Shown piece by piece: positions 1 to 64,000 of a stretch of DNA of 64,000 nt. Every line of letters begins with the position of its first letter. Within the stretch, counting starts at the first letter, position 1. The notes below the pieces were generated by a model. The model did no database searches. It had not been told where the DNA came from and was given only the letters and a program-made list of their open reading frames with translations. Source of the stretch: Ignavibacteriota bacterium. GTDB taxonomy: Bacteria; Bacteroidota; Ignavibacteria; Tepidaquicellales; Tepidaquicellaceae. A program made the translations under genes and the position numbers. The stretch spans positions 62,001 to 126,000 of the forward strand of contig JACREY010000008.1 of NCBI GenBank assembly GCA_016218085.1, written 5' to 3'.

Positions 1-3000
1 ATACGACAAACAATTCCCGCATATCAGGAAGGGGTGCGCCGGGAACAGGATGGTTCCAGTACAGGATTCCCTTATCCGAATTTACTAAAAATATTAACGG
101 AGCGAGTCTTAACCGTATTGAGTACGCTCGAGTCTGGCTCACAGGGATTAATGATGAAATAACACTTCAGTTTGTTGATTTCAACCTCGTTGGAAATCAG
201 TGGTACAAGCCGAATAAGAATGACAATACTTACAATGTAAACGTGGTCAGCATCGAAGAAAATTCGCAGATATATATGAGCCCTGTTCCGGGAGATATTT
301 TAAGACAAACCGTAAGAAACACAAGCGGTAACAATACAAAATCAAACGAACAGTCCCTCTCTCTGGAAGTGATAAACCTTACAAACGGTCAGGCAAAAAT
401 TGCAATCAAAGATTATATGTCCCAGACTCTTGACCTGTTCAATTATAAATCACTTAAGCTTTATGTAAACGGCGACCCTTCGTTCAATTATACGAATGAA
501 AATGTCTATGATGCGAATATGGTTGTTAGATTCGGAACTGATTCTCTAAACTATTACGAATACAGGGCACCGATTCATCCGGACATAAGACCGGGACAGC
601 CGTGGAATTCGTATAACGATGTTACTATTAATTTCACCGATTTAACAAGCCTTAAATTCCAGAGGGATTCTGTTAACCAGGTAATAGATATGAAAGTGCC
701 GAACGGACCGCCCGGCGCATATTACAGAATTCGCGGAGCGCCTGCGCTGAATATAATCAGGCAATTTGTTGTAGGAGTCGAAAAAAACCGTTCCGGTCCG
801 AATGCTACCGTTACAGGAAGCGTTTGGTTTAACGAAATCCGCGTACTTAAAGTTAACGACGACAACGGATATGCTTATAATCTAAATACATCAGTTAAGT
901 TTGCAGACCTTGGAAACGTATCGATAAACGTATCTAAAGTTGACCCGAATTTTCATTCCATAGATACGCGCGTGGGCTCCAGAAACACAGGGCAGTCCTG
1001 GGATTTGAGCGCTTCTCTTAACGTGCATAAAATTCTTAACAATGCACTGGCTTCGATTCTTTCAGATGAATGGAAGGATTTTCTTACTCTGCCGGTCTCA
1101 TTCAGGCACAGCGAAAATCTTACAAATCCAAAATATTATCCCGGAACGGATATTGAAATTGACAAGGCAGCCGAAGAAAAGTATAAACAGGTTCTGGCGA
1201 AAACAAATGATGAAAATCTCGCCGCTCTCGCACGGGATAATCTGAGAAAAGAAGCTCAGACGCTAGTAATAAGAAATGATTTTGCCGTATCGGGAATGGC
1301 ATTCAAATTTCCCGGTAATAATTTCTTTGTCAAAAAAGTACTGAATGCTTTTACGTTCAACTTTACATCAACATTCGGACAGCAAAGGGATGTAACCTAT
1401 GAAAGCAAATCCGATTTTAACTATACGGGAAGCATTAACTATACAACTGATTTCGGTCTTGCAGAAAAAGTAAATCTGAAGGTCGGCAAACTTATTAACC
1501 TCGGTGAACAGTTCCAGAATGCGAAGATATACCTTTTCCTTCCGTTCCTTCCTCTTGCTCCGCTTTTCTCTGAGAACTTTACTGCAACCACGGATTTTAA
1601 CAGGTCGCGAAACGAATCAAAACAAAGACTGTACCAGTTTGAAGATCCGACAGGAAGAAACTTCAGGGCGAACAGGGGATTCGGATTTAACTGGAAGTTT
1701 ATTGAGGACTGGATACTGGATGTAAACGGAACGTACAGCGTTAGAATAGGAAGCGAACTTACCCAGCTGGAAACTGACAGCCTGAGCAGGCAGAGGTCAA
1801 ACAAGGAAATCTTCGGGGATATTTTCCTGAATGAAGGTCTTGTAAATTTTGGAAGGGACCTCGATTATAATCAGGCAATTACGATTAATCCCAAAGTTAA
1901 CCTGCCTTTCCTTAATAAGTATCTTGACTTTACTACCAATTACAGCGCTAACTACGGATGGCTGAATCCGAATTCAACAGCTAATATAGGTTATAATGTT
2001 GGTGTTTCCAATTCCTGGAACATGCAGTCAAATATTAAATTCAGCGAGATTATGAATATATTCAAGGGAAGCGGAGACCAGCTCCCTCAGAAATACGGTA
2101 GGATTTCATCTGGCAGCAGTTCTAAAAATCCCGTTGATGATAAAGCAAGCCTTGCCGATATTCTGAAACTTCTTGCGACATTTATTCCTGAAAATGTTAA
2201 CCTGACATTCAATCAGACAAATCAGGTAATGAATCCCGGTGTGGAAGGCAGACCCGGATTCGGCAATTTCTGGCTGGCATTTTCCCCGAAAGAAAACCTT
2301 GGACCATCCAGAATGTACCAGCTCGGATTAAGCATGTATCCCGGTAAAAGAGTTGCGAATCTGAATAATATTACAGACGCATTTAACCAGACGAATAATG
2401 TATCAGTTTCAGCGGCAATTAGTCCCATACTTCCTCAAAATATCAGGATGAATCTTACGTTTAAACGATTATGGGGTTTTAATAATACTGCTTCCTTTAA
2501 TTCAAATGAACAGGGAATCCTGAGCGACCCCGTTAATAAAACAAGCAGTAAAAATTATGGATATTCGATGTTCTTTGCCGGAAGTGTCGAGGATTTTACT
2601 TTCGAAAGTACCGCAAACGCTGATGAAAACGTAAAAAATATGGCAGAACAGTTCAAAAGCAAGATTGGCTCCATACCTTTCCCAAACTGGACTTTGTCTG
2701 TATCGGGTCTGGAAAAGTTCCCGCTTTTTCAGGAAATTGCTAATACAGTTACACTTGAAAACGGATTCAATTCGGAATATGCCGAAGCTTCTTCATTAAA
2801 TGCAACTAATGTGGAGGTTATTTCAAGACAGTCGGTAACTCAGTCATTCAGCCCGTTGATTGGCATAAACATCTCCTTCAAACCATTGTTCGGAGGTTCA
2901 ATGACCGCTGCATTCAGAATCAATAAATCTAAAACAAATTCTCTTGTTCCTTCGAGCAGCCTTATCCAGGTTACAAGTACAAGTGACTGGAGTCTGAATG

Positions 3001-3326
3001 CAAATTATTCTAAGGCGGGATTTGAAATTCCTTTATTTGGTTTGTCTCTTAAAAATGATATTTCATTTGCACTGACTATATCGAAAAATACAAACGACCC
3101 TACTGATTACAGGTTTGCCGAAGGATTCAGCAAACCCGAAGCAATTCCCGGGAACGGCTCGTCTGTCACGACGATAAATCCTTCTGTGCAGTATTCTCTG
3201 AGTTCAAAAGTGCAGATGCAGTTATTCTATAAATACATAAAAACCGAACCCACGCAGGGGATTTTGAATACAATACCGAGAACTTCAAATGAAGGCGGAC
3301 TGAATATAAGGATTTCAATACAGTAA
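1..3326 (+). CDS. sprA: SprA, T9SS outer-membrane translocon protein (C-terminal part)
   Basis: The reading frame is open from the first bases of the window (frame 3), so the true start lies upstream; the GTG at 243 is internal. About 1,107 C-terminal residues are visible. They are rich in Asn, Ser, Phe and aromatic beta-strand segments typical of a very large outer-membrane barrel, and they match the SprA/Sov family, whose full proteins are roughly 2,400 residues. SprA forms the outer-membrane channel of the type IX secretion system, which exports proteins with a C-terminal sorting domain; three such substrates lie in this window (28100, 51387, 54853). The gene converges on the lipoprotein gene at 3329 with only two bases between stop codons. 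No frameshift is seen. The family call is from memory of the sequence type; the visible part alone is convincing but not exhaustive. Confidence 0.85.
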   Translation, partial: TTNNSRISGRGAPGTGWFQYRIPLSEFTKNINGASLNRIEYARVWLTGINDEITLQFVDFNLVGNQWYKPNKNDNTYNVNVVSIEENSQIYMSPVPGDILRQTVRNTSGNNTKSNEQSLSLEVINLTNGQAKIAIKDYMSQTLDLFNYKSLKLYVNGDPSFNYTNENVYDANMVVRFGTDSLNYYEYRAPIHPDIRPGQPWNSYNDVTINFTDLTSLKFQRDSVNQVIDMKVPNGPPGAYYRIRGAPALNIIRQFVVGVEKNRSGPNATVTGSVWFNEIRVLKVNDDNGYAYNLNTSVKFADLGNVSINVSKVDPNFHSIDTRVGSRNTGQSWDLSASLNVHKILNNALASILSDEWKDFLTLPVSFRHSENLTNPKYYPGTDIEIDKAAEEKYKQVLAKTNDENLAALARDNLRKEAQTLVIRNDFAVSGMAFKFPGNNFFVKKVLNAFTFNFTSTFGQQRDVTYESKSDFNYTGSINYTTDFGLAEKVNLKVGKLINLGEQFQNAKIYLFLPFLPLAPLFSENFTATTDFNRSRNESKQRLYQFEDPTGRNFRANRGFGFNWKFIEDWILDVNGTYSVRIGSELTQLETDSLSRQRSNKEIFGDIFLNEGLVNFGRDLDYNQAITINPKVNLPFLNKYLDFTTNYSANYGWLNPNSTANIGYNVGVSNSWNMQSNIKFSEIMNIFKGSGDQLPQKYGRISSGSSSKNPVDDKASLADILKLLATFIPENVNLTFNQTNQVMNPGVEGRPGFGNFWLAFSPKENLGPSRMYQLGLSMYPGKRVANLNNITDAFNQTNNVSVSAAISPILPQNIRMNLTFKRLWGFNNTASFNSNEQGILSDPVNKTSSKNYGYSMFFAGSVEDFTFESTANADENVKNMAEQFKSKIGSIPFPNWTLSVSGLEKFPLFQEIANTVTLENGFNSEYAEASSLNATNVEVISRQSVTQSFSPLIGINISFKPLFGGSMTAAFRINKSKTNSLVPSSSLIQVTSTSDWSLNANYSKAGFEIPLFGLSLKNDISFALTISKNTNDPTDYRFAEGFSKPEAIPGNGSSVTTINPSVQYSLSSKVQMQLFYKYIKTEPTQGILNTIPRTSNEGGLNIRISIQ

Positions 3327-3342
3327 CTTTAAAGTGTTACTT
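3320..3342. terminator. Weak hairpin between convergent sprA and BMP lipoprotein genes
   Basis: AGTAAC and GTTACT form a short stem around the two convergent stop codons, followed by a T-rich stretch on the plus strand. The stem has only six pairs, so this is a weak candidate for a shared terminator. Confidence 0.3.
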
Positions 3343-4351
3343 TTATTTCTCCGCTTATGATTTTATTTCTTATCTCCTCTACTTTTTTTCTGACTTCGTC
3401 TGAAATAAGGTTTTTGTTCTTGTCGTTATAAACGTAATCGACTCCTTTTTCTTTCAGTCCGAGTGATTTTACACCGCTGACAAATTTTCCCTCTTTAAAA
3501 TCCTTTATCGTCTGGTAAATTACTTCATCTACCTGCTTTGTCATGCTCGTCAGTACAAAGCCGGGAGCTTCATTATACTGGTCCATATCGACACCGATTG
3601 CAAATTTTTTCTGGTCCCTTGCCGCTTCAAATACTCCGAGCCCTGATAAACCAGAAGCGTGATAAATGATTTCTGCTCCGCCGGAAAACTGGCTGAGAGC
3701 TATTTCCTTTGCCTTGCCTGGATTTTTGAAACCGTCACCTGTTACGCTTACATATCCTACGAGAACCCTGTTGCCGGGCTTTACATATTTCACTCCTTCC
3801 GTGAATCCCTTTTCGAATTTCTTGATAAGGGAAGATTCCATGCCGCCTACAAATCCTATTTTATCGGATTTTGAAATCAGGGCAGCAAGAGTGCCTACGA
3901 GGAATGAGCCTTCCTCTTCCTTGAATTCCAACGCTGTAAGATTTTTCGGAATTTCTTTCCTGGGATCCACCGTATAATCTATGCATCCGAATTTCTTGTC
4001 AGGGAAATCAGTTGCTATTTTTGTTATATCTTCCGTAAAAATAAAACCTACTCCGAAAACAAGCCCTATATCTTTTCTGCTTGCAAGCTTCCTTAGTGCA
4101 GACTCCCTGTCGGAACCTTCTCCCGGGTCAATTACTTCAAATTCTATTCCGAAATCTTTCTTAGCCCTTTCCAGCCCGGCGTATGCAGCATCATTGAATG
4201 ATTTATCCCCGCGCCCGCCTACATCGAATACAAGACCGACTTTAAGTTGTCCGTTGGTTGTTTCAGATTTGTTATCCTGTTTTTTGCAAGAAATTCCAAG
4301 GGTTGAAACAAGTATAACAAAAACCAGAAAAATACCGATATATTTTTTCAT
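3329..4351 (-). CDS. BMP-family nucleoside-binding lipoprotein (PnrA/Med-like)
   Basis: 340 residues with a lipoprotein signal: MKKYIGIFLV, a hydrophobic core, then a lipobox ending at Cys22. The mature protein has the basic-membrane-protein (BMP/PnrA) fold: DVGGRGDKSFNDAAYAG near the start, FGVGFIF, IGFVGG, then YHASGLSGLGVFEAA and IGVDMDQ. Members bind purine or pyrimidine nucleosides for ABC import. The two genes immediately upstream on the same strand are thymidine kinase and cytidine deaminase, both nucleoside-salvage enzymes, which supports a nucleoside ligand here. No ABC ATPase or permease is adjacent, so the transporter partners must lie elsewhere or the protein acts as a sensor. The family is clear; the ligand is inferred from context. 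Confidence 0.88.
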   Translation of the reverse strand: MKKYIGIFLVFVILVSTLGISCKKQDNKSETTNGQLKVGLVFDVGGRGDKSFNDAAYAGLERAKKDFGIEFEVIDPGEGSDRESALRKLASRKDIGLVFGVGFIFTEDITKIATDFPDKKFGCIDYTVDPRKEIPKNLTALEFKEEEGSFLVGTLAALISKSDKIGFVGGMESSLIKKFEKGFTEGVKYVKPGNRVLVGYVSVTGDGFKNPGKAKEIALSQFSGGAEIIYHASGLSGLGVFEAARDQKKFAIGVDMDQYNEAPGFVLTSMTKQVDEVIYQTIKDFKEGKFVSGVKSLGLKEKGVDYVYNDKNKNLISDEVRKKVEEIRNKIISGEIKVTL

Positions 4352-4382
4352 ATTATAGAAACTTAATTAATTTATTAAATTT

Positions 4383-4967
4383 TTATTTTTCTTCTTTGGT
4401 GAATGTGTGATGAAGCCTGCATCTGGCTTCGTAATGATTTCCGCCGCCAACCAGTACCCTGTCGCTGCTTTCGGTAACGCGCTGGGTTCTGTTTGCAGGT
4501 GCGCCGCATATCATACAGACAGCATGAATTTTTGTTATGTATTCCGCTACTGCAAGCAGTTGAGGCATCGGCTCGAAAGGCTTTGCCCTGTAATCCTGGT
4601 CAAGTCCCGCTACTATGACCCTTTTTCCTGAATCGGCCAGCATCTGGCAGACATCTACAAGGTTATTCTCGAAAAACTGAGCTTCGTCTATGCCGATTAC
4701 TTCAGTATCGAAACTTTTTTCAAGAATTTCTTCCGCGTTGTCGATTATCTCCGAAGGGAAGGAAGTTTCGTTATGCGATACGATGGAAAACTCGCTGTAT
4801 CTGTTGTCAATTTTCGGTTTGAAAACCTTCACTCTTACCTTTGCTATTTCGGCTCGCCTTATCCGCCTTATCAGCTCTTCTGTCTTTCCGGAAAACATGC
4901 TTCCGCAAATAACTTCAATATGGCCGGTCTTTTTATAAGTCCGAATCTGTAAATTTTCGTTCATCAT
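4383..4967 (-). CDS. tdk: Thymidine kinase (type II, TK1-like)
   Basis: 194 residues, the usual length for bacterial TK1-type enzymes. It phosphorylates thymidine (and deoxyuridine) with ATP in pyrimidine salvage in the cytoplasm. The P-loop GSMFSGKTEELIRR is at about residues 22-35, the Walker B-like VIGIDEAQFF is near the middle, and paired zinc ligands are visible as CMIC and CRLHH near the C-terminus. Two ATG codons start the frame (4967 and 4964) and no SD sequence precedes either. It lies 40 bp after cdd and 31 bp before the BMP lipoprotein gene on the same strand, so the three probably form one salvage operon. Confidence 0.95.
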   Translation of the reverse strand: MMNENLQIRTYKKTGHIEVICGSMFSGKTEELIRRIRRAEIAKVRVKVFKPKIDNRYSEFSIVSHNETSFPSEIIDNAEEILEKSFDTEVIGIDEAQFFENNLVDVCQMLADSGKRVIVAGLDQDYRAKPFEPMPQLLAVAEYITKIHAVCMICGAPANRTQRVTESSDRVLVGGGNHYEARCRLHHTFTKEEK

Positions 4968-5007
4968 TTTTCTTAAAAATTATAAAAATTGAATATAAAA
5001 ATATGAA

Positions 5008-5394
5008 TTATAATGTGAAATTTTTAGGCAATAATTCCTTCAAATCGAATATTTTGTATTTTTTTTCCGTCTTTACGAGTATCACTTTAAGGTTTTGTGA
5101 AAACTCAATCAGAAACTGAAGACAGGCACCGCAGGGAAATGCAATTTCATTTCTGTTGGTTGCTATTGCTATATATTTGAATTTTGATTCTCCTGATGAG
5201 ATTGCTTTCACTCCTGCTACTCTCTCCGCGCATATAGTAAGGGAATAAGATGCATTCTCCACATTTGCTCCCGTAAAAATTTTATTATTCTTTGTGAGTA
5301 TTGCAGCTCCAACCTTGAACTTTGAATACGGTGAATAGGATTTTTTCAGTGCTTCTGTTGCTGACTTAATCAATTCATTTATTAAATCATCCAT
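5008..5394 (-). CDS. cdd: Cytidine deaminase
   Basis: 128 residues, a typical length for the homotetrameric small form. It converts cytidine or deoxycytidine to uridine or deoxyuridine. The zinc site is complete: C55-A-E57 (ICAERVAG), with Glu57 as the proton shuttle, and P87-C88-x-x-C91 (FPCGACLQFL). The N-terminal SYSPYSKFKVGAA motif and NVENASY substrate loop are also present. It is the first gene of the cdd-tdk-BMP cluster and diverges from the glycosyltransferase gene at 5468; the 73-bp AT-rich gap between them must hold both promoters. No SD sequence precedes the ATG. Confidence 0.95.
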   Translation of the reverse strand: MDDLINELIKSATEALKKSYSPYSKFKVGAAILTKNNKIFTGANVENASYSLTICAERVAGVKAISSGESKFKYIAIATNRNEIAFPCGACLQFLIEFSQNLKVILVKTEKKYKIFDLKELLPKNFTL

Positions 5395-5467
5395 TTTGTA
5401 AATTTTTATGATTTATAATATATATATTTCTTATTATATTATCAAATATTTAATTCTTCTTGTATAA

Positions 5468-6631
5468 ATGCAGAGAAAAGCTATTTACAGATATATAGAC
5501 AGGTATGCAGGAATTCCGTTGCTGGTGTTTTTATCGCTTCTGTTTAAAAGAAAAAAAAGACTCCCGGTTGAAAATCTGAAAGAAATTCTTGTAATTAAAT
5601 TTGCCGCTATAGGTGATGTTATTCTGATGGTACCTATGCTCAGACTTTTAAAAAAACATTATCCTGAAGCGAAGATTACTTTCCTTTGCTCGGATATTAA
5701 TCAGGGTATGGTAAAGAGGGTCAAATATGTAGATGAAATAATCAATTATAATATCCACAGCGCTTTATCTAATCCTGTAAAATTTTTTAAATTTCTTGCA
5801 GATATCAGAAAAACAACATTTGACCTTGTGATTGACGCAGAACAGTGGTCACGAATAAATGCCATTCTGACAGTTTTTCTTAAAAAGAAATATACAATCG
5901 GATTCAAATTCGAAAAACAGTACAAGCATTCCTATTACGATGCAATTTCTATACATACAAAAAAACATCACGAAGTTGAGAATTTCCTGTCATTGCTTGG
6001 AATACTTGGTATTACAGCAGCCGGAAATGAAAAATTTCTTGAATTCGATTTATCAGATGATGTCTTGAAATTCGCTGATGAATTCATGAGGGAAAACGGG
6101 CTGGAAGGGAAATATGTTGTCTGTATGCAGCCCGGGAGCGGTGTTAACGGGTATGCAAGAGAGTGGAAGGATGAATATTATGCTATACTGGGAAAAAGAC
6201 TCGTATCGGAATTTGAAAACGTGAGGATACTTTTAACAGGGCTAAAAAGTGATTTCGAAAGATGCGAATTAATCGTTAATGCAATAGGCAAAAATGCACT
6301 GAATATTGCAGGTAAAAATAATATGGATAAAGACCTTGCCATAGTAAAAAAATCCAATCTGATGATTTGCGGGAATACAGGAATACTACACCTTGCAGCA
6401 AGCGTTAAAACAAAAACTATCGGTCTGCACGGTCCGAATAATTCTGTTTTATGGGGAGCGTATGATAAAAATGCCGTAGTCGTGCAGAGCGATATTTACT
6501 GCAGTCCCTGCCTGTACCTCGGACATGATTTCGGATGCCGCAGGCCAGTATGCATGGACAGAATAACAGTAGAGGATGTTTACAGGAAAGTGCTGGAATC
6601 TATGCAAAAAGATAATTCACAGGCCGCTTAA
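5468..6631 (+). CDS. Glycosyltransferase family 9 (heptosyltransferase-like)
   Basis: 387 residues. The N-terminal half carries the GT9 signature (VIKFAAIGDVILMVPMLRLL, residues about 42-61) and the C-terminal half the nucleotide-sugar site (CGNTGILHLAASVKTKTIGLHGP). These ADP-heptose-type transferases add sugars to the LPS core at the inner membrane. The C-terminus has a Cys-rich stretch (CSPCLYLG then CRRPVC) seen in many Bacteroidota GT9 proteins. Residues about 8-25 are hydrophobic and could anchor the protein. It is a single gene with no LPS genes around it, so the acceptor and sugar cannot be named. It is followed by a 180-bp gene-free stretch with an imperfect ATACGGAA/TTCCGTAT inverted repeat (6742-6776) ahead of ilvE. 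Confidence 0.88.
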   Translation: MQRKAIYRYIDRYAGIPLLVFLSLLFKRKKRLPVENLKEILVIKFAAIGDVILMVPMLRLLKKHYPEAKITFLCSDINQGMVKRVKYVDEIINYNIHSALSNPVKFFKFLADIRKTTFDLVIDAEQWSRINAILTVFLKKKYTIGFKFEKQYKHSYYDAISIHTKKHHEVENFLSLLGILGITAAGNEKFLEFDLSDDVLKFADEFMRENGLEGKYVVCMQPGSGVNGYAREWKDEYYAILGKRLVSEFENVRILLTGLKSDFERCELIVNAIGKNALNIAGKNNMDKDLAIVKKSNLMICGNTGILHLAASVKTKTIGLHGPNNSVLWGAYDKNAVVVQSDIYCSPCLYLGHDFGCRRPVCMDRITVEDVYRKVLESMQKDNSQAA

Positions 6632-6811
6632 TATATGTATAGTTCCTGCTTTTTATCTTTATAATTCGGGTTAATTTTAATAAATTTAGTAGCAATAACT
6701 CGCCTTAAGCTCTGATGTTGTTCTGAAAATGATAAAGAAAAATACGGAATTAACTTTTAGAGGAATTTTTCCGTATATTAAAATATAATATAAACATCAA
6801 ATTTATTAGTT

Positions 6812-7885
6812 ATGGGGAATATTAAAATAATTAAATCGGAGAAAACTGTAATTGAAAAAGTGGAATGGGATAACCTTAGATTCGGTGTATTCTTTTCCGA
6901 CCATATTTATGTTTCGGAATATAAAGACGGCAATTGGGACAATGGTACTATCAAGCCCTATGGCGCAATGGATTTAGAGCCGGCCAACTGCACACTTCAT
7001 TACGGGCAGACTATCTTCGAGGGATTAAAAGCGTTTCCGTCTGTTAAAGGCGGCGTGAATATATTCAGGCCGGAAATGAACGGGAAAAGAATGGTTAATT
7101 CTGCAGAAGCTGTTTGTATACCGCCGTATCCGGTTGACAGTTTTGTTGAAGCTGTAAAGGCAATAGTTACTATGGACAAGCAGTGGATTCCAAAGAAAAG
7201 AGGGGAGTCGCTTTATATCAGGCCGTTCTCATTCGGAACGGGAAATTTTCTCGGTGTCAATGCATCCGATAAATATAATTTCATAATAATCCTGTCCCCG
7301 GTTGCTTCATATTATAAAGAAGGACTTAATCCGGTAAAGATTCTGGTCGAAACAGACCACGTCAGGGCGGTGCGAGGCGGACTTGGAAATGCAAAAACTG
7401 CGGCGAACTATGCGGCTTCTATGCTGGCAGGACTGCAGGCGCATAAGAAAGGATTCTCACAGGTGCTATGGCTGGACGGAGTTCAAAGAAAATACATAGA
7501 CGAAGTCGGTGCAATGAATATTATGTTTGTAATCAATGATGAACTTGTTACCCCGACTCTTGAAAAAGGAAATATTCTGCCCGGCGTTACAAGAAATACT
7601 GTCATTCAACTGGCAAACGAAGCCGGTATGAAGGTGACCGAAAGGGAAATCTCGATTGATGAGGTGATGGAAGCCCATAAAGACGGCTCCCTGAAGGAAG
7701 TATTCGGAACCGGTACTGCCGCTGTGATTTCTCCTGTTGGTCTCCTCCAATATAAAGGAAAAGAAATGATTATCAATGATATGAAAATCGGGAAATATGC
7801 ACAGAAATTCTATGATACGATAACGGGAATTCAGTACGGCGAACTGGAAGATAAGCACGGCTGGAATGTACATCTCGACATATAA
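6812..7885 (+). CDS. ilvE: Branched-chain amino acid aminotransferase
   Basis: 357 residues, in the range of the longer (type II, BCAT2-like) class-IV PLP aminotransferases. It interconverts Leu, Ile and Val with their 2-oxo acids using glutamate/2-oxoglutarate. The PLP lysine is Lys195 in GGLGNAKTAANYAAS. Other family marks are LHYGQTIFEGLKAF, YIRPFSFGTG, EVGAMNIMFV and GTGTAAVISPVG. The start lacks an SD sequence. It stands alone: no other ilv or leu genes are in the window. A strong hairpin follows at 7913, so it is likely monocistronic. Confidence 0.95.
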   Translation: MGNIKIIKSEKTVIEKVEWDNLRFGVFFSDHIYVSEYKDGNWDNGTIKPYGAMDLEPANCTLHYGQTIFEGLKAFPSVKGGVNIFRPEMNGKRMVNSAEAVCIPPYPVDSFVEAVKAIVTMDKQWIPKKRGESLYIRPFSFGTGNFLGVNASDKYNFIIILSPVASYYKEGLNPVKILVETDHVRAVRGGLGNAKTAANYAASMLAGLQAHKKGFSQVLWLDGVQRKYIDEVGAMNIMFVINDELVTPTLEKGNILPGVTRNTVIQLANEAGMKVTEREISIDEVMEAHKDGSLKEVFGTGTAAVISPVGLLQYKGKEMIINDMKIGKYAQKFYDTITGIQYGELEDKHGWNVHLDI

Positions 7886-7912
7886 AAAAAATACATAAAA
7901 ATATTCCTTGTA

Positions 7913-7956
7913 AATGGTATTTATAATAATTTAATTATTGTAAATACCATTATTTT
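7913..7956 (+). terminator. Intrinsic terminator after ilvE
   Basis: Arms AATGGTATTTA (7913-7923) and TAAATACCATT (7941-7951) pair perfectly over 11 bp; the A/T loop can extend the stem. The 3' arm runs into ATTTTTAATAG. It lies 28 bp after the ilvE stop codon. Confidence 0.75.
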
Positions 7957-7982
7957 TAATAGTAATTTTTAACTTTATAAAT

Positions 7983-8777
7983 ATGAAAAATTATATTTAT
8001 ATAATAGTATTGTTAATGATTATGCTTTGCTCATGTGAAAGCAGGAAGTCTGAAAATAATCCGCCTGAGGTTAAAGCACATAAGATGAGCGAAGATGTAG
8101 TCTTTAATACAATTGATAACAAGAAAATACAGGGGACATATTATTACAATAACTATGATCTCTCAAAAAGGCAGCCTCTTGTTATCCTAATACACCAGTT
8201 CATGTCCGACAGGTCTCAATGGAAATCCGAATTAATAGATTCTCTTATCGGGAGAAAGTTCAAGGTGGTTACTTACGATATAAGGAATCACGGGGAATCG
8301 GATAAAGGAGCCGATAATATCGAAGACATCCTGACAGAAAAAGGAAATGCCATACTTGACCTTCAGGCAGTTTTTAAATGGGCTAAAACCCGAAGCGGAA
8401 TTGATTCAATGAGGATAGCGGTTATTGGAACATCCGTAGGCGGCTCGCTTGCCCTTTATTCGAAATATGAACTCGGTTCAAAAACAGCTGTAGCAATATC
8501 AGCCGGATTGAGCACATTCGATGCATTCAACGGAAATATGAGCGCAAGAATGAGCAGTAACAGCCCTGTGCCTGTCAAGAAAATCAGCAATGTGCTGTTT
8601 ATCTGCGGGGATAAAGACGGAATATATCCGGAAGATACAAAGAAAATTTATACAGACTTTACTGATGACCCGAAGGAGTTAAAGTATTTTAATTCCGACA
8701 AGCACGGTAAGGATTTATGTACTCAGCATCCCGAAATCAAATTTGTTATTCTGGAATGGCTGGGAAAAAATTTATAA
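7983..8777 (+). CDS. Alpha/beta-hydrolase lipoprotein
   Basis: 264 residues. The N-terminus MKNYIYIIVLLMIMLCSCES is a lipoprotein signal; Cys16 or Cys18 would be lipidated. The mature protein is an alpha/beta hydrolase: HQFMSDRSQW (oxyanion region), a nucleophile elbow GTSVGG with Ser151, ICGDKDGIYP with the acid near Asp212, and SDKHG with His241. The fold resembles dienelactone hydrolase or prolyl-oligopeptidase-type esterases. The substrate is unknown. It starts 27 bp after the ilvE terminator, so it probably has its own promoter, and a 46-residue membrane protein follows seven bases later. An extracytoplasmic esterase or peptidase is as far as the sequence goes. Confidence 0.82.
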   Translation: MKNYIYIIVLLMIMLCSCESRKSENNPPEVKAHKMSEDVVFNTIDNKKIQGTYYYNNYDLSKRQPLVILIHQFMSDRSQWKSELIDSLIGRKFKVVTYDIRNHGESDKGADNIEDILTEKGNAILDLQAVFKWAKTRSGIDSMRIAVIGTSVGGSLALYSKYELGSKTAVAISAGLSTFDAFNGNMSARMSSNSPVPVKKISNVLFICGDKDGIYPEDTKKIYTDFTDDPKELKYFNSDKHGKDLCTQHPEIKFVILEWLGKNL

Positions 8778-8784
8778 TTATTCA

Positions 8785-8925
8785 ATGGACGCATTTATCT
8801 GGGGTGCAATAATTGTTGTTTCGGTGGTGCTTGTGATATTATCCCTGCTATTATCCGTAACGGCTCTTCATAAAAAATTTATTGAAAAGCCTTTCGAGAA
8901 AATCGAAAAGAAAAATTACGATTAG
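8785..8925 (+). CDS. Small single-pass membrane protein (46 aa)
   Basis: The ATG at 8785 gives MDAFIWGAII followed by a hydrophobic helix (about residues 6-27) and a Lys/Glu-rich cytoplasmic tail ending KNYD. A longer frame starting at 8743 would overlap the hydrolase gene, so the internal ATG is preferred. No SD is visible. It lies seven bases after the hydrolase stop and overlaps the end of the convergent rlmB-like gene by 4 bp. I do not recognise the family; small helical proteins of this type are often accessory subunits. Confidence 0.5.
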   Translation: MDAFIWGAIIVVSVVLVILSLLLSVTALHKKFIEKPFEKIEKKNYD

Positions 8926-9671
8926 GTGTTGTTCTTTTGCCTGAAAATTTCATACAAAATCACACCTGCTGAAACGGATGCATTGAGCGAGTCGAGTTTT
9001 CCGCTCATTGGTATTCTTATCAGGAAATCACAAGAGTTTTTTAAATTAGGCCGCATTCCATATCCTTCACTTCCTATAATAAGTCCCATTGGCATTTTTA
9101 AATCCATTTTGAAAATAGTTTTCTGCGCCTGCAAATCAGTTCCGACTATCCAGTAACCGTTTTGCTTCAAATATTTTATTGTATTGGAGAGGTTCGTCTC
9201 TTTCGCAATTGGAATGTGCTTGATAGCTCCTGATGAAGTTTTGATTACTGTGTGATTGACTTCAGCGGAATTATGCCTCGGAATTACAATTCCATCTGCT
9301 CCAAGACATACTGCCGAGCGGATTATAGCTCCGAAATTGTGAGGGTCAGTTATTTCATCGAGAATCAGAATCAGTGGATTCTTCACTGCCTTTATATCAT
9401 CAAGCATATCGTGCAGAGGAGTGTACTGAAAATCTTTCATAAATCCGATAACACCCTGCGCTATTCCCTCGCTCTTGTTGTTTCTGTTAAAGAAATTCTC
9501 GAATTCGTATCTGTTCATTAACATTTTGAGAATCCCGTTCTCCTCAGCCAACTTTACAATCTCTTTTAGCTTCGGCTCGGGTTTCAGAGTCTTCAGAAGA
9601 ATAATCTTATTTAATTCCTTCGGTGTGGTCTTTAATATCTCCAGTATCGGGTTTTTTCCTATTACAAGCAT
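8922..9671 (-). CDS. rlmB: 23S rRNA 2'-O-methyltransferase, TrmH/RlmB family
   Basis: 249 residues, typical for RlmB. The N-terminal substrate-binding domain starts with VIGKNPILEILK, followed by the SpoU (SPOUT knot) domain: motif 1 DPHNFGAIIRSAVCLGADG, motif 2 MGLIIGSEGYGMR, motif 3 IPMSGKLDSLNASVSAGV. RlmB methylates the ribose of G2251 in the 23S P loop. A second TrmH-family gene is at 30179; this one fits the RlmB group better because of the N-terminal domain. The start lacks an SD. It diverges from rsmI, with about 100 bp between. Confidence 0.85.
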   Translation of the reverse strand: MLVIGKNPILEILKTTPKELNKIILLKTLKPEPKLKEIVKLAEENGILKMLMNRYEFENFFNRNNKSEGIAQGVIGFMKDFQYTPLHDMLDDIKAVKNPLILILDEITDPHNFGAIIRSAVCLGADGIVIPRHNSAEVNHTVIKTSSGAIKHIPIAKETNLSNTIKYLKQNGYWIVGTDLQAQKTIFKMDLKMPMGLIIGSEGYGMRPNLKNSCDFLIRIPMSGKLDSLNASVSAGVILYEIFRQKNNT

Positions 9672-9774
9672 GTCTTATATTTAATTAATAACAAAATAAT
9701 TTTAACTTACGATAAATTCAATGTGATACGTTTTAACATTTAATCTTTGCTAAATGCTTTTTACTTTGCATAAA

Positions 9775-10506
9775 ATGGATATTACCGCTGAAAATATCGA
9801 AAGTACTATCGCGGAGAAGTTTCCCGATTTAAAAACGGTACCGAATACGCTTTATATCGTATCCACTCCAATCGGGAACCTTGAAGATATATCTTTCCAC
9901 GCGCTCTATATTCTGAAAAATGTGGATATGATAGCCACCGAAGATACACGAGTAGCACAGATTCTGCTGAATCACTATGGCATAAGGCAGAAACTTGTAA
10001 GCTATTATTCGCAGGTGGAAAACAGCAAACTCGATTACATTACGGGATTTATTAATGAAGGAAACAGTGTTGCGCTGATTTCGGATGCAGGTACTCCGTG
10101 CATTTCCGACCCGGGAAGCATATTGGTTAACAGATGCATCGAAGAGGGAATTAATGTAGTTGCAATTCCCGGCGCAAGCTCGCTGATTCATGCACTTGTT
10201 TTGTCGGGATTCAAAAATGATAAATTCTATTTCCACGGATTCCTTCCGCAGAAAAAGGGAAGGGAAAAGACTTTTAATGAACTTAAAGATATTAAAGAAA
10301 ATATAATTCTTTTTGAATCGAAGTTCAGAATCAAGAAAACAATTTCCGAACTTGCAAAAAATCTCGGAAATAAGGAAGTTGTAATCGGCAGAGAAATGAC
10401 CAAGAAGTTCGAGGAAATTTACCGCGGCCGCCTCCGCGATATAGACGCGAACATCATAAAGGAAAAAGGTGAATTCGTTATAATAATTATGAATTATGAA
10501 TTCTGA
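9775..10506 (+). CDS. rsmI: 16S rRNA (cytidine1402-2'-O)-methyltransferase
   Basis: About 243 residues from the ATG at 9775; an in-frame ATG at 9754 would add LFTLHK-type residues that do not look conserved. The tetrapyrrole-methylase fold is clear: NTLYIVSTPIGNLEDISFHA, IATEDTRVAQILL, ISDAGTPCISDPGSILV, VVAIPGASSLIHALVLSGF, FHGFLPQKKGRE and GREMTKKFEEIYRG. RsmI makes the 2'-O-methyl of C1402 in the ribosomal decoding site using SAM. It is followed by a 165-bp stretch of short repeats before gltX. Confidence 0.93.
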   Translation: MDITAENIESTIAEKFPDLKTVPNTLYIVSTPIGNLEDISFHALYILKNVDMIATEDTRVAQILLNHYGIRQKLVSYYSQVENSKLDYITGFINEGNSVALISDAGTPCISDPGSILVNRCIEEGINVVAIPGASSLIHALVLSGFKNDKFYFHGFLPQKKGREKTFNELKDIKENIILFESKFRIKKTISELAKNLGNKEVVIGREMTKKFEEIYRGRLRDIDANIIKEKGEFVIIIMNYEF

Positions 10507-10671
10507 ATGCTGAATTATAAATGCTGAACCTTAGTTCAGCGCAGCTAATTCTGAATTATAAATGCTGAAATATGAATTAAAGCTCTTCATTCTTAATTCT
10601 GAATTCTTAATTCTGAATTCTTTAAATAGATAATTGGAAATATTACTACAGAATAAATTTTATAAAGTAAA
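10507..10671. repeat. Short degenerate direct repeats between rsmI and gltX
   Basis: A 19-bp unit (CTGAATTATAAATGCTGAA) occurs at 10510-10528 and 10551-10569, and a 14-bp unit (ATTCTTAATTCTGA) is in tandem at 10589-10602 and 10603-10616, followed by a partial third copy. The whole stretch is a patchwork of GAATTC/CTGAA words. Similar short-word patches occur at 51050-51115 and 54600-54745. No gene is visible. Confidence 0.8.
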
Positions 10672-12123
10672 ATGAATAGTAAAATACGAGTACGTTACGC
10701 TCCCTCACCCACGGGTTATATACACATCGGTAACCTGCGCACAGCATTGTATAATTACCTTTTCGCACGCAATACCGGCGGAGAGTTTATTGTCAGAATT
10801 GAAGACACGGATAGGACAAGATACGTGCCCGGAGCGGTTGAGAATCTTATTAACACATTAAGCTGGGCTGGACTCGATTATGATGAAGGTCCCGAAAAAG
10901 GCGGAGCCTTTGCGCCATATTACCAGTCAGAGCGTCTTTCCATTTACAAAGAGCACGCAGATTATTTAATTAAAAATAAAAAAGCATATTACTGCTTTTG
11001 CACTCCGGAAAGACTATCACAGCTACGCGAAGAGCAGAAAAAAATTAATAACGACACTCGCTACGATAAGCATTGCCTGCATTTATCCGAAGAAGAAATT
11101 CAAAAAAATCTTGCAGACGGCGTTCCCTATGTAATCCGCCTGAATGTAGAAAAAGGCATTAAGATTGCTTTCAAAGATATTGTACGAGGTGATGTGGAAT
11201 TTATGAGCGATATTATTGACGACCAGATTTTAATTAAGTCGGACGGATTCCCGACATACCATCTTGCTAATATAATTGACGACCATCTTATGGAAGTCTC
11301 GCACGTAATCCGCGGCGAAGAGTGGCTTCCTTCCGCTCCGAAGCATATTTTATTATATCAGGCATTCGGCTGGGAACCCCCGCTATTTGCTCATCTGCCG
11401 CTTCTGCTGAATCCCGACCGCACAAAGCTAAGCAAGCGTCAGGGCGATGTCGCAGTCGAAGATTACAAGAAAAAAGGATACCTGAAAGAAGCATTAATCA
11501 ATTTTATTGCTCTGCTCGGCTGGACGGCAGGGGATGATAAAGAAATTTATAATTTCGATGAATTGATAAAAAGTTTTTCGCTCGAGCGCGTGAATGATTC
11601 GGGCGCTGTGTTCGATATAGAAAAACTCAACTGGCTGAATGAAGAGCACCTGCGCGCGAAACCCGATTCCGAAATTGTTGTTATGCTCCGCGATGAACTT
11701 CAGCATACAAAATACGCCAAGGATGATTACACAGATGAATATCTTGTAAACGTAATAGAGGCAATGAAGCCCCGCATAACATTTGTAAAAGATATTTTTG
11801 AAAAAGCGCCTTACTTCTTCGAAGAGCCTGAAACTTATGAAGAAGCATCCGTGAAGAAAGGCTGGAAAGCGAATTCGCCCGACATATTGAAAAAGTTTGC
11901 CGAAAAAATATCCGCAATAGAAAATCCGAAGAAAGAAGATTACGAAAAAGCCATTGCCGATACAGCAACCGAAATGAATGTGGGAAAAGGGAATGTCATA
12001 CATCCTCTCCGCCTTGCCACATCAGGCGTTAGCGGCGGTCCCGGCATAAATGACATCTGCTATATCATAGGCAAAGAAAAAGTAGAAGAGAGGATAAAGA
12101 GGATAATCGAAAAGCTGGGGTAG
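10672..12123 (+). CDS. gltX: Glutamyl-tRNA synthetase
   Basis: 483 residues, the normal length. It charges tRNA-Glu with glutamate. Class I signatures are RYAPSPTGYIHIGNLRTAL near the N-terminus (the HIGH motif reads HIGN) and KLSKRQGD as the KMSKS loop. The C-terminal anticodon-binding domain ends in PLRLATSGVSGGPGIND then KRIIEKLG. A glnS gene at 14971 makes the GluRS/GatCAB route to Gln-tRNA unnecessary in principle. The last 120 bp have a second, diverged copy at 12843-12962, beyond a toxin-antitoxin module, which suggests that the 3' end was replaced or duplicated by an integration event. No SD sequence precedes the ATG. Confidence 0.96.
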   Translation: MNSKIRVRYAPSPTGYIHIGNLRTALYNYLFARNTGGEFIVRIEDTDRTRYVPGAVENLINTLSWAGLDYDEGPEKGGAFAPYYQSERLSIYKEHADYLIKNKKAYYCFCTPERLSQLREEQKKINNDTRYDKHCLHLSEEEIQKNLADGVPYVIRLNVEKGIKIAFKDIVRGDVEFMSDIIDDQILIKSDGFPTYHLANIIDDHLMEVSHVIRGEEWLPSAPKHILLYQAFGWEPPLFAHLPLLLNPDRTKLSKRQGDVAVEDYKKKGYLKEALINFIALLGWTAGDDKEIYNFDELIKSFSLERVNDSGAVFDIEKLNWLNEEHLRAKPDSEIVVMLRDELQHTKYAKDDYTDEYLVNVIEAMKPRITFVKDIFEKAPYFFEEPETYEEASVKKGWKANSPDILKKFAEKISAIENPKKEDYEKAIADTATEMNVGKGNVIHPLRLATSGVSGGPGINDICYIIGKEKVEERIKRIIEKLG

Positions 12124-12140
12124 GTTTTTATATGAAATCA

Positions 12141-12168
12141 CTCGTTCCCAAAGTCCTCTTTGGGAATG
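12141..12168. repeat. Palindromic element, copy 1 (GTCCTC loop)
   Basis: CGTTCCCAAA (12143-12152) and TTTGGGAATG (12159-12168) form a ten-pair hairpin with one G-T pair and the loop GTCCTC. A second copy with the same loop and a compensating stem change is at 50953-50980. It sits exactly between the gltX stop codon and the antitoxin gene, at the boundary of the duplicated gltX tail. Confidence 0.75.
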
Positions 12169-12176
12169 AAATAGCA

Positions 12177-12446
12177 CTATGCAGATTTCTTCTTTAATTC
12201 ACCTTTATTGTATTTATGTATTATACTCGAAATTAAAGTCTGATATGGGATTCCTTCTTCTATAGCTTTCACCTGAATATCGTTAAAATCTTTTTGAGTT
12301 AACCTGATATTAATCCTTTTGTTTTTAGCAAGACTGAATTTAGCTTCTTTGGCAAATTTCTTTTTATTAACGCCCTTAACGGAAGTCCATTCGCCTTTTT
12401 TGAATGATTCAGCTATATTTATTTCTTCTTTATCTATGTATTTCAT
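12177..12446 (-). CDS. BrnA-like / ribbon-helix-helix antitoxin
   Basis: 89 residues from the ATG at 12446 (MKYIDKEEINIAESF). That start is chosen because an AAGGAG SD sequence lies eight bases upstream and because a longer frame would run into the toxin gene, whose stop is at 12448. The C-terminal half (KRINIRLTQKDFNDIQVKA then GIPYQTLISSIIHKYNKG) is a typical CopG/Arc-type ribbon-helix-helix DNA-binding domain of antitoxins. It follows the BrnT-like toxin with one base between, the toxin-first order usual for BrnTA. It would neutralise the toxin and repress the operon. The family is well supported; the subfamily is less certain. Confidence 0.82.
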   Translation of the reverse strand: MKYIDKEEINIAESFKKGEWTSVKGVNKKKFAKEAKFSLAKNKRINIRLTQKDFNDIQVKAIEEGIPYQTLISSIIHKYNKGELKKKSA

Positions 12447-12447
12447 A

Positions 12448-12732
12448 TTATTTCTCCTTGTTGAGATATTTATCTGTCGCCTCACGGCTGGGATAAATGG
12501 TTTTTAAAAAATATTTCTCATCGTCTTCTACAAACGGTACTAAGTAAGCATAATCTTTAACCTCTACAACAAATATCTTCTGATTCGGATATTTCTCCTT
12601 ATTATGATGCTCAAGCACATCGAGCAATTTTCCGGTTGCAATAGATAAAACTATTTCTTCAAAAGAAATGCCTCTTTGTTCTTTAATTAAATCGTTTTTC
12701 TCATCGTTCCAATCAAAATACTTCATATACAT
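12448..12732 (-). CDS. BrnT-like toxin
   Basis: 94 residues from the ATG at 12732; the second ATG at 12726 (MKYFDWNDEKN) gives the start more usual for the family. FDWNDEKNDLIKEQRGISFEE matches the BrnT N-terminal pattern (F-x-W-D/N-x-x-K ... G-I-S-F-E-E), and the rest has the alternating beta pattern of the BrnT/RelE-like RNase fold with FLKTIYPSREATDKY at the end. BrnT toxins are ribonucleases. It is first in the operon, upstream of its antitoxin, with a GTGTG/CACAC inverted repeat just upstream. The active residues cannot be assigned from sequence alone. Confidence 0.8.
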   Translation of the reverse strand: MYMKYFDWNDEKNDLIKEQRGISFEEIVLSIATGKLLDVLEHHNKEKYPNQKIFVVEVKDYAYLVPFVEDDEKYFLKTIYPSREATDKYLNKEK

Positions 12733-12743
12733 ATATTGAATAT

Positions 12744-12765
12744 TGTGTGCCTATCAGACACACGT
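12744..12765 (-). promoter_or_regulatory. Candidate operator of the BrnT/BrnA-like module
   Basis: GTGTG (12745-12749) and CACAC (12759-12763) flank a 9-bp spacer, 12-30 bp upstream of the toxin start. Ribbon-helix-helix antitoxins usually bind such repeats over their own promoter. No binding data; inferred from position. Confidence 0.35.
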
Positions 12766-12842
12766 AAAAATATTAAAACGACTCTAATTTGTCAAGACAA
12801 AATTAATAAAATCCGGTTTTTATGAGAAAATTCATTAGTTTC

Positions 12843-12962
12843 CCTCTCCGCCTTGCCACATCAGGTGTCAGTGGCGGTCCCGGAATAAATGACATTTGCT
12901 ATATCATCGGCAAAGAAAAAGTAGAAGTGAGGATAAAGAGGATAGCGGAGAAGCTGGAGTAG
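12843..12962 (+). pseudogene. Second copy of the gltX 3' end (remnant, 39 codons)
   Basis: These 120 bp align without gaps to gltX 12004-12123 with 12 differences (90% identity), including the stop codon. Translation reads PLRLATSGVSGGPGIND, then an identical stretch, then VEVRIKRIAEKLE. Most differences are synonymous third-position changes, so both copies evolved as coding sequence before the event. Similarity begins abruptly and ends exactly at the stop. The BrnT/BrnA-like module lies between the copies and the YoeB/YefM-like module follows the second one. The remnant has no start codon of its own. It is best read as the displaced end of an earlier gltX allele, or the end brought in by the inserted DNA. 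Confidence 0.9.
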
Positions 12963-13229
12963 TTATTCATAATGCGTCCACATTCTTAATATTCGTATTG
13001 TTTTTTCGTTCTCATAAATCTGATAAACTATTCTGTGTTGAATATTTATTCTGCGTGAATATGCGCCTGATAAATCTCCAACTAATTTATGAAATGGGGG
13101 AGGGGTTTGCAATGGATTAATTTCAATGATTTTTATGATTTGCATAGCTTTATCTTTCAGACCAGCGGATTTTAGCTTCTTTGCATCACGCTGAGCCTGT
13201 TTTGTATATACAATTTTCCAGTTCACCAT
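12963..13229 (-). CDS. YoeB/Txe-type mRNA interferase toxin
   Basis: 88 residues, the usual size of YoeB. WKIVYTKQAQRDAKKLKSAGLKDK, NPLQTPPPFHKLVGDL, AYSRRINIQHRIVYQI and the C-terminal RMWTHYE carry the family pattern, including the conserved His-Arg-Ile-Val-Tyr and the terminal His-Tyr. These RelE-fold toxins cut mRNA at the ribosomal A site. The gene overlaps its antitoxin gene by 7 bp (13223-13229). Its stop codon (12963-12965) directly abuts the stop of the gltX-tail remnant with no base between them, which means the module ends exactly at the duplication boundary. Confidence 0.92.
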   Translation of the reverse strand: MVNWKIVYTKQAQRDAKKLKSAGLKDKAMQIIKIIEINPLQTPPPFHKLVGDLSGAYSRRINIQHRIVYQIYENEKTIRILRMWTHYE

Positions 13230-13465
13230 TTCAGCTTATCAGAGCTTTTGCTTAACGGCTCTTTCATTCCCTTGACAATAGAGTCTCTCATTCCCGGTAT
13301 TGACACCAGATAAAGCGTTTCCTGAATTGAGTTCCAGTCGTCTTCATTAATCAAAACTGCTTTTGTTCTTTTGCCGGAAATATATATTGGCTCATTAACA
13401 GTTGCAGTCTCATCAATTAATTTATATAAATTTGTTCTCGCTTTTGTTGCTGTTATTGATTTCAT
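13223..13465 (-). CDS. YefM/Phd-family antitoxin
   Basis: 80 residues. MKSITATKARTNLYKLIDET is the classic Phd/YefM N-terminal DNA-binding motif; NEPIYISGKRTKAVLINEDDW follows, and the C-terminal part would wrap around the toxin. It precedes the YoeB-like toxin, with overlapping reading frames that indicate translational coupling. An ACGTAC/GTACGT repeat lies just upstream as a likely autorepression site. Confidence 0.92.
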   Translation of the reverse strand: MKSITATKARTNLYKLIDETATVNEPIYISGKRTKAVLINEDDWNSIQETLYLVSIPGMRDSIVKGMKEPLSKSSDKLKW

Positions 13466-13480
13466 TTGATTTTATACCTT

Positions 13481-13510
13481 TAGTACAAACGTACGCAATT
13501 ATGTACGTAA
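13481..13510 (-). promoter_or_regulatory. Candidate YefM operator
   Basis: ACGTAC (13489-13494) and GTACGT (13503-13508) form an inverted repeat with an 8-bp spacer, 24-43 bp upstream of the antitoxin start; a further GTAC lies at 13483. YefM-type repressors bind short palindromes with a TGTACA-like core. Inferred from position and symmetry. Confidence 0.5.
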
Positions 13511-13530
13511 TGTCAAGGAAAAATATTTTT

Positions 13531-14133
13531 CTATCCTTCTATCCTCTTTATCTTCCTATCCTGAAGTTTCGAAAAGAGCACAATCATACAAACTGCGCCG
13601 ATAGTGGCGTAGAGCATATCGGATTGGTTGTCCCAGATGTAGCCCTGCGTGCCGAGAAATGCTTCTGCTGATTCACCCGAAGCGATAGCCGTGAACCATT
13701 CAAGGAATTCATAAAATGCGCTTATGCATACGCATACGGCGATAGTTAGGAATGGAATCCACTTTGTTTTATTGAATACATTTCTTCTTATAAATAATTC
13801 CCGTGTAATCATAGCAGGTACAAATCCCTGCATAAAATGTCCTACCTTATCATAATTATTCCTGCTCTGATGCAGTACATCTCGTATCCAGTTGAAGAGG
13901 GGAACTTCGGCATAGGTATAATGTCCGCCGATGAATAATATATAGCAGTGGATTAAAATAAAAACATATGTAAGATATGTAAACCGAAATTTCTTAAAAG
14001 TAACTGACAGTATAATGAATCCTATTATGGCGGGTAAAACCTCCAGCAGCCACGTGAAATAATCGTGAGGATTAATTACCGATGCACCAAGCCCGATGAA
14101 AAAAAGAAAAATGAGCAAATTATATTTCTTCAT
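13531..14133 (-). CDS. DUF2238 / YjdF-like integral membrane protein
   Basis: 200 residues with about six hydrophobic segments (near residues 5-22, 27-45, 50-70, 122-142 and 168-186). Family marks are YDKVGHFMQGFVPAMITRE and SAFYEFLEWFTA followed by GTQGYIWDNQSDML, which match the DUF2238 (E. coli YjdF) family. The conserved Asp, His and Glu in the membrane region suggest an enzymatic or metal site, but no function is established to my knowledge. It is upstream of, and not coupled to, the toxin-antitoxin module, and lies 20 bp after the methyltransferase gene on the same strand. Confidence 0.85.
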   Translation of the reverse strand: MKKYNLLIFLFFIGLGASVINPHDYFTWLLEVLPAIIGFIILSVTFKKFRFTYLTYVFILIHCYILFIGGHYTYAEVPLFNWIRDVLHQSRNNYDKVGHFMQGFVPAMITRELFIRRNVFNKTKWIPFLTIAVCVCISAFYEFLEWFTAIASGESAEAFLGTQGYIWDNQSDMLYATIGAVCMIVLFSKLQDRKIKRIEG

Positions 14134-14153
14134 AAAATTTTTACTTGTTTATT

Positions 14154-14780
14154 CTACATCAATCTCCTGAACACCATCGTTATTAATCTCGGAACAGTTT
14201 TGTCGTCTTCATCATACCAGTCTCTTATTTCAAGGCATTTGAATCTGTTTTTAATTGCACTGCCTGTAAAATCGGATATGTTATGTGTGAAGCAGTCAAG
14301 AACTACGGTCTTTTTCTCTTTCTCAAATCTTGCTTTGCTTCCGACGTATTGCTTCTGAGGGTGCAATTCGCCAATATAAAATAACCCGCCCATTCTTAAT
14401 ACCCTGTATGCCTGCTTGAAAATAAAATCCAAATCTTTAATATGCTCCAGTATCAGACTGCAGGTCAGCAAATCATATTTCGGTCTTGTAGTTTTCCATT
14501 TTTTCTTTATATTTCCTTTTACAAAGTTAACTTTTTCCGATGTTATTTTTTCCTTTGCCTTTGCCAGCATTTCTCCGGAAAAGTCAACAGCAGTAATATC
14601 GCCGTCCCTTGTCAAAAGCCATTCCGTATTTTTTCCCGTGCCACATCCGAGCTCCAGAATTTTCCTGAATTTTTTTCTGCCGAGTACTTTTCTTATTGCA
14701 GTTGCTTCCAAATCTCTTGTCTTATTTGTAACATCATCATAAGACTCTGCCCAATTATTATATGCCTGTATATTGTTCAT
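14154..14780 (-). CDS. Class I SAM-dependent methyltransferase
   Basis: 208 residues. The SAM-binding motif ILELGCGTGKNTEWLL is at about residues 41-56, with the post-I acidic residue in ITAVDFSGEML and LLTCSLILEHIKDLDFIF as motif II/III, the arrangement of Methyltransf_11/UbiE-like enzymes. The substrate is not recognisable. The N-terminal NIQAYNNWAESYDDVTNKT resembles small-molecule or lipid methyltransferases. Likely co-transcribed with the DUF2238 gene downstream. Confidence 0.82.
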   Translation of the reverse strand: MNNIQAYNNWAESYDDVTNKTRDLEATAIRKVLGRKKFRKILELGCGTGKNTEWLLTRDGDITAVDFSGEMLAKAKEKITSEKVNFVKGNIKKKWKTTRPKYDLLTCSLILEHIKDLDFIFKQAYRVLRMGGLFYIGELHPQKQYVGSKARFEKEKKTVVLDCFTHNISDFTGSAIKNRFKCLEIRDWYDEDDKTVPRLITMVFRRLM

Positions 14781-14970
14781 TATTTAATGATTATATTTTT
14801 TTTATTAAAGCTTTGATTATATTACTTGCTTTTAATATAGTTATAGATACAATATCAAACAATAGAATATTCTTATACTGCAAAGTATATTATTTTTTTC
14901 CACTGCAATTTTCTTCTGAATACGGTAAATTACATTTTTGAATGGAAAAATAAGTTAACTGCAAATTATA

Positions 14971-16653
14971 ATGGAAGAAAATACAAACACAACTCCGTCG
15001 AATTTCATTCGCGATATTATCGAAGACGATTTAAAGACAGGCAAGCATGCTAAGATTCACACGCGCTTTCCTCCCGAGCCGAACGGATACCTGCATATCG
15101 GGCACGCAAAATCAATTTGCCTTAACTTCGGCATAGCACGCGATTATAAAGGTCAGTGCAATCTCCGCTTCGATGATACAAATCCTACAAAGGAAGATGT
15201 GGAATACGTGGACTCGATTCAGGAAGACGTGAAGTGGCTCGGATTCGACTGGGAAGACAGGATGTATTACGCTTCGGATTATTTTCAGAAGCTGTATGAT
15301 TTTGCAGTTAAGATGATTAAGGAAGGCGTTGCATATGTGGATAATTCCACTGCAGAGGAAATGAAAAACCAGAAAGGCACTCCGACCGAGCCGGGCACGA
15401 ACTCACCCTGCCGTGAGCGTAGTATAGAGGAGAGTCTTGATTTATTCGAAAGAATGAAAAACGGCGAGTTCGAAGAAGGCGCTTACACTCTGCGGGCTAA
15501 GATAGATATGGCTTCGCCTAATATGCATATGCGCGACCCGCTTATTTACAGAATCAAAAAAGCAACACACCATAATACGGGAGACGAATGGTGTATCTAT
15601 CCTATGTATGATTATGCCCATCCGCTTTCGGACTGGTTCGAAGGAATCACGCATTCGCTCTGCACGCTTGAATTTGAAATTCACCGTCCGCTGTACGATT
15701 GGTTCCTTGACGTTCTTCATCTCGAAAACAGGCCTCGACAGATTGAGTTTGCAAGGCTGAACCTGACTTATACGGTTATGAGCAAACGCAAACTGCTCGA
15801 GCTTGTTACGGAAAAATATGTATCCGGCTGGGATGACCCGCGAATGCCTACTATCTGCGGACTTCGCAGAAGGGGATATACTCCTGAATCTATCAGAAAC
15901 TTTGCGGATAAAATCGGCGTGGCAAAGCGCGATGCGATGACGGACGTGGCTCTGCTCGAGCACGGCATACGCGAAGATTTGAACAAGCGCGCTCCGAGAG
16001 TAATGGCAGTGCTGAATCCGCTTAAAGTCGTGATTACAAATTATCCTGATGACCTTACGGAAGAAATGGAAACAATAAATAATCCCGAAGACCCGTCAAT
16101 GGGCTCAAGGAAAATTCCATTTTGCAAGGAAATATATATCGAGCAGGATGATTTCAGGGAAGACCCGCCGAAAAAATTCCACAGGCTTTATCCCGGCAGC
16201 GAAGTAAGGCTGAAATCCGCATACATTATTAAATGCAATGAAGTAATCAAAAACGATAAAGGTGAAATAACAGAGCTTCACTGCACATACGACCCCGAAA
16301 CAAAAAGCGGCGGTTCCAGTACGCGAAGCGTGAAAGGAACAATTCACTGGGTATCCGCACGTCACGGAAAAAAAGCAGAAGTAAGACTCTATGACAGGCT
16401 TTTCGTAATCGAAGACCCGTCTTCGCACGAAGAACTGAGCTTCAAGGAATTGCTCAATCCGCATTCACTTGATATTAATGAAAACTGTTTTATCGAGCCC
16501 GAACTTGCAAAAGCAAAGGCAGGGGATAAATTTCAGTTTATGCGTATGGGATATTTCTGCGTTGACCCGCTCTCGACAGATGAAAAACTTGTATTCAACC
16601 GCACGGTTGGACTGCGCGACTCGTGGGCTAAGCTGGAAAAAAAGGATAGCTAA
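14971..16653 (+). CDS. glnS: Glutaminyl-tRNA synthetase
   Basis: 560 residues, the normal length. Class I signatures are [20 protein letters not shown] and the KMSKS loop VMSKRKL. The anticodon-binding beta barrels are complete to the end ([12 protein letters not shown]). It attaches glutamine directly to tRNA-Gln. GlnRS has a patchy bacterial distribution and is thought to have been acquired from eukaryotes; it co-occurs here with gltX. No SD is present. The gene converges on the ribosomal-protein/HU operon, with a shared hairpin at 16753. Confidence 0.96.
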
Positions 16654-16752
16654 ATAAATCCTCTGATTTTATCAAAAAATGCGCAATTGATTCTTTATGA
16701 AGGCGGCAATGCCGCAGATATATACTAATATTTAAAAAATATTATATAATCA

Positions 16753-16777
16753 AAAAACCCCGCCTTGGCGGGGTTTT
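16753..16777. terminator. Bidirectional intrinsic terminator
   Basis: AAAAACCCCGCC and GGCGGGGTTTT form a GC-rich stem with a two-base loop, with A runs on one side and T runs on the other, so it can work for both glnS (plus) and the operon ending at 16798 (minus). It is the strongest hairpin in the window. Confidence 0.92.
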
Positions 16778-16797
16778 AAATTTTTTATAAAAAGGAA

Positions 16798-16893
16798 CTA
16801 CCTTATACGTTTTTTATGTCTGTTCTTACGCAGTCTTTTTTTCCTTTTATGGGTTGACATTTTTGCCCTTTTTCTCTTTTTACCACAAGGCAT
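16798..16893 (-). CDS. Small basic ribosomal-type protein (AURKAIP1/COX24, mS38-like), 31 aa
   Basis: The 31-residue product starts MPCGKKRKRAKMSTHKRKK and continues with Arg/Lys-rich sequence; 20 of 31 residues are Lys or Arg. This matches the short AURKAIP1/COX24-domain proteins annotated in many Bacteroidota genomes, related to mitochondrial ribosomal protein mS38. Its start is preceded by AAAGGAG at a normal distance, one of few real SD sites here. It follows the HU gene by 35 bp and ends 20 bp before the strong terminator, so it closes the TPR-sppA-HU operon. Its small size means automated callers often miss it. Role on the ribosome is inferred from the family. Confidence 0.85.
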   Translation of the reverse strand: MPCGKKRKRAKMSTHKRKKRLRKNRHKKRIR

Positions 16894-16928
16894 TTAATTT
16901 AAATCTCCTTTCTTGTGAATTAATTATT

Positions 16929-17219
16929 TTATTTATTTGATAAACTCTCTTGAACTATTCTTTTGAATTCCTTAGAAACCTTGAATTTAGGCACGAATCT
17001 CTTTTTAAGCTCTATTGTCTCTCCGGTTTTCGGATTCCTGGCTTTTCTCGGCTCGCGTACTAAATTCTTGAATGTACCGAATCCGCGGATTTCGATTGAA
17101 TCATTTTCGCTCAGGCACTCGATTATAGTGCTGATGAAACCTTCTATTACAATCTCGGTTTCTTTTTTGCTTATGCCAGTCGCTTCTGATATTTTAGCCG
17201 CAATTTGTGCTCTTGTCAT
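16929..17219 (-). CDS. HU/IHF-family DNA-binding protein
   Basis: 96 residues. The whole HU fold is present: MTRAQIAAKISEATGISKKE, FISTIIECLSENDSIEIRGFGTF, then the DNA-contact arm with EPRKARNPKTGETI and FKVSKEFKR. The arm Pro sits in ARNPKTG. HU/IHF proteins bend DNA and organise the nucleoid. HU and IHF cannot be separated here by sequence alone; IHF-like features (EIRGFGTF) are slightly favoured. It lies 6 bp after sppA and upstream of the small ribosomal-type gene. Confidence 0.92.
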   Translation of the reverse strand: MTRAQIAAKISEATGISKKETEIVIEGFISTIIECLSENDSIEIRGFGTFKNLVREPRKARNPKTGETIELKKRFVPKFKVSKEFKRIVQESLSNK

Positions 17220-17225
17220 AATATT

Positions 17226-18182
17226 TTATTTCTCAAATTTATATTGTAAAATTGGTTGATTCAAAAACTCTTCCTGTATTTCTTTTTTTAACCCCCAGAT
17301 TCCCGATTTGCTGAGATTTTCCACGAACATTTCCAGTATGTTGTATCTTTCTTTCTCTCTTACAAGTAATGGTTCACCTTTTATATTTGCGAACCTGCAA
17401 GCTATCTCAACGGCATCTTCAAATGTTCCAAGAGTATCTACCAGTCTCAGTTTCAGGGACTGCCTTCCCGTGAATACGCGGCCGTTTGCTATTTCTTTCA
17501 GGGAATCCATCTCAATTTTTCTTTCTTTTGATACCACTTCGAGAAACTGCTCGTAATCATCATCTATAATCTCCTGAAAATATGCGATGTCGTCTGCATT
17601 GGGGTCTCTCATCGGATTTCCTGCATCCTTTAGCTTTCCGCTCTTTATAGTTGTTTCCTTTATTCCGACCTTGTCCGCAAGCTCCTTCATCGTGTAGAAC
17701 TGTGCTATCACCCCGATGCTTCCGACTACAGAGCCGGGGTTTGAAACTATGTAAGACCCGCCGCAGGCCGCCATATATCCGCCGCTTGCACCGATTGAAC
17801 TTATTGATACTATTACAGGTATTCCAGCATCCCGTGTCTTTCTTATTGCTTCATACATTTCCTGAGATGCCGCTACTCCGCCGCCTGGGGAGTTTATTCG
17901 TAATATTATCGCCTTAATGGACTTATCTTCTCTGTATTTTTTAAACTGCCTTACAATCGGTTCTGAAGAAATAATTGTAAAATTCAAATCGACTACAGCA
18001 ATTTTTCCGCTTCCGCTCCCGGTGTATTCATAATAAAATCTCTTGTCGCCCTTCATCGGGGACATTGATTTAGCCAGAAATAAAAATGCCATTCCAACGA
18101 AAATAAGTACAATCAGGGTCAGGGAAATAAATATTCCCCAGAACCATTTCCATCCCGATGATTTTTTTACCGGCTCGCTCAT
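17226..18182 (-). CDS. sppA: Signal peptide peptidase SppA (short form)
   Basis: 318 residues, the short SppA_36K type. One membrane helix at residues about 14-36 anchors it, with the protease domain outside the cytoplasm. The Ser/Lys dyad fits Ser133 (SSIGASGGY) and Lys185 (SGKLKDAG); the 52-residue spacing equals that of Bacillus SppA. RINSPGGGVAASQEMY is also conserved. It cleaves remnant signal peptides in the membrane. It lies 8 bp downstream of the TPR lipoprotein gene and 6 bp before HU, so the three are likely co-transcribed. Confidence 0.93.
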   Translation of the reverse strand: MSEPVKKSSGWKWFWGIFISLTLIVLIFVGMAFLFLAKSMSPMKGDKRFYYEYTGSGSGKIAVVDLNFTIISSEPIVRQFKKYREDKSIKAIILRINSPGGGVAASQEMYEAIRKTRDAGIPVIVSISSIGASGGYMAACGGSYIVSNPGSVVGSIGVIAQFYTMKELADKVGIKETTIKSGKLKDAGNPMRDPNADDIAYFQEIIDDDYEQFLEVVSKERKIEMDSLKEIANGRVFTGRQSLKLRLVDTLGTFEDAVEIACRFANIKGEPLLVREKERYNILEMFVENLSKSGIWGLKKEIQEEFLNQPILQYKFEK

Positions 18183-18190
18183 TTATTTGA

Positions 18191-19126
18191 TTATTTCTTT
18201 TGTAAATCCTGTTTTTTCTTTAATGCATCCTGAGCTTTTTCAGTCATTCCAAGCGCATCATAGGCGTTATAAAGAATTTCATAAGTGTTTATGAGAATTG
18301 CATTTTCCTTTGATGATGCCGCAAGGGGCTCGAGTACTTTAATTGCTTCATTTAAATATGGTTTGAAATCGCCCTTGTTTTCTGTAGCCATTTTTGTTGC
18401 AATCTGGTAATTACTGAATCCGATATTGAATACTGAATTTTCATAATAAGTATTATCTTTCGGCAGATAAGGGATTTCTGTAACTCTTTTGAAAATATCG
18501 AGTGCTTTATCCCATTGTTCACCTTCTCTTGCGGACATTCCGGATTTATATAATATCTTTGCAATCATCGTAGCGTCTGCCTTGCTCTTTGATTTATCCA
18601 GTATGCTCGTGTACATTTTCAGGGCTTCGTCCATTTTTCCGAGATATGTGTAGCAATCTCCCATCATCTGGAATGATGATATGCTGTCGGGAATGATATT
18701 GCTGGCCGCTTTAAAAGAATTTAAAGCATCGTTGAAATTTTTATTTGCAGTTACGGAATCTTTTTTCCCTAATGACTTGGTCCCGCTGTTAAATGCGTTT
18801 ATTCCTGCATTGTATTTGTCTATCCAGTAATTTCTGATATAATCTCCGAACTTATTGGAAATTGCAAGCGCGCTTTTGAATGACTTCTTTGCTTCATCGT
18901 ATTTTCCGACTTCAACCTGCGAAAATCCAAGCATGTACCAGGCTTCATCATCTGCTTTATCTGTGATTACTCCTTTTGATAATTCCTGTTCCGCTTTTAC
19001 ATAATCTTTTTGCTGAAATGCTAATTTACCTGTTGTTGTTTCAGCTGTAGTGCAACCGAAAAAATATACTGATACCGTTAAAAGAATAATTCCCAATGCA
19101 ACAAATTTGCTCAATAAGTGTTTCAT
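18191..19126 (-). CDS. Tetratricopeptide-repeat lipoprotein
   Basis: 311 residues. The signal MKHLLSKFVALGIILLTVSV ends in a lipobox at Cys25. The mature part consists of TPR units: AFQQKDYVKAEQELSKG, AWYMLGFSQVEVGKYDEAKK, SSFQMMGDCYTYLGKMDEAL and MSAREGEQWDKALDIFK. TPR lipoproteins of this kind act as scaffolds for envelope complexes, but no specific partner is visible. It is the first gene of the sppA-HU operon, downstream of a 341-bp non-coding region. Confidence 0.85.
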   Translation of the reverse strand: MKHLLSKFVALGIILLTVSVYFFGCTTAETTTGKLAFQQKDYVKAEQELSKGVITDKADDEAWYMLGFSQVEVGKYDEAKKSFKSALAISNKFGDYIRNYWIDKYNAGINAFNSGTKSLGKKDSVTANKNFNDALNSFKAASNIIPDSISSFQMMGDCYTYLGKMDEALKMYTSILDKSKSKADATMIAKILYKSGMSAREGEQWDKALDIFKRVTEIPYLPKDNTYYENSVFNIGFSNYQIATKMATENKGDFKPYLNEAIKVLEPLAASSKENAILINTYEILYNAYDALGMTEKAQDALKKKQDLQKK

Positions 19127-19294
19127 ATATTTATTATACTCCGAAGTTAAAAATTAATAAAATTTTGTATAATATACTTAAAATATTAGTTTTATTCAAT
19201 TAAACATTTTATACCCTTATTAAACTCGGTTTACCGAAAATTTGTCTAACATATAACAAAAAATAAACAGGAAATCGGATATTTAAAAGTTACT

Positions 19295-19342
19295 TTAGAA
19301 GAATAACGCAACATAAATATAATAATAATAGCTGGATTTCAT
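19295..19342 (-). CDS. Possible Tyr-rich leader peptide (15 aa)
   Basis: On the minus strand a GGAGG sequence lies five bases before an ATG that opens MKSSYYYYIYVALFF and a TAA stop. Five of 15 residues are Tyr, including four in a row encoded TAT TAT TAT TAT. It sits 168 bp upstream of the TPR lipoprotein-sppA operon and in its direction. The good SD is unusual for this genome, which makes translation plausible, but no downstream anti-terminator pair is evident and the frame may be chance. Confidence 0.3.
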   Translation of the reverse strand: MKSSYYYYIYVALFF

Positions 19343-19361
19343 TGTTTCCTCCACACCCCCA

Positions 19362-19401
19362 AATTGGCTGTTTAATAAATTTTAAACAGCCAATTCTTTT
19401 T
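19362..19401 (+). terminator. Perfect 13-bp hairpin with T run; possible end of a small RNA or attenuator
   Basis: AATTGGCTGTTTA (19362-19374) and TAAACAGCCAATT (19383-19395) pair perfectly, followed by CTTTTT on the plus strand. No plus-strand gene precedes it, since the nearest upstream gene is on the minus strand. It ends 66 bp before the PASTA gene. The sequence just before the hairpin is C-rich (TTTCCTCCACACCCCC). Either it ends a small RNA whose C-rich stretch could pair with G-rich SD sites, or it is an attenuator in the leader of the PASTA-rpe operon. Confidence 0.65.
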
Positions 19402-19467
19402 ACACTAAAAATAACATAATATTTTATTAAATTTTATATTAATTTAAAGATATTACGTTTTAATCAA

Positions 19468-20421
19468 ATGATTAAGAAAATAGCATTTATAGCGGTTGTT
19501 GTAATTCTGCTGATGTTTGCATTCAACAGTCTTATTATGCCCTGGTATGTTAAGCATACTTCACTCGTGAAGGTGCCCAGTGTTATCGGACTGCAGTTTA
19601 CTGAAGCCAGGCTGGTTCTCGAAAAAGCGGGGCTCGATGTTAAACAGGGAGATGTAAGGTACGACGAATCAAAACCAATAGGATTGGTAATGGACCAGAA
19701 TCCCGCAGTTGATCAGGTTGTAAAAAACGGAAGACGGATTTACCTCACCGTTTGCGGAGGTGAACAGCTCGTGGAGGTTCCTAAACTCGTGGGACGGACA
19801 TTGAGAGACGCTAAGTTCACCCTCGAGCAAAGAAACCTGCTGGTAGGGGAAATTGTGAAAAAATTCACAAATGATTTTCCCGAAGATGTTGTCGTGTCGC
19901 AAATAGTACAGCCCGGCAGTAAAGTAAAAAGATCTTCGCGGATTGACCTTATTATCAGCAACGGTCAGCAGGTTGGGGATATCATAATTCCCGATGTAAT
20001 CGGAAAGAAACTCGAAGAAGCGAGAAAATTGCTGGAAGAGAAAAAACTTAAAATAGGAAAAATCACATATCAGGCAAGCGATTTTCCTGCCGGACAGGTG
20101 ATTGACCAGTATCCGAAAAAAGACAAGTCTGCAAACAGCAATACACCTGTTGATTTGTTCATCGCAAAGAAAAAAACTACTGAAAAAGAAGTTCAGGAAG
20201 TGAGCAGTGACACCCAGGAAAACGAAAAGAAAGCTGCCGATAAAATAAAAGCCGAAGAAAAAGAAAAACTGGAAAAAGAAAAAAACGATAAGGATAAAGT
20301 TAAGGAAAAACAACCCGAAAAAGATAAAGTAAAGGAAAAGCAGACGGAAAAAGATAAAATCGATAAAACAAAGGATAAACCGAAAGAAAAAACGGAAACA
20401 AAGCCAAAGGAAAATAAATAA
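19468..20421 (+). CDS. Membrane-anchored PASTA-domain protein
   Basis: 317 residues. One N-terminal membrane helix (about residues 4-24) is followed by three PASTA repeats at about 34-97, 101-168 and 172-234, each starting VP/IPDVIG-like (VKVPSVIGL, VEVPKLVGR, IIIPDVIGK). The last 80 residues are a highly charged Lys/Glu/Asp tail with KDKVKEKQ-type repeats. PASTA domains bind peptidoglycan or muropeptides. There is no kinase or transpeptidase domain, unlike PrkC or class A PBPs. The stop overlaps the rpe start (TAATG). In Firmicutes the PASTA kinase prkC also sits near rpe, so this may be a kinase-less counterpart; that is inference. Confidence 0.87.
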   Translation: MIKKIAFIAVVVILLMFAFNSLIMPWYVKHTSLVKVPSVIGLQFTEARLVLEKAGLDVKQGDVRYDESKPIGLVMDQNPAVDQVVKNGRRIYLTVCGGEQLVEVPKLVGRTLRDAKFTLEQRNLLVGEIVKKFTNDFPEDVVVSQIVQPGSKVKRSSRIDLIISNGQQVGDIIIPDVIGKKLEEARKLLEEKKLKIGKITYQASDFPAGQVIDQYPKKDKSANSNTPVDLFIAKKKTTEKEVQEVSSDTQENEKKAADKIKAEEKEKLEKEKNDKDKVKEKQPEKDKVKEKQTEKDKIDKTKDKPKEKTETKPKENK

Positions 20422-21077
20422 TGAAAAAATTATTGTGCCCTTCGATTCTGTCGGCGGATTTTACTAAACTTAAAGAAGACATAAAGGAAGTCGAAGCCGC
20501 AGGCGCCGACATTATACATTGCGATATTATGGACGGACACTTTGTTCCGAACATTACATTCGGACCCGATGTAGTGGCAAAAGTAAATGAAATCACAGAC
20601 CTACCTCTCGATGTTCACCTTATGATAGATAATTCTGATAAATATATAAAGAATTTCGCAGATGCGGGAGCTGATTACATTTCGGTGCATTTCGAAAACA
20701 ATAACCATCTTCACAGGCTCGTGAATTACATCAAAAGCTTTGGAGTGAAAGCTGGCGTCGTGATTAATCCGGCAACCCCTGTTTCTGTGCTTTCTGAAAT
20801 TATTACCGAAACGGATTTTATTCTCGTTATGAGCGTCAATCCCGGTTTCGGAGGACAGAAATTCATAAAAAGCTCATTCGGCAAAGTGAAAGAACTTAAA
20901 AAAATGATTTCCGAAAAAAATCCTTCCTGTGCAATAGAAATCGACGGTGGAATCGGGGAAAACAATATTAAAGAACTTGCAGATTCCGGCGTGGATATGT
21001 TCGTTGCAGGTGCAACTGTCTTTAAAGCAAAAGACAGGAAAGCTAAAATAAAAGAGTTAAAGGACCTGATAAACTGA
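20421..21077 (+). CDS. rpe: Ribulose-phosphate 3-epimerase
   Basis: 218 residues, the normal length. It interconverts ribulose-5-phosphate and xylulose-5-phosphate in the pentose phosphate pathway. TIM-barrel landmarks are LCPSILSADFTKLKEDI, HCDIMDGHFVPNITFGPDVV, LPLDVHLMI, VMSVNPGFGGQKFI and IEIDGGIGENN, including the metal-binding His/Asp pairs. Its ATG overlaps the stop of the PASTA gene and it ends four bases before nnr, consistent with translational coupling in the ten-gene run 19468-28069. Confidence 0.97.
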   Translation: MKKLLCPSILSADFTKLKEDIKEVEAAGADIIHCDIMDGHFVPNITFGPDVVAKVNEITDLPLDVHLMIDNSDKYIKNFADAGADYISVHFENNNHLHRLVNYIKSFGVKAGVVINPATPVSVLSEIITETDFILVMSVNPGFGGQKFIKSSFGKVKELKKMISEKNPSCAIEIDGGIGENNIKELADSGVDMFVAGATVFKAKDRKAKIKELKDLIN

Positions 21078-21081
21078 TATT

Positions 21082-22626
21082 ATGAAAAGTATATTTTACA
21101 ATTCCGAAGTTCTCGATGCAGAAAAAAAGATTATCACGAATCTTAATATCCCGTCTATATTGCTGATGGAAAATGCCGGGCTGAACTCTGCCGATTATAT
21201 TTATGCGCTGATTATGAAAAAACAATTTAGCTCCGTAATAATTCTGGCAGGCAAGGGAAATAATGCAGGCGACGGTTTTGTTATTGCAAGACACCTTGCA
21301 ACAAGAGGAGTTGAAGTAAATGTTTTTCTGCTTTACCCGGAAAATGAACTGAAAGGCGATGCAAAAATTAATTTTGATGTAATTAAAAATTTACGTAATA
21401 ATATTCGTATTGAAAATTCTGATAATCTGAGTACAGTGTTAAAGGAAAATAAGGGCAGGGAATTACTGATTATCGATTCGGTTTTTGGAATTGGATTCAA
21501 AGGACAGCTTGATTCGCACGTCAGGCAGATTTTTGGAAAACTTAACAGGTTGAAGAATAAAACCGTGGTTGCCGTTGATACAGTAAGCGGGCTGGAGAGT
21601 CATTACAGTGAAAACGAATTACTCTTTGCCGATTATACTCTTTCGATGGGAATAAAAAAATTCAATTCGGTTTTTGGCACGGGCAGGGAGGCAAGCGGAA
21701 AAAACGCAGTTATGAATATCGGAATTCCCTCAGGTGAATTTGATAAATACAACATCAGAAAAATTTTCGAAATAGAAAAAAAAGATATAATAGGTTTCAT
21801 TCCCAAAAGGAAAATTAACTCAAACAAATACACGAACGGAAAGCTTTTCGCACTATGTGGTTCAGTTGGATTTACGGGTGCGGCATATTTAAGCTCGCTT
21901 TCAGCTTTGAAGTCGGGATGCGGTGCCGTAATACTCGGAATACCAAAATCCCTGAACAGGATTATGGAATCCAAGACTACAGAGGTGATAACATTGCCCC
22001 TGCCTGAAACGGAAGAAAAATCATTTTCGGGTGCAGGATATAAAAAGATTCTTGAAAAAATTGACTGGTGCGATGCATTATTGATAGGTCCCGGGATAGG
22101 AAGAAATCCTGAAACGCTCGCTCTCGTGAGAAGGATTATATCGGAAACGGAAAAACCCGTGGTTCTGGATGCGGATGGCATTTTTGCTTTTAAGGATAAT
22201 ATTCATCATCTTGAAAACAGAAAATGCGAATTGGTTTTAACTCCTCATTACGGAGAGTTTTCAAATCTTACCGGATATAAAACGGATGATATTAAAAAAA
22301 ATATATTTGAATTATCGGTTGACTTTGCCCGGAAATGCAAACTTACACTGGTACTGAAAAATTCACCGACTGTAATTACAGACGGAGAAATGTTTTATAT
22401 TAATTCGACTGGACGTGAAAACCTTGCTACTGTCGGAAGCGGCGATGTACTCTCGGGAATTATATCAGGTATCCTTGCCCGTACAAAATCAGCTTCGAAG
22501 AGTTCAGTCGCAGGCGTTTACATTCACGGAAGATGCGGGGATTTGCTTTTTGACAGGAGCGGTTCTTCATCTACCGTTGCATCCGAGCTTATTCAGGAAA
22601 TTCAAAATGTGAAAAAGGAACTGTAG
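21082..22626 (+). CDS. nnr: Bifunctional NAD(P)H-hydrate epimerase / ADP-dependent dehydratase
   Basis: 514 residues, the usual size of the fused repair enzyme. The N-terminal YjeF_N epimerase (about 1-215) has MENAGLNSADYI, GKGNNAGDGFVIARHLA and DSVFGIGFKGQL. The C-terminal dehydratase (about 225-510) has GFTGAAYLSSLSALKSGCG, LLIGPGIGRNPE, VLDADGIFAF, LTPHYGEF and the catalytic GSGDVLSG. Together they convert damaged NADHX/NADPHX back to NAD(P)H. It sits between rpe and a VanZ-like gene with three or four bases on each side. Confidence 0.95.
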   Translation: MKSIFYNSEVLDAEKKIITNLNIPSILLMENAGLNSADYIYALIMKKQFSSVIILAGKGNNAGDGFVIARHLATRGVEVNVFLLYPENELKGDAKINFDVIKNLRNNIRIENSDNLSTVLKENKGRELLIIDSVFGIGFKGQLDSHVRQIFGKLNRLKNKTVVAVDTVSGLESHYSENELLFADYTLSMGIKKFNSVFGTGREASGKNAVMNIGIPSGEFDKYNIRKIFEIEKKDIIGFIPKRKINSNKYTNGKLFALCGSVGFTGAAYLSSLSALKSGCGAVILGIPKSLNRIMESKTTEVITLPLPETEEKSFSGAGYKKILEKIDWCDALLIGPGIGRNPETLALVRRIISETEKPVVLDADGIFAFKDNIHHLENRKCELVLTPHYGEFSNLTGYKTDDIKKNIFELSVDFARKCKLTLVLKNSPTVITDGEMFYINSTGRENLATVGSGDVLSGIISGILARTKSASKSSVAGVYIHGRCGDLLFDRSGSSSTVASELIQEIQNVKKEL

Positions 22627-22629
22627 AAT

Positions 22630-23031
22630 TTGAAATATCACATTTTATTTGCTGTTCTTTGTATTGTGATTTTTATCGAGTCTTCTTTTCCTTCAGATTC
22701 GTTTCCCGACAAGTCGTTCGAGATCGAGGACAAACTTGTTCACTTTGCAATTTATTTTGCACTTTCGGTTTCGGCTTTTTTGTCGTTTACTAAACAGAAA
22801 AAATTAAGTATAATAAGGGAAAATGCATTCGTATCGATTATAGCTTTTACGGCTCTGTACGGAGGACTTGATGAAATTCACCAATATTTTGTGCCTGGCA
22901 GGAACTGTGATTTTTATGACTGGATTGCCAATATTGCAGGCTCATTTATTGCTGTACTTGCAATTATAATTTTAAAAAAAATGTTCAAAAATAAAAATAA
23001 TATATTCAACTCCGATTATGATACAAATTAA
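22630..23031 (+). CDS. VanZ-like membrane protein
   Basis: 133 residues from a TTG start three bases after the nnr stop. Four hydrophobic segments are visible. The VanZ family pattern is present: DKLVHFAIYFALSVSAF, then YGGLDEIHQYFVPGRNCDFYDWIANIAGS, with the conserved H-x-x-x-Y, D-E-x-x-Q and D-x-x-A-N. VanZ in vancomycin clusters lowers teicoplanin sensitivity; most homologues, including this lone gene, have no known role. Its 3' end overlaps the nuoN start by 14 bp. Confidence 0.85.
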   Translation: MKYHILFAVLCIVIFIESSFPSDSFPDKSFEIEDKLVHFAIYFALSVSAFLSFTKQKKLSIIRENAFVSIIAFTALYGGLDEIHQYFVPGRNCDFYDWIANIAGSFIAVLAIIILKKMFKNKNNIFNSDYDTN

Positions 23032-24454
23032 CGAGCTTGTAAATATACTGCCGGTATTAATAATTTTTATAGGCATAATTCTGACTCTGATTTGCGAAAT
23101 ACTGTTCGGAAAGAATAAACTCGTGGTTTATTCTTTAAGCATATTAAGCGTTTTGGGCTCAATAGCGGGTACTTTTTATCTTCTCAATAAGGATTTGTTT
23201 GTATTCGGTGAACTTCTGCGGGTAAATAATATAACCCTGGCTTTCACTATCATAATCCTGACTTCCGTTCTCTTGACTTTTATTGCTTCCAAAAATTATC
23301 TTGAAAAAGAAAAAATTAATTTCGGGGAATATTATATAATTGTCTTGAGCTCGGTTCTCGGAATGCTGCTTATGATTTTTGCGAACGATTTGCTGATAGT
23401 TTTTATCGGACTTGAACTTATGTCGATTTGCTTTTATGTGCTTGTAGGTATGCTGAGGAAAAGAGTAAAATCGAATGAAAGCGCTCTTAAATATTTTCTG
23501 CTCGGCGCATTCATATCGGGATTCCTGCTTTACGGAATATCTCTTATGTATGGCGCCATCGGAACGACAAAAATATCGGTATATTCTACTATGGCAGGAA
23601 TTACCAAGACGCCCGTTTTCCTTATCGGCCTGGTTTTGTATACAATAGGATTCCTTTTTAAAATGGGGGTGTTTCCTTTCCAGATGTGGGTGCCTGATGT
23701 GTACGAAGGCGCTCCTACTATTGTTACGGGAATGATGTCAACTGCAGGAAAAATAGCAGCAGTCGGCACTATCGCTCCGCTGATTATAAGTTTTAATGTT
23801 CCTGATTTTAAAACACTTCTCGCAATTATTTCTGTTCTGACAATGCTCTTCGGTAATGTTATCGCTTTATCGCAGTCCAGTATAAAAAGAATCCTTGCAT
23901 ATTCTTCAATTGCAAGTGCTGGATATATTCTGGTAGGTGTCGCTTCAATGGATGAGTTTGCAGTTAAGGGAATTCTCTTTTACCTTGCCGCTTATGTGTT
24001 TATGCAGCTTGGTGCATTCATTGTCGTTTCAGTTTATGAGTCCGGCTCGAAAGATAAGACGGACTTCAATCTTCTTAATTTTGACGATTACAAGGGACTC
24101 GCAAAAAGAAATCCGATGCTCGGTATTTTCTTTTCAGTCTTTCTGCTTTCGCTCGCCGGAATTCCTCCGCTTGCAGGATTTTGGGGAAAATATTATCTCT
24201 TTTATGTCGCAATCAAGTCTAACTTGATTTGGCTCTCGATTATAGCAATTTTATTAAGTCTTGTATCGCTTTATTACTATCTCAGGATAATCGTATATAT
24301 GTGGTTTATGGAACCGTCGGAAGAATTGAAGGAAACCGAAATCAGATCGGATTTTCTGAGTAAAATCTCGCTGATATTGGCTTTTGCAGGAACCGTAATT
24401 TTCGGATTTCTTCCGAATATATTTTTCTCACTGTTTAATTTTGTGATTAAATAA
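23018..24454 (+). CDS. nuoN: NADH-quinone oxidoreductase subunit N
   Basis: 478 residues with about 14 membrane segments, the normal NuoN size. Antiporter-like family marks include LELMSICFYVLVGMLRKR, SNESALKYFLLGAFISGFLLYG, FKMGVFPFQMWVPDVYEG, the transmembrane Glu and Lys residues of the proton path, and SLAGIPPLAGFWGKYYLF. It is a proton-pumping subunit of complex I. No other nuo gene is in the window, although a split-off nuoN is not rare. The gene overlaps vanZ by 14 bp and ends exactly where the propeller gene begins. Confidence 0.95.
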   Translation: MIQINELVNILPVLIIFIGIILTLICEILFGKNKLVVYSLSILSVLGSIAGTFYLLNKDLFVFGELLRVNNITLAFTIIILTSVLLTFIASKNYLEKEKINFGEYYIIVLSSVLGMLLMIFANDLLIVFIGLELMSICFYVLVGMLRKRVKSNESALKYFLLGAFISGFLLYGISLMYGAIGTTKISVYSTMAGITKTPVFLIGLVLYTIGFLFKMGVFPFQMWVPDVYEGAPTIVTGMMSTAGKIAAVGTIAPLIISFNVPDFKTLLAIISVLTMLFGNVIALSQSSIKRILAYSSIASAGYILVGVASMDEFAVKGILFYLAAYVFMQLGAFIVVSVYESGSKDKTDFNLLNFDDYKGLAKRNPMLGIFFSVFLLSLAGIPPLAGFWGKYYLFYVAIKSNLIWLSIIAILLSLVSLYYYLRIIVYMWFMEPSEELKETEIRSDFLSKISLILAFAGTVIFGFLPNIFFSLFNFVIK

Positions 24455-25300
24455 ATGATATTCCTTTTAATCTTAAACTTTCTTTTTCCTGCGCGCGATA
24501 CTCTCGTTGAAAAAAAATGCGAGTATGCAGGATTTAAAAATGCCGTTTCGGTTACGACGGACGGGAAGGGGAATATTTATGTGCTCGATAATGAATCTAA
24601 TGAAATAATCAAGCTGGACGGCAGCCTTAATGAAATTAAAAGAACAGGTAAAAAGGGGTGGAATAATGGTGAATTTGATTCTCCTACTTCGATGGACGGT
24701 TCATCAGGACTGGATATTTATGTGACTGACGGAAATAATTACAGAATTCAGAGGTTTGACCTTAATCTGAGCTATGTATCTTCCCTGGTTACTAACTTAT
24801 CCACTTTTGAAGAGAAACTGAAATTTAATACACCTGTTGCTTCTGTTGTACTTAATCTTAGCGCTCTCTATGTGATAGACGGCGAGAACAAGCGGATTGT
24901 AAGCTATCCTGACGGAATCACTCCCGGATATTCTTTCGGCGGATTTCAGTCAGCAAGGAAACCATTTTTAAATCCTGTTAAGCTTCTTAAAGACGGATTT
25001 AACAGATTATACGTTTTTGATAAAAAAGGCAATGCCCTTCACATATATGATAATTTCGGAAATTTTGTCAATACCATCGAATCGTCTATAATTAAATCTG
25101 TTTCAATTTATAATAATATTATTTACATTTTTACGGGAAGTGAAATAATTTTATACAGCGTAAATAAAAATGCATATACAGGGAAAATATCCCTTCAGGA
25201 GGAGTTTAGTGGTTCAAATGTTACTGATATGCAGGTTTATTCCGAAAATAAAATTTTATTCCTTGAAAAAAATAAAATCAGTTTTTATATAATTAACTAA
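24455..25300 (+). CDS. NHL-type beta-propeller protein
   Basis: 281 residues. The product begins MIFLLILNFLFPARDTL, a short hydrophobic start that may be a signal sequence, and continues with NHL/six-blade propeller repeats: GKGNIYVLDNESNEIIKLDG, SSGLDIYVTDGNNYRIQRFD, SALYVIDGENKRIVSY and FNRLYVFDKKGNALHIYD. The role is unknown; such propellers usually bind proteins or ligands outside the cytoplasm. The ATG follows the nuoN stop with no spacer, so it is probably translated with it. Whether it works with complex I is untested. Confidence 0.8.
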   Translation: MIFLLILNFLFPARDTLVEKKCEYAGFKNAVSVTTDGKGNIYVLDNESNEIIKLDGSLNEIKRTGKKGWNNGEFDSPTSMDGSSGLDIYVTDGNNYRIQRFDLNLSYVSSLVTNLSTFEEKLKFNTPVASVVLNLSALYVIDGENKRIVSYPDGITPGYSFGGFQSARKPFLNPVKLLKDGFNRLYVFDKKGNALHIYDNFGNFVNTIESSIIKSVSIYNNIIYIFTGSEIILYSVNKNAYTGKISLQEEFSGSNVTDMQVYSENKILFLEKNKISFYIIN

Positions 25301-25306
25301 AATCAT

Positions 25307-25723
25307 ATGGCAAAAGGCTTAAACAAAGTTATGCTCATTGGACATCTTGGAAAAGATCCGGAGCTTAAATATACGGAAAAGGGAACTGCATACTGCAATT
25401 TTTCTATCGCAACAGATGAGTCTTATAAAGACGAAAATGGCAATAAAGTTGAAAGAACTGAATGGCATAATATTATTACTTGGAGGAAACTTGCGGAAAT
25501 CTGCCAGCAGTATCTGAAAAAAGGAAGTAAAATATACTGCGAAGGAAAACTTCAGACTGATTCCTATGAAAAGGACGGAGTGAAGAGATACAGCACGAAA
25601 ATTGTAATGACTGATATGGCTATGCTTGACAGCAAAGGAGCCGGAAGCACTGAAAGAGTATCGGATGAATCAGTAAAACCGGCAGCCGGAACAGCTGGAA
25701 ACGACGACGATTTACCGTTTTAG
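25307..25723 (+). CDS. ssb: Single-stranded DNA-binding protein
   Basis: 138 residues. The OB fold starts [21 protein letters not shown] and includes [30 protein letters not shown]. After a short disordered linker it ends in the acidic tip DDDLPF, the standard protein-interaction tail of SSB. It coats single-stranded DNA in replication and repair. It lies six bases after the propeller gene. Length is on the short side but complete. Confidence 0.95.
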
Positions 25724-25740
25724 CAAATTTTAAATAATGT

Positions 25741-26328
25741 ATGAACGTACCAAACGTTTTATCTGTAATCAGAATATTGCTTTCGCCCGTATTCCTGTTT
25801 CTGTTTCTTACGGGTGATATGGTATTGCAGCGGGTCTCACTCGTAATATTCTTTATTGCCGTTTTAACGGACTGGTACGACGGTTGGTACGCAAGAAAAT
25901 ACAAATCAATTACCAAAACGGGTATATTTCTCGATCCTCTCGCTGATAAAATCCTGACTACGTTTGCATTCATACTGTTCTATATAAAAGGAATGCTTCC
26001 GTTGTGGATGCTTATAATTATAGCTGTCAGGGATATTGCAATTACTCTTCTAAGGTCCTATGACGAAAATAAAGGACTGACTATCAAAACTTCGAAGATA
26101 GCTAAGGTTAAAACATTTTTGCAAATGACTTATATCTTTTTTATTCTTGCCCTGTTCATACTCCCGTCTTATAACATCAGCGATGTAGTAAAAAACAATA
26201 TCGGCGAATTCCTTTTTAATTCCGGATTTAATTATATTCTGATGCTTATTGTTACACTGGTCACACTTTATACAGGGATATCATATTTCTTCGAAAAAAG
26301 GCATTACGCAAAAAATGAGATTGATTAA
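25741..26328 (+). CDS. pgsA: CDP-diacylglycerol-glycerol-3-phosphate 3-phosphatidyltransferase
   Basis: 195 residues with about four membrane helices. The CDP-alcohol phosphotransferase motif is present as DWYDGWYARKYKSITKTGIFLDPLADKI (D-x2-D-G-x2-A-R-x8-G-x3-D-x3-D). It makes phosphatidylglycerol phosphate from CDP-diacylglycerol at the inner membrane. The next gene, pgpA, encodes the following step and overlaps it by 14 bp, which strongly supports the assignment. Confidence 0.93.
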   Translation: MNVPNVLSVIRILLSPVFLFLFLTGDMVLQRVSLVIFFIAVLTDWYDGWYARKYKSITKTGIFLDPLADKILTTFAFILFYIKGMLPLWMLIIIAVRDIAITLLRSYDENKGLTIKTSKIAKVKTFLQMTYIFFILALFILPSYNISDVVKNNIGEFLFNSGFNYILMLIVTLVTLYTGISYFFEKRHYAKNEID

Positions 26329-26824
26329 GAGAAAAGAAATAATACATCCGGGCTACAAGGCAGGTTTTATACCAACAATAATTACGAGCGGTTTTTATAC
26401 GGGCTTTTTCCCCGTTGCAAGTGGTACATTCGGAAGCGCAGCTGCGCTTCTTTTTTTTCTGATACCCGGCTTTTCGGATATTTATGTACTTTCCGGCTCG
26501 ATTGCTGCTGCACTTCTTGCCGGTACATTTTTATCCGGTAAAATGATAAAAAGATACGGAAACGACCCCTCTGTTGTTGTACTGGATGAATTTGCGGGTA
26601 TGTGGCTTACGATTCTGATTTCAGGATTCTATTTTTACAGTTTCCTTTCTTTTGCGGTTGGATTTATTATGTTCAGGCTTTTTGACATTGCAAAAATTTT
26701 CCCTGCTTCGTATTTCGATAAAATTAAAAACGGATTCGGTATCATGATGGATGATGTAATCGCAGGGATATATGGTGGCGTTTTTACAATTATTATTCTA
26801 AAGCTTATAGATTACATAAGATAA
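26315..26824 (+). CDS. pgpA: Phosphatidylglycerophosphatase A
   Basis: 169 residues from the ATG at 26315 (MRLIKRKEII); an upstream ATG at 26249 would overlap pgsA far more and adds unconserved residues. PgpA marks are SGFYTGFFPVASGTFGSAAAL, VVLDEFAGMWLT and FRLFDIAKIFPASYFD. It dephosphorylates phosphatidylglycerol phosphate to phosphatidylglycerol and is membrane-embedded. The overlap with pgsA and direct abutment to cinA indicate coupling. Confidence 0.92.
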   Translation: MRLIKRKEIIHPGYKAGFIPTIITSGFYTGFFPVASGTFGSAAALLFFLIPGFSDIYVLSGSIAAALLAGTFLSGKMIKRYGNDPSVVVLDEFAGMWLTILISGFYFYSFLSFAVGFIMFRLFDIAKIFPASYFDKIKNGFGIMMDDVIAGIYGGVFTIIILKLIDYIR

Positions 26825-28069
26825 ATGCTCGTATCAAAAATAATATCCGTCGGTGATGAAATTCTGATTGGACAGATAGTCAACTCAAATGCTTCTTATA
26901 TCGGGGAGAAACTTTACTCAATCGGAATCCCGGTAAAAAAAATTGTCACGATCGGTGATACCAAAGAGGCGCTCCTGGAAGAACTCGATGACTCGATTCT
27001 TAGTTTTGATGTAACCGTTATTACGGGCGGACTCGGACCGACTCACGATGATATTACAAAACCCGTAATCACGGAGTTTTTTAATGAAGAACTTGTAACT
27101 GACGAAAAAATTCTGGAACATGTAAAAGGTATCTTTCGTAGTAGAAATATAAGGATGCCGGAAGTTAATTTCGAACAGGCAAAGGTTCCGGCGAATTGCA
27201 GGGTGATTTTTAACCACGGTGGTACGGCACCCGGAATGTGGATGGAGAAAAACAACAAAGTTGTAATATGCCTCCCCGGTGTTCCGTTTGAAATGAAGGA
27301 TATGATTGACAGGTATGTACTGAAAATGCTTCAGGAAAAATTCGTAAGTAATGTGAATTATTTCCTTAAATCGAAAACCCTGCTTACAACCGGTATCGGT
27401 GAATCGCATTTATCCGAAATGATAGGAAATGTAGAGGATATTATAGAAGAAAATAAGCTGGCATTTTTACCTTCTATGTATGGTGTGCGAATGAGGATAG
27501 ATGTTAAAGGTGCAGATGAAAAAAATGCAGATGATAAAATTTTCAAAATCGAAAATGAAATCAGGAAGAAAGTAGGTCAATATATATTCGGAGTTAATGA
27601 TGATTTACTTGAAAAAGAAGTCGGAAAAATGCTGGAAGAAAGAAATCTGACCCTTGCAGTCGCAGAATCCTGCACGGGAGGACTCATTTCTTCAAAAATA
27701 ACCGATATTAGCGGCAGTTCAAAATATTTTTTTGGTGGCGTTTGTACGTATTCAAATAATTCAAAATTTTATATATTAGATGTTAAGTCAGGTACCCTGG
27801 AAAACCATGGTGCGGTTAGTGAGGAAACTGCAATGGAAATGGCAGAAAACGTGAGGAAGAAATTTAATGCGGATTTTGGACTTTCCACTACAGGCATAGC
27901 CGGACCTTCAGGCGGAACCGAAACTAAACCGGTAGGTTTGGTCTGGATAGGTTTTTCGTCAAAGGAAAAAACTTTTGCGAAAAAATATTTGTTTGGTAAT
28001 AACAGGGAAAGGACTAAGTTAAGAGCTGCTTATGCGGCGCTTGACTTGCTTAAGAAAAATTTAAAGTAA
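26825..28069 (+). CDS. cinA: CinA-family protein (NMN deamidase / ADP-ribose pyrophosphatase-like)
   Basis: 414 residues, the standard two-domain length. The N-terminal MoCF/COG1058 domain has ISVGDEILIGQIVNSNASYI and TGGLGPTHDDITKPV; the C-terminal PncC domain has LAVAESCTGGLISSKITD and FGLSTTGIAGPSGGTETKPVG. CinA proteins salvage pyridine nucleotides. It ends the ten-gene run that starts with the PASTA gene; the next gene begins 30 bp later and is a T9SS substrate with a separate role. Confidence 0.95.
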   Translation: MLVSKIISVGDEILIGQIVNSNASYIGEKLYSIGIPVKKIVTIGDTKEALLEELDDSILSFDVTVITGGLGPTHDDITKPVITEFFNEELVTDEKILEHVKGIFRSRNIRMPEVNFEQAKVPANCRVIFNHGGTAPGMWMEKNNKVVICLPGVPFEMKDMIDRYVLKMLQEKFVSNVNYFLKSKTLLTTGIGESHLSEMIGNVEDIIEENKLAFLPSMYGVRMRIDVKGADEKNADDKIFKIENEIRKKVGQYIFGVNDDLLEKEVGKMLEERNLTLAVAESCTGGLISSKITDISGSSKYFFGGVCTYSNNSKFYILDVKSGTLENHGAVSEETAMEMAENVRKKFNADFGLSTTGIAGPSGGTETKPVGLVWIGFSSKEKTFAKKYLFGNNRERTKLRAAYAALDLLKKNLK

Positions 28070-28099
28070 TATTTTTCTATAAACAAAAACAATAAAACT

Positions 28100-30103
28100 A
28101 TGCAATCTTCTTTTTCTTTCAAGAAATTGTTAGGCTTGGGTTTTGGCGTACTCGCAATTCTTGCTTTTTCTTTCAGCGTTATGGCGCAGTATGATGACCC
28201 GAACTCTGACAGAATCCCCTGGGCTAATATTAAAAATCCTCCGCCCAGATTAATATCACCTGATGCTGTAATTACAGTTGGTGATTATGATAACTTCAAC
28301 CTCGGAACTGATTTTGCCGAAGTTCATATCTCGGTAAATCCGATGAACCCCGCTAACTTTTCAGCAGCGTGGAATGATTTATCTTATGGCAACAGTTCAC
28401 GCTATACAATCAACGGTTATGACTGGTTCCTTAGCAATCCTTCCTGGGGTGCTACAATGAATGGTGACCCGGTAACAGGTTTCGACAGCGTCGGAAACTG
28501 CTTCCAGGATAACATGTATGGCAGTGTATTAGGTACAAGACTTGCTAAATCGACTAACGGTGGTGCAAACTGGATTAGTATCATTAATTTCAACACAGGT
28601 AATGACAAAAACTGGATTGCCTGCGACCAGACAAACGGACCATACAAAAACTACATTTATGGCGTAATGACACCGGGGAACATCAAAAGAAGCACGGACG
28701 GCGGTGCTACCATGACTCAGGTATATTCTGCTTCCAATACATATCCCGGAATGATGGTTTGCGTAGGTCCCAATATGAATACAAACACTTCAGGCGGATG
28801 TGTTTATGTTGTTACAAATACAGGTTCAACCGCATATTCGTACAACTACAATTTTTACTGCTCAACAGACGGCGGAACAAACTGGTCTTTGAAATCCAGC
28901 CAGGCATTTCCCGGATACGTAGGTACCTGGACAGGCTCAAGACACGCAATCAACGGTCAGGTCAGAACAAGACCTTATCCTATGATAACTGCCGATAACA
29001 GCTTCGGTCCTTACAGAGGAAGATTATATCTTGTTTATGCAAAAAACACTCCTAATGTAAGTGGAAACAAACCTGATATCTATCTCCATTATTCTACAGA
29101 TCAGGGTGCTTCATGGTCAGCTCCTGTCATTGTTAATGATGACCCGAGTTCAGGAAGCAACAACCAGTTTTTCCCGTCAACCTGGTGTGATAAGGAAACC
29201 GGAAAACTCTATATCACCTGGTCTGATACAAGAAACTGCCCTACAGCGGACAGCAGTGAAATTTATGCAACGTATTCCACAAATGGCGGAGCATCATTTG
29301 CTGCAAACCAGAAAATCTCGAATCAGAAAATGAGAATCTACTGCCCGACTTGTGGCGGCGGCGGCTCACCCGTTTACCAGGGAGACTATAACTACATCGG
29401 CTCGAATAAAAAATGTGCTATACTTGCCTGGACAGATTTCAGGTCAGGAACTTTCGGAAGCTATGTGGGCTACTTCCCGGATTTCGGAATGAGACTATTC
29501 CCTACATCAGACAGTATCAGGTCAACCGGCGGTGATGTTACAATTCAGATGCAGGTACCAAGCGTTAAGCTATATACCGATACGGTTGTTGTTACTTCGG
29601 TAATAACTCCTACTCCGGCAGCAGGAACCTTGACTATTACTTATCCGAGTACAAACAAGTTATCGACATTCCCGGGTAATGTACCTGTTAGAATTCAGGC
29701 AGCCGGCGGCGTAACTGCAGGCACATATACACTTACAGTAACGGCAAAAGGTCCCAACGGCACACCCGTTCACGTCAGAACCGCAACTATATATGTCGGT
29801 TCTGCAGTAAGTGGCGTTGGAAACAATGTAGAAATATTGAATAAATACGAACTCTACCAGAATTATCCGAATCCTTTCAACCCGTCAACAAAAATCGAGT
29901 ATAACCTTCCGAAAATCAGCAAGGTTAAACTTACTGTTTATGACGTCGTTGGCAAGGAAGTGACAGCAGTCAATTACGGAATTCAGCAGGCTGGTAAGCA
30001 GTCTGTGGAATTCAATGCAGGCTCTTTAAGCTCGGGCGTTTACTTCTATAAAATAGAAGCAGGCAGCTTTACCGATACAAAGAAAATGTTCCTGTTGAAA
30101 TAA
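28100..30103 (+). CDS. Secreted BNR/Asp-box protein with T9SS sorting domain
   Basis: 667 residues. A signal peptide (residues about 1-29, ending VMAQ) is followed by a sialidase-type beta-propeller with Asp boxes: KSTNGGANWISI, RSTDGGATMTQV, CSTDGGTNWSLK, YSTDQGASWSAP and YSTNGGASFAAN. A beta-sandwich (about 490-570) leads to a C-terminal type A sorting domain, YQNYPNPFNPSTKIEYN to TDTKKMFLLK. It is exported by the Sec and type IX systems and probably anchored at the surface. Asp boxes alone do not show sialidase activity, and I see no clear catalytic Arg triad. A GC-rich hairpin follows at 30126. Confidence 0.85.
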   Translation: MQSSFSFKKLLGLGFGVLAILAFSFSVMAQYDDPNSDRIPWANIKNPPPRLISPDAVITVGDYDNFNLGTDFAEVHISVNPMNPANFSAAWNDLSYGNSSRYTINGYDWFLSNPSWGATMNGDPVTGFDSVGNCFQDNMYGSVLGTRLAKSTNGGANWISIINFNTGNDKNWIACDQTNGPYKNYIYGVMTPGNIKRSTDGGATMTQVYSASNTYPGMMVCVGPNMNTNTSGGCVYVVTNTGSTAYSYNYNFYCSTDGGTNWSLKSSQAFPGYVGTWTGSRHAINGQVRTRPYPMITADNSFGPYRGRLYLVYAKNTPNVSGNKPDIYLHYSTDQGASWSAPVIVNDDPSSGSNNQFFPSTWCDKETGKLYITWSDTRNCPTADSSEIYATYSTNGGASFAANQKISNQKMRIYCPTCGGGGSPVYQGDYNYIGSNKKCAILAWTDFRSGTFGSYVGYFPDFGMRLFPTSDSIRSTGGDVTIQMQVPSVKLYTDTVVVTSVITPTPAAGTLTITYPSTNKLSTFPGNVPVRIQAAGGVTAGTYTLTVTAKGPNGTPVHVRTATIYVGSAVSGVGNNVEILNKYELYQNYPNPFNPSTKIEYNLPKISKVKLTVYDVVGKEVTAVNYGIQQAGKQSVEFNAGSLSSGVYFYKIEAGSFTDTKKMFLLK

Positions 30104-30125
30104 TTCTCATGTAAATCATATTATA

Positions 30126-30163
30126 AAAAAAGATTCCATCTCTTGAGGGATGGAATCTTTTTT
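30126..30163. terminator. Bidirectional intrinsic terminator
   Basis: AAAAAAGATTCCATC (30126-30140) and GATGGAATCTTTTTT (30149-30163) pair perfectly over 15 bp. It lies between the convergent BNR gene and the minus-strand rRNA methyltransferase gene and fits termination in both directions. Confidence 0.9.
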
Positions 30164-30178
30164 ATTGCCAGAAAATTT

Positions 30179-30946
30179 TTAATTTGTGCCTTTTATGATT
30201 TCGTGTAATATTATCGCAGCTGATGACGCCACGTTCAGAGACTCGCATTTCGTGTAAGAGTCAATTTTGATTTTTTCAAACTCAGGGATTTCCTTAATTC
30301 CCTTCGAAATTCCGTTTGCCTCGTTTCCAAAGACAATAACATATTTTTTATCTTTTCCGAATGTCGTATTGCTGATTGAGTTTATTGCCGATAAATCTGT
30401 CAGCAAAACTGTATATCCTTCATTTGATTTTCCGATAAGTTCCTCTTTAAGGTTTACTTTTTCCTTTATAAGAAGGTTGAAAACCGCTCCCTGGGATGCC
30501 CGGATAACTTTTGAATTGAATACTTCAACCGAGTCCCTGCCTGTTATCACATTTTCAATTCCGAACCACCAGCAGGTTCTTAATATCGTTCCCAGGTTAC
30601 CGGGGTCATTTATGTTGTCAAGTGCGCAAATAATTTTTCCTTCGTGATGGGGGAGATTGTCTGCTTTTCCCGTGACTGCAATTATTCCCTGCGGATTTTC
30701 AGTTTCGGAAATTTTATTGAAATCCTTCGGAGATAAATATTCGCTTTCTATGTGCCTGAGCCTTCCCAGCAGTCTTTCATCCTTGAAATCAGTTCTGAGT
30801 ATTATTTTAATAATATTCCTCTTGTAATATTTCGACTTGTTGCATTCATCAATAAGGTGAGCGCCTTCTATCAGAAACTGCCCGCTCTCATCACGGAATT
30901 TTTTCTGCTTCAGCTTTGCAATATTTTTCAGTTCTTCATTATTCAA
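30179..30946 (-). CDS. TrmH-family RNA 2'-O-methyltransferase
   Basis: 255 residues. An N-terminal L30e-like substrate domain (KLKQKKFRDESGQFLIEGAHLIDE) precedes the SPOUT domain: LDNINDPGNLGTILRTCWWFG, VFGNEANGISKGI and IDSYTKCESLNVASSAAI. The N-terminal layout is that of the YsgA/RlmB-related group, different from the gene at 8922. The exact methylated nucleotide cannot be assigned. It shares a direction with the upstream QueD gene, which ends 2 bp before its start. Confidence 0.87.
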   Translation of the reverse strand: MNNEELKNIAKLKQKKFRDESGQFLIEGAHLIDECNKSKYYKRNIIKIILRTDFKDERLLGRLRHIESEYLSPKDFNKISETENPQGIIAVTGKADNLPHHEGKIICALDNINDPGNLGTILRTCWWFGIENVITGRDSVEVFNSKVIRASQGAVFNLLIKEKVNLKEELIGKSNEGYTVLLTDLSAINSISNTTFGKDKKYVIVFGNEANGISKGIKEIPEFEKIKIDSYTKCESLNVASSAAIILHEIIKGTN

Positions 30947-30948
30947 AT

Positions 30949-31350
30949 TCAGTCCCTGTATTCTATTATGTTTTTCTCGGTTTCGTAAATTTTTACAGAA
31001 TATAATCTTGCGTTTTTTGTCTTGAGTTTGGGATTCAGGATTTTCCAGAATATACCTGCCATGTTTTCCGTCGTAGGATTTATACCTTTGAACATTTCCA
31101 CTTCATTCAGGTATTTATGGTCAACCTTCTGAAGTATTTCCTTCGAAATTATCCTGCTGAGCTTTTTCAGGTCGAATACATATCCGCTGTTTTGCTCAGG
31201 TTCCCCGCACAACGTTACTTCAAGGTAGTAGTTATGACCGTGAAATTCGTTGCACTTTCCGAATATCGCTTCGTTTTCCTTTTTGCCTATTTTCGGATTG
31301 TTAAGCCTGTGCGAAGCCGAAAAATGCTCCTTCCTTGTTATATATATCAT
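30949..31350 (-). CDS. queD: 6-carboxytetrahydropterin synthase / PTPS-family protein
   Basis: 133 residues. Zinc ligands are His14 (FSASHRL), His37 and His39 (NEFHGHNY), with the catalytic Cys33 four residues upstream and DHKYLNE carrying the Asp-His pair. PTPS-family enzymes act on dihydroneopterin triphosphate; in bacteria QueD makes 6-carboxytetrahydropterin for queuosine. No other que gene is present here, so the pathway role is inferred. The 2-bp gap to the downstream methyltransferase gene suggests one tRNA/rRNA-modification transcript. Confidence 0.87.
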   Translation of the reverse strand: MIYITRKEHFSASHRLNNPKIGKKENEAIFGKCNEFHGHNYYLEVTLCGEPEQNSGYVFDLKKLSRIISKEILQKVDHKYLNEVEMFKGINPTTENMAGIFWKILNPKLKTKNARLYSVKIYETEKNIIEYRD

Positions 31351-31500
31351 AAAACGACTGATTTTAGCATTATTTTATTATAAAATATGCAAAATGACTT
31401 TCAAAAATAAGATAAAAATATAATATTTATTTTCCGGTAAAAACTGAAACTATTTTTTCTTAAATTCGTCAAAATAATTAATTGTATTAATATAATAAAA

Positions 31501-32844
31501 ATGAAAAAATTAATTTCCGTTATTCTGTTAATATTGATATATGGCGGCACTGTGTTTTCTCAGGAATCGATTGACTTAAAAAAAGCCATCTCCATCGCGA
31601 TTGAAAAAAACCCTTCCATTTCCACTATACAGAATAATCTGGCAATACAAAAGTTAAATATAAGTTCAGTCAGGGGTAATCTGTACCCGACTCTTGCACT
31701 GTCTGGAAGCTGGAGCAGGAATAACAGCTATTCTTCAGGCGGTACCCAGCTCATTAACGGAATACCCGTATTCATTCCGGACCAGAATACCTGGCAGAGT
31801 AATTTTAATCTCGGACTGAATTCTCAGGTGACCTTGTTCAACGGCTTTGCAAATTACCAGAGCATTGAACTCGAAAATCAGAATGAAGCAGGATTAAAGC
31901 TTCTCCTGGAAAAAACCAAAACCGATATCGTGCTAAATGTATATCAGAAGTTTTTCGATGCCGTGAAAAAGGAAAAAATTGTGCAGACATACAGGGCTAA
32001 CCTGAAAAACTCGACTGACCAGCTTGAAAAAATTAAGGAATATGTAAATGTAGGAAAGAAGACAGTTTCCGAAATCTACAAGCAGGATGTTCAGGTGGCG
32101 CAGAATGAACTTCTGCTGGAGCAGTCTCTGAATGATTTTGCAAAATCGAAAGTGGATTTGCTCTATGCAATGAATGATGACCTTGATAAGAATTTTGCGG
32201 TTGATGCCGGGGATATTAATGCCGATCTGACTGTTGCACAGCTGAAATCCATTCTCGATAAATCTACTAACATTAATGAACTTGTTAAGAATGCAGTGGC
32301 GGGAAGATATGATTATAAAAGCGCAATGCAGGATATAAGAATCAACCAGACAAAACTGAGCCTTGCAGTCAAAAATCTCTGGTTCCCGAGTATTTCAGCT
32401 TTCGGAAGCTATAATCTTACAGGTAAAGAAATAAGAAACATTGCCGACTCAAGGTCCTTTTCGGTTGGCTTATCTTTAAGCTATTACATTTTTCAGGGGA
32501 ATAAATATGATATTAGCAGGCAGATTGCCGAAGTGAATATTAAACAGAAATCAGAAGACATTGTAAAGCTCGAACAGCAGATAAAAAGCGATTTGAAAAA
32601 AGCCATTCTCGACCTCGAAACTTCATACAAGCAGATTGAAATACTCGACAGGAATATAAAATCTGCAGAGCAGGATAAAATCCTCTCGGAAGAAAATTTC
32701 AGAATCGGATACGGTACGCTGCTGGACGTGCAGACGGCTGCTACAAGTTTAAATAACCTTTTAATTAACAGGATTAATTCAATCTATAATTTTCTGTTTG
32801 CCAAAAAGCAGATAGATTATTTATCGGGACAATTAAATTATTAA
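31501..32844 (+). CDS. TolC-family outer-membrane efflux channel
   Basis: 447 residues with a cleavable signal (about residues 1-20, ending VFSQ). Two OEP repeats each with long coiled coils are visible: KAISIAIEKNPSISTIQNN at the start and AEQDKILSEENFRIGYGTLLDVQTAATSLN near the end, the classic TolC pattern. It forms the outer-membrane duct for the adaptor and ABC transporter encoded directly downstream. It is the first gene of the five-gene operon to 37372. No SD precedes the start. Confidence 0.92.
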   Translation: MKKLISVILLILIYGGTVFSQESIDLKKAISIAIEKNPSISTIQNNLAIQKLNISSVRGNLYPTLALSGSWSRNNSYSSGGTQLINGIPVFIPDQNTWQSNFNLGLNSQVTLFNGFANYQSIELENQNEAGLKLLLEKTKTDIVLNVYQKFFDAVKKEKIVQTYRANLKNSTDQLEKIKEYVNVGKKTVSEIYKQDVQVAQNELLLEQSLNDFAKSKVDLLYAMNDDLDKNFAVDAGDINADLTVAQLKSILDKSTNINELVKNAVAGRYDYKSAMQDIRINQTKLSLAVKNLWFPSISAFGSYNLTGKEIRNIADSRSFSVGLSLSYYIFQGNKYDISRQIAEVNIKQKSEDIVKLEQQIKSDLKKAILDLETSYKQIEILDRNIKSAEQDKILSEENFRIGYGTLLDVQTAATSLNNLLINRINSIYNFLFAKKQIDYLSGQLNY

Positions 32845-32857
32845 AATCTTAAATTAT

Positions 32858-34204
32858 ATGTCAGAAGAACAAGCTTTACCCAAACCGGTTGTTTCAAATA
32901 ACAAGAAAAAGAAAGCAAGAAAGAAAAAAATACTGTGGATAATTATTATTGCAGTAGTGCTCTTGATTGTAATTTCGGTTGTGGTCTCAAGCAAAAAAGA
33001 AAAACTGATAGAAGTGCAGACCGAAAAAATCGGAAGAAGGAATATTACCCAGGTTGTAACGGCTACGGGAAAAATTCAATCGGAAACTAAAGTAAATATC
33101 AGCGCCGAGGTGAGCGGCGAAATAGTCGAGCTTCCGTTTAAGGAAGGGGACGAAGTGAAAAAAGGCGACCTGCTTGTGAAGATTAAACCCGATGCTTATT
33201 ACCCCCAGTTAAAACAAAATTACGCTGCTATTAAAGTGCAGGAAAGCAACATAAAAACACAGGAAGTCAACCTCAGAAAATTTCAGCTTGAACTGAACAG
33301 AATTAAAGAACTTTATAATAAAGGCCTCGCATCTTCCAGCGACCTGGAAACAGCACAGGCTAACGTCGATGGAACTCTTGCACAGATGAATACTATCAGG
33401 GCGCAGATAAACCAGCAGAAAGCCTCGCTTTCTTCCGTCGAATATGATATATCAAAAACCACTATTTATGCTCCTATGTCAGGAACAGTTACCCAGCTAA
33501 ATAATGAAAAAGGGGAAAAAGTTTTAGGTACAAGCTTCAACCTCGGTAGCCAGATAATGACTATATCCGACCTTTCAAAGATGGAAGCCCAGGTGGAAGT
33601 CGGTGAAACGGATGTGACTTTGATAAACATAGGGGATACCGCAAGAATTCAGGTAGACGCTTTTCCGAACAGGGTTTTCAAAGGAGTGGTTTATGAAATT
33701 GCTAATACTGCAAAATCAAAAAGCGCGGGAACACAGGAAGAAGTTGTGAACTTTATCGTGAAAATAAGGATTCAAAACGAGGAATTCGAATTAAGACCCG
33801 GAATGAGCTGCTCAGTGGATATTGAAGTGGAAAAGAAAGATAACGTGCTCGCAGTTCCGATTCAGTGCGTTACAACACGTGATGACGACAGCACAAGCAT
33901 GAAGAAATTGGAACAGGAAAATAAAGATACACCTGAAAACCTATCTAACACTAAAGAAAATAAAGTTCTGAAAAAAATAAAACCAAAGGAAGTTGTGTTT
34001 ATCGTGGAAAACGGCGTAACAAAGAAAAAGGAAGTTAAAACGGGAATAAGCGACGATACTTATATCGAAATTACTGAAGGGCTGACCGAAGACCTTGAAG
34101 TGGTAAAAGGAAGCTTTAAAGCAATAAATAAAGAACTGGAAGATAATTCTAAAGTGAAAGTTGATAACGAGAAAAAGAAAAGAACATCAAAAGACAAAGA
34201 ATAA
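32858..34204 (+). CDS. MacA/HlyD-type periplasmic adaptor
   Basis: 448 residues. A Lys-rich cytoplasmic start and one membrane helix (about residues 27-44) are followed by the adaptor: [22 protein letters not shown] (lipoyl half), a coiled coil with [21 protein letters not shown], the second lipoyl half and the beta-barrel domain, [18 protein letters not shown] charged insertion (residues about 345-375) and a Lys-rich tail are unusual. It bridges the inner-membrane MacB-like permeases to the TolC channel. It lies 13 bp after the TolC gene and its stop overlaps the ATPase start. Confidence 0.92.
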
Positions 34205-34890
34205 TGAGCAACCTAATTGAAATTAAACAGATTACGAAACTTTATGAGATGGGTGACGAAAAACTTTATGCGCTAAGGGGAGTTGATCTGGCAATTCAGA
34301 AAAATGAATATGTCGCAATTATGGGTCCATCCGGCTCGGGTAAGTCCACCCTGATGAATATTATCGGCTGCCTCGATACACCTACTTCAGGAGATTATAT
34401 TTTGAACGGAAAAGATGTACACGAAATGAATGATGATGAGCTTGCTGAAATCAGGAACAGGGAAATCGGGTTTGTCTTCCAGACGTTCAATCTCCTGCCG
34501 AGAAGCAATGCTCTGCATAATGTGGAACTGCCGCTTATTTATTCGGGCGTATCGAGACAGGAACGGCTTAAAAGGGCTGAAGATGCGCTTATTAACGTCG
34601 GACTTTCAGACAGAATGACTCACAAGCCGAATGAGCTGTCAGGCGGGCAAAGACAGAGAGTAGCAGTTGCCAGGGCACTGATAAATAATCCCTCGATAAT
34701 ACTTGCAGATGAACCTACGGGTAATCTTGATACAAAAACAGGTGAAGAAATTATGGGGCTTCTCAGGGACCTAAATGAAAAAGGGAATACGATTATCATT
34801 GTTACTCACGAAGAAGATGTAGCCAAACACGCAAAACGAATAATCAAGATTAGGGATGGAATGATTGAATCAGATAAAATGAAAATGTAA
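34204..34890 (+). CDS. MacB/LolD-type ABC transporter ATPase
   Basis: 228 residues. All ABC motifs are present: Walker [10 protein letters not shown], signature [15 protein letters not shown], Walker [13 protein letters not shown] and the switch His in IIIVTHE. It powers the two adjacent permeases. In E. coli MacB the ATPase is fused to its membrane domain; here they are separate genes. The start overlaps the adaptor stop by one base. Substrates of MacB-type pumps include macrolides, lipopeptides and siderophores, so the cargo is unknown. Confidence 0.95.
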
Positions 34891-34894
34891 CCGG

Positions 34895-36121
34895 ATGAAT
34901 TTCATTATTGAAATAAAAGAAAGTCTATTAATAGCTTATACGGCAATTACATCTCATAAAATGAGGTCTTTGCTGGCAACTCTGGGAATTGTCATCGGGA
35001 TTACCGCAGTTACACTGATGCAGACTGCAATAGAAGGCATTAATAATGCATTTGAAAAAAGTATTGCATCCGTAGGCGCCGATGTACTTTATGTCCAGAA
35101 GTTCGAATGGTTTGGCAGGGAAGACTTCGAATTCTATCGCAACAGGAAAGATATCACAATGCAGAACTATGAATTCGTTAAAAGGTATTCCCAGACCGCA
35201 GATGTCGTTTCTCCATCGGTTGGCTCCATGCAGACCCTTCAGTACGGAAACCTTAACCTCGAAAACGTCTTTGTTATAGGAAGCACCGATGAATACCAGA
35301 CAACTCTTGGAATAAATATGGACGACGGTAGGTTCTTTTCATCGAAGGAATCCGAAGGCGGTTATCCAGTTGTTGCTATAGGAATGGATGTAAAAAATGC
35401 TTTCTTCCCAAATACTAACCCAATCGGACAGACAATAAAAATCGGCTCCTATTCATTTAAAATTATAGGAGTAGTAGAAAAACAGGGAAGTTTACTCGGA
35501 CTTGTCAGTCTCGATAACAGGGTAATAATTCCAATAGAAAAGTTCTTTAAACTCTATGGAACGAAGCGAAGCCTGTCGATAAATATCAAGGCGAAGGATA
35601 TTAAATCTGTGGATGAAACAAAAGAGGAAATCGCTTCCATAATGCGTAAGACAAGAAAAGTCCCTCTCGGCGGACGCGATGATTTCGGAATTAATCAGCA
35701 GTCGGCGTTCAGGGAAACATATGACCAGCTTACATCTCTGATTAAAATTATCGGACTCTTGATTACTTCCCTGTCCCTGATTGTCGGTTCAGTGGGAATA
35801 GCCAACATCATGTTCGTTTCAGTTAAAGAACGTACAAAAGAAATTGGTATAAGGAAAGCAATCGGTGCTAGAAAAAGAACTATCCTGCTCCAGTTCCTGA
35901 TTGAGTCATCCGTTATTTGTCTTTTCGGCGGTGTAATCGGACTTATGATTTCATTCCCGATAAGCCTGGTTATCGATGCAACTGTTCTACCGACTTCTAT
36001 GCCTTTGTGGGTTGTTTTTCTTGGTCTGATTATATCGCTTTTCTTCGGCGTTCTTGCAGGATTTTTCCCTGCATTCAATGCGGCAAAAATGGATCCGGTG
36101 GATTCATTAAGGTATGAATAA
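34895..36121 (+). CDS. MacB-type ABC transporter permease 1
   Basis: 408 residues with four membrane helices: one near residue 25, then three near 285-400. The MacB periplasmic core (SVGADVLYVQKFEWFG through IIGVVEKQGSLLG) and the C-terminal FtsX domain with KERTKEIGIRKAIGARKRTIL and PVDSLRYE at the end are clear. It pairs with the ATPase at 34204. A paralogous permease follows 18 bp later, so a heterodimer is likely. Confidence 0.92.
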   Translation: MNFIIEIKESLLIAYTAITSHKMRSLLATLGIVIGITAVTLMQTAIEGINNAFEKSIASVGADVLYVQKFEWFGREDFEFYRNRKDITMQNYEFVKRYSQTADVVSPSVGSMQTLQYGNLNLENVFVIGSTDEYQTTLGINMDDGRFFSSKESEGGYPVVAIGMDVKNAFFPNTNPIGQTIKIGSYSFKIIGVVEKQGSLLGLVSLDNRVIIPIEKFFKLYGTKRSLSINIKAKDIKSVDETKEEIASIMRKTRKVPLGGRDDFGINQQSAFRETYDQLTSLIKIIGLLITSLSLIVGSVGIANIMFVSVKERTKEIGIRKAIGARKRTILLQFLIESSVICLFGGVIGLMISFPISLVIDATVLPTSMPLWVVFLGLIISLFFGVLAGFFPAFNAAKMDPVDSLRYE

Positions 36122-36139
36122 AATATTGTAAAAAAAATT

Positions 36140-37372
36140 ATGGTAATAACCGAAACTATAAAACTTTCAGTAAATACGATTAAGAGCAATAAGCTCAGGG
36201 CAATACTGACTCTTGCAGGTATTACCATTGGCGTTTTTTCAATCATTACAATTATGACGCTTCTCGATGCATTGCAGGCAGGAATCGAAGGCGGCCTAAG
36301 CCAGCTTGGTAGCAATACATTCCAGATTCAGAAATTTCCGGCAATGAGTTTCGGTGGACCGGGCGCAATGGCTAAATACAGAAACAGGCCCGATATTACT
36401 TATGAGCAGGGTATGCGGCTGATAGAAAAAGCGAATGTATATAAATATATATCCCTCGAATACTGGAAAGGCTCTAAGACATTCAAGAATGAAAGGTATT
36501 CCACGAACCCGAATATGGGATTGTGCGGAACAAATCTGGATTTCCTTCCCTGTAATAACTATACAGTAAAGGAGGGAAGGTATTTTACGGATAATGAGAT
36601 TAATTCGTCAGCTAACGTGACAGTTATAGGAATGGAAGTAGTGAATAAACTCTTTCCGAAAGAAAGTCCGCTCGGAAGGAAAATAATTCTTGATAAAAAT
36701 GAGTTTACTATCATAGGAGTGCTGGAGTCGAAGGGCGAAAGCTTCGGACAAAGCCAGGACGGCCTTGCTCTTGTTCCGATATCCAGAATGCAGGAAATTT
36801 ACGGAAAGTCTGACCATTCAATAAATATTGCCATACAGGCTCCGAGCAAGGCAAGATATGAGGAATGCGTAGAAAATATTACCAGCGTGATGAGAATTAT
36901 CAGAAACTGCAAACCGGGAGAAGAAAATAACTTTGAGATTTTTTCTAATGATTCGCTGATAAGCACAGTTAATAACTTCACGAAATATTTTAAATACGGA
37001 GCGGGATTCATTTCCTTCATTGCTCTGCTTGCCGCTGGCATCGGTATTATGAATATTATGCTCGTCTCCGTAACTGAAAGAACCCGTGAAATAGGTATAA
37101 GGAAAGCTATAGGCGCAAAAAGCAGGAATATCCTTAACCAGTTCCTTGTGGAGGCTATTATCCTCTGTGAAATCGGCGGTATTGCCGGCATTCTTCTTGG
37201 CATTTTTGCTGGTAATCTGCTTGGAATCTACCTCCAGACTGTTGTTGTTATCCCTTATGACTGGGTTTTCATCGGCTTGATTATCTGCTCCCTTGTAGGT
37301 ATAATTTTCGGAGTTTATCCTGCATATAAAGCCGCAAAGCTCAACCCTATTGATTCTCTCAGGTATGAATAG
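36140..37372 (+). CDS. MacB-type ABC transporter permease 2
   Basis: 410 residues, paralogous to the preceding permease: same four-helix plan, EGGLSQLGSNTFQIQKFPAM at the start of the periplasmic core, TERTREIGIRKAIGAKSRNIL in the FtsX domain and the same PIDSLRYE end. The two permeases probably form a heterodimer. The last 14 bases overlap the end of the convergent kinase gene. Confidence 0.92.
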   Translation: MVITETIKLSVNTIKSNKLRAILTLAGITIGVFSIITIMTLLDALQAGIEGGLSQLGSNTFQIQKFPAMSFGGPGAMAKYRNRPDITYEQGMRLIEKANVYKYISLEYWKGSKTFKNERYSTNPNMGLCGTNLDFLPCNNYTVKEGRYFTDNEINSSANVTVIGMEVVNKLFPKESPLGRKIILDKNEFTIIGVLESKGESFGQSQDGLALVPISRMQEIYGKSDHSINIAIQAPSKARYEECVENITSVMRIIRNCKPGEENNFEIFSNDSLISTVNNFTKYFKYGAGFISFIALLAAGIGIMNIMLVSVTERTREIGIRKAIGAKSRNILNQFLVEAIILCEIGGIAGILLGIFAGNLLGIYLQTVVVIPYDWVFIGLIICSLVGIIFGVYPAYKAAKLNPIDSLRYE

Positions 37373-38363
37373 GAATGCGGGAAATTGATTCCGCAAATCT
37401 GCGTATATCTTTATCATCAAGAAAAGGAATTATGCTTTTCAGATATTTCTGCGCTTTATTGATTTTTTTAAGTGCTGTCCTGTCTTTATTCTTCTCGTAT
37501 AAATATCCGTAACTGCCGAGAACCTGTATCAGTCTTATTAATGCAAAATTGTAAAATGATTTCCGGAATTTTCCGGAATCAATCTTTTTATATTTTCCGA
37601 TTTCGGATAAGTAATAATTCAAGAGAACCTTCCTGCGCAGCATATCAATGTGTATGCTTCCCGAATACAGGAATGAAGCTAAATCATAATGCAGAGGTCC
37701 CTTCCTCCCTGACTGGTAGTCTATATAACTGAGCTTTCCATCATCATACATAATATTCCTCGGCTGAAAATCCCTGTACATGAAAAAATCATTTTTTTCC
37801 TCTGTAAGTTTCCTGAATATTTTTTTCTTTATTTCTGACAAATCTTTTTCCGTAAATTTGTGATGTGCAAACTTCCTTAAGAAAAAATTATTGAACTTAT
37901 CGAAGTCGAAATAAATCTGTTCTTTATCGAAAGACCTGGTTTCATAGCAAAGTCTGTAGTTAATTATATCCTTTCCCGTTAGTTGGAATCTAATTAAATC
38001 CTTCAGTGCCTGCCTGTACATTTTATATTTCTCTCCGCCTTTTAAAATATTATTTGCTGTAAGCTCAAATAAGGATTTCTCTCCTAAAAATTCCTCGAGG
38101 TAATATTCCGGATTATCCGATACGCAGTATATCTGCGGCACGGGCAGCCCCGATTTCCCGAATGACTTTGAAAATTCTATGAATGCTCTGTTCTCGGGCA
38201 GCTTTGCATTGTGCACTCCTATGCAGGTATAGTTTTTGGATTTTATTTTATAAATTAACCTGCCGGAAACCCCGCCTGTAATTCGTTTTATGGAATCCGG
38301 AGCTTCAAAAAAGTACTTTCTGAATAATAATTTTAATGTTTTTTCAATTTCCTTTACCTTCAT
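37359..38363 (-). CDS. APH-family sugar kinase (AmgK-like)
   Basis: 334 residues of the aminoglycoside phosphotransferase fold. The ATP-binding N-lobe begins about residue 25 (GGVSGRLIYKI), the catalytic loop reads MYRDFQPRNIMY, and the metal motif YIDYQSGRKGPLHYDLASFLY follows. Where most family members have HxD, this one has Tyr-Arg-Asp, and the DxQ after it resembles N-acetylmuramate/N-acetylglucosamine kinase AmgK. That would place it in cell-wall recycling, but no MurU or NagZ gene is nearby, so a general phosphotransferase label is safer. Its start overlaps the epimerase stop by 4 bp, indicating coupling. Confidence 0.72.
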   Translation of the reverse strand: MKVKEIEKTLKLLFRKYFFEAPDSIKRITGGVSGRLIYKIKSKNYTCIGVHNAKLPENRAFIEFSKSFGKSGLPVPQIYCVSDNPEYYLEEFLGEKSLFELTANNILKGGEKYKMYRQALKDLIRFQLTGKDIINYRLCYETRSFDKEQIYFDFDKFNNFFLRKFAHHKFTEKDLSEIKKKIFRKLTEEKNDFFMYRDFQPRNIMYDDGKLSYIDYQSGRKGPLHYDLASFLYSGSIHIDMLRRKVLLNYYLSEIGKYKKIDSGKFRKSFYNFALIRLIQVLGSYGYLYEKNKDRTALKKINKAQKYLKSIIPFLDDKDIRRFAESISRIPIHT

Positions 38364-39283
38364 TTGTCCAGTATATTTTTTAATGCTTTTTCGCAGGTAT
38401 CGTATTTGAATATGAATCCGCTGTTTAATGCCTTTTCGGGTACAAGTCTTCTGCCTTTTAAAAGATATTTTGCAAACTCTCCGGTAATTAGTCTCAGCAT
38501 AAAGCCGGGAACAGGCAATATGCTCGGTCTTCCTATTATCTTCCCGAGAATTTTGCAGAATTCCTTATTGCGGATTTGCTCGGGTGCGCTTCCGTTTAAT
38601 GCCCTTCTGATATTTTTGTTTTCGATTGAGAATAAAAATAAATCTGCCAGGTCATCAGCGTGTATCCAAGGAAACCACTGCTTTCCGCTTCCCAGATGTC
38701 CTCCCAGGAAAAACTTGAAAGGTGCAATTAGTTTCTTCAGCGCACCTTCGTTCTTATCCAGTACAACAGCAATTCTTACCGTAACCGTTCTCACTCCGCT
38801 TCTCTCAGCTTCGTATGCGGCTCTTTCCCAGTCTTTGCAGACTTTTGCAAGAAAATCGCTGCCTGCAGTGGAGTCTTCTGTCAGTTGCTCTTCTCCGTCA
38901 AATCCGTAATAACCGGATGCTGAAGCACTTACAAAAGATAATGGCTTTTCCTTGCAGAGTGAAATCGCTTCTGAGATTTTTTGCGTGGTCAGGACCCTGC
39001 TGTCGTATATTAATTTCTTATATTCATGATTCCACCTTCTCCCTGCAATCGATGCCCCTGCAAGGTTGATAACAGCTTCGCATCCGCTGATTATTTCAGT
39101 CAAAAGTTCGGTTGGTTTGCTGTAATCCCATTCAACTGACTCGATATCCTGTGATATTATTTTTTCTGCCGGTCTCTTGTTTCTTGTCAGGATTGTCACT
39201 GAATAACCTTTATATTTTAAACGGGAAATTATTTTTTTCCCGATTAATCCTGTTCCGCCTGAAATTACAATTCTTTTGTCCAA
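38360..39283 (-). CDS. TIGR01777-family epimerase (NAD-dependent)
   Basis: 307 residues. The Rossmann motif is VISGGTGLIGKKIISRL at the N-terminus, INLAGASIAGRRW follows, and SASASGYYGFDGEE carries the SDR-type Tyr. The C-terminal DUF1731 domain includes PVPGFMLRLITGEFAKYLLKGRRLVPEKAL. Related proteins are common in bacteria and mammals (SDR39U1), but the reaction is unknown. It is first in a two-gene operon with the APH-family kinase. Confidence 0.88.
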   Translation of the reverse strand: MDKRIVISGGTGLIGKKIISRLKYKGYSVTILTRNKRPAEKIISQDIESVEWDYSKPTELLTEIISGCEAVINLAGASIAGRRWNHEYKKLIYDSRVLTTQKISEAISLCKEKPLSFVSASASGYYGFDGEEQLTEDSTAGSDFLAKVCKDWERAAYEAERSGVRTVTVRIAVVLDKNEGALKKLIAPFKFFLGGHLGSGKQWFPWIHADDLADLFLFSIENKNIRRALNGSAPEQIRNKEFCKILGKIIGRPSILPVPGFMLRLITGEFAKYLLKGRRLVPEKALNSGFIFKYDTCEKALKNILDK

Positions 39284-39387
39284 AATCCCTTTTTTTACAA
39301 AATAGCATATTTTTAATACTCATTCCATTAAATTAAACAATCATATTTTTGGATTTTTAATGAATATTTTTTGATATATAATTATTT

Positions 39388-40236
39388 ATGAATCTCGATA
39401 AAGCATATATGCATTGCAGGAAAATTGCCCTCGGGCATTATGAGAATTTTCCTGTCGGCTCCCTGCTTTTTCCTGCAAAATACAGGAAATATATTTATGC
39501 GATATATGCTTTTGCAAGAACTGCGGATGATATTGCTGATTCCGATGAACTTAGCAGTGAAGAGAAACTTAAACTGCTGAATGAGATGGATTTAAAGCTC
39601 GACAGAATTTCGGAAAATAATACTTTGGATGATGAGATTTTTTTTGCACTAAGCGATACTGTACGTACGGTTGGAATACCGGTACAGGAGTTTAAAAACT
39701 TGCTTATAGCTTTCAGGCAGGATTCCCACAGGCAGAAATATGAAGAGTTTGATGAACTTATTGAATACTCAAGATATTCAGCAAATCCAATCGGACATCT
39801 TGTTCTTTATGTTTCTGGATTGAAGGACGAAAAGCTTTTCCGGCTTTCTGATTATGTCTGCACTGCGCTGCAGCTTGCAAATTTCTGGCAGGATGTGTCC
39901 GTTGACCTCAAAATGGGCAGAATTTATATTCCGCAGTCAGAAATGAAAAAATTTAATTATTGTTACGAATTATTAAATGTGCGGAATGAAAACAGTGACT
40001 TTATTGCATTAATAAAGTATCTTGTTGACAGGACAAGGTCTATTTTCAGTCAGGGAAAAGAACTGGAGAATTTCCTTAAAGGCAGGATGAAATATGAATT
40101 CAGGACTATGTACAGGGGGGGAATGATAATTCTTGATAAAATAGAAAAGATAGAATACAGGGTAATTTCACAAAGAGTTAATATTGGCAAAGCCGGTAAA
40201 TTAAATCTATTACTTAAAATATTCGCAAAATTATGA
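39388..40236 (+). CDS. hpnC: Hydroxysqualene synthase HpnC
   Basis: 282 residues of the squalene/phytoene synthase fold. Aspartate motif 1 is ARTADDIADSDE (Asp47, Asp48, Asp51) and motif 2 is FWQDVSVDLKMGRIYIP. In the HpnCDE route HpnC converts presqualene diphosphate to hydroxysqualene. It stands first of three genes in the order hpnC-hpnD-hpnE, which supports this assignment over phytoene synthase. The stop overlaps the hpnD start by four bases. Confidence 0.9.
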   Translation: MNLDKAYMHCRKIALGHYENFPVGSLLFPAKYRKYIYAIYAFARTADDIADSDELSSEEKLKLLNEMDLKLDRISENNTLDDEIFFALSDTVRTVGIPVQEFKNLLIAFRQDSHRQKYEEFDELIEYSRYSANPIGHLVLYVSGLKDEKLFRLSDYVCTALQLANFWQDVSVDLKMGRIYIPQSEMKKFNYCYELLNVRNENSDFIALIKYLVDRTRSIFSQGKELENFLKGRMKYEFRTMYRGGMIILDKIEKIEYRVISQRVNIGKAGKLNLLLKIFAKL

Positions 40237-41099
40237 GTGATGCTATAAATATTGTTAACGACAGCGCACAGCAGATTGTGAAAAAAAGCAAGACGAATTT
40301 TATGTATTCCACAATCTTTATTGGTCCCGAAAAGCAGGAAGCCCTTAAAGTCATTTATTCTTTTTGCAGGCACTCCGATGATATCGTCGACGATGAGCAA
40401 TCGGATTTCGATACAAAAAAAATAAACCTCGATAACTGGAGAAATGAATTTCTTAATTCGCTTAAGGGCATATCGAAGATTAAAATTCTATTGGACTTAA
40501 AAGACGTAATAGATAAATATAAAATACATCAGGATATATTCCTCGACCTGCTCAAGGGCATGGAAATGGATTTACTGAAAAACAGGTACGGGAATTCCGA
40601 TGAACTGAAAACCTACTGCTTTTATGCCGCTTCGACTGTGGGTCTGATGACTATCGAGGTGTTCGGCTATAAGGATAAGGCTATTAAAGAATATGCGGTG
40701 AATCTCGGCATTGCTCTTCAGCTGACAAATATTCTGAGGGATGTGAAAAAGGATGCATCAAAAGGCAGGATTTATATTCCCCTGGATGATTTGGAAAGAT
40801 TCGGCTGTACGGAAAAAGATATACTTGAATCACGATACAGCAGTAATTTTGCTGATTTAATGAAATATGAATGCGAAATTGCGCGCTCTTATTATAAAAA
40901 AGCAGATGCGTTCCTTGTGAAAAGTGAAAAGGGCAGAATGCTTTCTGCGAGAATTATGGAGCATATTTATTTCAGGCTTTTAAAGAAAATAGAGAAATCG
41001 GATTATAATGTATTTGAAAAGAGAATTAGAATATCAAAGTTCAGGAAGATTTTTCTGGCATACGGCGTTTTTCTTAAATATAAACTACTGCACAGTTAA
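40233..41099 (+). CDS. hpnD: Presqualene diphosphate synthase HpnD
   Basis: 288 residues. Motif 1 is YSFCRHSDDIVDDEQ (Asp49, Asp50, Asp53) and motif 2 is LTNILRDVKKDASKGRIYIP. It condenses two farnesyl diphosphates to presqualene diphosphate, the first step of squalene formation. Overlap with hpnC and a six-base gap to hpnE indicate one translational unit. The alternative label, phytoene synthase, is less likely in this trio. Confidence 0.9.
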   Translation: MSDAINIVNDSAQQIVKKSKTNFMYSTIFIGPEKQEALKVIYSFCRHSDDIVDDEQSDFDTKKINLDNWRNEFLNSLKGISKIKILLDLKDVIDKYKIHQDIFLDLLKGMEMDLLKNRYGNSDELKTYCFYAASTVGLMTIEVFGYKDKAIKEYAVNLGIALQLTNILRDVKKDASKGRIYIPLDDLERFGCTEKDILESRYSSNFADLMKYECEIARSYYKKADAFLVKSEKGRMLSARIMEHIYFRLLKKIEKSDYNVFEKRIRISKFRKIFLAYGVFLKYKLLHS

Positions 41100-41105
41100 A
41101 TACCC

Positions 41106-42434
41106 ATGAGTAAATCCGTTATAATAATCGGAGGAGGAATTGCAGGTATTGCATCAGCGGTTTTTTTGTCTGAAAAAGGTTTCAGCGTAAGTGTTTATGA
41201 GTCGTCTCCGAAATGGGGAGGAAGAACATTCAGCTACTTCGATAATGAAAAAAATATTTTTATAGATAACGGCGTGCATATACTCGGAGGATTTTATAAA
41301 AATACATTTGAGTTTATGAAAATCATAGGAACCTTTGATAAGCTGAAAGTTAAAAATAACCTGCAGCTTGTTTTTACAAATAAAGATAAGCAAATCCTGA
41401 ATTTCAAATGCGGGAATTTACCCGGTGTCTGGAGTCTTCTGTCCGGAATATTCTTCTTCAAAGGATTTAATTTCAGGGACAAGCTTGAATTTCTGAAAAT
41501 CAGAAAACTAATTAATGGCAAAGTATTTGAAGATGACAAACTAGAAAGGACTTCCGCATCTAAAATTCTGGAAATGACCGGGCAGACTGAAAACCTGATG
41601 AAGTATTTTTGGACACCATTGATTTTTGCAGCATTCAATTCGCCGCCGGAATATGTCAGCGGAAAATTATTGGTAAACTTGCTCAAAAAAGGAACGGAAA
41701 ATAAAAAAAATATGTCTTTATATTTGGGGAATGATACTCTCAACGGATTGTTTATAGATAATTCCTTAAAGTATCTGAATGAAAAATCTGCTTTACTGTA
41801 TAATAATTTAGGGGGAAAAAAGATTATTTTTGAGGGGAACTATATAAAATGCATTGAACTGGATAACGGAGAAACCGTATCCGCGGATTACTACATCTCT
41901 GCTCTTCCGTTTTATTGCTTTGAAAAAATATTCAGCCCTTCTGATTATGCTAAACATTTCAACCGTTCCGTGAATCTTCAGCCCTCAACTATAATTTCTG
42001 TTCATTTATTCTTTAAAAATGATATCAGTTTCAAACCTGATGGCGATATGACAGGATTAACCGGTACTTGCGTGCAGTGGCTTTTTGTGAATAACAAAAG
42101 GCATGTGTCTCTTGTTATAAGCGGAGCGGACTATGTTTGCGGAAATATGACTGAATTGAGTAATGAGGAAATCTATTTTGCATGTATAAAAGATCTGAAA
42201 TCCTGCCTTCAGAAATTTGATGAATCTGAGATTGGCAGTTATAAAATTATAAAGGAAAAAAGAGCTACATTCCTGACCGGCCCGGACAGTGAAGCATACA
42301 GGCTCAGGCAAAAAAGCAGCTTAGAAAATTTATTTATTGCAGGTGACTGGACGGATACCGGACTCCCTGCAACGATAGAAAGCGCTGTAACAAGTGCGGG
42401 AATTTGCACTGATTTGATAGTTAATAGAAAATAA
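41106..42434 (+). CDS. hpnE: Hydroxysqualene dehydroxylase HpnE
   Basis: 442 residues. An N-terminal FAD Rossmann motif (VIIGGGIAGIASAVFLSEKGF then VYESS) and the C-terminal FAD contact LFIAGDWTDTGLPATIESAVTSAG mark the amine-oxidase/desaturase fold. HpnE reduces hydroxysqualene to squalene. Together with HpnC and HpnD it replaces the single eukaryotic-type squalene synthase. No squalene-hopene cyclase is in the window, so the final product (squalene, hopanoids or sterols) is open. The next gene starts ten bases later. Confidence 0.9.
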   Translation: MSKSVIIIGGGIAGIASAVFLSEKGFSVSVYESSPKWGGRTFSYFDNEKNIFIDNGVHILGGFYKNTFEFMKIIGTFDKLKVKNNLQLVFTNKDKQILNFKCGNLPGVWSLLSGIFFFKGFNFRDKLEFLKIRKLINGKVFEDDKLERTSASKILEMTGQTENLMKYFWTPLIFAAFNSPPEYVSGKLLVNLLKKGTENKKNMSLYLGNDTLNGLFIDNSLKYLNEKSALLYNNLGGKKIIFEGNYIKCIELDNGETVSADYYISALPFYCFEKIFSPSDYAKHFNRSVNLQPSTIISVHLFFKNDISFKPDGDMTGLTGTCVQWLFVNNKRHVSLVISGADYVCGNMTELSNEEIYFACIKDLKSCLQKFDESEIGSYKIIKEKRATFLTGPDSEAYRLRQKSSLENLFIAGDWTDTGLPATIESAVTSAGICTDLIVNRK

Positions 42435-42444
42435 ATACCGTTAA

Positions 42445-45400
42445 ATGGCAAAGCATTCTTTGGGAATATGTATTGGCGCTTCAACTGTCTCTTTTGTGAA
42501 AACAAAAGAAACTGACGGTATTATATCTGTTCTGGAAATCCTGTCTTATACACACGAAGGAAATCCTAAAAAAGTAATCTCGGATTTCTTTGATGATTTT
42601 AATCAGGATAAAATTTCCGTTGTTGTAACGGGAAGAAAATTCAAAGAACTTATTAATGCACATTCAGTTTCCGAACCCGAAGCAGTCGAAGTATCTGTCA
42701 AATATCTTGATTTAAACGGGGAGGAAAAAGCAATTGCAAGCCTTGGCAGCGAAAGCTTTCTTGTGTATAACCTTAATTCAAAAGGCAGCATCGACAATGT
42801 TATAACAGGCAACAAATGCGCTTCCGGTACAGGTGAGTTTTTCCTGCAGCAAATCGGCAGAATGGATTTATCTGTTGAGGATACATCTTCGCTTTCTGGT
42901 GATGTGATTCCGTATAGTGTATCAGGCAGGTGCAGTGTCTTCTGTAAAAGTGACTGCACTCACGCTCTGAATAAAGGCATACCGAAAAGCCAGGTCGTTT
43001 CCGGTCTTGCAAAAATGATAGCTGACAAAACCATTGAACTTCTTTCTAAACAGAATTCAAAAAAACTGATTTTGATAGGTGGAGTTACAAAAAATTCAGG
43101 CGTAGTTAACCATATCAGAAAATCATATCCTGATCTGGTTATACCTCCTGAATCTTCATATTTCGAAGCTCTTGGCGCAAGTTTAATAGGATTAAAGAAT
43201 TTCTTCGGCTTTAATAGAGAATATCTTTATAAACACCATAAGCACTCATTTGCAACACTTGCACCTTTAAAAAACAGTAAAAACAGTGTAATATTTAAGG
43301 AAATTATAAAAGATAAGCCGAAATCCGGGGATGAATGCGTTCTTGGGCTTGATGTAGGCTCAACAACAACAAAAGCAGTTGTAATCAGATTAAATGACAA
43401 TGCGATTCTTGCCTCTGTTTATTTAAGAACAAACGGCAACCCTGTTCAGGCAGCAGTTAACTGTTATAAGGAACTTAAAAACCAGATTTTAACCGATATA
43501 AAAATAACAGGATTAGGCACTACCGGCTCAGGTAGAAGTATTGCCGCTCTTCATGCCCTTACAAACAGTGTAGTAAATGAAATTATTGCCCACGCAGTTG
43601 CGGCCGCTTTCTTTGATAAGGATGTTGACACAATTTTTGAAATCGGAGGTCAGGATGCAAAATATACCCACCTGACAAACGGAGTTGCTAGTGATTATGC
43701 TATGAATGAAGCTTGCTCGGCAGGAACAGGGTCATTCCTTGAAGAAGCTGCAAAGGAAACCCTGAACATAAATTATCTTGAAATCGGTGATATTGCATTT
43801 GAATCATCCGCTCCGCTTAATTTTAATGACCAGTGCTCTGCGTTTATTTCCAGCGACATAAAAAATGCAGGACACGAAGGAGCAAGTAGAGAAGATATTG
43901 TCGCTGGACTTGTCTATTCTGTTTGTATGAACTATGTGAACAGGGTAATGGGCAACAGGACAGTAGGGAAAAAAGTATTTATGCAGGGCGGGGTTTGCTA
44001 TAATAAAGCAGTGCCTTACGCTATGGCAAATCTTGTGAATAAGGAAATTATTGTTCCTCCGGAACCGGGACTGATGGGAGCTTTCGGCGTGGCACTTGAA
44101 GTTAAGAACAGGATTAATCTGGGTTTTACTAAAAAGGGTAATTTTGTCCTCGATGAACTTATTAAAAGAGAATTTAAATATAAAAATGAATTCATCTGTG
44201 CAGGCGGAGCTGAAAAATGCGACAGAAAATGCGGAATTGCTATGATAGAAGTCGAAGGTAAAAAATATCCCTTCGGCGGTGCCTGTAATAAGTATTATAA
44301 CGAAAGAAATAACCTGACTGCCGATGCCGGTAAACACAACTATGTGAACATCCGGCAGGAACTTGTTTTCAAAAAATATCTGACCGCCGAAATAAATGAA
44401 ACCCTTGCCGAAAAAAAGAAAATCGGCATATCTAAAAGCCTTCTGACAAATACTTTGTATCCGCTGTATTATAATTTCTTTACGAAACTCGGATTCGGAA
44501 TAGTGCTTCCCGATGAAGCAGAAACCTGCGGCAAAGATAAAATCCAGTCTTCTTTCTGCTATCCTGTCGAGCTGTCACACGGATTTTTTTCCAATCTCCT
44601 GAAAAAAGACATTGATTACATATTTCTTCCGCATATAACGCAGATGGACAGCCACAGCGAGCACCAGCACAACCGCCTTTGCGTGTTTGTTCAGGGTGAA
44701 ACGTATTATTTAAAGTCCACATTCAGGGAGGAAATCGATAATAAGAAAACACCGTCTTCCGGAAAAATAAAAATCATATCGCCTGTTATAGACTTTACGC
44801 TTCCAGAAAATGAGCTGAAAGAAATTTTTATAGATATTGCTAAAGAGCTCGGTGTAAGAAAAAATAAAGCTGTTCAGGCATATGAATATTCAGACGGAAA
44901 ATTCAGGGAAATGCAGGCGGAATTCAGACAGCTCGGCAGGCGCGCCCTTGAGGAAATTGAAAGCAGTCCCGATACATTCGGAATAGTACTTTTCGGCAGG
45001 TCGTATAATGCTTTTGCAAGAGAGGCAAACCTGAATATTCCTCACAAATTTGCCTCGAAGAATATTACCATTATCCCCCACGATTTTCTTCCGAATGATA
45101 TTAAGGACTCATATGAAAATATGTACTGGTACAGCGGACACCAGATATTATCAAATGCACGATTCGTGAAAAACCACGATATGCTCTTCGGAGTCTATAT
45201 TACAAATTTCTCCTGCGGTCCTGATTCATTCATACTGTCTTATTTCAGAAAAATTATGGGAAGCAAACCGTCACTTACACTCGAGCTTGACAGCCATTCC
45301 GCCGACGTGGGTATCGATACCAGGATTGATGCGGCAGTTGATATCATAAAAAACTATATAGCCATCCGAAACAAAGGAACAAAAGAAGATTTATCGGATA

Positions 45401-46755
45401 AGATTCAGCCGCTTAAAGTCATAACCGAGGAGAATAAAATCAGCATAATTGATTCGCAAAACAAAAAAACCGGAATTACTTCGGAAGAAGTCGAAGTCCT
45501 GATTCCTTCGATGGGACATTTCAGTTCGGACGCTTTTGCGGCAGTATTCCGTTCACTCGGAATAAACTGCAGGCCGCTGGATGTTCCGTCTTTCGATACA
45601 CTCAAACACGGCAGGGGACTTACTACCTGCAAGGAATGCCTGCCTTTTATACTTACTACGGGCTCATTGACTCAGTATCTCGAAAATCATTACGACAAGA
45701 ATAAAAAAACTCTTTTCTTTATGCCAAAAGGGTACGGCCCGTGCAGGCAGGGACAGTATTACATCCTGCTGAAGGATATCATCAATAATATGAAAATCGA
45801 AAACGTGGCAGTACTTACAATGGACGACGAAAGCTCTTTCGATGATTTTGGCAATGAGTTTTTTATTAAACAGTGGATTGCTCTTGTTATAGCTGATGTA
45901 GTTCATGACATTGAATCTGTTATTAATGCTATTGCCGTTGATAAGGAAAAAAGCCTTGCAACTCTGAACGAACAATGGAATAAAATTGTCGCTTCACTCG
46001 AGAGGGGACATAACGATAGCATTTTTGCACAGATTGAATTGTCAGTGCGGGCTTTGTCAGGCATTAAACTTAAAATTCCCCTTGAAAAAGCAAAAGTGAT
46101 TTCGCTTATCGGGGAAATTTACGTCCGCAGGGAAGAGTTTTCCCGTGGAAACCTTATGCAGACTCTTGCGGAAAAGGAATTCATTGTAAAAACCGCTCCC
46201 ATAACAGAATATGTTTACTATTCAAACTACCTCCTTAAAAAGGAAATCCTGAATGGTATGTCTATGAAGGATAAAACACTCCTGCACATAAAGGATAAAT
46301 ACCAGAGAATACTCGAAAGAAAAATTAAAAAAATGTTTGCGAAATCCGGTCTGATAAAATTTGAAATGATTGACATCGATAAGACAATGGAAATAGGTGA
46401 ACGGTTCATTTCATCCGAACTGATAGGAGAGGGGATTCTGACTACAGGTCTAGCTATGAGGGAAATTCTCGATGATGCCTGCGGAGTTATTTCAATAGGT
46501 CCTTTTAACTGCATTCCGAGCCGCCTGTCTGAGGCAATACTGAAAAAGGAAATGACCATCGAGGGGAAATACAGGAGTTTGGGTATCGGTAAGAACGGAT
46601 ATCCCGAAGAAATAAAAAATCTGCCCTTCCTCTATATCGAAACGGATGGAAATGCATTCCCTCAGATTATTCAGTCTAAAATCGAAATCTTTATGCTTCA
46701 AGCGGAAAAAATCCACGAAATACTAAATAAAAAAGCAGCAATTATTCAGAAATAA
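42445..46755 (+). CDS. Fused 2-hydroxyacyl-CoA dehydratase activase / double-cubane reductase
   Basis: 1436 residues, a multidomain ATP-driven reductase. Two ASKHA/BadF-type activase domains are visible: one at about 5-255 (GICIGASTVSF, CASGTGEFFLQQIGR) and a second, more canonical one at about 298-555 (GLDVGSTTTKAVVIR, CSAGTGSFLEEAA). A Cys cluster CAGGAEKCDRKCG follows near 585-597. The C-terminal half is DUF2229 plus an HgdB-like domain with CKECLPFILTTG (about 1062) and GPCRQGQYY (about 1099), candidate ligands of a double-cubane cluster. Such proteins reduce difficult substrates with very low-potential electrons. It lies ten bases after hpnE, an unexplained pairing. The substrate is unknown. 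Confidence 0.88.
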   Translation: MAKHSLGICIGASTVSFVKTKETDGIISVLEILSYTHEGNPKKVISDFFDDFNQDKISVVVTGRKFKELINAHSVSEPEAVEVSVKYLDLNGEEKAIASLGSESFLVYNLNSKGSIDNVITGNKCASGTGEFFLQQIGRMDLSVEDTSSLSGDVIPYSVSGRCSVFCKSDCTHALNKGIPKSQVVSGLAKMIADKTIELLSKQNSKKLILIGGVTKNSGVVNHIRKSYPDLVIPPESSYFEALGASLIGLKNFFGFNREYLYKHHKHSFATLAPLKNSKNSVIFKEIIKDKPKSGDECVLGLDVGSTTTKAVVIRLNDNAILASVYLRTNGNPVQAAVNCYKELKNQILTDIKITGLGTTGSGRSIAALHALTNSVVNEIIAHAVAAAFFDKDVDTIFEIGGQDAKYTHLTNGVASDYAMNEACSAGTGSFLEEAAKETLNINYLEIGDIAFESSAPLNFNDQCSAFISSDIKNAGHEGASREDIVAGLVYSVCMNYVNRVMGNRTVGKKVFMQGGVCYNKAVPYAMANLVNKEIIVPPEPGLMGAFGVALEVKNRINLGFTKKGNFVLDELIKREFKYKNEFICAGGAEKCDRKCGIAMIEVEGKKYPFGGACNKYYNERNNLTADAGKHNYVNIRQELVFKKYLTAEINETLAEKKKIGISKSLLTNTLYPLYYNFFTKLGFGIVLPDEAETCGKDKIQSSFCYPVELSHGFFSNLLKKDIDYIFLPHITQMDSHSEHQHNRLCVFVQGETYYLKSTFREEIDNKKTPSSGKIKIISPVIDFTLPENELKEIFIDIAKELGVRKNKAVQAYEYSDGKFREMQAEFRQLGRRALEEIESSPDTFGIVLFGRSYNAFAREANLNIPHKFASKNITIIPHDFLPNDIKDSYENMYWYSGHQILSNARFVKNHDMLFGVYITNFSCGPDSFILSYFRKIMGSKPSLTLELDSHSADVGIDTRIDAAVDIIKNYIAIRNKGTKEDLSDKIQPLKVITEENKISIIDSQNKKTGITSEEVEVLIPSMGHFSSDAFAAVFRSLGINCRPLDVPSFDTLKHGRGLTTCKECLPFILTTGSLTQYLENHYDKNKKTLFFMPKGYGPCRQGQYYILLKDIINNMKIENVAVLTMDDESSFDDFGNEFFIKQWIALVIADVVHDIESVINAIAVDKEKSLATLNEQWNKIVASLERGHNDSIFAQIELSVRALSGIKLKIPLEKAKVISLIGEIYVRREEFSRGNLMQTLAEKEFIVKTAPITEYVYYSNYLLKKEILNGMSMKDKTLLHIKDKYQRILERKIKKMFAKSGLIKFEMIDIDKTMEIGERFISSELIGEGILTTGLAMREILDDACGVISIGPFNCIPSRLSEAILKKEMTIEGKYRSLGIGKNGYPEEIKNLPFLYIETDGNAFPQIIQSKIEIFMLQAEKIHEILNKKAAIIQK

Positions 46756-46765
46756 TTACTGCTTT
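46732..46765 (-). terminator. Hairpin across the activase stop codon; terminator for the minus-strand barrel gene
   Basis: AAAGCAGCAATTATT (46732-46746) and AATAATTACTGCTTT (46751-46765) form a 15-pair stem with one mismatch. Read on the minus strand it is followed by TTTATTT, so it best serves the outer-membrane gene ending at 46789, while lying inside the 3' end of the convergent activase gene. Confidence 0.65.
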
Positions 46766-46788
46766 CAGAAAATATTTGATTATAAATA

Positions 46789-47640
46789 CTAACGCTTGCC
46801 GCCTAAGTAAAACGAAACACCTCCGTAAAATCCGAAAAATCCTACTGTTCTGCTCTTGCTCATCAGCGAATTTAACGATGAGTTCGCAGCATCATTCAGG
46901 TACATATCCCCGTCACCTCCGGCTTTTACCTGGTCCGAACCCTTATTTATTAAATTAGCAATATGCATTCGTGTTCCAAAAGTTACCCCTAGATAATCAA
47001 CAATCCTGTATGAGTAACCAAGATTCAATCCCATTCCTAATCTTGTAGCGCTGACTATGTTATTATGATACTCGTAATTGTTTGAAGCCGCCTGGTCGTA
47101 AACTTTACCCCACATTACACTGAAATTGAAATCAGCCCCGAAATTGAAAATGGAACGCCTTTCTTTATCAGTATATAAAGCAATTTCCCAACCGTACGCT
47201 ATGTAAGGAGCACTTATCCTGATTGAACTTGAACCCGTTACTTCTTTTACCGATTTGTATGTCGTATCTGCAGGCCATCTGACGGGCACCATCCCTGTAT
47301 CATATACATTTCCGATATCATATGAGGTATTTTCCTTGCCATAGAAATTTGAAAAAGCAATTGTAAGGTAAGTCCTTATCTGTCCATCCTTGAAGTTGTG
47401 AACCGTAACCTTTGGTGTGTATGCCGCATAATATCCTCCGTTCACCCCGTATCCCTTGAATTCCCAGAAATCCTTTAACCTCGAACCTGAGAAATCAAAC
47501 CCGGGTAATCCGTATCCAAATGTCGCTTCCATTACTACATTGGGCTTTCTGAAAACTTTAGTGTTGAGCAGTTGTGCTGTTGTTGTCTCTGACAGGATTA
47601 ATATTAATGCCAGAAGAATAATGAAGTAATTTTTTTTCAT
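46789..47640 (-). CDS. Outer-membrane beta-barrel protein
   Basis: 283 residues with a signal peptide (about 1-22, ending TTTAQ). The mature part has alternating aromatic/hydrophobic strands typical of a small barrel (for example ATFGYGLPGFDFSGS, LGMGLNLGYSYRIVDYLGVTF) and ends in FFGFYGGVSFYLGGKR. No family is recognised with confidence. It lies between the activase and secA genes and appears to be its own transcript, with a terminator at 46732. Confidence 0.7.
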   Translation of the reverse strand: MKKNYFIILLALILILSETTTAQLLNTKVFRKPNVVMEATFGYGLPGFDFSGSRLKDFWEFKGYGVNGGYYAAYTPKVTVHNFKDGQIRTYLTIAFSNFYGKENTSYDIGNVYDTGMVPVRWPADTTYKSVKEVTGSSSIRISAPYIAYGWEIALYTDKERRSIFNFGADFNFSVMWGKVYDQAASNNYEYHNNIVSATRLGMGLNLGYSYRIVDYLGVTFGTRMHIANLINKGSDQVKAGGDGDMYLNDAANSSLNSLMSKSRTVGFFGFYGGVSFYLGGKR

Positions 47641-47789
47641 AACAGTAGTATGTTTGGTTTATGCAATTTATATAAACTTCATTTCAGACTCAAGTATTTT
47701 TTTTGAGTTAAGTCTGAATATTATAATAATAATAGTGCCTCCGCTATTATATTATCCGATGGAACAGTATTTGCTGTTCCGCGGTTCGT

Positions 47790-50700
47790 TTACTTCCCGT
47801 GGCAGTTCTTGTATTTTTTTCCGCTTCCGCAAGGGCAGGGGTCGTTTCTTCCTGCTTTCGGAGTTACTTTTACCGGCTGATGCTTGCCCGTCCTCGCTGC
47901 TGCATTTTCTTCCGGCTCTAAATTCCCGCTGTATCCCATACCCTCCGATGTGTCATGCTGCGCTCTCAGTCTGCTTGTGTTTACTTCCTTCGGACCCTTT
48001 ACCTGGCTTGCTTCTTCAGGTGTCTGTGTCGTGAACTTGAATATGAAATTAATTACATCGATTGCAATTGAATTGAGCATTGCCTCGAACATCCTGAATC
48101 CGTCCATCTTGTATTCTATCAGCGGGTCCTTCTGTCCGTATGCACGGAAGTTAATTCCCTCCTTCAAGTCGTCCATCTCTCTTAAATGCTCTTTCCACTT
48201 TTCATCGATTACGGTAAGATATGCAAATCTCTCTATCCTCTCCATCAGTTCCGTGCCGTATCTTTTTTCCTTCCTGTTGTAAAAATCTTTTGCTTCCTTG
48301 ATGATTAAATCTTTTAATCCGACTTCTCCTAACTGCTGGAATTTTTCCGGCGTAAGGTTCAGTCTTACTAAAAATGTCCTGTTCACTTCATCCTGCAAGC
48401 CCTCTATATCTGCTTCTGCGTGGTATTTGTTTACCATCTCGACTACGTTCTTTTCCACCATTTCAAATACTTCATCTTTCAGTCTTTCTCCCATCAGTGC
48501 CTGTCTTCTCTTGTCATAAACCACTTCTCTCTGCTGGTTCATCGTGTTGTCATATTCCAGAAGTCTTTTACGTATAGCAAAATTGTTTTCTTCCACCTTC
48601 TTCTGGGCGCGCTCGACTGAATTCGTAATCATCTTGTGCTCGATTGCCTGTCCCTCTTCCATTCCGAGCCTCTGCATCGCCCCTGCAATCCTCTGGCTTC
48701 CGAAAAGTCTCATCAAATCATCTTCCAGCGAAATAAAGAACCTCGATGAACCCGGGTCGCCCTGACGTCCCGCTCTACCGCGCAGCTGCCTGTCTATACG
48801 CCTTGATTCGTGCCTCTCTGTACCCATTATATGCAAACCGCCTGCTTCAGCTACTCCCGGTCCTAATTTAATATCCGTTCCGCGGCCTGCCATATTCGTT
48901 GCAATTGTTACCGAGCCCGGCAATCCCGCATTCGCTACTATCTGCGCCTCGCGCTGATGCTGCTTCGCATTTAATACTTCGTGAACTATACCGCGCCTCT
49001 TGAGTAGTCTGCTGATTGTTTCCGAAACTTCAACGCTTGTCGTGCCGACAAGCACAGGTCGCTTTATTTCCTGCATCTTTGCAATTTCTTCTATTACTGC
49101 ATTGTATTTTTCTCTCTTGGTCTTGTAAATCTGGTCGTTGTGGTCTGTCCTTACACAGGCAACGTTTGTTGGAATAACCACTACATCCAGCTTGTAAATA
49201 TCCCAGAATTCCGCCGCTTCCGTTTCAGCTGTTCCCGTCATACCTGCAAGCTTCTTGTATAACCTGAAATAATTCTGCAATGTAATAGTCGCAAGTGTCT
49301 GCGTGTCTTTTTCTACCTTCACGCCTTCTTTTGCTTCTATTGCCTGATGTAGCCCTTCGGAGTATCTTCTTCCGTGAAGTATGCGCCCCGTGAATTCATC
49401 CACTATCATAATCTTTCCGTCCTGTACAACGTACTCCACATCCTTTTCATAAAGCGCGTATGCTTTTAAAAGCTGGTCAACCGTGTGAAGTCTGTCCGAA
49501 CGCTCTGCATATACCTTGTTCAGTTCTTCACGCTTCATTTCTTTCTGCTCTGTAGTTAAACTCACATCATTCTCGATAACTGCTACCTGTGAGCCCATAT
49601 CGGGCAGTACAAAGAAGTCTCTCTCCACAGATGAAGGAGCAAGGTACTCTCTGCCTTTTTCCGTTAAATCAGTTACGTGTGACTTTTCTTCGACAACAAA
49701 ATAAAGCTCATCATCCACAACGTGCATATTTCGCCCCTGGTCACGGTTGAAATTCATTTCCGTGTCCTGCATCAGCTTCTTGTGATTCGGGTCGGATATT
49801 ATTTTCTGAAGTTTCTTGTGTTTCGGAAGTCCTTTGTAAGAACGGAATAAATACAATCCCGCTTTTTCAATATCATCCTTGCCTGGATTCTCTTCCGATA
49901 AAATCTTTTCTGCCTCCGAGCAAAGCGTATTCACGTAGCTTCTCTGTGCATCTACTAAACGCTTTATCCTGACGTTCATCTCGTTGAACTTATGTGTCGG
50001 CGCTTCTACCGGACCTGAAATTATTAGCGGTGTTCTGGCTTCGTCTATCAATACCGAGTCAACCTCGTCAACTATAGCATAAAAATGCCTTCTCTGAACA
50101 AGGTGCTCCTTATCCACTACCATGTTATCCCTCAGGTAATCGAATCCGAATTCATTATTCGTTCCGTATGTAATATCGCAGGCATACATTTCTCTTCTCT
50201 TATCCGAATCCATATCGTTCAGTATCACGCCCACTTTCAACTTGTGGAATCTGAAAATCTCGCCCATCCATTCGCTGTCGCGCTTTGCAAGGTAATCGTT
50301 CACAGTAACAAGATGGCATCCTTTTCCTGCAAGTGCATTCAGGAAAAGAGGGAGCGTTGCAACCAGTGTTTTACCTTCACCCGTTGCCATTTCGGAAATC
50401 TTTCCCTGGTGCTGTACCATTCCGCCTATCAGCTGTACATCGAACGGAATCATATTCCATCTTACCTTCGTACCGCCTGCTTCCCATTCCTGACCGCAAA
50501 GTCTGCGGCAGGTATCTTTCACCACTGCAAAAGCTTCCGGCATTATCTCATCGAGCGAATCGTTTATAATCTGAAAATAATCCTTTTCCAATGCATCGAG
50601 TTCATCATAAACTCCCATTCTCTCGTTATGCTCCAGGTCTTGCGTAAGCTTTTCCCTTAACTCTGCTATTTTTGCTTCCGCCTCGGCGGTATTATCCTTT

Positions 50701-50858
50701 ATTCTTTGCTTTAATTCCTGTGTCTTTGCGCGGAGTTCATCATCGCTAAGCTTCTGATATTCTTCGTAATAATTATTTATTTCCTCTACATAAGGTAAAA
50801 GTAACTTGACATCCTTCTCGTGCTTCGATGGAAATAATTTTGAAATTAACTTAAGCAT
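47790..50858 (-). CDS. secA: Protein translocase ATPase SecA
   Basis: 1022 residues. DEAD motor 1 starts with the Walker [15 protein letters not shown] and has [21 protein letters not shown]; motor 2 has [28 protein letters not shown] and [14 protein letters not shown]. The C-terminal zinc motif [15 protein letters not shown] is intact and serves SecB or ribosome contact. SecA drives Sec export, the step that delivers T9SS substrates to the periplasm. An insertion with charged helices near residue 300-390 is normal for Bacteroidota SecA. The start has no SD. Upstream begins the repeat-rich island 50859-51386. Confidence 0.97.
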
Positions 50859-50952
50859 TCTGTCTTAATTTATTTATATTTTAATTAATTAATATTTATA
50901 TAATTACACTTTATTTTTTTGTAATTTACGTTCTTTGTATCCCGACTTATAC

Positions 50953-50980
50953 CTCGTTCCCAACGTCCTCGTTGGGAACG
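50953..50980. repeat. Palindromic element, copy 2 (GTCCTC loop)
   Basis: CGTTCCCAAC (50955-50964) and GTTGGGAACG (50971-50980) pair perfectly with loop GTCCTC. The copy at 12141 has A-T where this has C-G at the loop-proximal pair, so the stem is conserved by paired change. It lies between secA and the REP-like block. Confidence 0.8.
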
Positions 50981-51136
50981 CATATTGCACAATATAAACC
51001 TTAAAATAACCTTTTTTTCATACAAAATGAATGCAAAAGAGCGGAATACAGAAGACAGAAGTTAGAAGTTAGAATCTGGAAGTTAGTAGTCAGAATTCAG
51101 TAGTCAGAATTTAAAATGCTCTCCAACCATATTGTC

Positions 51137-51220
51137 ATCCCCGCATGTGCGCTCTTTGCATCCGCCGTGGCGGAATTTTGGCGGGGATCGCGCTCTTTGC
51201 ATCCCGACCCGTCGGGACCG
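51137..51220. repeat. REP-like palindromic block with 15-bp direct repeats
   Basis: ATCCCCGC/GCGGGGAT (51137-51144 and 51181-51188) enclose the palindrome TCCGCC-GT-GGCGGA (51161-51174). A second stem, TCCCGAC/GTCGGGA, is at 51202-51217. GCGCTCTTTGCATCC occurs at 51149 and 51190. A related word, CGTTCTTTGTATCCCGAC, is at 50929 and a third relative with only T/C changes is at 54126. The structure resembles intergenic REP/palindromic elements of other bacteria. Confidence 0.8.
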
Positions 51221-51386
51221 GCGATTTTTAGGTCGAAGATGCGCCGAAGAGTGCCGGAATCCAATTTAATCATTGTAAAAACCTTTTTTCACTAAAAAAG
51301 TATGCAAAAAACAAGGAAAGGAATGAAATAGCTTTTTCCTTACTGTATAACAGTAAAATTTGATGGTTTAATAATTAATTAATTTA

Positions 51387-53372
51387 TCATTTAATTAAAA
51401 CCATTTTTTTCGTCGCTGTATATTCTCCGGAAATCAATTTATAAAAATATATACCACTCGGAAATGAGGAAGCATTCCAGTTTGCCTCATAAATTCCTGG
51501 AAGCATTTTATTATTTAAAAGCGTTGCAACTTCTCGACCAAGTATATCAAATATTTTCAAATTCACATTATTTTCTTTTGTTATTTGAAATTTTATAAAT
51601 GTATTAGGATTAAAAGGATTAGGGTAATTTTGATACAGATAGTATTTATTCGGTATTTCTTGTGAAATATTGTTAATATCTACTGATGGTGCATAAACAA
51701 TATCCAGACTCCAGTTCAGTAATGTACCCGTATTACCAGTTCCATTATCCAAAATTTTTAGTATCCAGTTGCCAGATAATTCTTTTCCTTGTAATCCCAA
51801 AAGCGGAGTTTGAGGTCTGTATCTTCCGGTGAATGGTGGTGTACCTTGAGTAATAGATAAATTTGCACTGTCATCAAAAATTGTATTTGTAAAGTTTTGT
51901 CCACCTTGCCCATTGTATTTAGATAAATCAACAGTATTAGATTTTGTTAAACTTATCCATAGATTTCCGTCATTTGTATGGGTTAAATTTAAATTTACAT
52001 TGACATCCACAACAGTTCCCGGAGTTAATATTTTTATTGTATCCAATGTAAGCATTCCGGTTATTGGTTTTGGAACACTATTTGATTCTGAACTAATATT
52101 ATTCCAAATTGTATAAGTAAATAATTGAGTGGGAGGATTCGTTCCGGGAGGATTTAATCCTCCACCTCCTTCCGGTAAAGTAAATACAAAAGTACCGGTC
52201 GAATCTTGTGCAGCTATATAATATGAAATTTTTGAACCTTTTGGAAAACCGGGTATATAAAATTTATATATGTTTTGATAAATGCTAAACGAATTTACAT
52301 AATAATAATTTCCGCTCCAGTTTTTATAATATAGTCTTGGGGCATTGATTCCTGTCCCTAATGTATTGGGGTAATTAATGTAGACTTCAGCTAATCTTTG
52401 TGTTGTGTCATAATTTGACCGTAAAGGTGTATGATCCATTCTGGCAAAATTTCCGCTGCCCCATGAAGCAAATGTTGTAATTGCAGTTTTTGCCATTTTA
52501 TTAAAAAATTGCAGATTAAATGTATTAACTAAATCGGATTTTTTATGAATATTCTGATTTAATGTGTCGAATGTATCTTCTATTAATAAAATTGCTTTGT
52601 AGTTTTTGTTTATAAATGATGCCTGATCACTTGTTGTTGAATAGACTTTTCGATAAATTAATCCTGTTTGATAAATTTGTGTCGCGATAATCATTTGTTC
52701 TGCCAGCTTATTTGAGTTTGAATCAGTAAATACATCATATTTATTATCATTGTTTCCATCCCAAGCAGTCATATCAAGATTTAAAACACCCCTTATTGTA
52801 TCACCTCTGTTAAAAATTGAATCAACATATGCGATACTGCCTCCAAAACCTGCTTCTTCCTTGTCAAAAGTTGCGTAAATTAAGCTGTATGGAAAACTAA
52901 AATTTGAAAGTAATCTTGCAGCTTCCAATACTATACAAACACCCGATGCATTATCATCGGCTCCGGGTACTGTGTCGGTTGGGGTCGGCATTGGAACTAA
53001 TATTGCATCATAATGAGCACAAATAATGAAATACTGATTTGGATATTTGTATCCTGTTTTTGTTCCAATAATATTTAAACAGGTAATGTCATTTTGCTGA
53101 TACCTTGCATTTAAACCGTAGTTTTGAAATTTTTCAAAAATATATTGTGCGGCTTTTAATTTTGAACTCGATAAATAAAATCTTGAGAAGATTCGATAAT
53201 GTGAACCCCCAATAAATGCAATTGTATCTCCTGTTAAATCTTTAGCAAATTTCATCAAAGATTGAGTGGAAACAAGGTTTTTGATCGAATCGATTTTATT
53301 ACTATATATTATTTGAGGGTTGCTGCAGTTTGAACAAAATAAGAACAAAATAATAATAATTATTTTTTTCAT
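51387..53372 (-). CDS. Secreted M28-family zinc peptidase with P domain and T9SS sorting domain
   Basis: 661 residues with a Sec signal (about 1-20, FLFCSNCSN). The M28 metallopeptidase domain has CAHYDAI (His120), DTVPGADDNASGV (Asp139/140) and DKEEAGFGG (Glu172/173) as zinc ligands. A proprotein-convertase P domain follows (about 420-560; LTLDTIKILTPGTVVD, NDGNLWISL), then the T9SS domain YQNYPNPFNPNTFIKFQ to TATKKMVLIK. It is exported to the cell surface and probably acts as an aminopeptidase. Base composition is visibly more AT-rich than secA and the genes after 54853, hinting at separate origin. Confidence 0.87.
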   Translation of the reverse strand: MKKIIIIILFLFCSNCSNPQIIYSNKIDSIKNLVSTQSLMKFAKDLTGDTIAFIGGSHYRIFSRFYLSSSKLKAAQYIFEKFQNYGLNARYQQNDITCLNIIGTKTGYKYPNQYFIICAHYDAILVPMPTPTDTVPGADDNASGVCIVLEAARLLSNFSFPYSLIYATFDKEEAGFGGSIAYVDSIFNRGDTIRGVLNLDMTAWDGNNDNKYDVFTDSNSNKLAEQMIIATQIYQTGLIYRKVYSTTSDQASFINKNYKAILLIEDTFDTLNQNIHKKSDLVNTFNLQFFNKMAKTAITTFASWGSGNFARMDHTPLRSNYDTTQRLAEVYINYPNTLGTGINAPRLYYKNWSGNYYYVNSFSIYQNIYKFYIPGFPKGSKISYYIAAQDSTGTFVFTLPEGGGGLNPPGTNPPTQLFTYTIWNNISSESNSVPKPITGMLTLDTIKILTPGTVVDVNVNLNLTHTNDGNLWISLTKSNTVDLSKYNGQGGQNFTNTIFDDSANLSITQGTPPFTGRYRPQTPLLGLQGKELSGNWILKILDNGTGNTGTLLNWSLDIVYAPSVDINNISQEIPNKYYLYQNYPNPFNPNTFIKFQITKENNVNLKIFDILGREVATLLNNKMLPGIYEANWNASSFPSGIYFYKLISGEYTATKKMVLIK

Positions 53373-53428
53373 AAGTGTAAATAAATAATTAATAAAAATA
53401 TCTATACCTGGCTTAATTAATTATTAAT

Positions 53429-53713
53429 TTATTTATTACCGCATTGCTGTAATATATTACAATTCATACCAATAGGCGGTGACCAATTATTAATTTCCCA
53501 AGCACAATAACATTGCTGAAAAGAAATTGTTATTTCTTGTTCTATTCCATTTTGAATGCAAAACCAGGACCAATATTGAGCACTATAATATCGCGGATCC
53601 ATACTATTGCAACAAGGAAGTGGGTCAGATTTTTTTGCTATAGTAGTATTTATTGTAAAAAATATTGGAAGTGTCAGAATTGCAATTAATAAAAAAGAAG
53701 TTAATATTCTCAT
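53429..53713 (-). CDS. Small Cys-rich secreted protein (94 aa)
   Basis: The ATG at 53713 is preceded by a perfect AAAGGAGG SD sequence ten bases upstream, so it is chosen over the much longer frame (start 53911) that has no SD. The product has a signal peptide (MRILTSFLLIAILTLPIFF, then about 27 residues) and a 67-residue mature part with seven Cys: PLPCC, WFC, QQCYC, MNC and QQCGNK. Such Cys-rich secreted peptides are often disulphide-bonded and can be bacteriocin-like, adhesin-like or structural. I recognise no family. It lies 56 bp upstream of the peptidase gene on the same strand and the two may be co-transcribed. Confidence 0.7.
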   Translation of the reverse strand: MRILTSFLLIAILTLPIFFTINTTIAKKSDPLPCCNSMDPRYYSAQYWSWFCIQNGIEQEITISFQQCYCAWEINNWSPPIGMNCNILQQCGNK

Positions 53714-53971
53714 AAATCTATATCCTCCTTTACTTTGTAAACCAGGTATAGAATGATTTAATATTTTTATATTAGTTACTAAATTTGATATAAGTATAAA
53801 TATATATTTCGAATTATTCAAGTAAAATATTTTAAACAAAACAAATAAAAAATGAGAATTTTCTAAATTATTACATATTATGGTTCTATACGTTAATATG
53901 AACAAGTTCATTGAGAATTGTTTTCGTGCCTTGGTGTTGAATCTCTAAAAACCTAACTTGACTTTTAAAAT

Positions 53972-54023
53972 TATATACCATATATTATTAAGGTATTACC
54001 TGTTCTATGACATATGGTATATA
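53972..54023. repeat. 12-bp inverted repeat
   Basis: TATATACCATAT (53972-53983) and ATATGGTATATA (54012-54023) match perfectly across a 28-base loop. It lies in the gap upstream of the Cys-rich protein gene. It could be a regulator site or the end of a small element; no T run makes a terminator unlikely. Confidence 0.6.
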
Positions 54024-54125
54024 GTTGTACCCCATTCTGTACTTTTCCGCTCTCCGGTACAGAAAGTACAAAAAAATCCTTTGATTACCGTCAGATTTCC
54101 GCATTTTGTACCAAAACTGTAGCAT

Positions 54126-54161
54126 GCGTTTTTTGCACCCGCCGCGGCGGGAAACTGGTGC
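54126..54161. repeat. GC-rich palindrome related to the REP-like block
   Basis: GCACC (54135-54139) and GGTGC (54157-54161) flank the self-complementary CCGCCGCGGCGG (54139-54150). The first 25 bases match 51149-51173 with four T/C differences. It is followed by GATTTTTC on the plus strand, so it may also act as a terminator. With the block at 51137 it brackets the peptidase/Cys-rich pair. Confidence 0.7.
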
Positions 54162-54205
54162 GATTTTTCTTAATTTTTATGTTATTTTTGTAAAAACAAT
54201 TTGTT

Positions 54206-54598
54206 ATGGAAAAAATAATGAAAATATTTCTTGTACCGCTGCTGTTTTTGATTTTCTCCGTTTCTGCATATTCAAAAAATGTTACACCGCTCGATTCCGC
54301 AATGAAGGAAATCACAGGTGAACTTGAATCAAAAAAAGGCAAGACAATTAAAGTCAGCATTTCATCCCAGTCATTACTGCCTGAACCGGGCACAAGCGGG
54401 ACTCTCTCAAAATACTTCGAAGAGGAAATACTCGGTATGAACACCCACGGCTATATCAGCCTTGCGGAAGTGGAAGTTAAATCTGTTAACGAAAACGAAA
54501 TAGTCTTTACAGTCATTAAAGAATTGACAAATGTAAAAACAAACGGCAAAAAAGAAAACCTCTTTAAAAAGGGATTTATCGTAAAGTTTTACTGGTAA
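54206..54598 (+). CDS. Small secreted protein of unknown function
   Basis: 130 residues with a signal peptide (about 1-23, SVSAYSK) and a mature part of mixed beta strands (SAMKEITGELESKKGK, LSKYFEEEILGMNTHGYISLAEVEVKS, IVKFYW end). A second ATG at 54218 gives a shorter signal (MKIFLVPLL). No family is recognised. It is preceded by the GC-rich palindrome at 54126 and followed by a 254-bp low-complexity gap. Confidence 0.6.
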   Translation: MEKIMKIFLVPLLFLIFSVSAYSKNVTPLDSAMKEITGELESKKGKTIKVSISSQSLLPEPGTSGTLSKYFEEEILGMNTHGYISLAEVEVKSVNENEIVFTVIKELTNVKTNGKKENLFKKGFIVKFYW

Positions 54599-54599
54599 C

Positions 54600-54745
54600 T
54601 CTATTCAATGAGTAATGAATAATGATTAATGATTAATGATTAATGATTATTGAACAATGATTAATATATATAATAATCAAAATCTCTTTCCCGCACTTGC
54701 GATTTACTTTATACTTTTTACTTTATACTTTATACTTTACCATCT
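54600..54745. repeat. Tandem short-word repeats in intergenic gap
   Basis: The gap holds repeated TTAATGA words (about 54618-54650) and repeated CTTTATA words (about 54708-54740). Neither codes. They resemble the short-word patches near 10510 and 51050 and may reflect slippage or remnants of mobile repeats. Confidence 0.75.
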
Positions 54746-54852
54746 TTCACGCTCTTGCTTTTATTCTGACTCCTGTTTTCTGATAACTTACTGATTAAAA
54801 TGATACTCACTTCAAAATACATAGTTTTTATTCAGCAATTCCGCTATTTTCA

Positions 54853-55965
54853 ATGCCTATGAAAAAAAGTTTTTATATATTTGCAATTGCGACAGTCGTG
54901 CTTTTTGCAGGGTGGGGCAGTACAGGTCACAGGATAATTAATAAAAGAACAAATTTATCTTTTCCTTCTGCAATGTCTCCGTTTTCCTGGTTTCCTGATT
55001 CTATGTCTGTGCACGCTTCAGATGCAGACTATCGGAAAAATACTGACCCGACAGAAGAATTCAGGCATTATATCGATATCGAATTCTATCCCGAATATCT
55101 TTCAGGCGGCAGGATTCCCCAGACGTGGGATTCTCTCGTTGCTCTCCACGGACTGAATTTTGTAATTAATAACGGATATGTGCCTTTCGCCATCATAGCA
55201 ACTGCAGATTCAGTGAAAAAATATTTTCAGCTTCGTGACTGGAGAAAAGCTATGCTGAAAGCCGCTGACCTCGGACATTATGTCGCAGATGCTCATAATC
55301 CGCTTCATTGCACGCGGTATTATAACGGCTGGAGCACAATGTCGAACGGAATACACTCACGCTATGAAACTACGCTTATAAACCGCGATACGGCTTATAT
55401 CCAGTACACGGGAAATAACGTTAATTACATAAATGATATTAATAATTTTGCCTTTGGCATTGTTTATAATTCAAACAGCTACCGCGATTCGGTTTACCGC
55501 GCTGACAGCATCGCTCAGGTGATAGCAGGAAGCAACAGCAGCACTCTTTATTATCAGAATTTCTGGTATCAGGCAGGAACTTTTACCATTCAGAAATTCA
55601 AGGATGCATCGTACAAACTTATGTGCCTTGTCTATACTGCGTGGGTGAATGCCGGAAGCCCCGTACCGACCGGAATAAACGGCAATAGCAGTATAGTGGA
55701 AGGATTCAAGCTTCATCAGAATTATCCGAATCCTTTCAACCCGAAGACCAATATAAGGTTTTCAGTTCTGAAACCCGGCGATGTGAATATAACTGTTTAT
55801 GACATCAGCGGCAAAACTGTAAAAACTCTTTTTAACGGGTATAAACAGGCAGGGGAATATGAAGTTATTTTTGATGGTGAAAAATTATCTTCTGGTGTGT
55901 ATTTTTACATAATGACTGCCGGAAATGGCTTCAGGGAAACAAAAATTATGACATTAATAAAATAA
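54853..55965 (+). CDS. S1/P1-nuclease-like secreted protein with T9SS sorting domain
   Basis: 370 residues. A signal peptide (about 1-19) is followed directly by the zinc-dependent S1-P1 nuclease/phospholipase C fold: GWGSTGHRI with the N-terminal Trp21 and His26 as zinc ligands, HASDAD, HYIDIE, the core motif LGHYVADAHNPLHC (about 140-153) and GIHSRYE. These carry the expected zinc His and Asp residues. The C-terminus is a T9SS sorting domain, HQNYPNPFNPKTNIRFS to RETKIMTLIK. It is exported to the surface, where it could degrade nucleic acid or phospholipid. It is followed by a ferredoxin gene with which no functional link is seen. Confidence 0.85.
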   Translation: MPMKKSFYIFAIATVVLFAGWGSTGHRIINKRTNLSFPSAMSPFSWFPDSMSVHASDADYRKNTDPTEEFRHYIDIEFYPEYLSGGRIPQTWDSLVALHGLNFVINNGYVPFAIIATADSVKKYFQLRDWRKAMLKAADLGHYVADAHNPLHCTRYYNGWSTMSNGIHSRYETTLINRDTAYIQYTGNNVNYINDINNFAFGIVYNSNSYRDSVYRADSIAQVIAGSNSSTLYYQNFWYQAGTFTIQKFKDASYKLMCLVYTAWVNAGSPVPTGINGNSSIVEGFKLHQNYPNPFNPKTNIRFSVLKPGDVNITVYDISGKTVKTLFNGYKQAGEYEVIFDGEKLSSGVYFYIMTAGNGFRETKIMTLIK

Positions 55966-55994
55966 TTATAATAAATAAATAAGGAGAATATAAA

Positions 55995-56327
55995 ATGGCT
56001 ATAATGATAACCTCGGAATGCATCAACTGCGGCGCCTGCGAGCCCGAATGCCCGAATACTGCAATCTATGAAGGCGGCGCAAGCTGGTCGCTTGCCGGAA
56101 AAGACTATGGAGACGGCGAAGCTGCTCCCTCAGGTGCGGAAGGTTTTTTCTCTAATGATTTTTTCTATATCGTGCCCGATAAATGCACCGAATGCAAGGG
56201 ATTCCACGATGAACCTCAATGCGCGGCTGTGTGCCCGGTTGACTGCTGCGTTCCTGACCCGAATCACGTTGAAGACCTCGATACCCTGATGAAAAAGAAA
56301 GAATATCTCGACGGCTTAGGTAGGTAA
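55995..56327 (+). CDS. Ferredoxin, 2[4Fe-4S] YfhL-like
   Basis: 110 residues. Two cluster motifs are visible: CINCGACEPECP near the N-terminus and CTECKGFHDEPQCAAVCPVD, both with the extended spacing of the Chlorobi/YfhL-type ferredoxins. An AAGGAG SD sequence lies a normal distance before the ATG, unusual in this genome. It would carry electrons in low-potential reactions. Its end overlaps the convergent lspA gene by 12 bp. Confidence 0.92.
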   Translation: MAIMITSECINCGACEPECPNTAIYEGGASWSLAGKDYGDGEAAPSGAEGFFSNDFFYIVPDKCTECKGFHDEPQCAAVCPVDCCVPDPNHVEDLDTLMKKKEYLDGLGR

Positions 56328-56969
56328 TTCCTGCTTGCGCTCTGGTTCCGCCGGTATTGATTCCGTCTGAACCGGAACTTCTTCCTGATTAATAATTTGC
56401 AAGTCGGAGGGTTGCTGCTCTCCGGCTTCTTTATTATTGAATATTTTTTTGTAACCGATAAGAATCATAACAAACCCCGCCGACACGGCTATATCCGCTA
56501 TATTGAAAATCGGCCACGAATAAAATACCTTGCCGAATATTTTTATGTCGGGTATGTTAATCTGGAAAAAATCAACTACGTTTCCCCGTAATAGTTTATC
56601 GCTGCCGTATATTACTCCGTAGAATATCCTGTCTATAAGGTTTCCGATGGCACCGCCCAAAATCAGTGCCAGCGAAATTCTCAGGTAAAGTATTTCTTTC
56701 CTGTTTTTATATATAAAGTAAACAATGAAGATACTTGCAATGATGGTAAAAACAGACCTGAGCTGCTTGCTTCCGATTTCAAGTCCGAAAGCCATCCCGG
56801 GATTTTCGATGAAAGTAAGCCTGAAAAAATTATCGATTATATCGATAGTCTCTCCCGGCTTCATTCCCTTTGTTACAATACCCAGAGATGGAAGGTTTAT
56901 TCCCTTTACAAGGAATTTGCTAACCTGGTCTATAATTACGATTGCTAACGAAACAAATAAAATTCTCAA
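56316..56969 (-). CDS. lspA: Lipoprotein signal peptidase (SPase II)
   Basis: 217 residues, longer than usual because of an acidic C-terminal tail of about 40 residues. Four membrane helices and the catalytic Asp pair are clear: VIIDQVSKFLV at the start, GNLIDRIFYG and NVVDFF, then FNIADIAVSAGF. It removes the signal peptide from diacylglyceryl-modified prolipoproteins; three such lipoproteins are in this window. The start is TTG at 56969. It follows dksA by six bases in an ileS-dksA-lspA order, a variant of the widespread ileS-lspA pairing. Confidence 0.92.
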   Translation of the reverse strand: MRILFVSLAIVIIDQVSKFLVKGINLPSLGIVTKGMKPGETIDIIDNFFRLTFIENPGMAFGLEIGSKQLRSVFTIIASIFIVYFIYKNRKEILYLRISLALILGGAIGNLIDRIFYGVIYGSDKLLRGNVVDFFQINIPDIKIFGKVFYSWPIFNIADIAVSAGFVMILIGYKKIFNNKEAGEQQPSDLQIINQEEVPVQTESIPAEPERKQELPT

Positions 56970-56975
56970 AATATG

Positions 56976-57638
56976 TTATCCCCGAAGATTTTTACATTCA
57001 ATGCAGTGCTGGGTTATCGGAACAAGCTCGAGCCTTTCCCTCGGAATGAGCGGACAAGTATTGCATAAATACTTCGGCTCTTCAATGCAGTCTATGCATA
57101 GTCCGTATGTTCCCTGGTCGATTCTGGTCAGTGCTTCCTGAATGTAACCGAGATATTTTTCGTCGCGCTGAACAAACATATAATTCTTTTCTCTTTCCAT
57201 CTCGTCCGTACCCTGTTCTGCCATATGGGTTGAATATGTAAGGTTTTCACCTACATAGTCTCCCGATTCATCGTCTACGAGTGATTTCATATTTGCTTTT
57301 GCGCTTTCCAGGATGTCCCTTCTTTCGTTTAGAAGTATTTCCTTGAAGTGCTGAAGCTCAGCGGGAGTGTATCTTGTTTTACCGCTTTTTCTTTTAAGCT
57401 TTTTCTTCGGCTCCGGTGCCTTGACAGCCTGCTTTTTTACAGGTGCCGCTTTCTTAACCTTTACGGTCTTCTTCGGCTTCGGTGCTGCCTTTGCTTTTAC
57501 GGTTTTCTTTGCTTTCAAAACCTTCGATTTGGAAACCGCGCCTTTTTTTACGGCCTTTGATTTCCCGGATGCTGTCTTTTTGGGTTTTGCAGCAGCCTTT
57601 TTTGGTTTTTGTTTCGTTTTTTGTACCTTCTTTTTCAT
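56976..57638 (-). CDS. DksA/TraR-family protein with H1-like basic tail
   Basis: 220 residues. The first 90 are a Lys/Ala/Pro-rich tail with KKA, KKTV and KPKK repeats, like histone H1 C-termini; the conserved part begins at about 90 with TPAELQHFKEILLNERRD, a coiled coil, and a C-terminal zinc region. Six Cys are visible in three CxxC pairs at 181/184, 192/195 and 212/215, two more than the usual four. DksA-type proteins bind RNA polymerase through the secondary channel and tune initiation; the basic tail suggests DNA or RNA binding. AAAGGAG precedes the ATG. It lies between ileS and lspA. Confidence 0.88.
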   Translation of the reverse strand: MKKKVQKTKQKPKKAAAKPKKTASGKSKAVKKGAVSKSKVLKAKKTVKAKAAPKPKKTVKVKKAAPVKKQAVKAPEPKKKLKRKSGKTRYTPAELQHFKEILLNERRDILESAKANMKSLVDDESGDYVGENLTYSTHMAEQGTDEMEREKNYMFVQRDEKYLGYIQEALTRIDQGTYGLCIDCIEEPKYLCNTCPLIPRERLELVPITQHCIECKNLRG

Positions 57639-57659
57639 TAGTTGCTCCTTTGGTATTCT

Positions 57660-60600
57660 TTATGAAATTTTTTCTATATAAAAATTACAGGGAATATCGT
57701 TTATTTCAGTCTCGTAATAGCTGATGTCGCTGCTTCCTGAACTGCTCAGTTTATCACAGTTTATTTCGGTCTTTATGCTATCGAAGTTTTTCATTATAGC
57801 ATCCAGAATTTCCGATTCAGTCTTAACTGTAACATTAATCCTGTCATTAACGTTGTAATTATTTGCTTTCCTGTAGTTCTGAATTCTGTTTACGAATTCT
57901 CTTGAAATGCCTTCTGAAATCAGTTCGCTGTCAAGTTTTGTATCAAGCGCAATTGTCAGATTGCCGTCGGTCTCCACAATCCATCCTTCGATGTTTTCTG
58001 TGAATATTTCAACATCGTCCTTTGTTAGATTAAACGAATCCTTTTCAAGAGAATCATTTGCTTCGAGTTCTGTAATCTCGGAATGCGTAAGCCCGTTTAT
58101 AATCTGCTGCACTTTCTTCACATCCTTTCCGTATTTCGGACCAATTGACTTGAAATTCGGCTTGGACTTCTTTCTGATTATTTCTGAATTTCCTTCAATA
58201 ATATTTAAGTTCCTTACATTAATTTCTTCCAGAATGATATCTTCAACTTTTTTAAGGTTTTCCTTGTCCTGTTCGTTCAAAACCGGTATCAGTAGCTGTT
58301 TAAGCGGCTGTCTGACTTTAAGGTTGTTCTTAACCCTCACTGCCCTAACAACATTAACTACTCTTTGTGCAAGGTCCATCTGCTCTTCAAGTTTTATGTC
58401 AATCAAATCCCGGTCGAACTTGCTGAATTCCGAAAGATGAATTGATTTTCTGTAATTATCGAAATCAAGGAAAATCTTTTCAGACAGGAATGGCGAAACA
58501 GGAGCTAGCATCATTATTATTTCGTGAAGGCATTCATAAAGCGTCTGAAATGCTGCAAGGTTGTCATTTTTGTCCTCCCCGGTTCTGAATCTTCTTCTGT
58601 TTCTTCTTACGTACCAGTTTGAAATCTCGTCTATCGTGAAGTCGGATAAAAGTCTGCAGGCTTTTGTGATTTCATAATCATCCATCTGCGCATAATATTC
58701 TTTCTTGAGTGAATTCAGTTTAGATATTATCCACCTGTCAATTTCCTTTCTTTCCTTTACGGGTATTACATGCGATTTGTTGTAATCAAAATCCGTTATA
58801 TTCGCATACATTATAAAAAACTTATAAGTATTCAGCAGGGTATCGAAAAACTTGTTCTTAATATCAATCAGGTCGTCTTCATTGAATAGTTTTGACTTCC
58901 AGATAGGGGAGCCCGCCACCAGATACCAGCGAAGAATATCTGCGCCGTATTTTTCCATCATTTCGAAAGGATTAACAACATTTCCCAGCGACTTGCTCAT
59001 TTTCTTAGCAAATTTATCGAGTATGTGTCCGTTTACTACCAGGTTTTTATATGCCGGCTTATCAAATAAAAATGAACCAATTGCATGAAGCGAATAAAAC
59101 CATCCTCTTGTTTGGTCTACACCTTCAGCAATGAAATCAGCCGGGTAATTTGCCTCAAAATATTCCTTATTTTCGAACGGATAATGGAACTGTGCAAACG
59201 GCATCGAGCCGCTGTCGAACCAGCAGTCAATCACTTCTGGTACTCTCTGCATATCGTGTCCGTCTTTGGATTTCAATTCTATCCTGTCTATGTAGGGTTT
59301 GTGCAAATCCAGAAAATCTTTACTGTAAATATCCTCGAAATTAATTGATTTGCTTTTCAGTTCTTCAATACTCCCGATGCATTCGTAATGCTCCTTATCA
59401 TTTTCATCCTTGTAATACCAGATGGGAAGCGGAGTTCCCCAGAACCTGTTTCTTGATATTGCCCAGTCCTTGTTTTCCTCCAGCCAGTTACCGAATCTGC
59501 CTGTACCGAATTCTTCAGGATTCCAGTTAATTTCATTATTCAGGGCAATCATCTTGTCTTTGTACTGAGTAGTCTTTATAAACCATGAATCGGTTGCATA
59601 ATACATAAGCGGTACTTTATGCCTCCAGCAGTGGGGATATGAATGTGTGAACATTTCTTTCTTGAACAACCTTCCTGAAATTTTCAAATCATCTATTATT
59701 TTCGGGTCTGCATCCTTGAAATTCATATTTGCAAAATTTCCACAATTAGTCTTAAAAAGTCCGCTTCTCTTTACCGCCTGAAGCAGAGGTAAATCATACT
59801 TCAATCCAACCTGGTAATCGTCTTCACCGAATGCGGGAGCAATATGTACTATGCCTGTACCGTCTTCCATCGTTACGAAATCGCCTGTTGTCACATAATA
59901 AGCTTTTTTCTCCAGTTCAAAGAAATTAAATAAAGGCTCATATTCAATGTATTCAAGACTGATTCCCTCGAATGATTCAATAATATTATACGCCGGAATG
60001 CCGGATTTTGAATCTTCCGGAAACAGTTTACCATTAATTAATTTCTTTGCAAGTATAAGTTTGTCGCCTTTAGCGGTTTCTATTAAAGCATATTCTTCTT
60101 TCGGGTTTACGCAAAGCGCTACGTTTGAAGGTAAAGTCCAGGGAGTAGTTGTCCATACAAGGAAATCCGCATCTTTATACTTATCAGATTTTATTTTAAA
60201 TTTTACGTAAATAGATGGTTCCTTTAATTCCTGATATCCCTGTGCTACCTCGTGAGAGGAAAGCGGAGATTCGCAGATAGGGCAGAAAGGCTGAATTTTA
60301 AATCCCTTGTATATCAGACCGGCAGCAAAGAATTTTTTTAGTGCCCACCATACAGATTCTATGTATTCATTATGGAATGTCACATAGGCGTCTTTCAGAT
60401 TAATCCAGTAACCCATTCTTCTTGTAAGATCTTCCCATTGTTCCAGGTAAGTGAAAATTGAATCCTTGCAGGCATTATTGAATTCTATTGCACCGAATTT
60501 GTAAATTTCATCTTTTGATTTTAATCCCAACTTTTTCTCCACTTCCACTTCGACCGGAAGACCGTGAGTATCCCACCCTGCTTTTCTGTGCACCCGGTAT

Positions 60601-60827
60601 CCCTGCATGGTCTTATACCTGCATACGATATCTTTTACGGTTCGGGAAATAACGTGATGAATTCCTGGTAATCCGTTCGCAGTAGGCGGACCTTCATAAA
60701 AAGTAAATGTCTTTTTGTCACTCCTGGATGTAACGCTTTCTTCAAATACTTTATTGTTTTCCCAAAAAGTTAGTATTTCCTTTTCTATCTCAGGTAACCT
60801 AATATTTTCATTAACACTTTTATACAT
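57660..60827 (-). CDS. ileS: Isoleucyl-tRNA synthetase with GIHH signature
   Basis: 1055 residues from the ATG at 60827 (MYKSVNENIRL); an upstream TTG at 60860 adds an unconserved stretch. Class I landmarks are YEGPPTANGLPGIHHVISR (residues 44-62), AGWDTHGLPVEVEVEKK, and KKMSKSLGNVVNP. The normal HIGH motif reads G55-I-H-H58, which corresponds to the GXHH form described for some mupirocin hyper-resistant IleS2 enzymes. The editing domain and C-terminal anticodon region are present. It charges tRNA-Ile. It precedes dksA and lspA on the same strand. Confidence 0.95.
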   Translation of the reverse strand: MYKSVNENIRLPEIEKEILTFWENNKVFEESVTSRSDKKTFTFYEGPPTANGLPGIHHVISRTVKDIVCRYKTMQGYRVHRKAGWDTHGLPVEVEVEKKLGLKSKDEIYKFGAIEFNNACKDSIFTYLEQWEDLTRRMGYWINLKDAYVTFHNEYIESVWWALKKFFAAGLIYKGFKIQPFCPICESPLSSHEVAQGYQELKEPSIYVKFKIKSDKYKDADFLVWTTTPWTLPSNVALCVNPKEEYALIETAKGDKLILAKKLINGKLFPEDSKSGIPAYNIIESFEGISLEYIEYEPLFNFFELEKKAYYVTTGDFVTMEDGTGIVHIAPAFGEDDYQVGLKYDLPLLQAVKRSGLFKTNCGNFANMNFKDADPKIIDDLKISGRLFKKEMFTHSYPHCWRHKVPLMYYATDSWFIKTTQYKDKMIALNNEINWNPEEFGTGRFGNWLEENKDWAISRNRFWGTPLPIWYYKDENDKEHYECIGSIEELKSKSINFEDIYSKDFLDLHKPYIDRIELKSKDGHDMQRVPEVIDCWFDSGSMPFAQFHYPFENKEYFEANYPADFIAEGVDQTRGWFYSLHAIGSFLFDKPAYKNLVVNGHILDKFAKKMSKSLGNVVNPFEMMEKYGADILRWYLVAGSPIWKSKLFNEDDLIDIKNKFFDTLLNTYKFFIMYANITDFDYNKSHVIPVKERKEIDRWIISKLNSLKKEYYAQMDDYEITKACRLLSDFTIDEISNWYVRRNRRRFRTGEDKNDNLAAFQTLYECLHEIIMMLAPVSPFLSEKIFLDFDNYRKSIHLSEFSKFDRDLIDIKLEEQMDLAQRVVNVVRAVRVKNNLKVRQPLKQLLIPVLNEQDKENLKKVEDIILEEINVRNLNIIEGNSEIIRKKSKPNFKSIGPKYGKDVKKVQQIINGLTHSEITELEANDSLEKDSFNLTKDDVEIFTENIEGWIVETDGNLTIALDTKLDSELISEGISREFVNRIQNYRKANNYNVNDRINVTVKTESEILDAIMKNFDSIKTEINCDKLSSSGSSDISYYETEINDIPCNFYIEKIS

Positions 60828-61014
60828 TTTTCGCCTGAATATTTCTAAAATAAACATCAAAACTATAAAAATATTAATATAATTTCAATGTATATAAATT
60901 GAATAAATGGTTAAATTAGTGGAAAAATAATTGATTTTGCAAAAAATCAGGAGGAAGGAAGTCAATTCTTCATATATAACGAAAAAAAATGCATATCAGG
61001 AGAAAAAAAAATAT

Positions 61015-61449
61015 TTAGTGTCCGGCGTCCTTATAAAACATTTTTCGCAGATTTTTCTGAAAAATCAGTGCTTTAGCTATTTGCTGTGGTGTCAGAATTT
61101 TCTTTAACTCTTCAATGAAATCTTTTCTGGATTTGAAAATTTTTTCATCAACTGCAAGCATTTCGTTTATTTTATTCATTGCATCCGATGCATCCGGATT
61201 GTCTTCGAGATATTTTACGATTGAACGTTTTTCCTTTGAGTATTCAGACACTTTTTTCCTCTCTTCATTAAAAAGCTTAATGAATTTATTCGCTGTCTCA
61301 TCGTCAATATTCAGCTTTTCAATCAGCTTTTCCTTGATGACTTTTTTAAGCTGCTTGCGGGAATTTATCAGAGTTGTGTCTTCCTGCGGTTGTGCGGATA
61401 AAATTACCCCGAAAAAAAATAGTATTAAAATAAATAATTTTTTACTCAT
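61015..61449 (-). CDS. Spy/CpxP-like periplasmic protein
   Basis: 144 residues with a signal peptide (about 1-21, LSAQ). The mature helical part has LIEKLNIDDETANKFIKLFNEERKK and KILTPQQIAKALIFQ, which resembles the LTxxQ-containing Spy/CpxP/ZraP stress sensors. It lies six bases after the anti-sigma gene and at the end of the ECF operon, so a role in sensing envelope stress is likely. The family match is by pattern, not by a strong motif. Confidence 0.65.
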   Translation of the reverse strand: MSKKLFILILFFFGVILSAQPQEDTTLINSRKQLKKVIKEKLIEKLNIDDETANKFIKLFNEERKKVSEYSKEKRSIVKYLEDNPDASDAMNKINEMLAVDEKIFKSRKDFIEELKKILTPQQIAKALIFQKNLRKMFYKDAGH

Positions 61450-61454
61450 ATAAT

Positions 61455-62177
61455 TTATAATTTCGATTTTTTTAATTTGTCTAATAATTCATTTTGCTGG
61501 TCTTTGTTCATATTCTCGAAAATAACCTCGAAATTAGTTTCATCATCATCAGAAAAGAAAAAATCTTCATCTGCAGTATTATCAGTAAAATCTATGTTCA
61601 TTACTATGCCGGAATTTTCGGATTTATTATTAATGCTCTTCTTTGTTGCTGTTGATTCGGAAAAGAGACTTAAAATGTTTTCGTAATCATATATCTCGTC
61701 AGATTCATCCTCTGCTTCCGGGATGCTGCTGTTGGTATTTGATTCATTTTGTCTTTGATTTACATGAAAATCGTTTTGTGATACAAGCGGTGTATCACTT
61801 TTTATCTGCACTGTATATTCCTTCTCGATAAAATAACTTCTGAAAGTAAATACGAATAATAAGACGGCAGCGGCAGGAACCGCAATTTTCCAGAGAAATG
61901 AGATGCTTTTTGATAAACTCAGTTTTTCCGTTTTTGAGTCGATTTTTTCATTTATAACCGGCATCAGGTTATTGAAGTAATTTGCAGGTGGTTCGCTGAA
62001 TTCTAAATTTCTAAATTCGCGAATTGTACTTCCAAGCATCTCATATTCCTGCCTGAAACCGGAATTATTTTCTATTTCATTAAGGATTGCTTCCTTTATT
62101 TCTGAATCGATTAGCCTGCCTACAATAAAATCGGGCAGATTAAATAACAATTCTTCTTTTGAAAATTCTCTGTTCAT
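61455..62177 (-). CDS. Membrane anti-sigma factor
   Basis: 240 residues. The N-terminal cytoplasmic part (about 1-100) is helical (SKEELLFNLPDFIVGRLIDSE), a single membrane helix is at about residues 90-110 (SFLWKIAVPAAAVLLFVF), and the rest is acidic and extracytoplasmic. It lacks a CxxC zinc finger. Position directly downstream of the sigma factor gene, with a three-base gap, supports an anti-sigma role. The helical N-terminal part would bind sigma; that is inferred. Confidence 0.7.
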   Translation of the reverse strand: MNREFSKEELLFNLPDFIVGRLIDSEIKEAILNEIENNSGFRQEYEMLGSTIREFRNLEFSEPPANYFNNLMPVINEKIDSKTEKLSLSKSISFLWKIAVPAAAVLLFVFTFRSYFIEKEYTVQIKSDTPLVSQNDFHVNQRQNESNTNSSIPEAEDESDEIYDYENILSLFSESTATKKSINNKSENSGIVMNIDFTDNTADEDFFFSDDDETNFEVIFENMNKDQQNELLDKLKKSKL

Positions 62178-62180
62178 ATT

Positions 62181-62759
62181 TTAAATTCTTTTTGTTTTCT
62201 CTTTTATTATTGTCCGGATTTTCTTAAAAGCATGAAAATAGTTTGCTTTTAAACCTCCGACCGATGTATTTGTTATTTTTGCGATCTCTTCATAAGACAG
62301 TTCTTCGTAAAATCTGAGTGTAAATACAGTTCTCTGCTGTTCAGGTAAGGACTGTATTGCCTCCTTAATAATCCCGGAATTCAATTTGTTATCATAATTC
62401 TCATCAGGGTTCTTCTCGCCGGATTTAATTCTGAATGCTTCATCATCAAGGCCCTTTGTAACGGAAGAAGTCGTTTTAGTCTTTTTAATATGGTTCAGGG
62501 AATAATTCACTGCCATTTTATAAATGTACGTATATAAAGCTGATTCACCTCTGAAATCACTGAGTGATTTATATAGTTTAACGAATACTTCCTGCGTAAT
62601 ATCGTCTGCATCGTCATGATTAAGTACAAATTTCCTTGTGACCCAGTAAATTTTTTTCTGATATTTCAAAATAATTAAATTAAAAGCACTGCGATTGCCT
62701 TTAATAAAGCTTTCAATAATATCTTTATCTTCGCTATTTATGTTAATGTTATCTTCCAA
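62181..62759 (-). CDS. ECF RNA polymerase sigma factor (RpoE-like)
   Basis: 192 residues. Region 2 reads DADDITQEVFVKLYKSLSDF and region 4 LPEQQRTVFTLRFYEELSYEEIAKITN with helix-turn-helix NTSVGGLKANYFHAFKKIR. It lies upstream of a membrane anti-sigma factor and a Spy-like periplasmic protein, the layout of an envelope-stress regulon. It diverges from the lytic transglycosylase gene at 62882, so the 122-bp gap may hold its own promoter. Confidence 0.93.
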   Translation of the reverse strand: MEDNININSEDKDIIESFIKGNRSAFNLIILKYQKKIYWVTRKFVLNHDDADDITQEVFVKLYKSLSDFRGESALYTYIYKMAVNYSLNHIKKTKTTSSVTKGLDDEAFRIKSGEKNPDENYDNKLNSGIIKEAIQSLPEQQRTVFTLRFYEELSYEEIAKITNTSVGGLKANYFHAFKKIRTIIKEKTKRI

Positions 62760-62881
62760 TATTTAATCCAGTTATTAGACAAAAATAAACAATTTCAGGT
62801 TTAATTGTACAGAATATCATTTTTATGCTGAATTTTTAAAGCACTTTGATTAAATTAAAAATTGTGAATTAAGAATAAATT

Positions 62882-63877
62882 TTGTTAAAACAAATTATTA
62901 GGCGGAAATACATTTTAATCGCAGTTTTTATAGGAATCTGTCTGATTGCCTATGCGATTTTCAGCAAAAAAAATTCACAGCTTCCGTTATCCGGGACTCA
63001 GTTGAAAAACGAGGAATCCGAAATTCTGATACCGCCGGACATGAGTAATTTACAAAACAATAACCCAAATTTTAATCCAAACGAAAAATATTTTTTTATT
63101 GTAAGCAAATGTGAAGGTCTTTTCAGCGAATGGTATGAGGTATTTGATTATTTTTCAGCAAATAAATCGCTTGTCATTAAAAACAAGAATATAGATTCTG
63201 CAGGTCTGGAAAAACTTTCGGATAAAATTAGGAAAGTTCAAAACGCATTTAGTATCGGCAATGTTAATGAACTTGTAAGCGAATACGGTGATATGATAAA
63301 ATCGCAGTGCACGCATTATAATATTGACTGGCGCCTGATACTTGCCCTGATTCATCAGGAATCACTTTTTAATTCAAATGCTGTATCCAGAGCGGGCGCT
63401 TTTGGATTGATGCAGATTATGCCCAGGACGGGTCTTGGTCTGCAAAACGAATTGAATCTTGAAGATACGAAAACACCGCAGAATAACCTTACCGCAGGTA
63501 TGTATTATTATGCAACTCTTGTGGCTAATTTTGAATTTGCAGGTGATGAAAAATATAAATTTGCATTAGCAGCATACAATGCAGGATTCGGAAGGGTAGT
63601 GGATGCAATGACGATTACATTTTATTTCGGAAAGGACTATAAAATATGGGACAATGTAAAGGAATATTATCCTTATTTATCATCAAAACAGGACTCAGTT
63701 CACGGGCTGGTTTGGCCGAATACCAAGCGTCCACCGGCAGGAACGCTTGATAACTGGATTGAACCCTATAAATACGTTGAGAACATCTGGTTTTATTTTA
63801 ATGAATATAAAAAGTACTTTCCCGGGAACCTGCCGGACCAAAAAACGAAAGTAAAAAAAACCAAGAAAAAAAATTAA
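62882..63877 (+). CDS. Lytic transglycosylase (SLT family)
   Basis: 331 residues from a TTG start. One membrane helix (about residues 10-28) anchors it in the inner membrane with the catalytic domain outside. The SLT motif reads ALIHQESLFNSNAVSRAGAFGLMQIMP with the catalytic Glu160, and ALAAYNAGFGRV follows. It cleaves peptidoglycan glycan strands to 1,6-anhydro products. The C-terminal part has a Lys-rich tail. It lies 122 bp from the divergent sigma factor gene and may belong to its regulon. Confidence 0.9.
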   Translation: MLKQIIRRKYILIAVFIGICLIAYAIFSKKNSQLPLSGTQLKNEESEILIPPDMSNLQNNNPNFNPNEKYFFIVSKCEGLFSEWYEVFDYFSANKSLVIKNKNIDSAGLEKLSDKIRKVQNAFSIGNVNELVSEYGDMIKSQCTHYNIDWRLILALIHQESLFNSNAVSRAGAFGLMQIMPRTGLGLQNELNLEDTKTPQNNLTAGMYYYATLVANFEFAGDEKYKFALAAYNAGFGRVVDAMTITFYFGKDYKIWDNVKEYYPYLSSKQDSVHGLVWPNTKRPPAGTLDNWIEPYKYVENIWFYFNEYKKYFPGNLPDQKTKVKKTKKKN

Positions 63878-63881
63878 AAAT

Positions 63882-64000
63882 ATGAACAACGCGGAAAATC
63901 TGATTGAAACAATAGAAAAAATTGAAGATGCAAGAAAAATATTTCCTGTAACTGAGTCATGCGTGTATCTGGATTCGGCTCATTACAGCCAGTACTCGCT
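63882..64000 (+). CDS. Class-V aminotransferase, N-terminal fragment
   Basis: The ATG at 63882 opens MNNAENLIETIEKIEDARK, then IFPVTESCVYLDSAHYSQYS at the window edge. The FPVTxxxVYLDSAH-type start is typical of class V PLP enzymes such as cysteine desulfurase or related transaminases. Only 39 codons are visible, so the subfamily cannot be given. It lies five bases after the transglycosylase stop. Confidence 0.6.
   Translation, partial: MNNAENLIETIEKIEDARKIFPVTESCVYLDSAHYSQYS

What the first reader, a model, noticed from the sequence alone, without database searches (positions are those of the whole stretch)
39388..46755. Squalene operon joined to a giant low-potential reductase
hpnC-hpnD-hpnE are followed after ten bases by a 1436-residue protein with two activase domains and a double-cubane-type C-terminal half. 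The pairing suggests a reductive step on an isoprenoid or lipid, but the known reductase substrates are acyl-CoAs or small molecules. No cyclase gene is present.
Basis: partly seen in the sequence, partly recalled or inferred. Interest (0 to 1): 0.55.

Follow-up and report, generated by a model that had tools for sequence, protein, structure and literature searches.

The report
Squalene operon with built-in reductase
In one order of oxygen-shy bacteria (Ignavibacteriales), the three genes that make squalene are always followed by genes for an ATP-driven, very strong reducing enzyme, which suggests an unrecognised reductive step, but the enzyme's substrate is still unknown and its relatives elsewhere work without squalene.

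Summary
hpnC, hpnD, hpnE and, 10 bases later, a 1436-residue protein are at the stated place. The protein is a complete ATP-dependent low-potential reductase in one chain: two activase domains, a four-cysteine linker and two units of benzoyl-CoA reductase/2-hydroxyacyl-CoA dehydratase (BCR/HAD) fold. 'Double-cubane' is not supported by NCBIfam's model and stays open on cysteines.

In the order, a reductase is the next gene after hpnE in 34 of 34 genomes where it can be seen: this giant in 10, and in 24 a two-gene version (600 + 1215 aa, about 25% identical, same domains). The giant took the split form's place once. The hpnCDE-reductase core stays whole in four genomic settings, which argues for a functional link.

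Against a squalene-specific enzyme: 46 of 49 giant-bearing genomes elsewhere lack a convincing HpnE, two close relatives kept the giant without hpnE, and outside the order the genes are not adjacent (0 of 24). Own and order genomes have no convincing hopene cyclase, and the own genome no CrtI over cut-off, so the fate of squalene is open. A reductive step on the squalene branch is the best but unproven reading (0.45). The papers library held nothing on the pairing.

The parts
39388..40236 (+). hpnC, squalene synthase-type (hydroxysqualene-forming step)
   Evidence: TIGR03464 298.6 bits over cut-off 250.45; PF00494
40233..41099 (+). hpnD, presqualene diphosphate synthase
   Evidence: TIGR03465 266.8 bits, best hit, 12 bits under the curated cut-off 278.6
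41106..42434 (+). hpnE, hydroxysqualene dehydroxylase
   Evidence: TIGR03467 284.7 bits, cut-off 283.05
42445..46755 (+). giant ATP-dependent low-potential reductase, 1436 aa, one chain
42445..43212 (+). giant, activase domain 1 (about residues 1-256; Cys125, Cys163, Cys167, Cys171 invariant)
   Evidence: PF01869 partial match at residues 95-249; Cys invariant in 79 of 79
43336..44103 (+). giant, activase domain 2 (residues 298-553; Cys424, Cys464)
   Evidence: TIGR00241 299-551; 4eht/1hux activators matched
44197..44286 (+). giant, linker with four invariant cysteines 585, 592, 596, 614 (possible extra Fe-S site)
   Evidence: 79 of 79 giants
44362..45369 (+). giant, first BCR/HAD-fold unit (about residues 640-975, DUF2229; Cys705, Cys746, Cys924)
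   Evidence: PF09989; VIA rows 1-10 all HAD/DCCP/BCR, Z 9.9-13.3
45412..46752 (+). giant, second BCR/HAD-fold unit (residues 990-1436; Cys1065, Cys1100, Cys1356)
   Evidence: model pLDDT 90.4; VIA rows 1-8 all HAD/DCCP/BCR, Z 10.1-12.0, next row 8.0; corresponds to the separate 600-aa protein, hhalign E 2e-22
31501..37372 (+). TolC/MacA/MacB/2x FtsX-type exporter genes upstream; neighbours, not counted as part of the core
   Evidence: Pfam OEP, HlyD, ABC_tran, MacB_PCD/FtsX; upstream of hpnC also in f2 genomes and in the giant clade, not in the split-form f1 genomes

Best explanation
This is a conserved squalene operon of Ignavibacteriales with its own ATP-driven reductase. Shown: HpnC, HpnD and HpnE are present (HpnD just under its cut-off), and the next gene in every visible case is a complete BCR/HAD-type machine, either as one chain or as two. 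Inferred from the family: reduced ferredoxin (or similar) feeds the [4Fe-4S] cluster held between the two activase domains; ATP hydrolysis pushes electrons at very low potential, perhaps through the linker cysteines, into the first BCR/HAD unit and on to an open-sited [4Fe-4S] cluster of the second. Inferred and uncertain: the acceptor is an isoprenoid of the squalene branch, so that the final product is a reduced squalene derivative rather than a hopanoid or a carotenoid.
For: Next gene after hpnE is the reductase in 34 of 34 visible genomes of the order: 10 giant (gaps 7-26 bases), 24 split (11-137 bases); 3 more end at a contig end. The hpnCDE-reductase core stays together in four different settings, including genus g7 where both flanks differ. 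A homologous system, about 25% identical, replaced the older one in the same slot: split form in f2 and most of f1, giant in one f1 clade. No f1 genome of 27 with a reductase has both forms. G015 carries an extra squalene/phytoene-synthase gene directly after the giant. Own genome has no SHC and no CrtI over cut-off, leaving squalene without a known consumer. The link holds with or without CrtI.
Against: Relatives of the giant are stand-alone genes in many anaerobes without HpnE (46 of 49; hpn genes in flanks of 1 of 80 loci, itself an order member). G023 and G025 keep the giant but have no hpnE. In f2 the giant lies elsewhere. All 34 genomes are one order with one shared origin, so they are not independent. 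Isolated trisubstituted double bonds are a poor substrate for this chemistry, whose characterised substrates are mostly CoA esters (general knowledge; passages of PMC11971306). No substrate, product or expression data.
Confidence: 0.45

Rival explanations
1. Operon partners without a shared pathway: the reductase does a general job of anaerobes (detoxification, activation of another enzyme or reduction of a common metabolite), and in Ignavibacteriales it is merely expressed together with hpnCDE, for example as part of the response to anoxia.
For: 46 of 49 giant-bearing genomes lack convincing HpnE; giant present in records named Desulfobacterales, Clostridia, Spirochaetales, Chitinispirillales; giant kept without hpnE in G023 and G025; in other families of the class the split pair stands beside polysaccharide genes.
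Against: Does not by itself explain why two different forms both sit right behind hpnE, why the core stays whole while its flanks change, and why f2 genomes with both forms keep the split one at hpnE.
Confidence: 0.35
2. The reductase serves the last HpnE step: it supplies electrons to HpnE or itself removes the allylic hydroxyl of hydroxysqualene (an IspH-like reductive dehydroxylation at a three-cysteine [4Fe-4S] cluster with an open site; the comparison with IspH is recalled).
For: Immediate neighbour of hpnE; second unit has three invariant Cys spaced 33-50 and 252-265, close to BzdO Cys95/128/380 with an open site (PMC11971306, section 8); hpnCDE diverges faster in the giant clade (ratio to rpoB 3.19, 10 genomes, against 2.26, 13 genomes).
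Against: HpnE is present and near or over its cut-off; HpnCDE of other bacteria needs no such helper (general knowledge); the rate difference is modest and G011 (split) has the highest ratio of all.
Confidence: 0.12
3. Inherited neighbourhood only: an old chance arrangement kept by descent.
For: One order, hpnCDE tree largely follows the rpoB tree; the exporter upstream and secA downstream are also kept within clades.
Against: Flanks differ in four settings while the core does not, and the reductase was exchanged in place.
Confidence: 0.08

Closest known systems
Class I benzoyl-CoA reductase / 2-hydroxyacyl-CoA dehydratase (BCR/HAD) family, e.g. BzdNOPQ, MbdONPQ, HadBC-HadI
   Same: Two activase domains and two units of the same fold; three-Cys sites; ATP-dependent electron activation expected
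   Different: All parts fused in one chain (or in 600 + 1215 aa), extra four-Cys linker, no CoA-ester pathway genes beside it, 8-16% identity to the solved subunits over the aligned parts
Double-cubane cluster protein DCCP and its reductase DCCP-R (6eno, 7yyl, 7yzm)
   Same: Fold of both units (Z 10.3-12.7), activase related to DCCP-R
   Different: NF040772 not matched; six ligand cysteines not found within a unit; fused
HpnCDE squalene pathway of hopanoid producers
   Same: Same three enzymes in the same order
   Different: No SHC; a reductase as fourth member
C30 carotenoid route from squalene (e.g. Methylobacterium, PMC10448405; search listing and start of abstract seen)
   Same: Squalene without SHC
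   Different: Own genome has no CrtI over cut-off (best 147.6 bits against 238.1)

Membership tests
BCR/HAD radical enzyme family | Activase (ASKHA ATPase) partner | tested here: met
   TIGR00241 211.2 bits, cut-off 125.4, two stretches; PDB activators matched
BCR/HAD radical enzyme family | Two subunits of the three-domain BCR/HAD fold | tested here: met
   First unit Z 13.3, rmsd 4.3 over 269 to 3o3n_B; second unit Z 12.0, rmsd 4.8 over 280 to 3o3n_B, rows 1-8 all family
BCR/HAD radical enzyme family | Three cysteines for a [4Fe-4S] cluster in each unit | tested here: met
   Cys705/746/924 and Cys1065/1100/1356 in 79 of 79 giants; the cluster itself is not shown
BCR/HAD radical enzyme family | Acts on a CoA ester with ATP hydrolysis | not testable with these tools
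   Needs biochemistry
Double-cubane cluster protein (DCCP) | NCBIfam equivalog model NF040772 | tested here: not met
   Not among the giant's matches at E 0.001; the model is in the library
Double-cubane cluster protein (DCCP) | Six cysteines for [8Fe-9S] | tested here: inconclusive
   Three invariant Cys per unit, four more in the linker upstream of the first unit; the fit to 6eno begins inside the linker (model residue 36), so a linker contribution is not excluded
HpnCDE squalene synthesis | HpnC, HpnD and HpnE all over curated cut-offs | tested here: inconclusive
   HpnC and HpnE over, HpnD 12 bits under
Hopanoid pathway | Squalene-hopene cyclase in the genome | tested here: not met
   PF13249 in 0 of 59; PF13243 none in own genome, in the class 21 of 245 at E 0.001, best 74 bits
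C30 carotenoid route | CrtI/CrtN-type desaturase over cut-off | tested here: not met
   Own genome best 147.6 bits against 238.1; 35 of 59 genomes pass

The most novel reading that the evidence does not exclude
Ignavibacteriales make hydrogenated squalene (squalane or partly reduced squalenes) with an ATP-driven BCR/HAD-type enzyme: a member of this family acting on a hydrocarbon that is not a CoA ester, and a bacterial source of lipids now taken as archaeal biomarkers (the biomarker use is recalled).
Probability: 0.15. Interest if true: 0.82.

Novelty: new variant of a known kind. Interest (0 to 1): 0.5.

Why it matters
The giant and split reductases of this type are common in anaerobes, and I found no substrate for them in the papers held. 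A fixed tie to three enzymes of known product, in one order with culturable members, gives a short list of candidate substrates to test. It would also settle what a large group of bacteria with hpnCDE, but without a convincing hopene cyclase, does with squalene.

Tried and rejected
Joint loss of hpnCDE and the reductase in G003 and G006 looked like strong support, but both assemblies lack nearly all of secA, which lies beside the operon; in G006 the secA fragment stops at a contig end. These two were taken out of the argument. G042 (no hpnE, no split form, giant elsewhere) and G039 are fragmented drafts and were not used as losses either.

Two independent displacements of the split form by the giant, suggested by low hpnE identity between giant-bearing genera, was rejected: both trees need one change.

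Sequence profiles of the C-terminal half and of the 600-aa protein found no family member among solved structures; only folds did. In the first VIA look only the first unit was covered, so the second was folded alone. Foldseek alone gave no match below E 0.001 for the 881-residue model and two for the second unit.

Neighbours of the giant in other phyla: no gene recurs widely; an MFS-type gene follows it in some Desulfobacterales. Neighbours of the split pair outside the order: GDSL lipase, glycosyltransferases and other polysaccharide genes, no lead. Promoter and terminator scans gave about as many sites as shuffles.

Paper searches with no useful hit on the pairing.
Full report
WHAT IS THERE. 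On the + strand lie hpnC (39388-40236), hpnD (40233-41099), hpnE (41106-42434) and a 1436-codon gene (42445-46755), with a 4-base overlap, a 6-base gap and a 10-base gap. HpnC and HpnE pass their NCBIfam cut-offs; HpnD is the best hit but 12 bits short. The window lies in a 3.31 Mb, 98% complete assembly. Five of its relatives in the collection have contigs of the same length as records named Ignavibacteria or Ignavibacteriae (G034, G038, G036, G030, G005 against L093-L097), so the order is called Ignavibacteriales here by inference.

THE GIANT. It holds two activase stretches and DUF2229. Seventeen cysteines are the same in all of 79 giants aligned (window plus 78 named loci): 125, 163, 167, 171, 424, 464, 518, 585, 592, 596, 614, 705, 746, 924, 1065, 1100 and 1356. 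Residues 556-1436 were folded with pLDDT 85.7 and pTM 0.84; the first unit matches 3o3n_B (HAD) at Z 13.3 and 6eno (DCCP) at 12.7, and rows 1-10 are all HAD, DCCP or BCR. Residues 990-1436 folded alone gave pLDDT 90.4 and Z 12.0 to 3o3n_B, with rows 1-8 all of this family and the next row at 8.0. So the chain is an ATP-driven electron pump plus a two-unit BCR/HAD catalytic body. The spacing of Cys1065/1100/1356 (33-50 and 252-265 over 79 giants) resembles the three ligands Cys95/128/380 of the open-sited cluster in BzdO (PMC11971306, section 8 read). The same paper gives six cysteines for the double cubane; only three are invariant per unit here, but four more lie in the linker just upstream of the first unit, so the cluster type is open.

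THE SPLIT FORM. Many relatives have instead a 600-aa and a 1215-aa protein behind hpnE. Profile comparison shows that these are the same machine in two pieces: 1215 aa against the front of the giant (E 2.2e-48, 937 columns), 600 aa against its back (E 2e-22), at about 25 and 21% identity.

ADJACENCY IN THE ORDER. 44 genomes of the order were searched (29 of family f1 with the own genome, 15 of f2). 37 have hpnE. In 34 the next gene is visible and it is a reductase in all 34: giant in 10 (G000, G001, G005, G008, G015, G016, G020, G026, G027, G028; gaps 7-26 bases), split in 24 (11-137 bases). In G002, G017 and G043 the contig ends behind hpnE. G036 has a second hpnE copy with 3.4 kb before the 600-aa gene. 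In G005 the giant is broken by unresolved bases (maps). The 7 genomes without a convincing hpnE are G003, G006, G023, G024, G025, G039 and G042. G003 and G006 lack nearly all of secA, hence the region, and G024 is 67% complete; G039 and G042 are fragmented; G023 and G025 have the giant between yfcH and secA but no hpnE. Of 27 f1 genomes with a reductase, 12 have the giant, 15 the split form, none both; in f2, 14 of 15 have the split form, 7 the giant, 6 both.

SETTINGS. The flanks of the core differ: exporter genes upstream and pantothenate kinase/mannosyltransferase genes downstream in f2; T9SS-type proteins or a 138-aa gene upstream and a MalT-like regulator or secA downstream in split-form f1; a histidine kinase upstream in g7; yfcH and exporter upstream and secA downstream in the giant clade. 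Only hpnC-hpnD-hpnE-reductase is constant, apart from T9SS-type genes inserted between the two reductase genes in some genomes.

HISTORY. On an rpoB tree (42 rows; G024 and G043 had no match and G034, G038 and G040 were not fetched) and on an hpnCDE tree (39 rows; G018 left out, hpnC of G005 and G022 not available) the giant-bearing genomes with hpnE form one clade (support 99 and 90). Giants of f1 and f2 together form one clade of 14 among 89 rows (support 100). The simplest reading is that the split form was at hpnE first and was displaced once by the giant. hpnCDE has changed faster relative to rpoB in the giant clade (3.19 against 2.26; 10 and 13 genomes, not independent).

OUTSIDE THE ORDER. 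In 245 genomes of the class, DUF2229 occurs in 83 and HpnE over cut-off in 196. Of the 41 DUF2229 genomes outside the order, hpnE positions were printed for 24: none is adjacent; 22 lie on other contigs, one 211 kb away, and in G149 the split pair stands 2.7 kb from a fused hpnC-hpnD gene on the other strand. Of 80 named loci with the giant, only L097, which is G005, has hpn genes in its flanks. I gave 50 of these 80 loci (49 genomes) to a search for HpnE: 3 pass the cut-off (L098, L109, L160, titled Ignavibacteriaceae, Chlorobiaceae and Ignavibacteria), and the best of the other 46 has 89 bits. The giant family therefore does not need squalene.

FATE OF SQUALENE. No cyclase N-terminal domain in 59 of 59 genomes (the control rings in B. 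subtilis). The C-terminal domain is weakly matched in 21 of 245 (best 74 bits) and not in the own genome. CrtI passes its cut-off in 35 of 59, not in the own genome. G015 has a third squalene/phytoene-synthase gene directly behind the giant.

VERDICT. The pairing is real, old and, in what I searched, specific to one order. The functional link is likely, the shared pathway is the best single reading, and the substrate is unknown. A general anaerobe function housed with hpnCDE is the main rival. Nothing on this pairing was found in the papers library, which lacks most subscription journals.

Noticed in passing
L092:2962-16051 (G008); [quoted passage not shown] L090 and L091 by gene clusters).
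   Followed up: partly
L234:2053-3801 (G149): hpnC and hpnD are fused into one 582-residue gene in a genome of another family of the class.
   Followed up: no
L048:1632-2525 (G015): A third squalene/phytoene-synthase gene stands directly after the giant reductase.
   Followed up: partly
class of the window genome, 245 genomes sampled: HpnE is very common (196 of 245 over cut-off) while squalene-hopene cyclase matches are few and weak: squalene without a hopanoid pathway may be the rule in this class.
   Followed up: partly
L261:1521-3017 (own genome): A CrtI-like protein well under the family cut-off (148 bits), function unclear.
   Followed up: no
window 46789-47640: A 283-residue protein with no Pfam or NCBIfam family between the giant and secA.
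   Followed up: no

Follow-up and report, generated by a model that had tools for sequence, protein, structure and literature searches.

The window analysed here is a 64,000-nt stretch of contig JACREY010000008.1. secA is encoded on its minus strand with a start at 50858, and a block of small nested and adjacent palindromes lies beside this start, followed by several genes. The features of the region are:

50927..50945, plus strand: relic of element B (TAC-GTTCTTT-GTA, then TCCCGA), without a right arm and with class A next to it
50952..50982, plus strand: class A palindrome, a RAYT-type REP, with a perfect hairpin at 50955-50980
51049..51113, plus strand: degenerate 7-nt tandem array AGAAGTT / AGAAGTC (Tandem Repeats Finder)
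51132..51188, plus strand: class C palindrome, a TGTC-tagged REP-like hairpin whose loop contains element B
51148..51174, plus strand: element B copy 1, 27 nt; with B excised, the class C hairpin has 1 mismatch to an empty copy in G000
51189..51217, plus strand: element B copy 2, 29 nt, palindromic at 51202-51217
51387..53372, minus strand: AT-rich M28 aminopeptidase with P-domain and T9SS sorting tail (PF04389, 7.5e-29; PF18962; PF01483; TIGR04183)
53429..53713, minus strand: small Cys-rich peptide, 94 aa, 7 Cys, with an N-terminus resembling a signal peptide by eye
54125..54151, plus strand: element B copy 3, 27 nt, a structure-conserving variant
54206..54598, plus strand: orphan protein g54206, 130 aa, also in G001 and G015 and thus in 3 of 29 family genomes, own included
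54853..55965, plus strand: T9SS-tailed protein, with homologues in G001 (near the ferredoxin gene) and in G005 (in the secA-ferredoxin gap)

With secA on the minus strand, the block lies upstream of its start and not after the gene, where a preliminary description had placed it. The nested palindromes that it reported near secA are real and above chance for A and B. The class A pattern was found twice in the window against 0.00 expected, and the B head (up to 3 mismatches) five times against 1.29 expected, a count reached by 1 of 100 shuffles. The short class C string alone (up to 3 mismatches) was found twice against 1.80 expected, i.e. not above chance. The palindrome at 51137-51188 has the outer stem ATCCCCGC/GCGGGGAT and more hairpins within its loop, and the class C feature at 51132..51188 folds as an outer stem with two inner hairpins. 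The relic head at 50928 differs from GCGCTCTTTGCATCC by 3 mismatches, and its mini-stem reads TAC/GTA. No tRNA was found in the window, and there is therefore no tRNA-type integration site there.

A 25-nt match between 51149 and 54126 had been reported to contain only four differences, all T/C, and a recount gave the same result. Nothing sets these changes apart: two fall at variable pyrimidine positions, one is in a GT apex, and the remaining T to C change is compensated by an A to G across the hairpin.

Each palindrome beside secA is a copy of a genome-wide repeat family. Class A comprises 21 palindromes with exact arms in the genome, compared to none in the reversed control, and is present on both flanks of a RAYT gene (C3:1787-2323, L107; NF047646 at 106.9 bits, cut-off 80). 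In having a dispersed palindrome on both flanks of a RAYT gene, it resembles GTAG-tagged REPs and REPINs with their RAYT (TnpA-REP). Class A was also seen near a sub-threshold Y1 match (20 bits; G001 L334), and neither GTAG nor GTGG was seen at the hairpin foot in the copies read, a scan that was not systematic. The empty class C hairpin occurs in all 8 genomes searched (75 matches, 18 in G000). It consists of TTGTC plus ATCCCCGC, and its TGTC tag and 8-bp stem starting with AT agree with the CGTC/TGTC-tagged REPs described in PMC3733652. However, the class C loop is 9 nt, not the 4-5 nt given there, and in the copies read the stem is followed by CTCG or similar, not by a CCA tail.

The M28 gene, noted as AT-rich, and the Cys peptide gene had been described as bracketed by palindromes and as looking like a unit gain. 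The composition check confirmed both genes as composition outliers. The M28 gene has the lowest values (GC 0.311, GC3 0.211-0.212) of the 38 ORFs in the window that reach 200 aa, compared to a GC of 0.43 for a paralogue elsewhere in its own genome, and the Cys peptide gene has a GC3 of 0.179. The peptide gave no Pfam, NCBIfam or PHROG match and no match to plasmids, and weak homologues were found in 3 of 58 other genomes searched. The only match of M28 to phage records was weak (33% over 24% of the query). Among 103 loci fetched from relatives, of which 101 include secA, neither the Cys peptide nor the catalytic part of M28 was matched; short M28 matches were to the C-terminal T9SS tail only. 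The preliminary description had held that the same pair beside secA across the clade, with normal composition, would speak against gain, and the pair was found there in none of the relatives examined. A recent gain of the two genes is thus plausible on composition and on their absence beside secA in relatives, which is the part of the unit-gain claim that stands.

The palindromes as ends of that unit found no such support. The secA-ferredoxin gap measures 153-1523 bp in 16 family genomes (in five others, G010, G025, G013, G002 and G033, no ferredoxin was found beside secA). Twelve of the 16 gaps have no ORF of at least 80 aa and four have one gene each. A first hairpin scan used stems of at least 7 bp and missed short B hairpins, and the gaps were rescanned for A, B and C; none of the 16 contained any of these palindromes. 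The empty site with a single palindrome that had been predicted was therefore seen in none of the 16. In a looser scan, the only hits were an unpaired C-like string in G014 and an A-like half-site in G005. In addition, the repeats are dispersed genome-wide, and the nearest match to copy 3 in its own genome is at L200, with 2 mismatches, closer than the copy at 51149. The matching ends and matching empty site of a genomic island or composite transposon were not found. The other extra genes have different histories; in G001, of the same genus, g54206 and the 54853 T9SS protein are near the ferredoxin gene with other genes between and beside them, and the region therefore accreted in steps. Joint gain of M28, the Cys peptide and the flanking palindromes as one palindrome-bounded unit is very unlikely, although the two genes are compositional outliers not found beside secA in relatives. 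They are probably a separate, recent, AT-rich acquisition. Palindromes nested beside an accessory gene do not have to mark the ends of an island.

Element B is a mini-hairpin, YGC-GYTCTTT-GCR, followed directly by a stable hairpin, TCC...GGA; its shortest form is 27 nt and its length extends to about 50. The tag before the stable hairpin reads GCATC in most copies and GCATC or GCGTC in almost every one. It is not a GTAG tag, and it does not qualify as a CGTC tag either, R being G in only 19 of 105. Its own genome contains 29 heads at no more than 1 mismatch (reversed control, 1), a few of them without the B hairpin. A convenience sample of 105 copies was assembled from fetched loci of eight genomes, with G000, G001 and G005 contributing 82. 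Copies with less than 25 nt to the left or 60 nt to the right were skipped, and same-context repeats and 10 heads with no hairpin were excluded. Several further genomes gave 1-2 matches, no more than their reversed controls; B is therefore secure only in the eight examined genomes, with 3 or more matches each. A shared GYTCTTT hairpin loop as a general rule of these genomes was considered and rejected, as a scan for perfect hairpins gave only two stems with this loop. No paper naming element B was listed in the literature searches; four papers contained a B string, and the three listed concerned unrelated subjects.

Copies of B are dispersed and mostly intergenic, and many are located at a single point within the loops of other REPs or within 7/8/9-nt arrays. 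Direct-repeat flanks (score at least 7) were found at 39% of the 105 sites versus 2.4% of permuted sites, and inverted-repeat flanks at 19% versus 2.3%. The mean direct-repeat score was 7.1 for G000 copies (1.8 permuted), with weaker flanks in the 23 non-own copies first seen (1.9 versus 0.7). Removal of exactly Y...GGA restored the phase of the 7/8/9-nt arrays. A period cut-off set by the analyst selected 19 of the 105 sites by their flanks; among these, this cut was the sole best in 13 and tied in 2. Mean junction identity was 0.755 with Y in the element and 0.716 with one base trimmed on the other side, compared to 0.29-0.44 at the other eight cuts. Of 19 copies assigned to class C hosts, 15 were also subjected to exact excision, using as reference 34 retyped empty forms from the 75 matches. 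These empty hairpins are paralogous copies; no orthologous empty B site was found at base resolution. The excised hosts showed 0 mismatches in five cases (all G005), 1 in four, 2-3 in five and 8 in one, whereas shifted cuts gave 5-12 mismatches with one exception of 2. Since exact excision both restores array phase and rebuilds class C hairpins, B sits in other repeats without target duplication, and host bases are neither duplicated nor lost where this is testable, in periodic arrays and class C hosts. IS200/IS605-type mobilisation likewise inserts without target duplication. Variable-length target duplication by B was rejected, as pre-existing 7/8/9-nt arrays are the better reading of the direct repeats on its flanks. 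At 25 of the 105 sites no palindrome or direct repeat was recognised, and 14 more were weak. Target preference is weak, with T at -2 in 92 of 104 and little else. Stretches resembling the 51049..51113 array are present at L011 and L013.

The recognised hosts of B are repeats, which would also suit spread by replication slippage or template switching, with hairpins and short arrays copied into each other in the absence of a transposase. Local duplications of B plus flank at L007 and L215, and the resemblance of the class C loop (ATGTTCTTA) to the B loop, point in the same direction. However, the same exact ends recur in unrelated host sequences, and slippage would not be expected to yield a covarying terminal pair. 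We consider this explanation rather doubtful.

The first base of B covaries with the base before the stable hairpin, being T-A in 80 copies, C-G in 18 and other in 7 (n = 105). None of 20,000 within-genome shuffles reached the 98 matched pairs. Among 29 distinct forms there were 6 double-changed cells compared to 2.0 in shuffles, none of 500 reaching this value; pairs changed on both sides numbered 1 and further pair types 6, against 1.0 and 5.9 in shuffles. Copy 2 at secA, with C...A, is one of five C-A exceptions. Such Y-R covariation would follow from a guide that chooses its own cut site, as happens in the IS200/IS605 and REP systems described in PMC6006769 and PMC8266576, where the guide beside the hairpin is complementary to the cleavage site. 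In one REP system covered there, GTGG replacing GTAG led to cutting at CC while cutting at CA continued; this is the same A-to-G with T-to-C exchange as in B. The canonical GTAG guide is absent from B, and the covariation could also reflect plain hairpin maintenance or the descent of two subfamilies.

Maintenance of structure through paired changes would likewise suit an immobile B, kept by selection in many intergenic gaps as a hairpin of RNA or DNA (terminator-like, protein-binding or stabilising mRNA) and found in loops and arrays because such motifs are tolerated there. The intergenic position of 26 of 28 G000 copies agrees with this, and so does the finding that converging genes flank 9 of the 21 for which both neighbours could be resolved. 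However, removing a motif kept by selection would not have to leave the host hairpin intact or the array phase exact, and no Rfam family matched in 46700-57000. An immobile B is unlikely.

Taken together, we think it reasonably likely that the variable gap beside secA was built from small repeats, nested and adjacent, and from genes added in steps, with M28 and the Cys peptide separate and with B as a non-autonomous, REP-like unit moved by Y1. The repeats would have landed on and beside each other, and genes would have entered stepwise. B would move in single-stranded form, through a Y1 HUH transposase of the IS200/REP type that acts in trans. As a guide, the GCR triplet on the 5' side of the stable hairpin may pair with YGC at the element's own 5' end and set the cut, and the strand may be joined at WTN^ into single-stranded DNA exposed in, for example, loops and slipped arrays. 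More tentatively, B may be an orphan mobile unit, often below 30 nt, with co-evolved terminal and guide bases, REP loops and slipped arrays as landing sites, and an IS200-type Y1 in trans. If guided cleavage is true, the co-evolution of terminal and guide base (T-A or C-G) is a natural record of it. The spread of REPs and smaller dispersed repeats is poorly understood, and B offers exact ends, many full and empty host sites, loop targets and a covarying pair predicted to set the cut, which makes the guide idea testable with oligonucleotides and a few Y1 proteins.

A scan of 36 loci gave no Y1 or RAYT gene with B at both ends. Two B copies are about 230 bp from a Y1 gene at L215 (G020), within a local duplication, and one B-like copy (2 mismatches) is about 500 bp to one side at L104. 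A strong Y1 match was present in 8 of 8 B-bearing genomes compared to 1 of 6 B-free genomes, at a threshold (E below 1e-20) picked post hoc and among related genomes.

Element B is like GTAG REPs in its size, its intergenic location and the short motif on the 5' side of the hairpin. It differs in having neither GTAG nor GTGG and in its additional mini-hairpin, and no B-flanked RAYT was found. Unlike IS200/IS605, it lacks both a gene and a strict target tetranucleotide. Cyanobacterial small dispersed repeats (SDR; Elhai, 2008) are reportedly very small, mobile-looking and without a gene of their own; B is similar in its tiny size and lack of a gene. B also seems to be without a dedicated transposase, as is the CGTC/TGTC REP superfamily of Di Nocera 2013 (PMC3733652), although the tag differs, being mostly GCATC. 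The same paper describes REPs inside other palindromes (GTAG-15, GTAG-23 and CGTC-1), and B is likewise a small palindromic repeat within another palindrome. Unlike those nested REPs, B occupies several host palindrome families as well as tandem arrays, and its ends are exact when compared to empty class C copies.

The preliminary description read the palindromes at 50929-51220 and 54126-54161 as the ends of an island gained as a unit after secA. The palindromes are present in the sequence, and the 25-nt pair at 51149 and 54126 differs at four positions, all T/C. However, secA is on the minus strand and the block therefore lies just upstream of its start, and all of the palindromes are copies of dispersed families. 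The observation was sound. Of greater interest is element B, a new form of small, REP-like and probably mobile DNA. The genome is a 3.31 Mb draft of 22 contigs, with the window at C21:62001-126000.

Features of the window
10485-10528: degenerate 7-nt tandem array, unit AATTATG
10584-10622: degenerate 7-nt tandem array, unit TCTTAAT
47790-50858, minus strand: secA
51049-51113: degenerate 7-nt array, unit AGAAGTT
53432-53713: secreted-looking Cys-rich peptide, 94 aa
54607-54665: degenerate 7-nt tandem array, unit AATGATT
54705-54739: degenerate 7-nt tandem array, unit TACTTTA

The B head, GCGYTCTTTGCATCC, has 29 matches at no more than one mismatch in this genome. At least one match was found in 14 of 29 family genomes (this one included), several of which have just one or two, a level also reached by reversed controls. 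Eight examined genomes from three genera contain 3 to 48 matches each and supplied a sample of 105 copies. In these, the conserved head is followed by a hairpin, mostly TCCGCC-GT-GGCGGA or, with a variable loop, TCCCGA-n-TCGGGA; 26 of 28 copies in this genome are outside ORFs. Many copies are surrounded by 7- and 9-nt arrays similar to the five in the window.

The flanks of the 105 copies form direct repeats in 39% and inverted repeats in 19%, compared to 2.4% and 2.3% for permuted flanks. When the element was cut out as Y+GCG...GGA, the array around it regained its period of 7, 8 or 9 nt. Mean junction identity was 0.755 for this cut, 0.716 with one base trimmed on the other side and 0.29–0.44 for other cuts; it was the sole best cut at 13 of 19 periodic sites and tied at 2. 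A second host is the class C hairpin, TTGTC-ATCCCCGC-loop-GCGGGGAT, whose empty copies gave 75 matches in all eight genomes searched (18 in this one). In tag and stem, class C agrees with the TGTC form of CGTC-tagged REPs (PMC3733652), but the loop length differs. The same cut in 15 class C hosts yielded hairpins identical to known empty ones in five cases, all in one relative (G005), with one mismatch in four, two or three in five and eight in one; shifted cuts matched much worse. In the case of the window copy at 51148-51174, excision leaves a C hairpin with one mismatch to an empty copy in the same genome. B was also found in a class A-like REP (L242) and in the palindromes CCACGACTT/AAGTCGTGG and CACAACAT/ATGTTGTG. 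By flank, 41 sites are arrays or direct repeats, 19 class C loops, 6 other palindromes and 14 weak, with 25 unassigned.

The first base of B covaries with the base before TCC (T-A in 80 copies, C-G in 18, other in 7), and none of 20,000 within-genome shuffles reached 98 such pairs. Counting each left hexamer once gave T-A 43, C-G 9 and other 4. Among 29 distinct 29-nt forms there were 6 double-changed cells compared to 2.0 in shuffles (0/500 as high); double-changed pairs (1) and further pair types (6) were not above shuffles. In the stable hairpin, the outermost pair changes jointly from T-A to C-G in four copies, including that at 54126. Conservation of the hairpin alone could explain the covariation. 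For single-stranded 51128-51190, the predicted fold has two hairpins enclosed by the outer C stem (z -2.27), and predicted folding of 54120-54170 is no better than that of shuffles (z 0.06).

In Y1 HUH elements, a guide beside the hairpin base-pairs to the site of cleavage (PMC6006769). A GTAG to GTGG substrate of one REP system was cut at CC, as pairing predicts, and CA was still cut too (PMC8266576). B resembles such elements in its clean insertion, its short motif 5' of the hairpin and the covariation of a motif base with the end base. From this likeness, B probably moves in single-stranded form by means of a Y1 protein supplied in trans. None of 36 loci scanned had a Y1 or RAYT gene with B at both ends.

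In a relative, an IS200-type Y1 gene lies ~230 bp away from two B copies within a local duplication (L215, G020 C4:171427-172079). In this genome, a diverged B-like copy within a TTAACTTC array is ~500 bp from a Y1 gene (L104 near 2143, C12), and tandem AAACCCCGTAGGGGTTTCCTGTTAATAG hairpin units precede an IS200-type Y1 gene (L103, C16:67500-70500). Class A palindromes, CCTCGTTCCCAACG-TCCT-CGTTGGGAACGCA, number 21 exact-arm copies and occur on either side of the RAYT gene at C3:1787-2323, whose protein is a REP-associated tyrosine transposase per NCBIfam (106.9 bits, cut-off 80). Two class A palindromes carry a second hairpin in the loop, TGTCCCGAAACATCGGGAT (L107 1229-1275, C3:1728-1774) and CCGCCACGGCGGA (L209, C15:4940-4986); these inner hairpins resemble those of B, without a normal B head.

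secA and the ferredoxin gene are divergent and separated by 153–1523 bp in 16 family genomes; 12 of these gaps have no ORF of 80 aa and each of the other four has a single gene, different in every case. In this genome the gap measures 5.1 kb and contains four genes. The reading as an island is upheld only for two AT-rich genes, a T9SS M28 aminopeptidase and the Cys peptide, which are the composition outliers. The Cys peptide and the M28 catalytic part are absent from 103 loci of relatives, 101 containing secA, where M28 matches are to the T9SS tail only (e.g. beside secA in G015), and the best relatives of both genes are located elsewhere in other genomes. Together these results indicate that the two genes are probably recent; the gap was probably filled in steps.

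On the ferredoxin side, the only side covered because the contig ends at this gene group, the same-genus genome G001 has an ORF with several CxxCH motifs, the orphan protein g54206, another T9SS-tailed protein and a homologue of the T9SS-tailed protein 54853. Only the 54853 homologue is found in G005. B occurs in the ferredoxin-lspA gap of G001 (L087), while in the window these two genes overlap. As the two gaps are not alignable base by base, this is no more than a hint that B is gained and lost in this region.

The Cys peptide matches no known family and has weak homologues (31–38% identity) in 3 of 58 other genomes searched. A possible control site shared by the two genes is TATACCTGG, which lies upstream of the M28 start (53403-53411) and recurs inverted, as CCAGGTATA, on the upstream side of the Cys peptide start (53742-53750). 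An inverted repeat, ATATACCATATAT / ACATATGGTATAT, is located at 53966-54029, within the AT-rich gap that lies upstream of this peptide.
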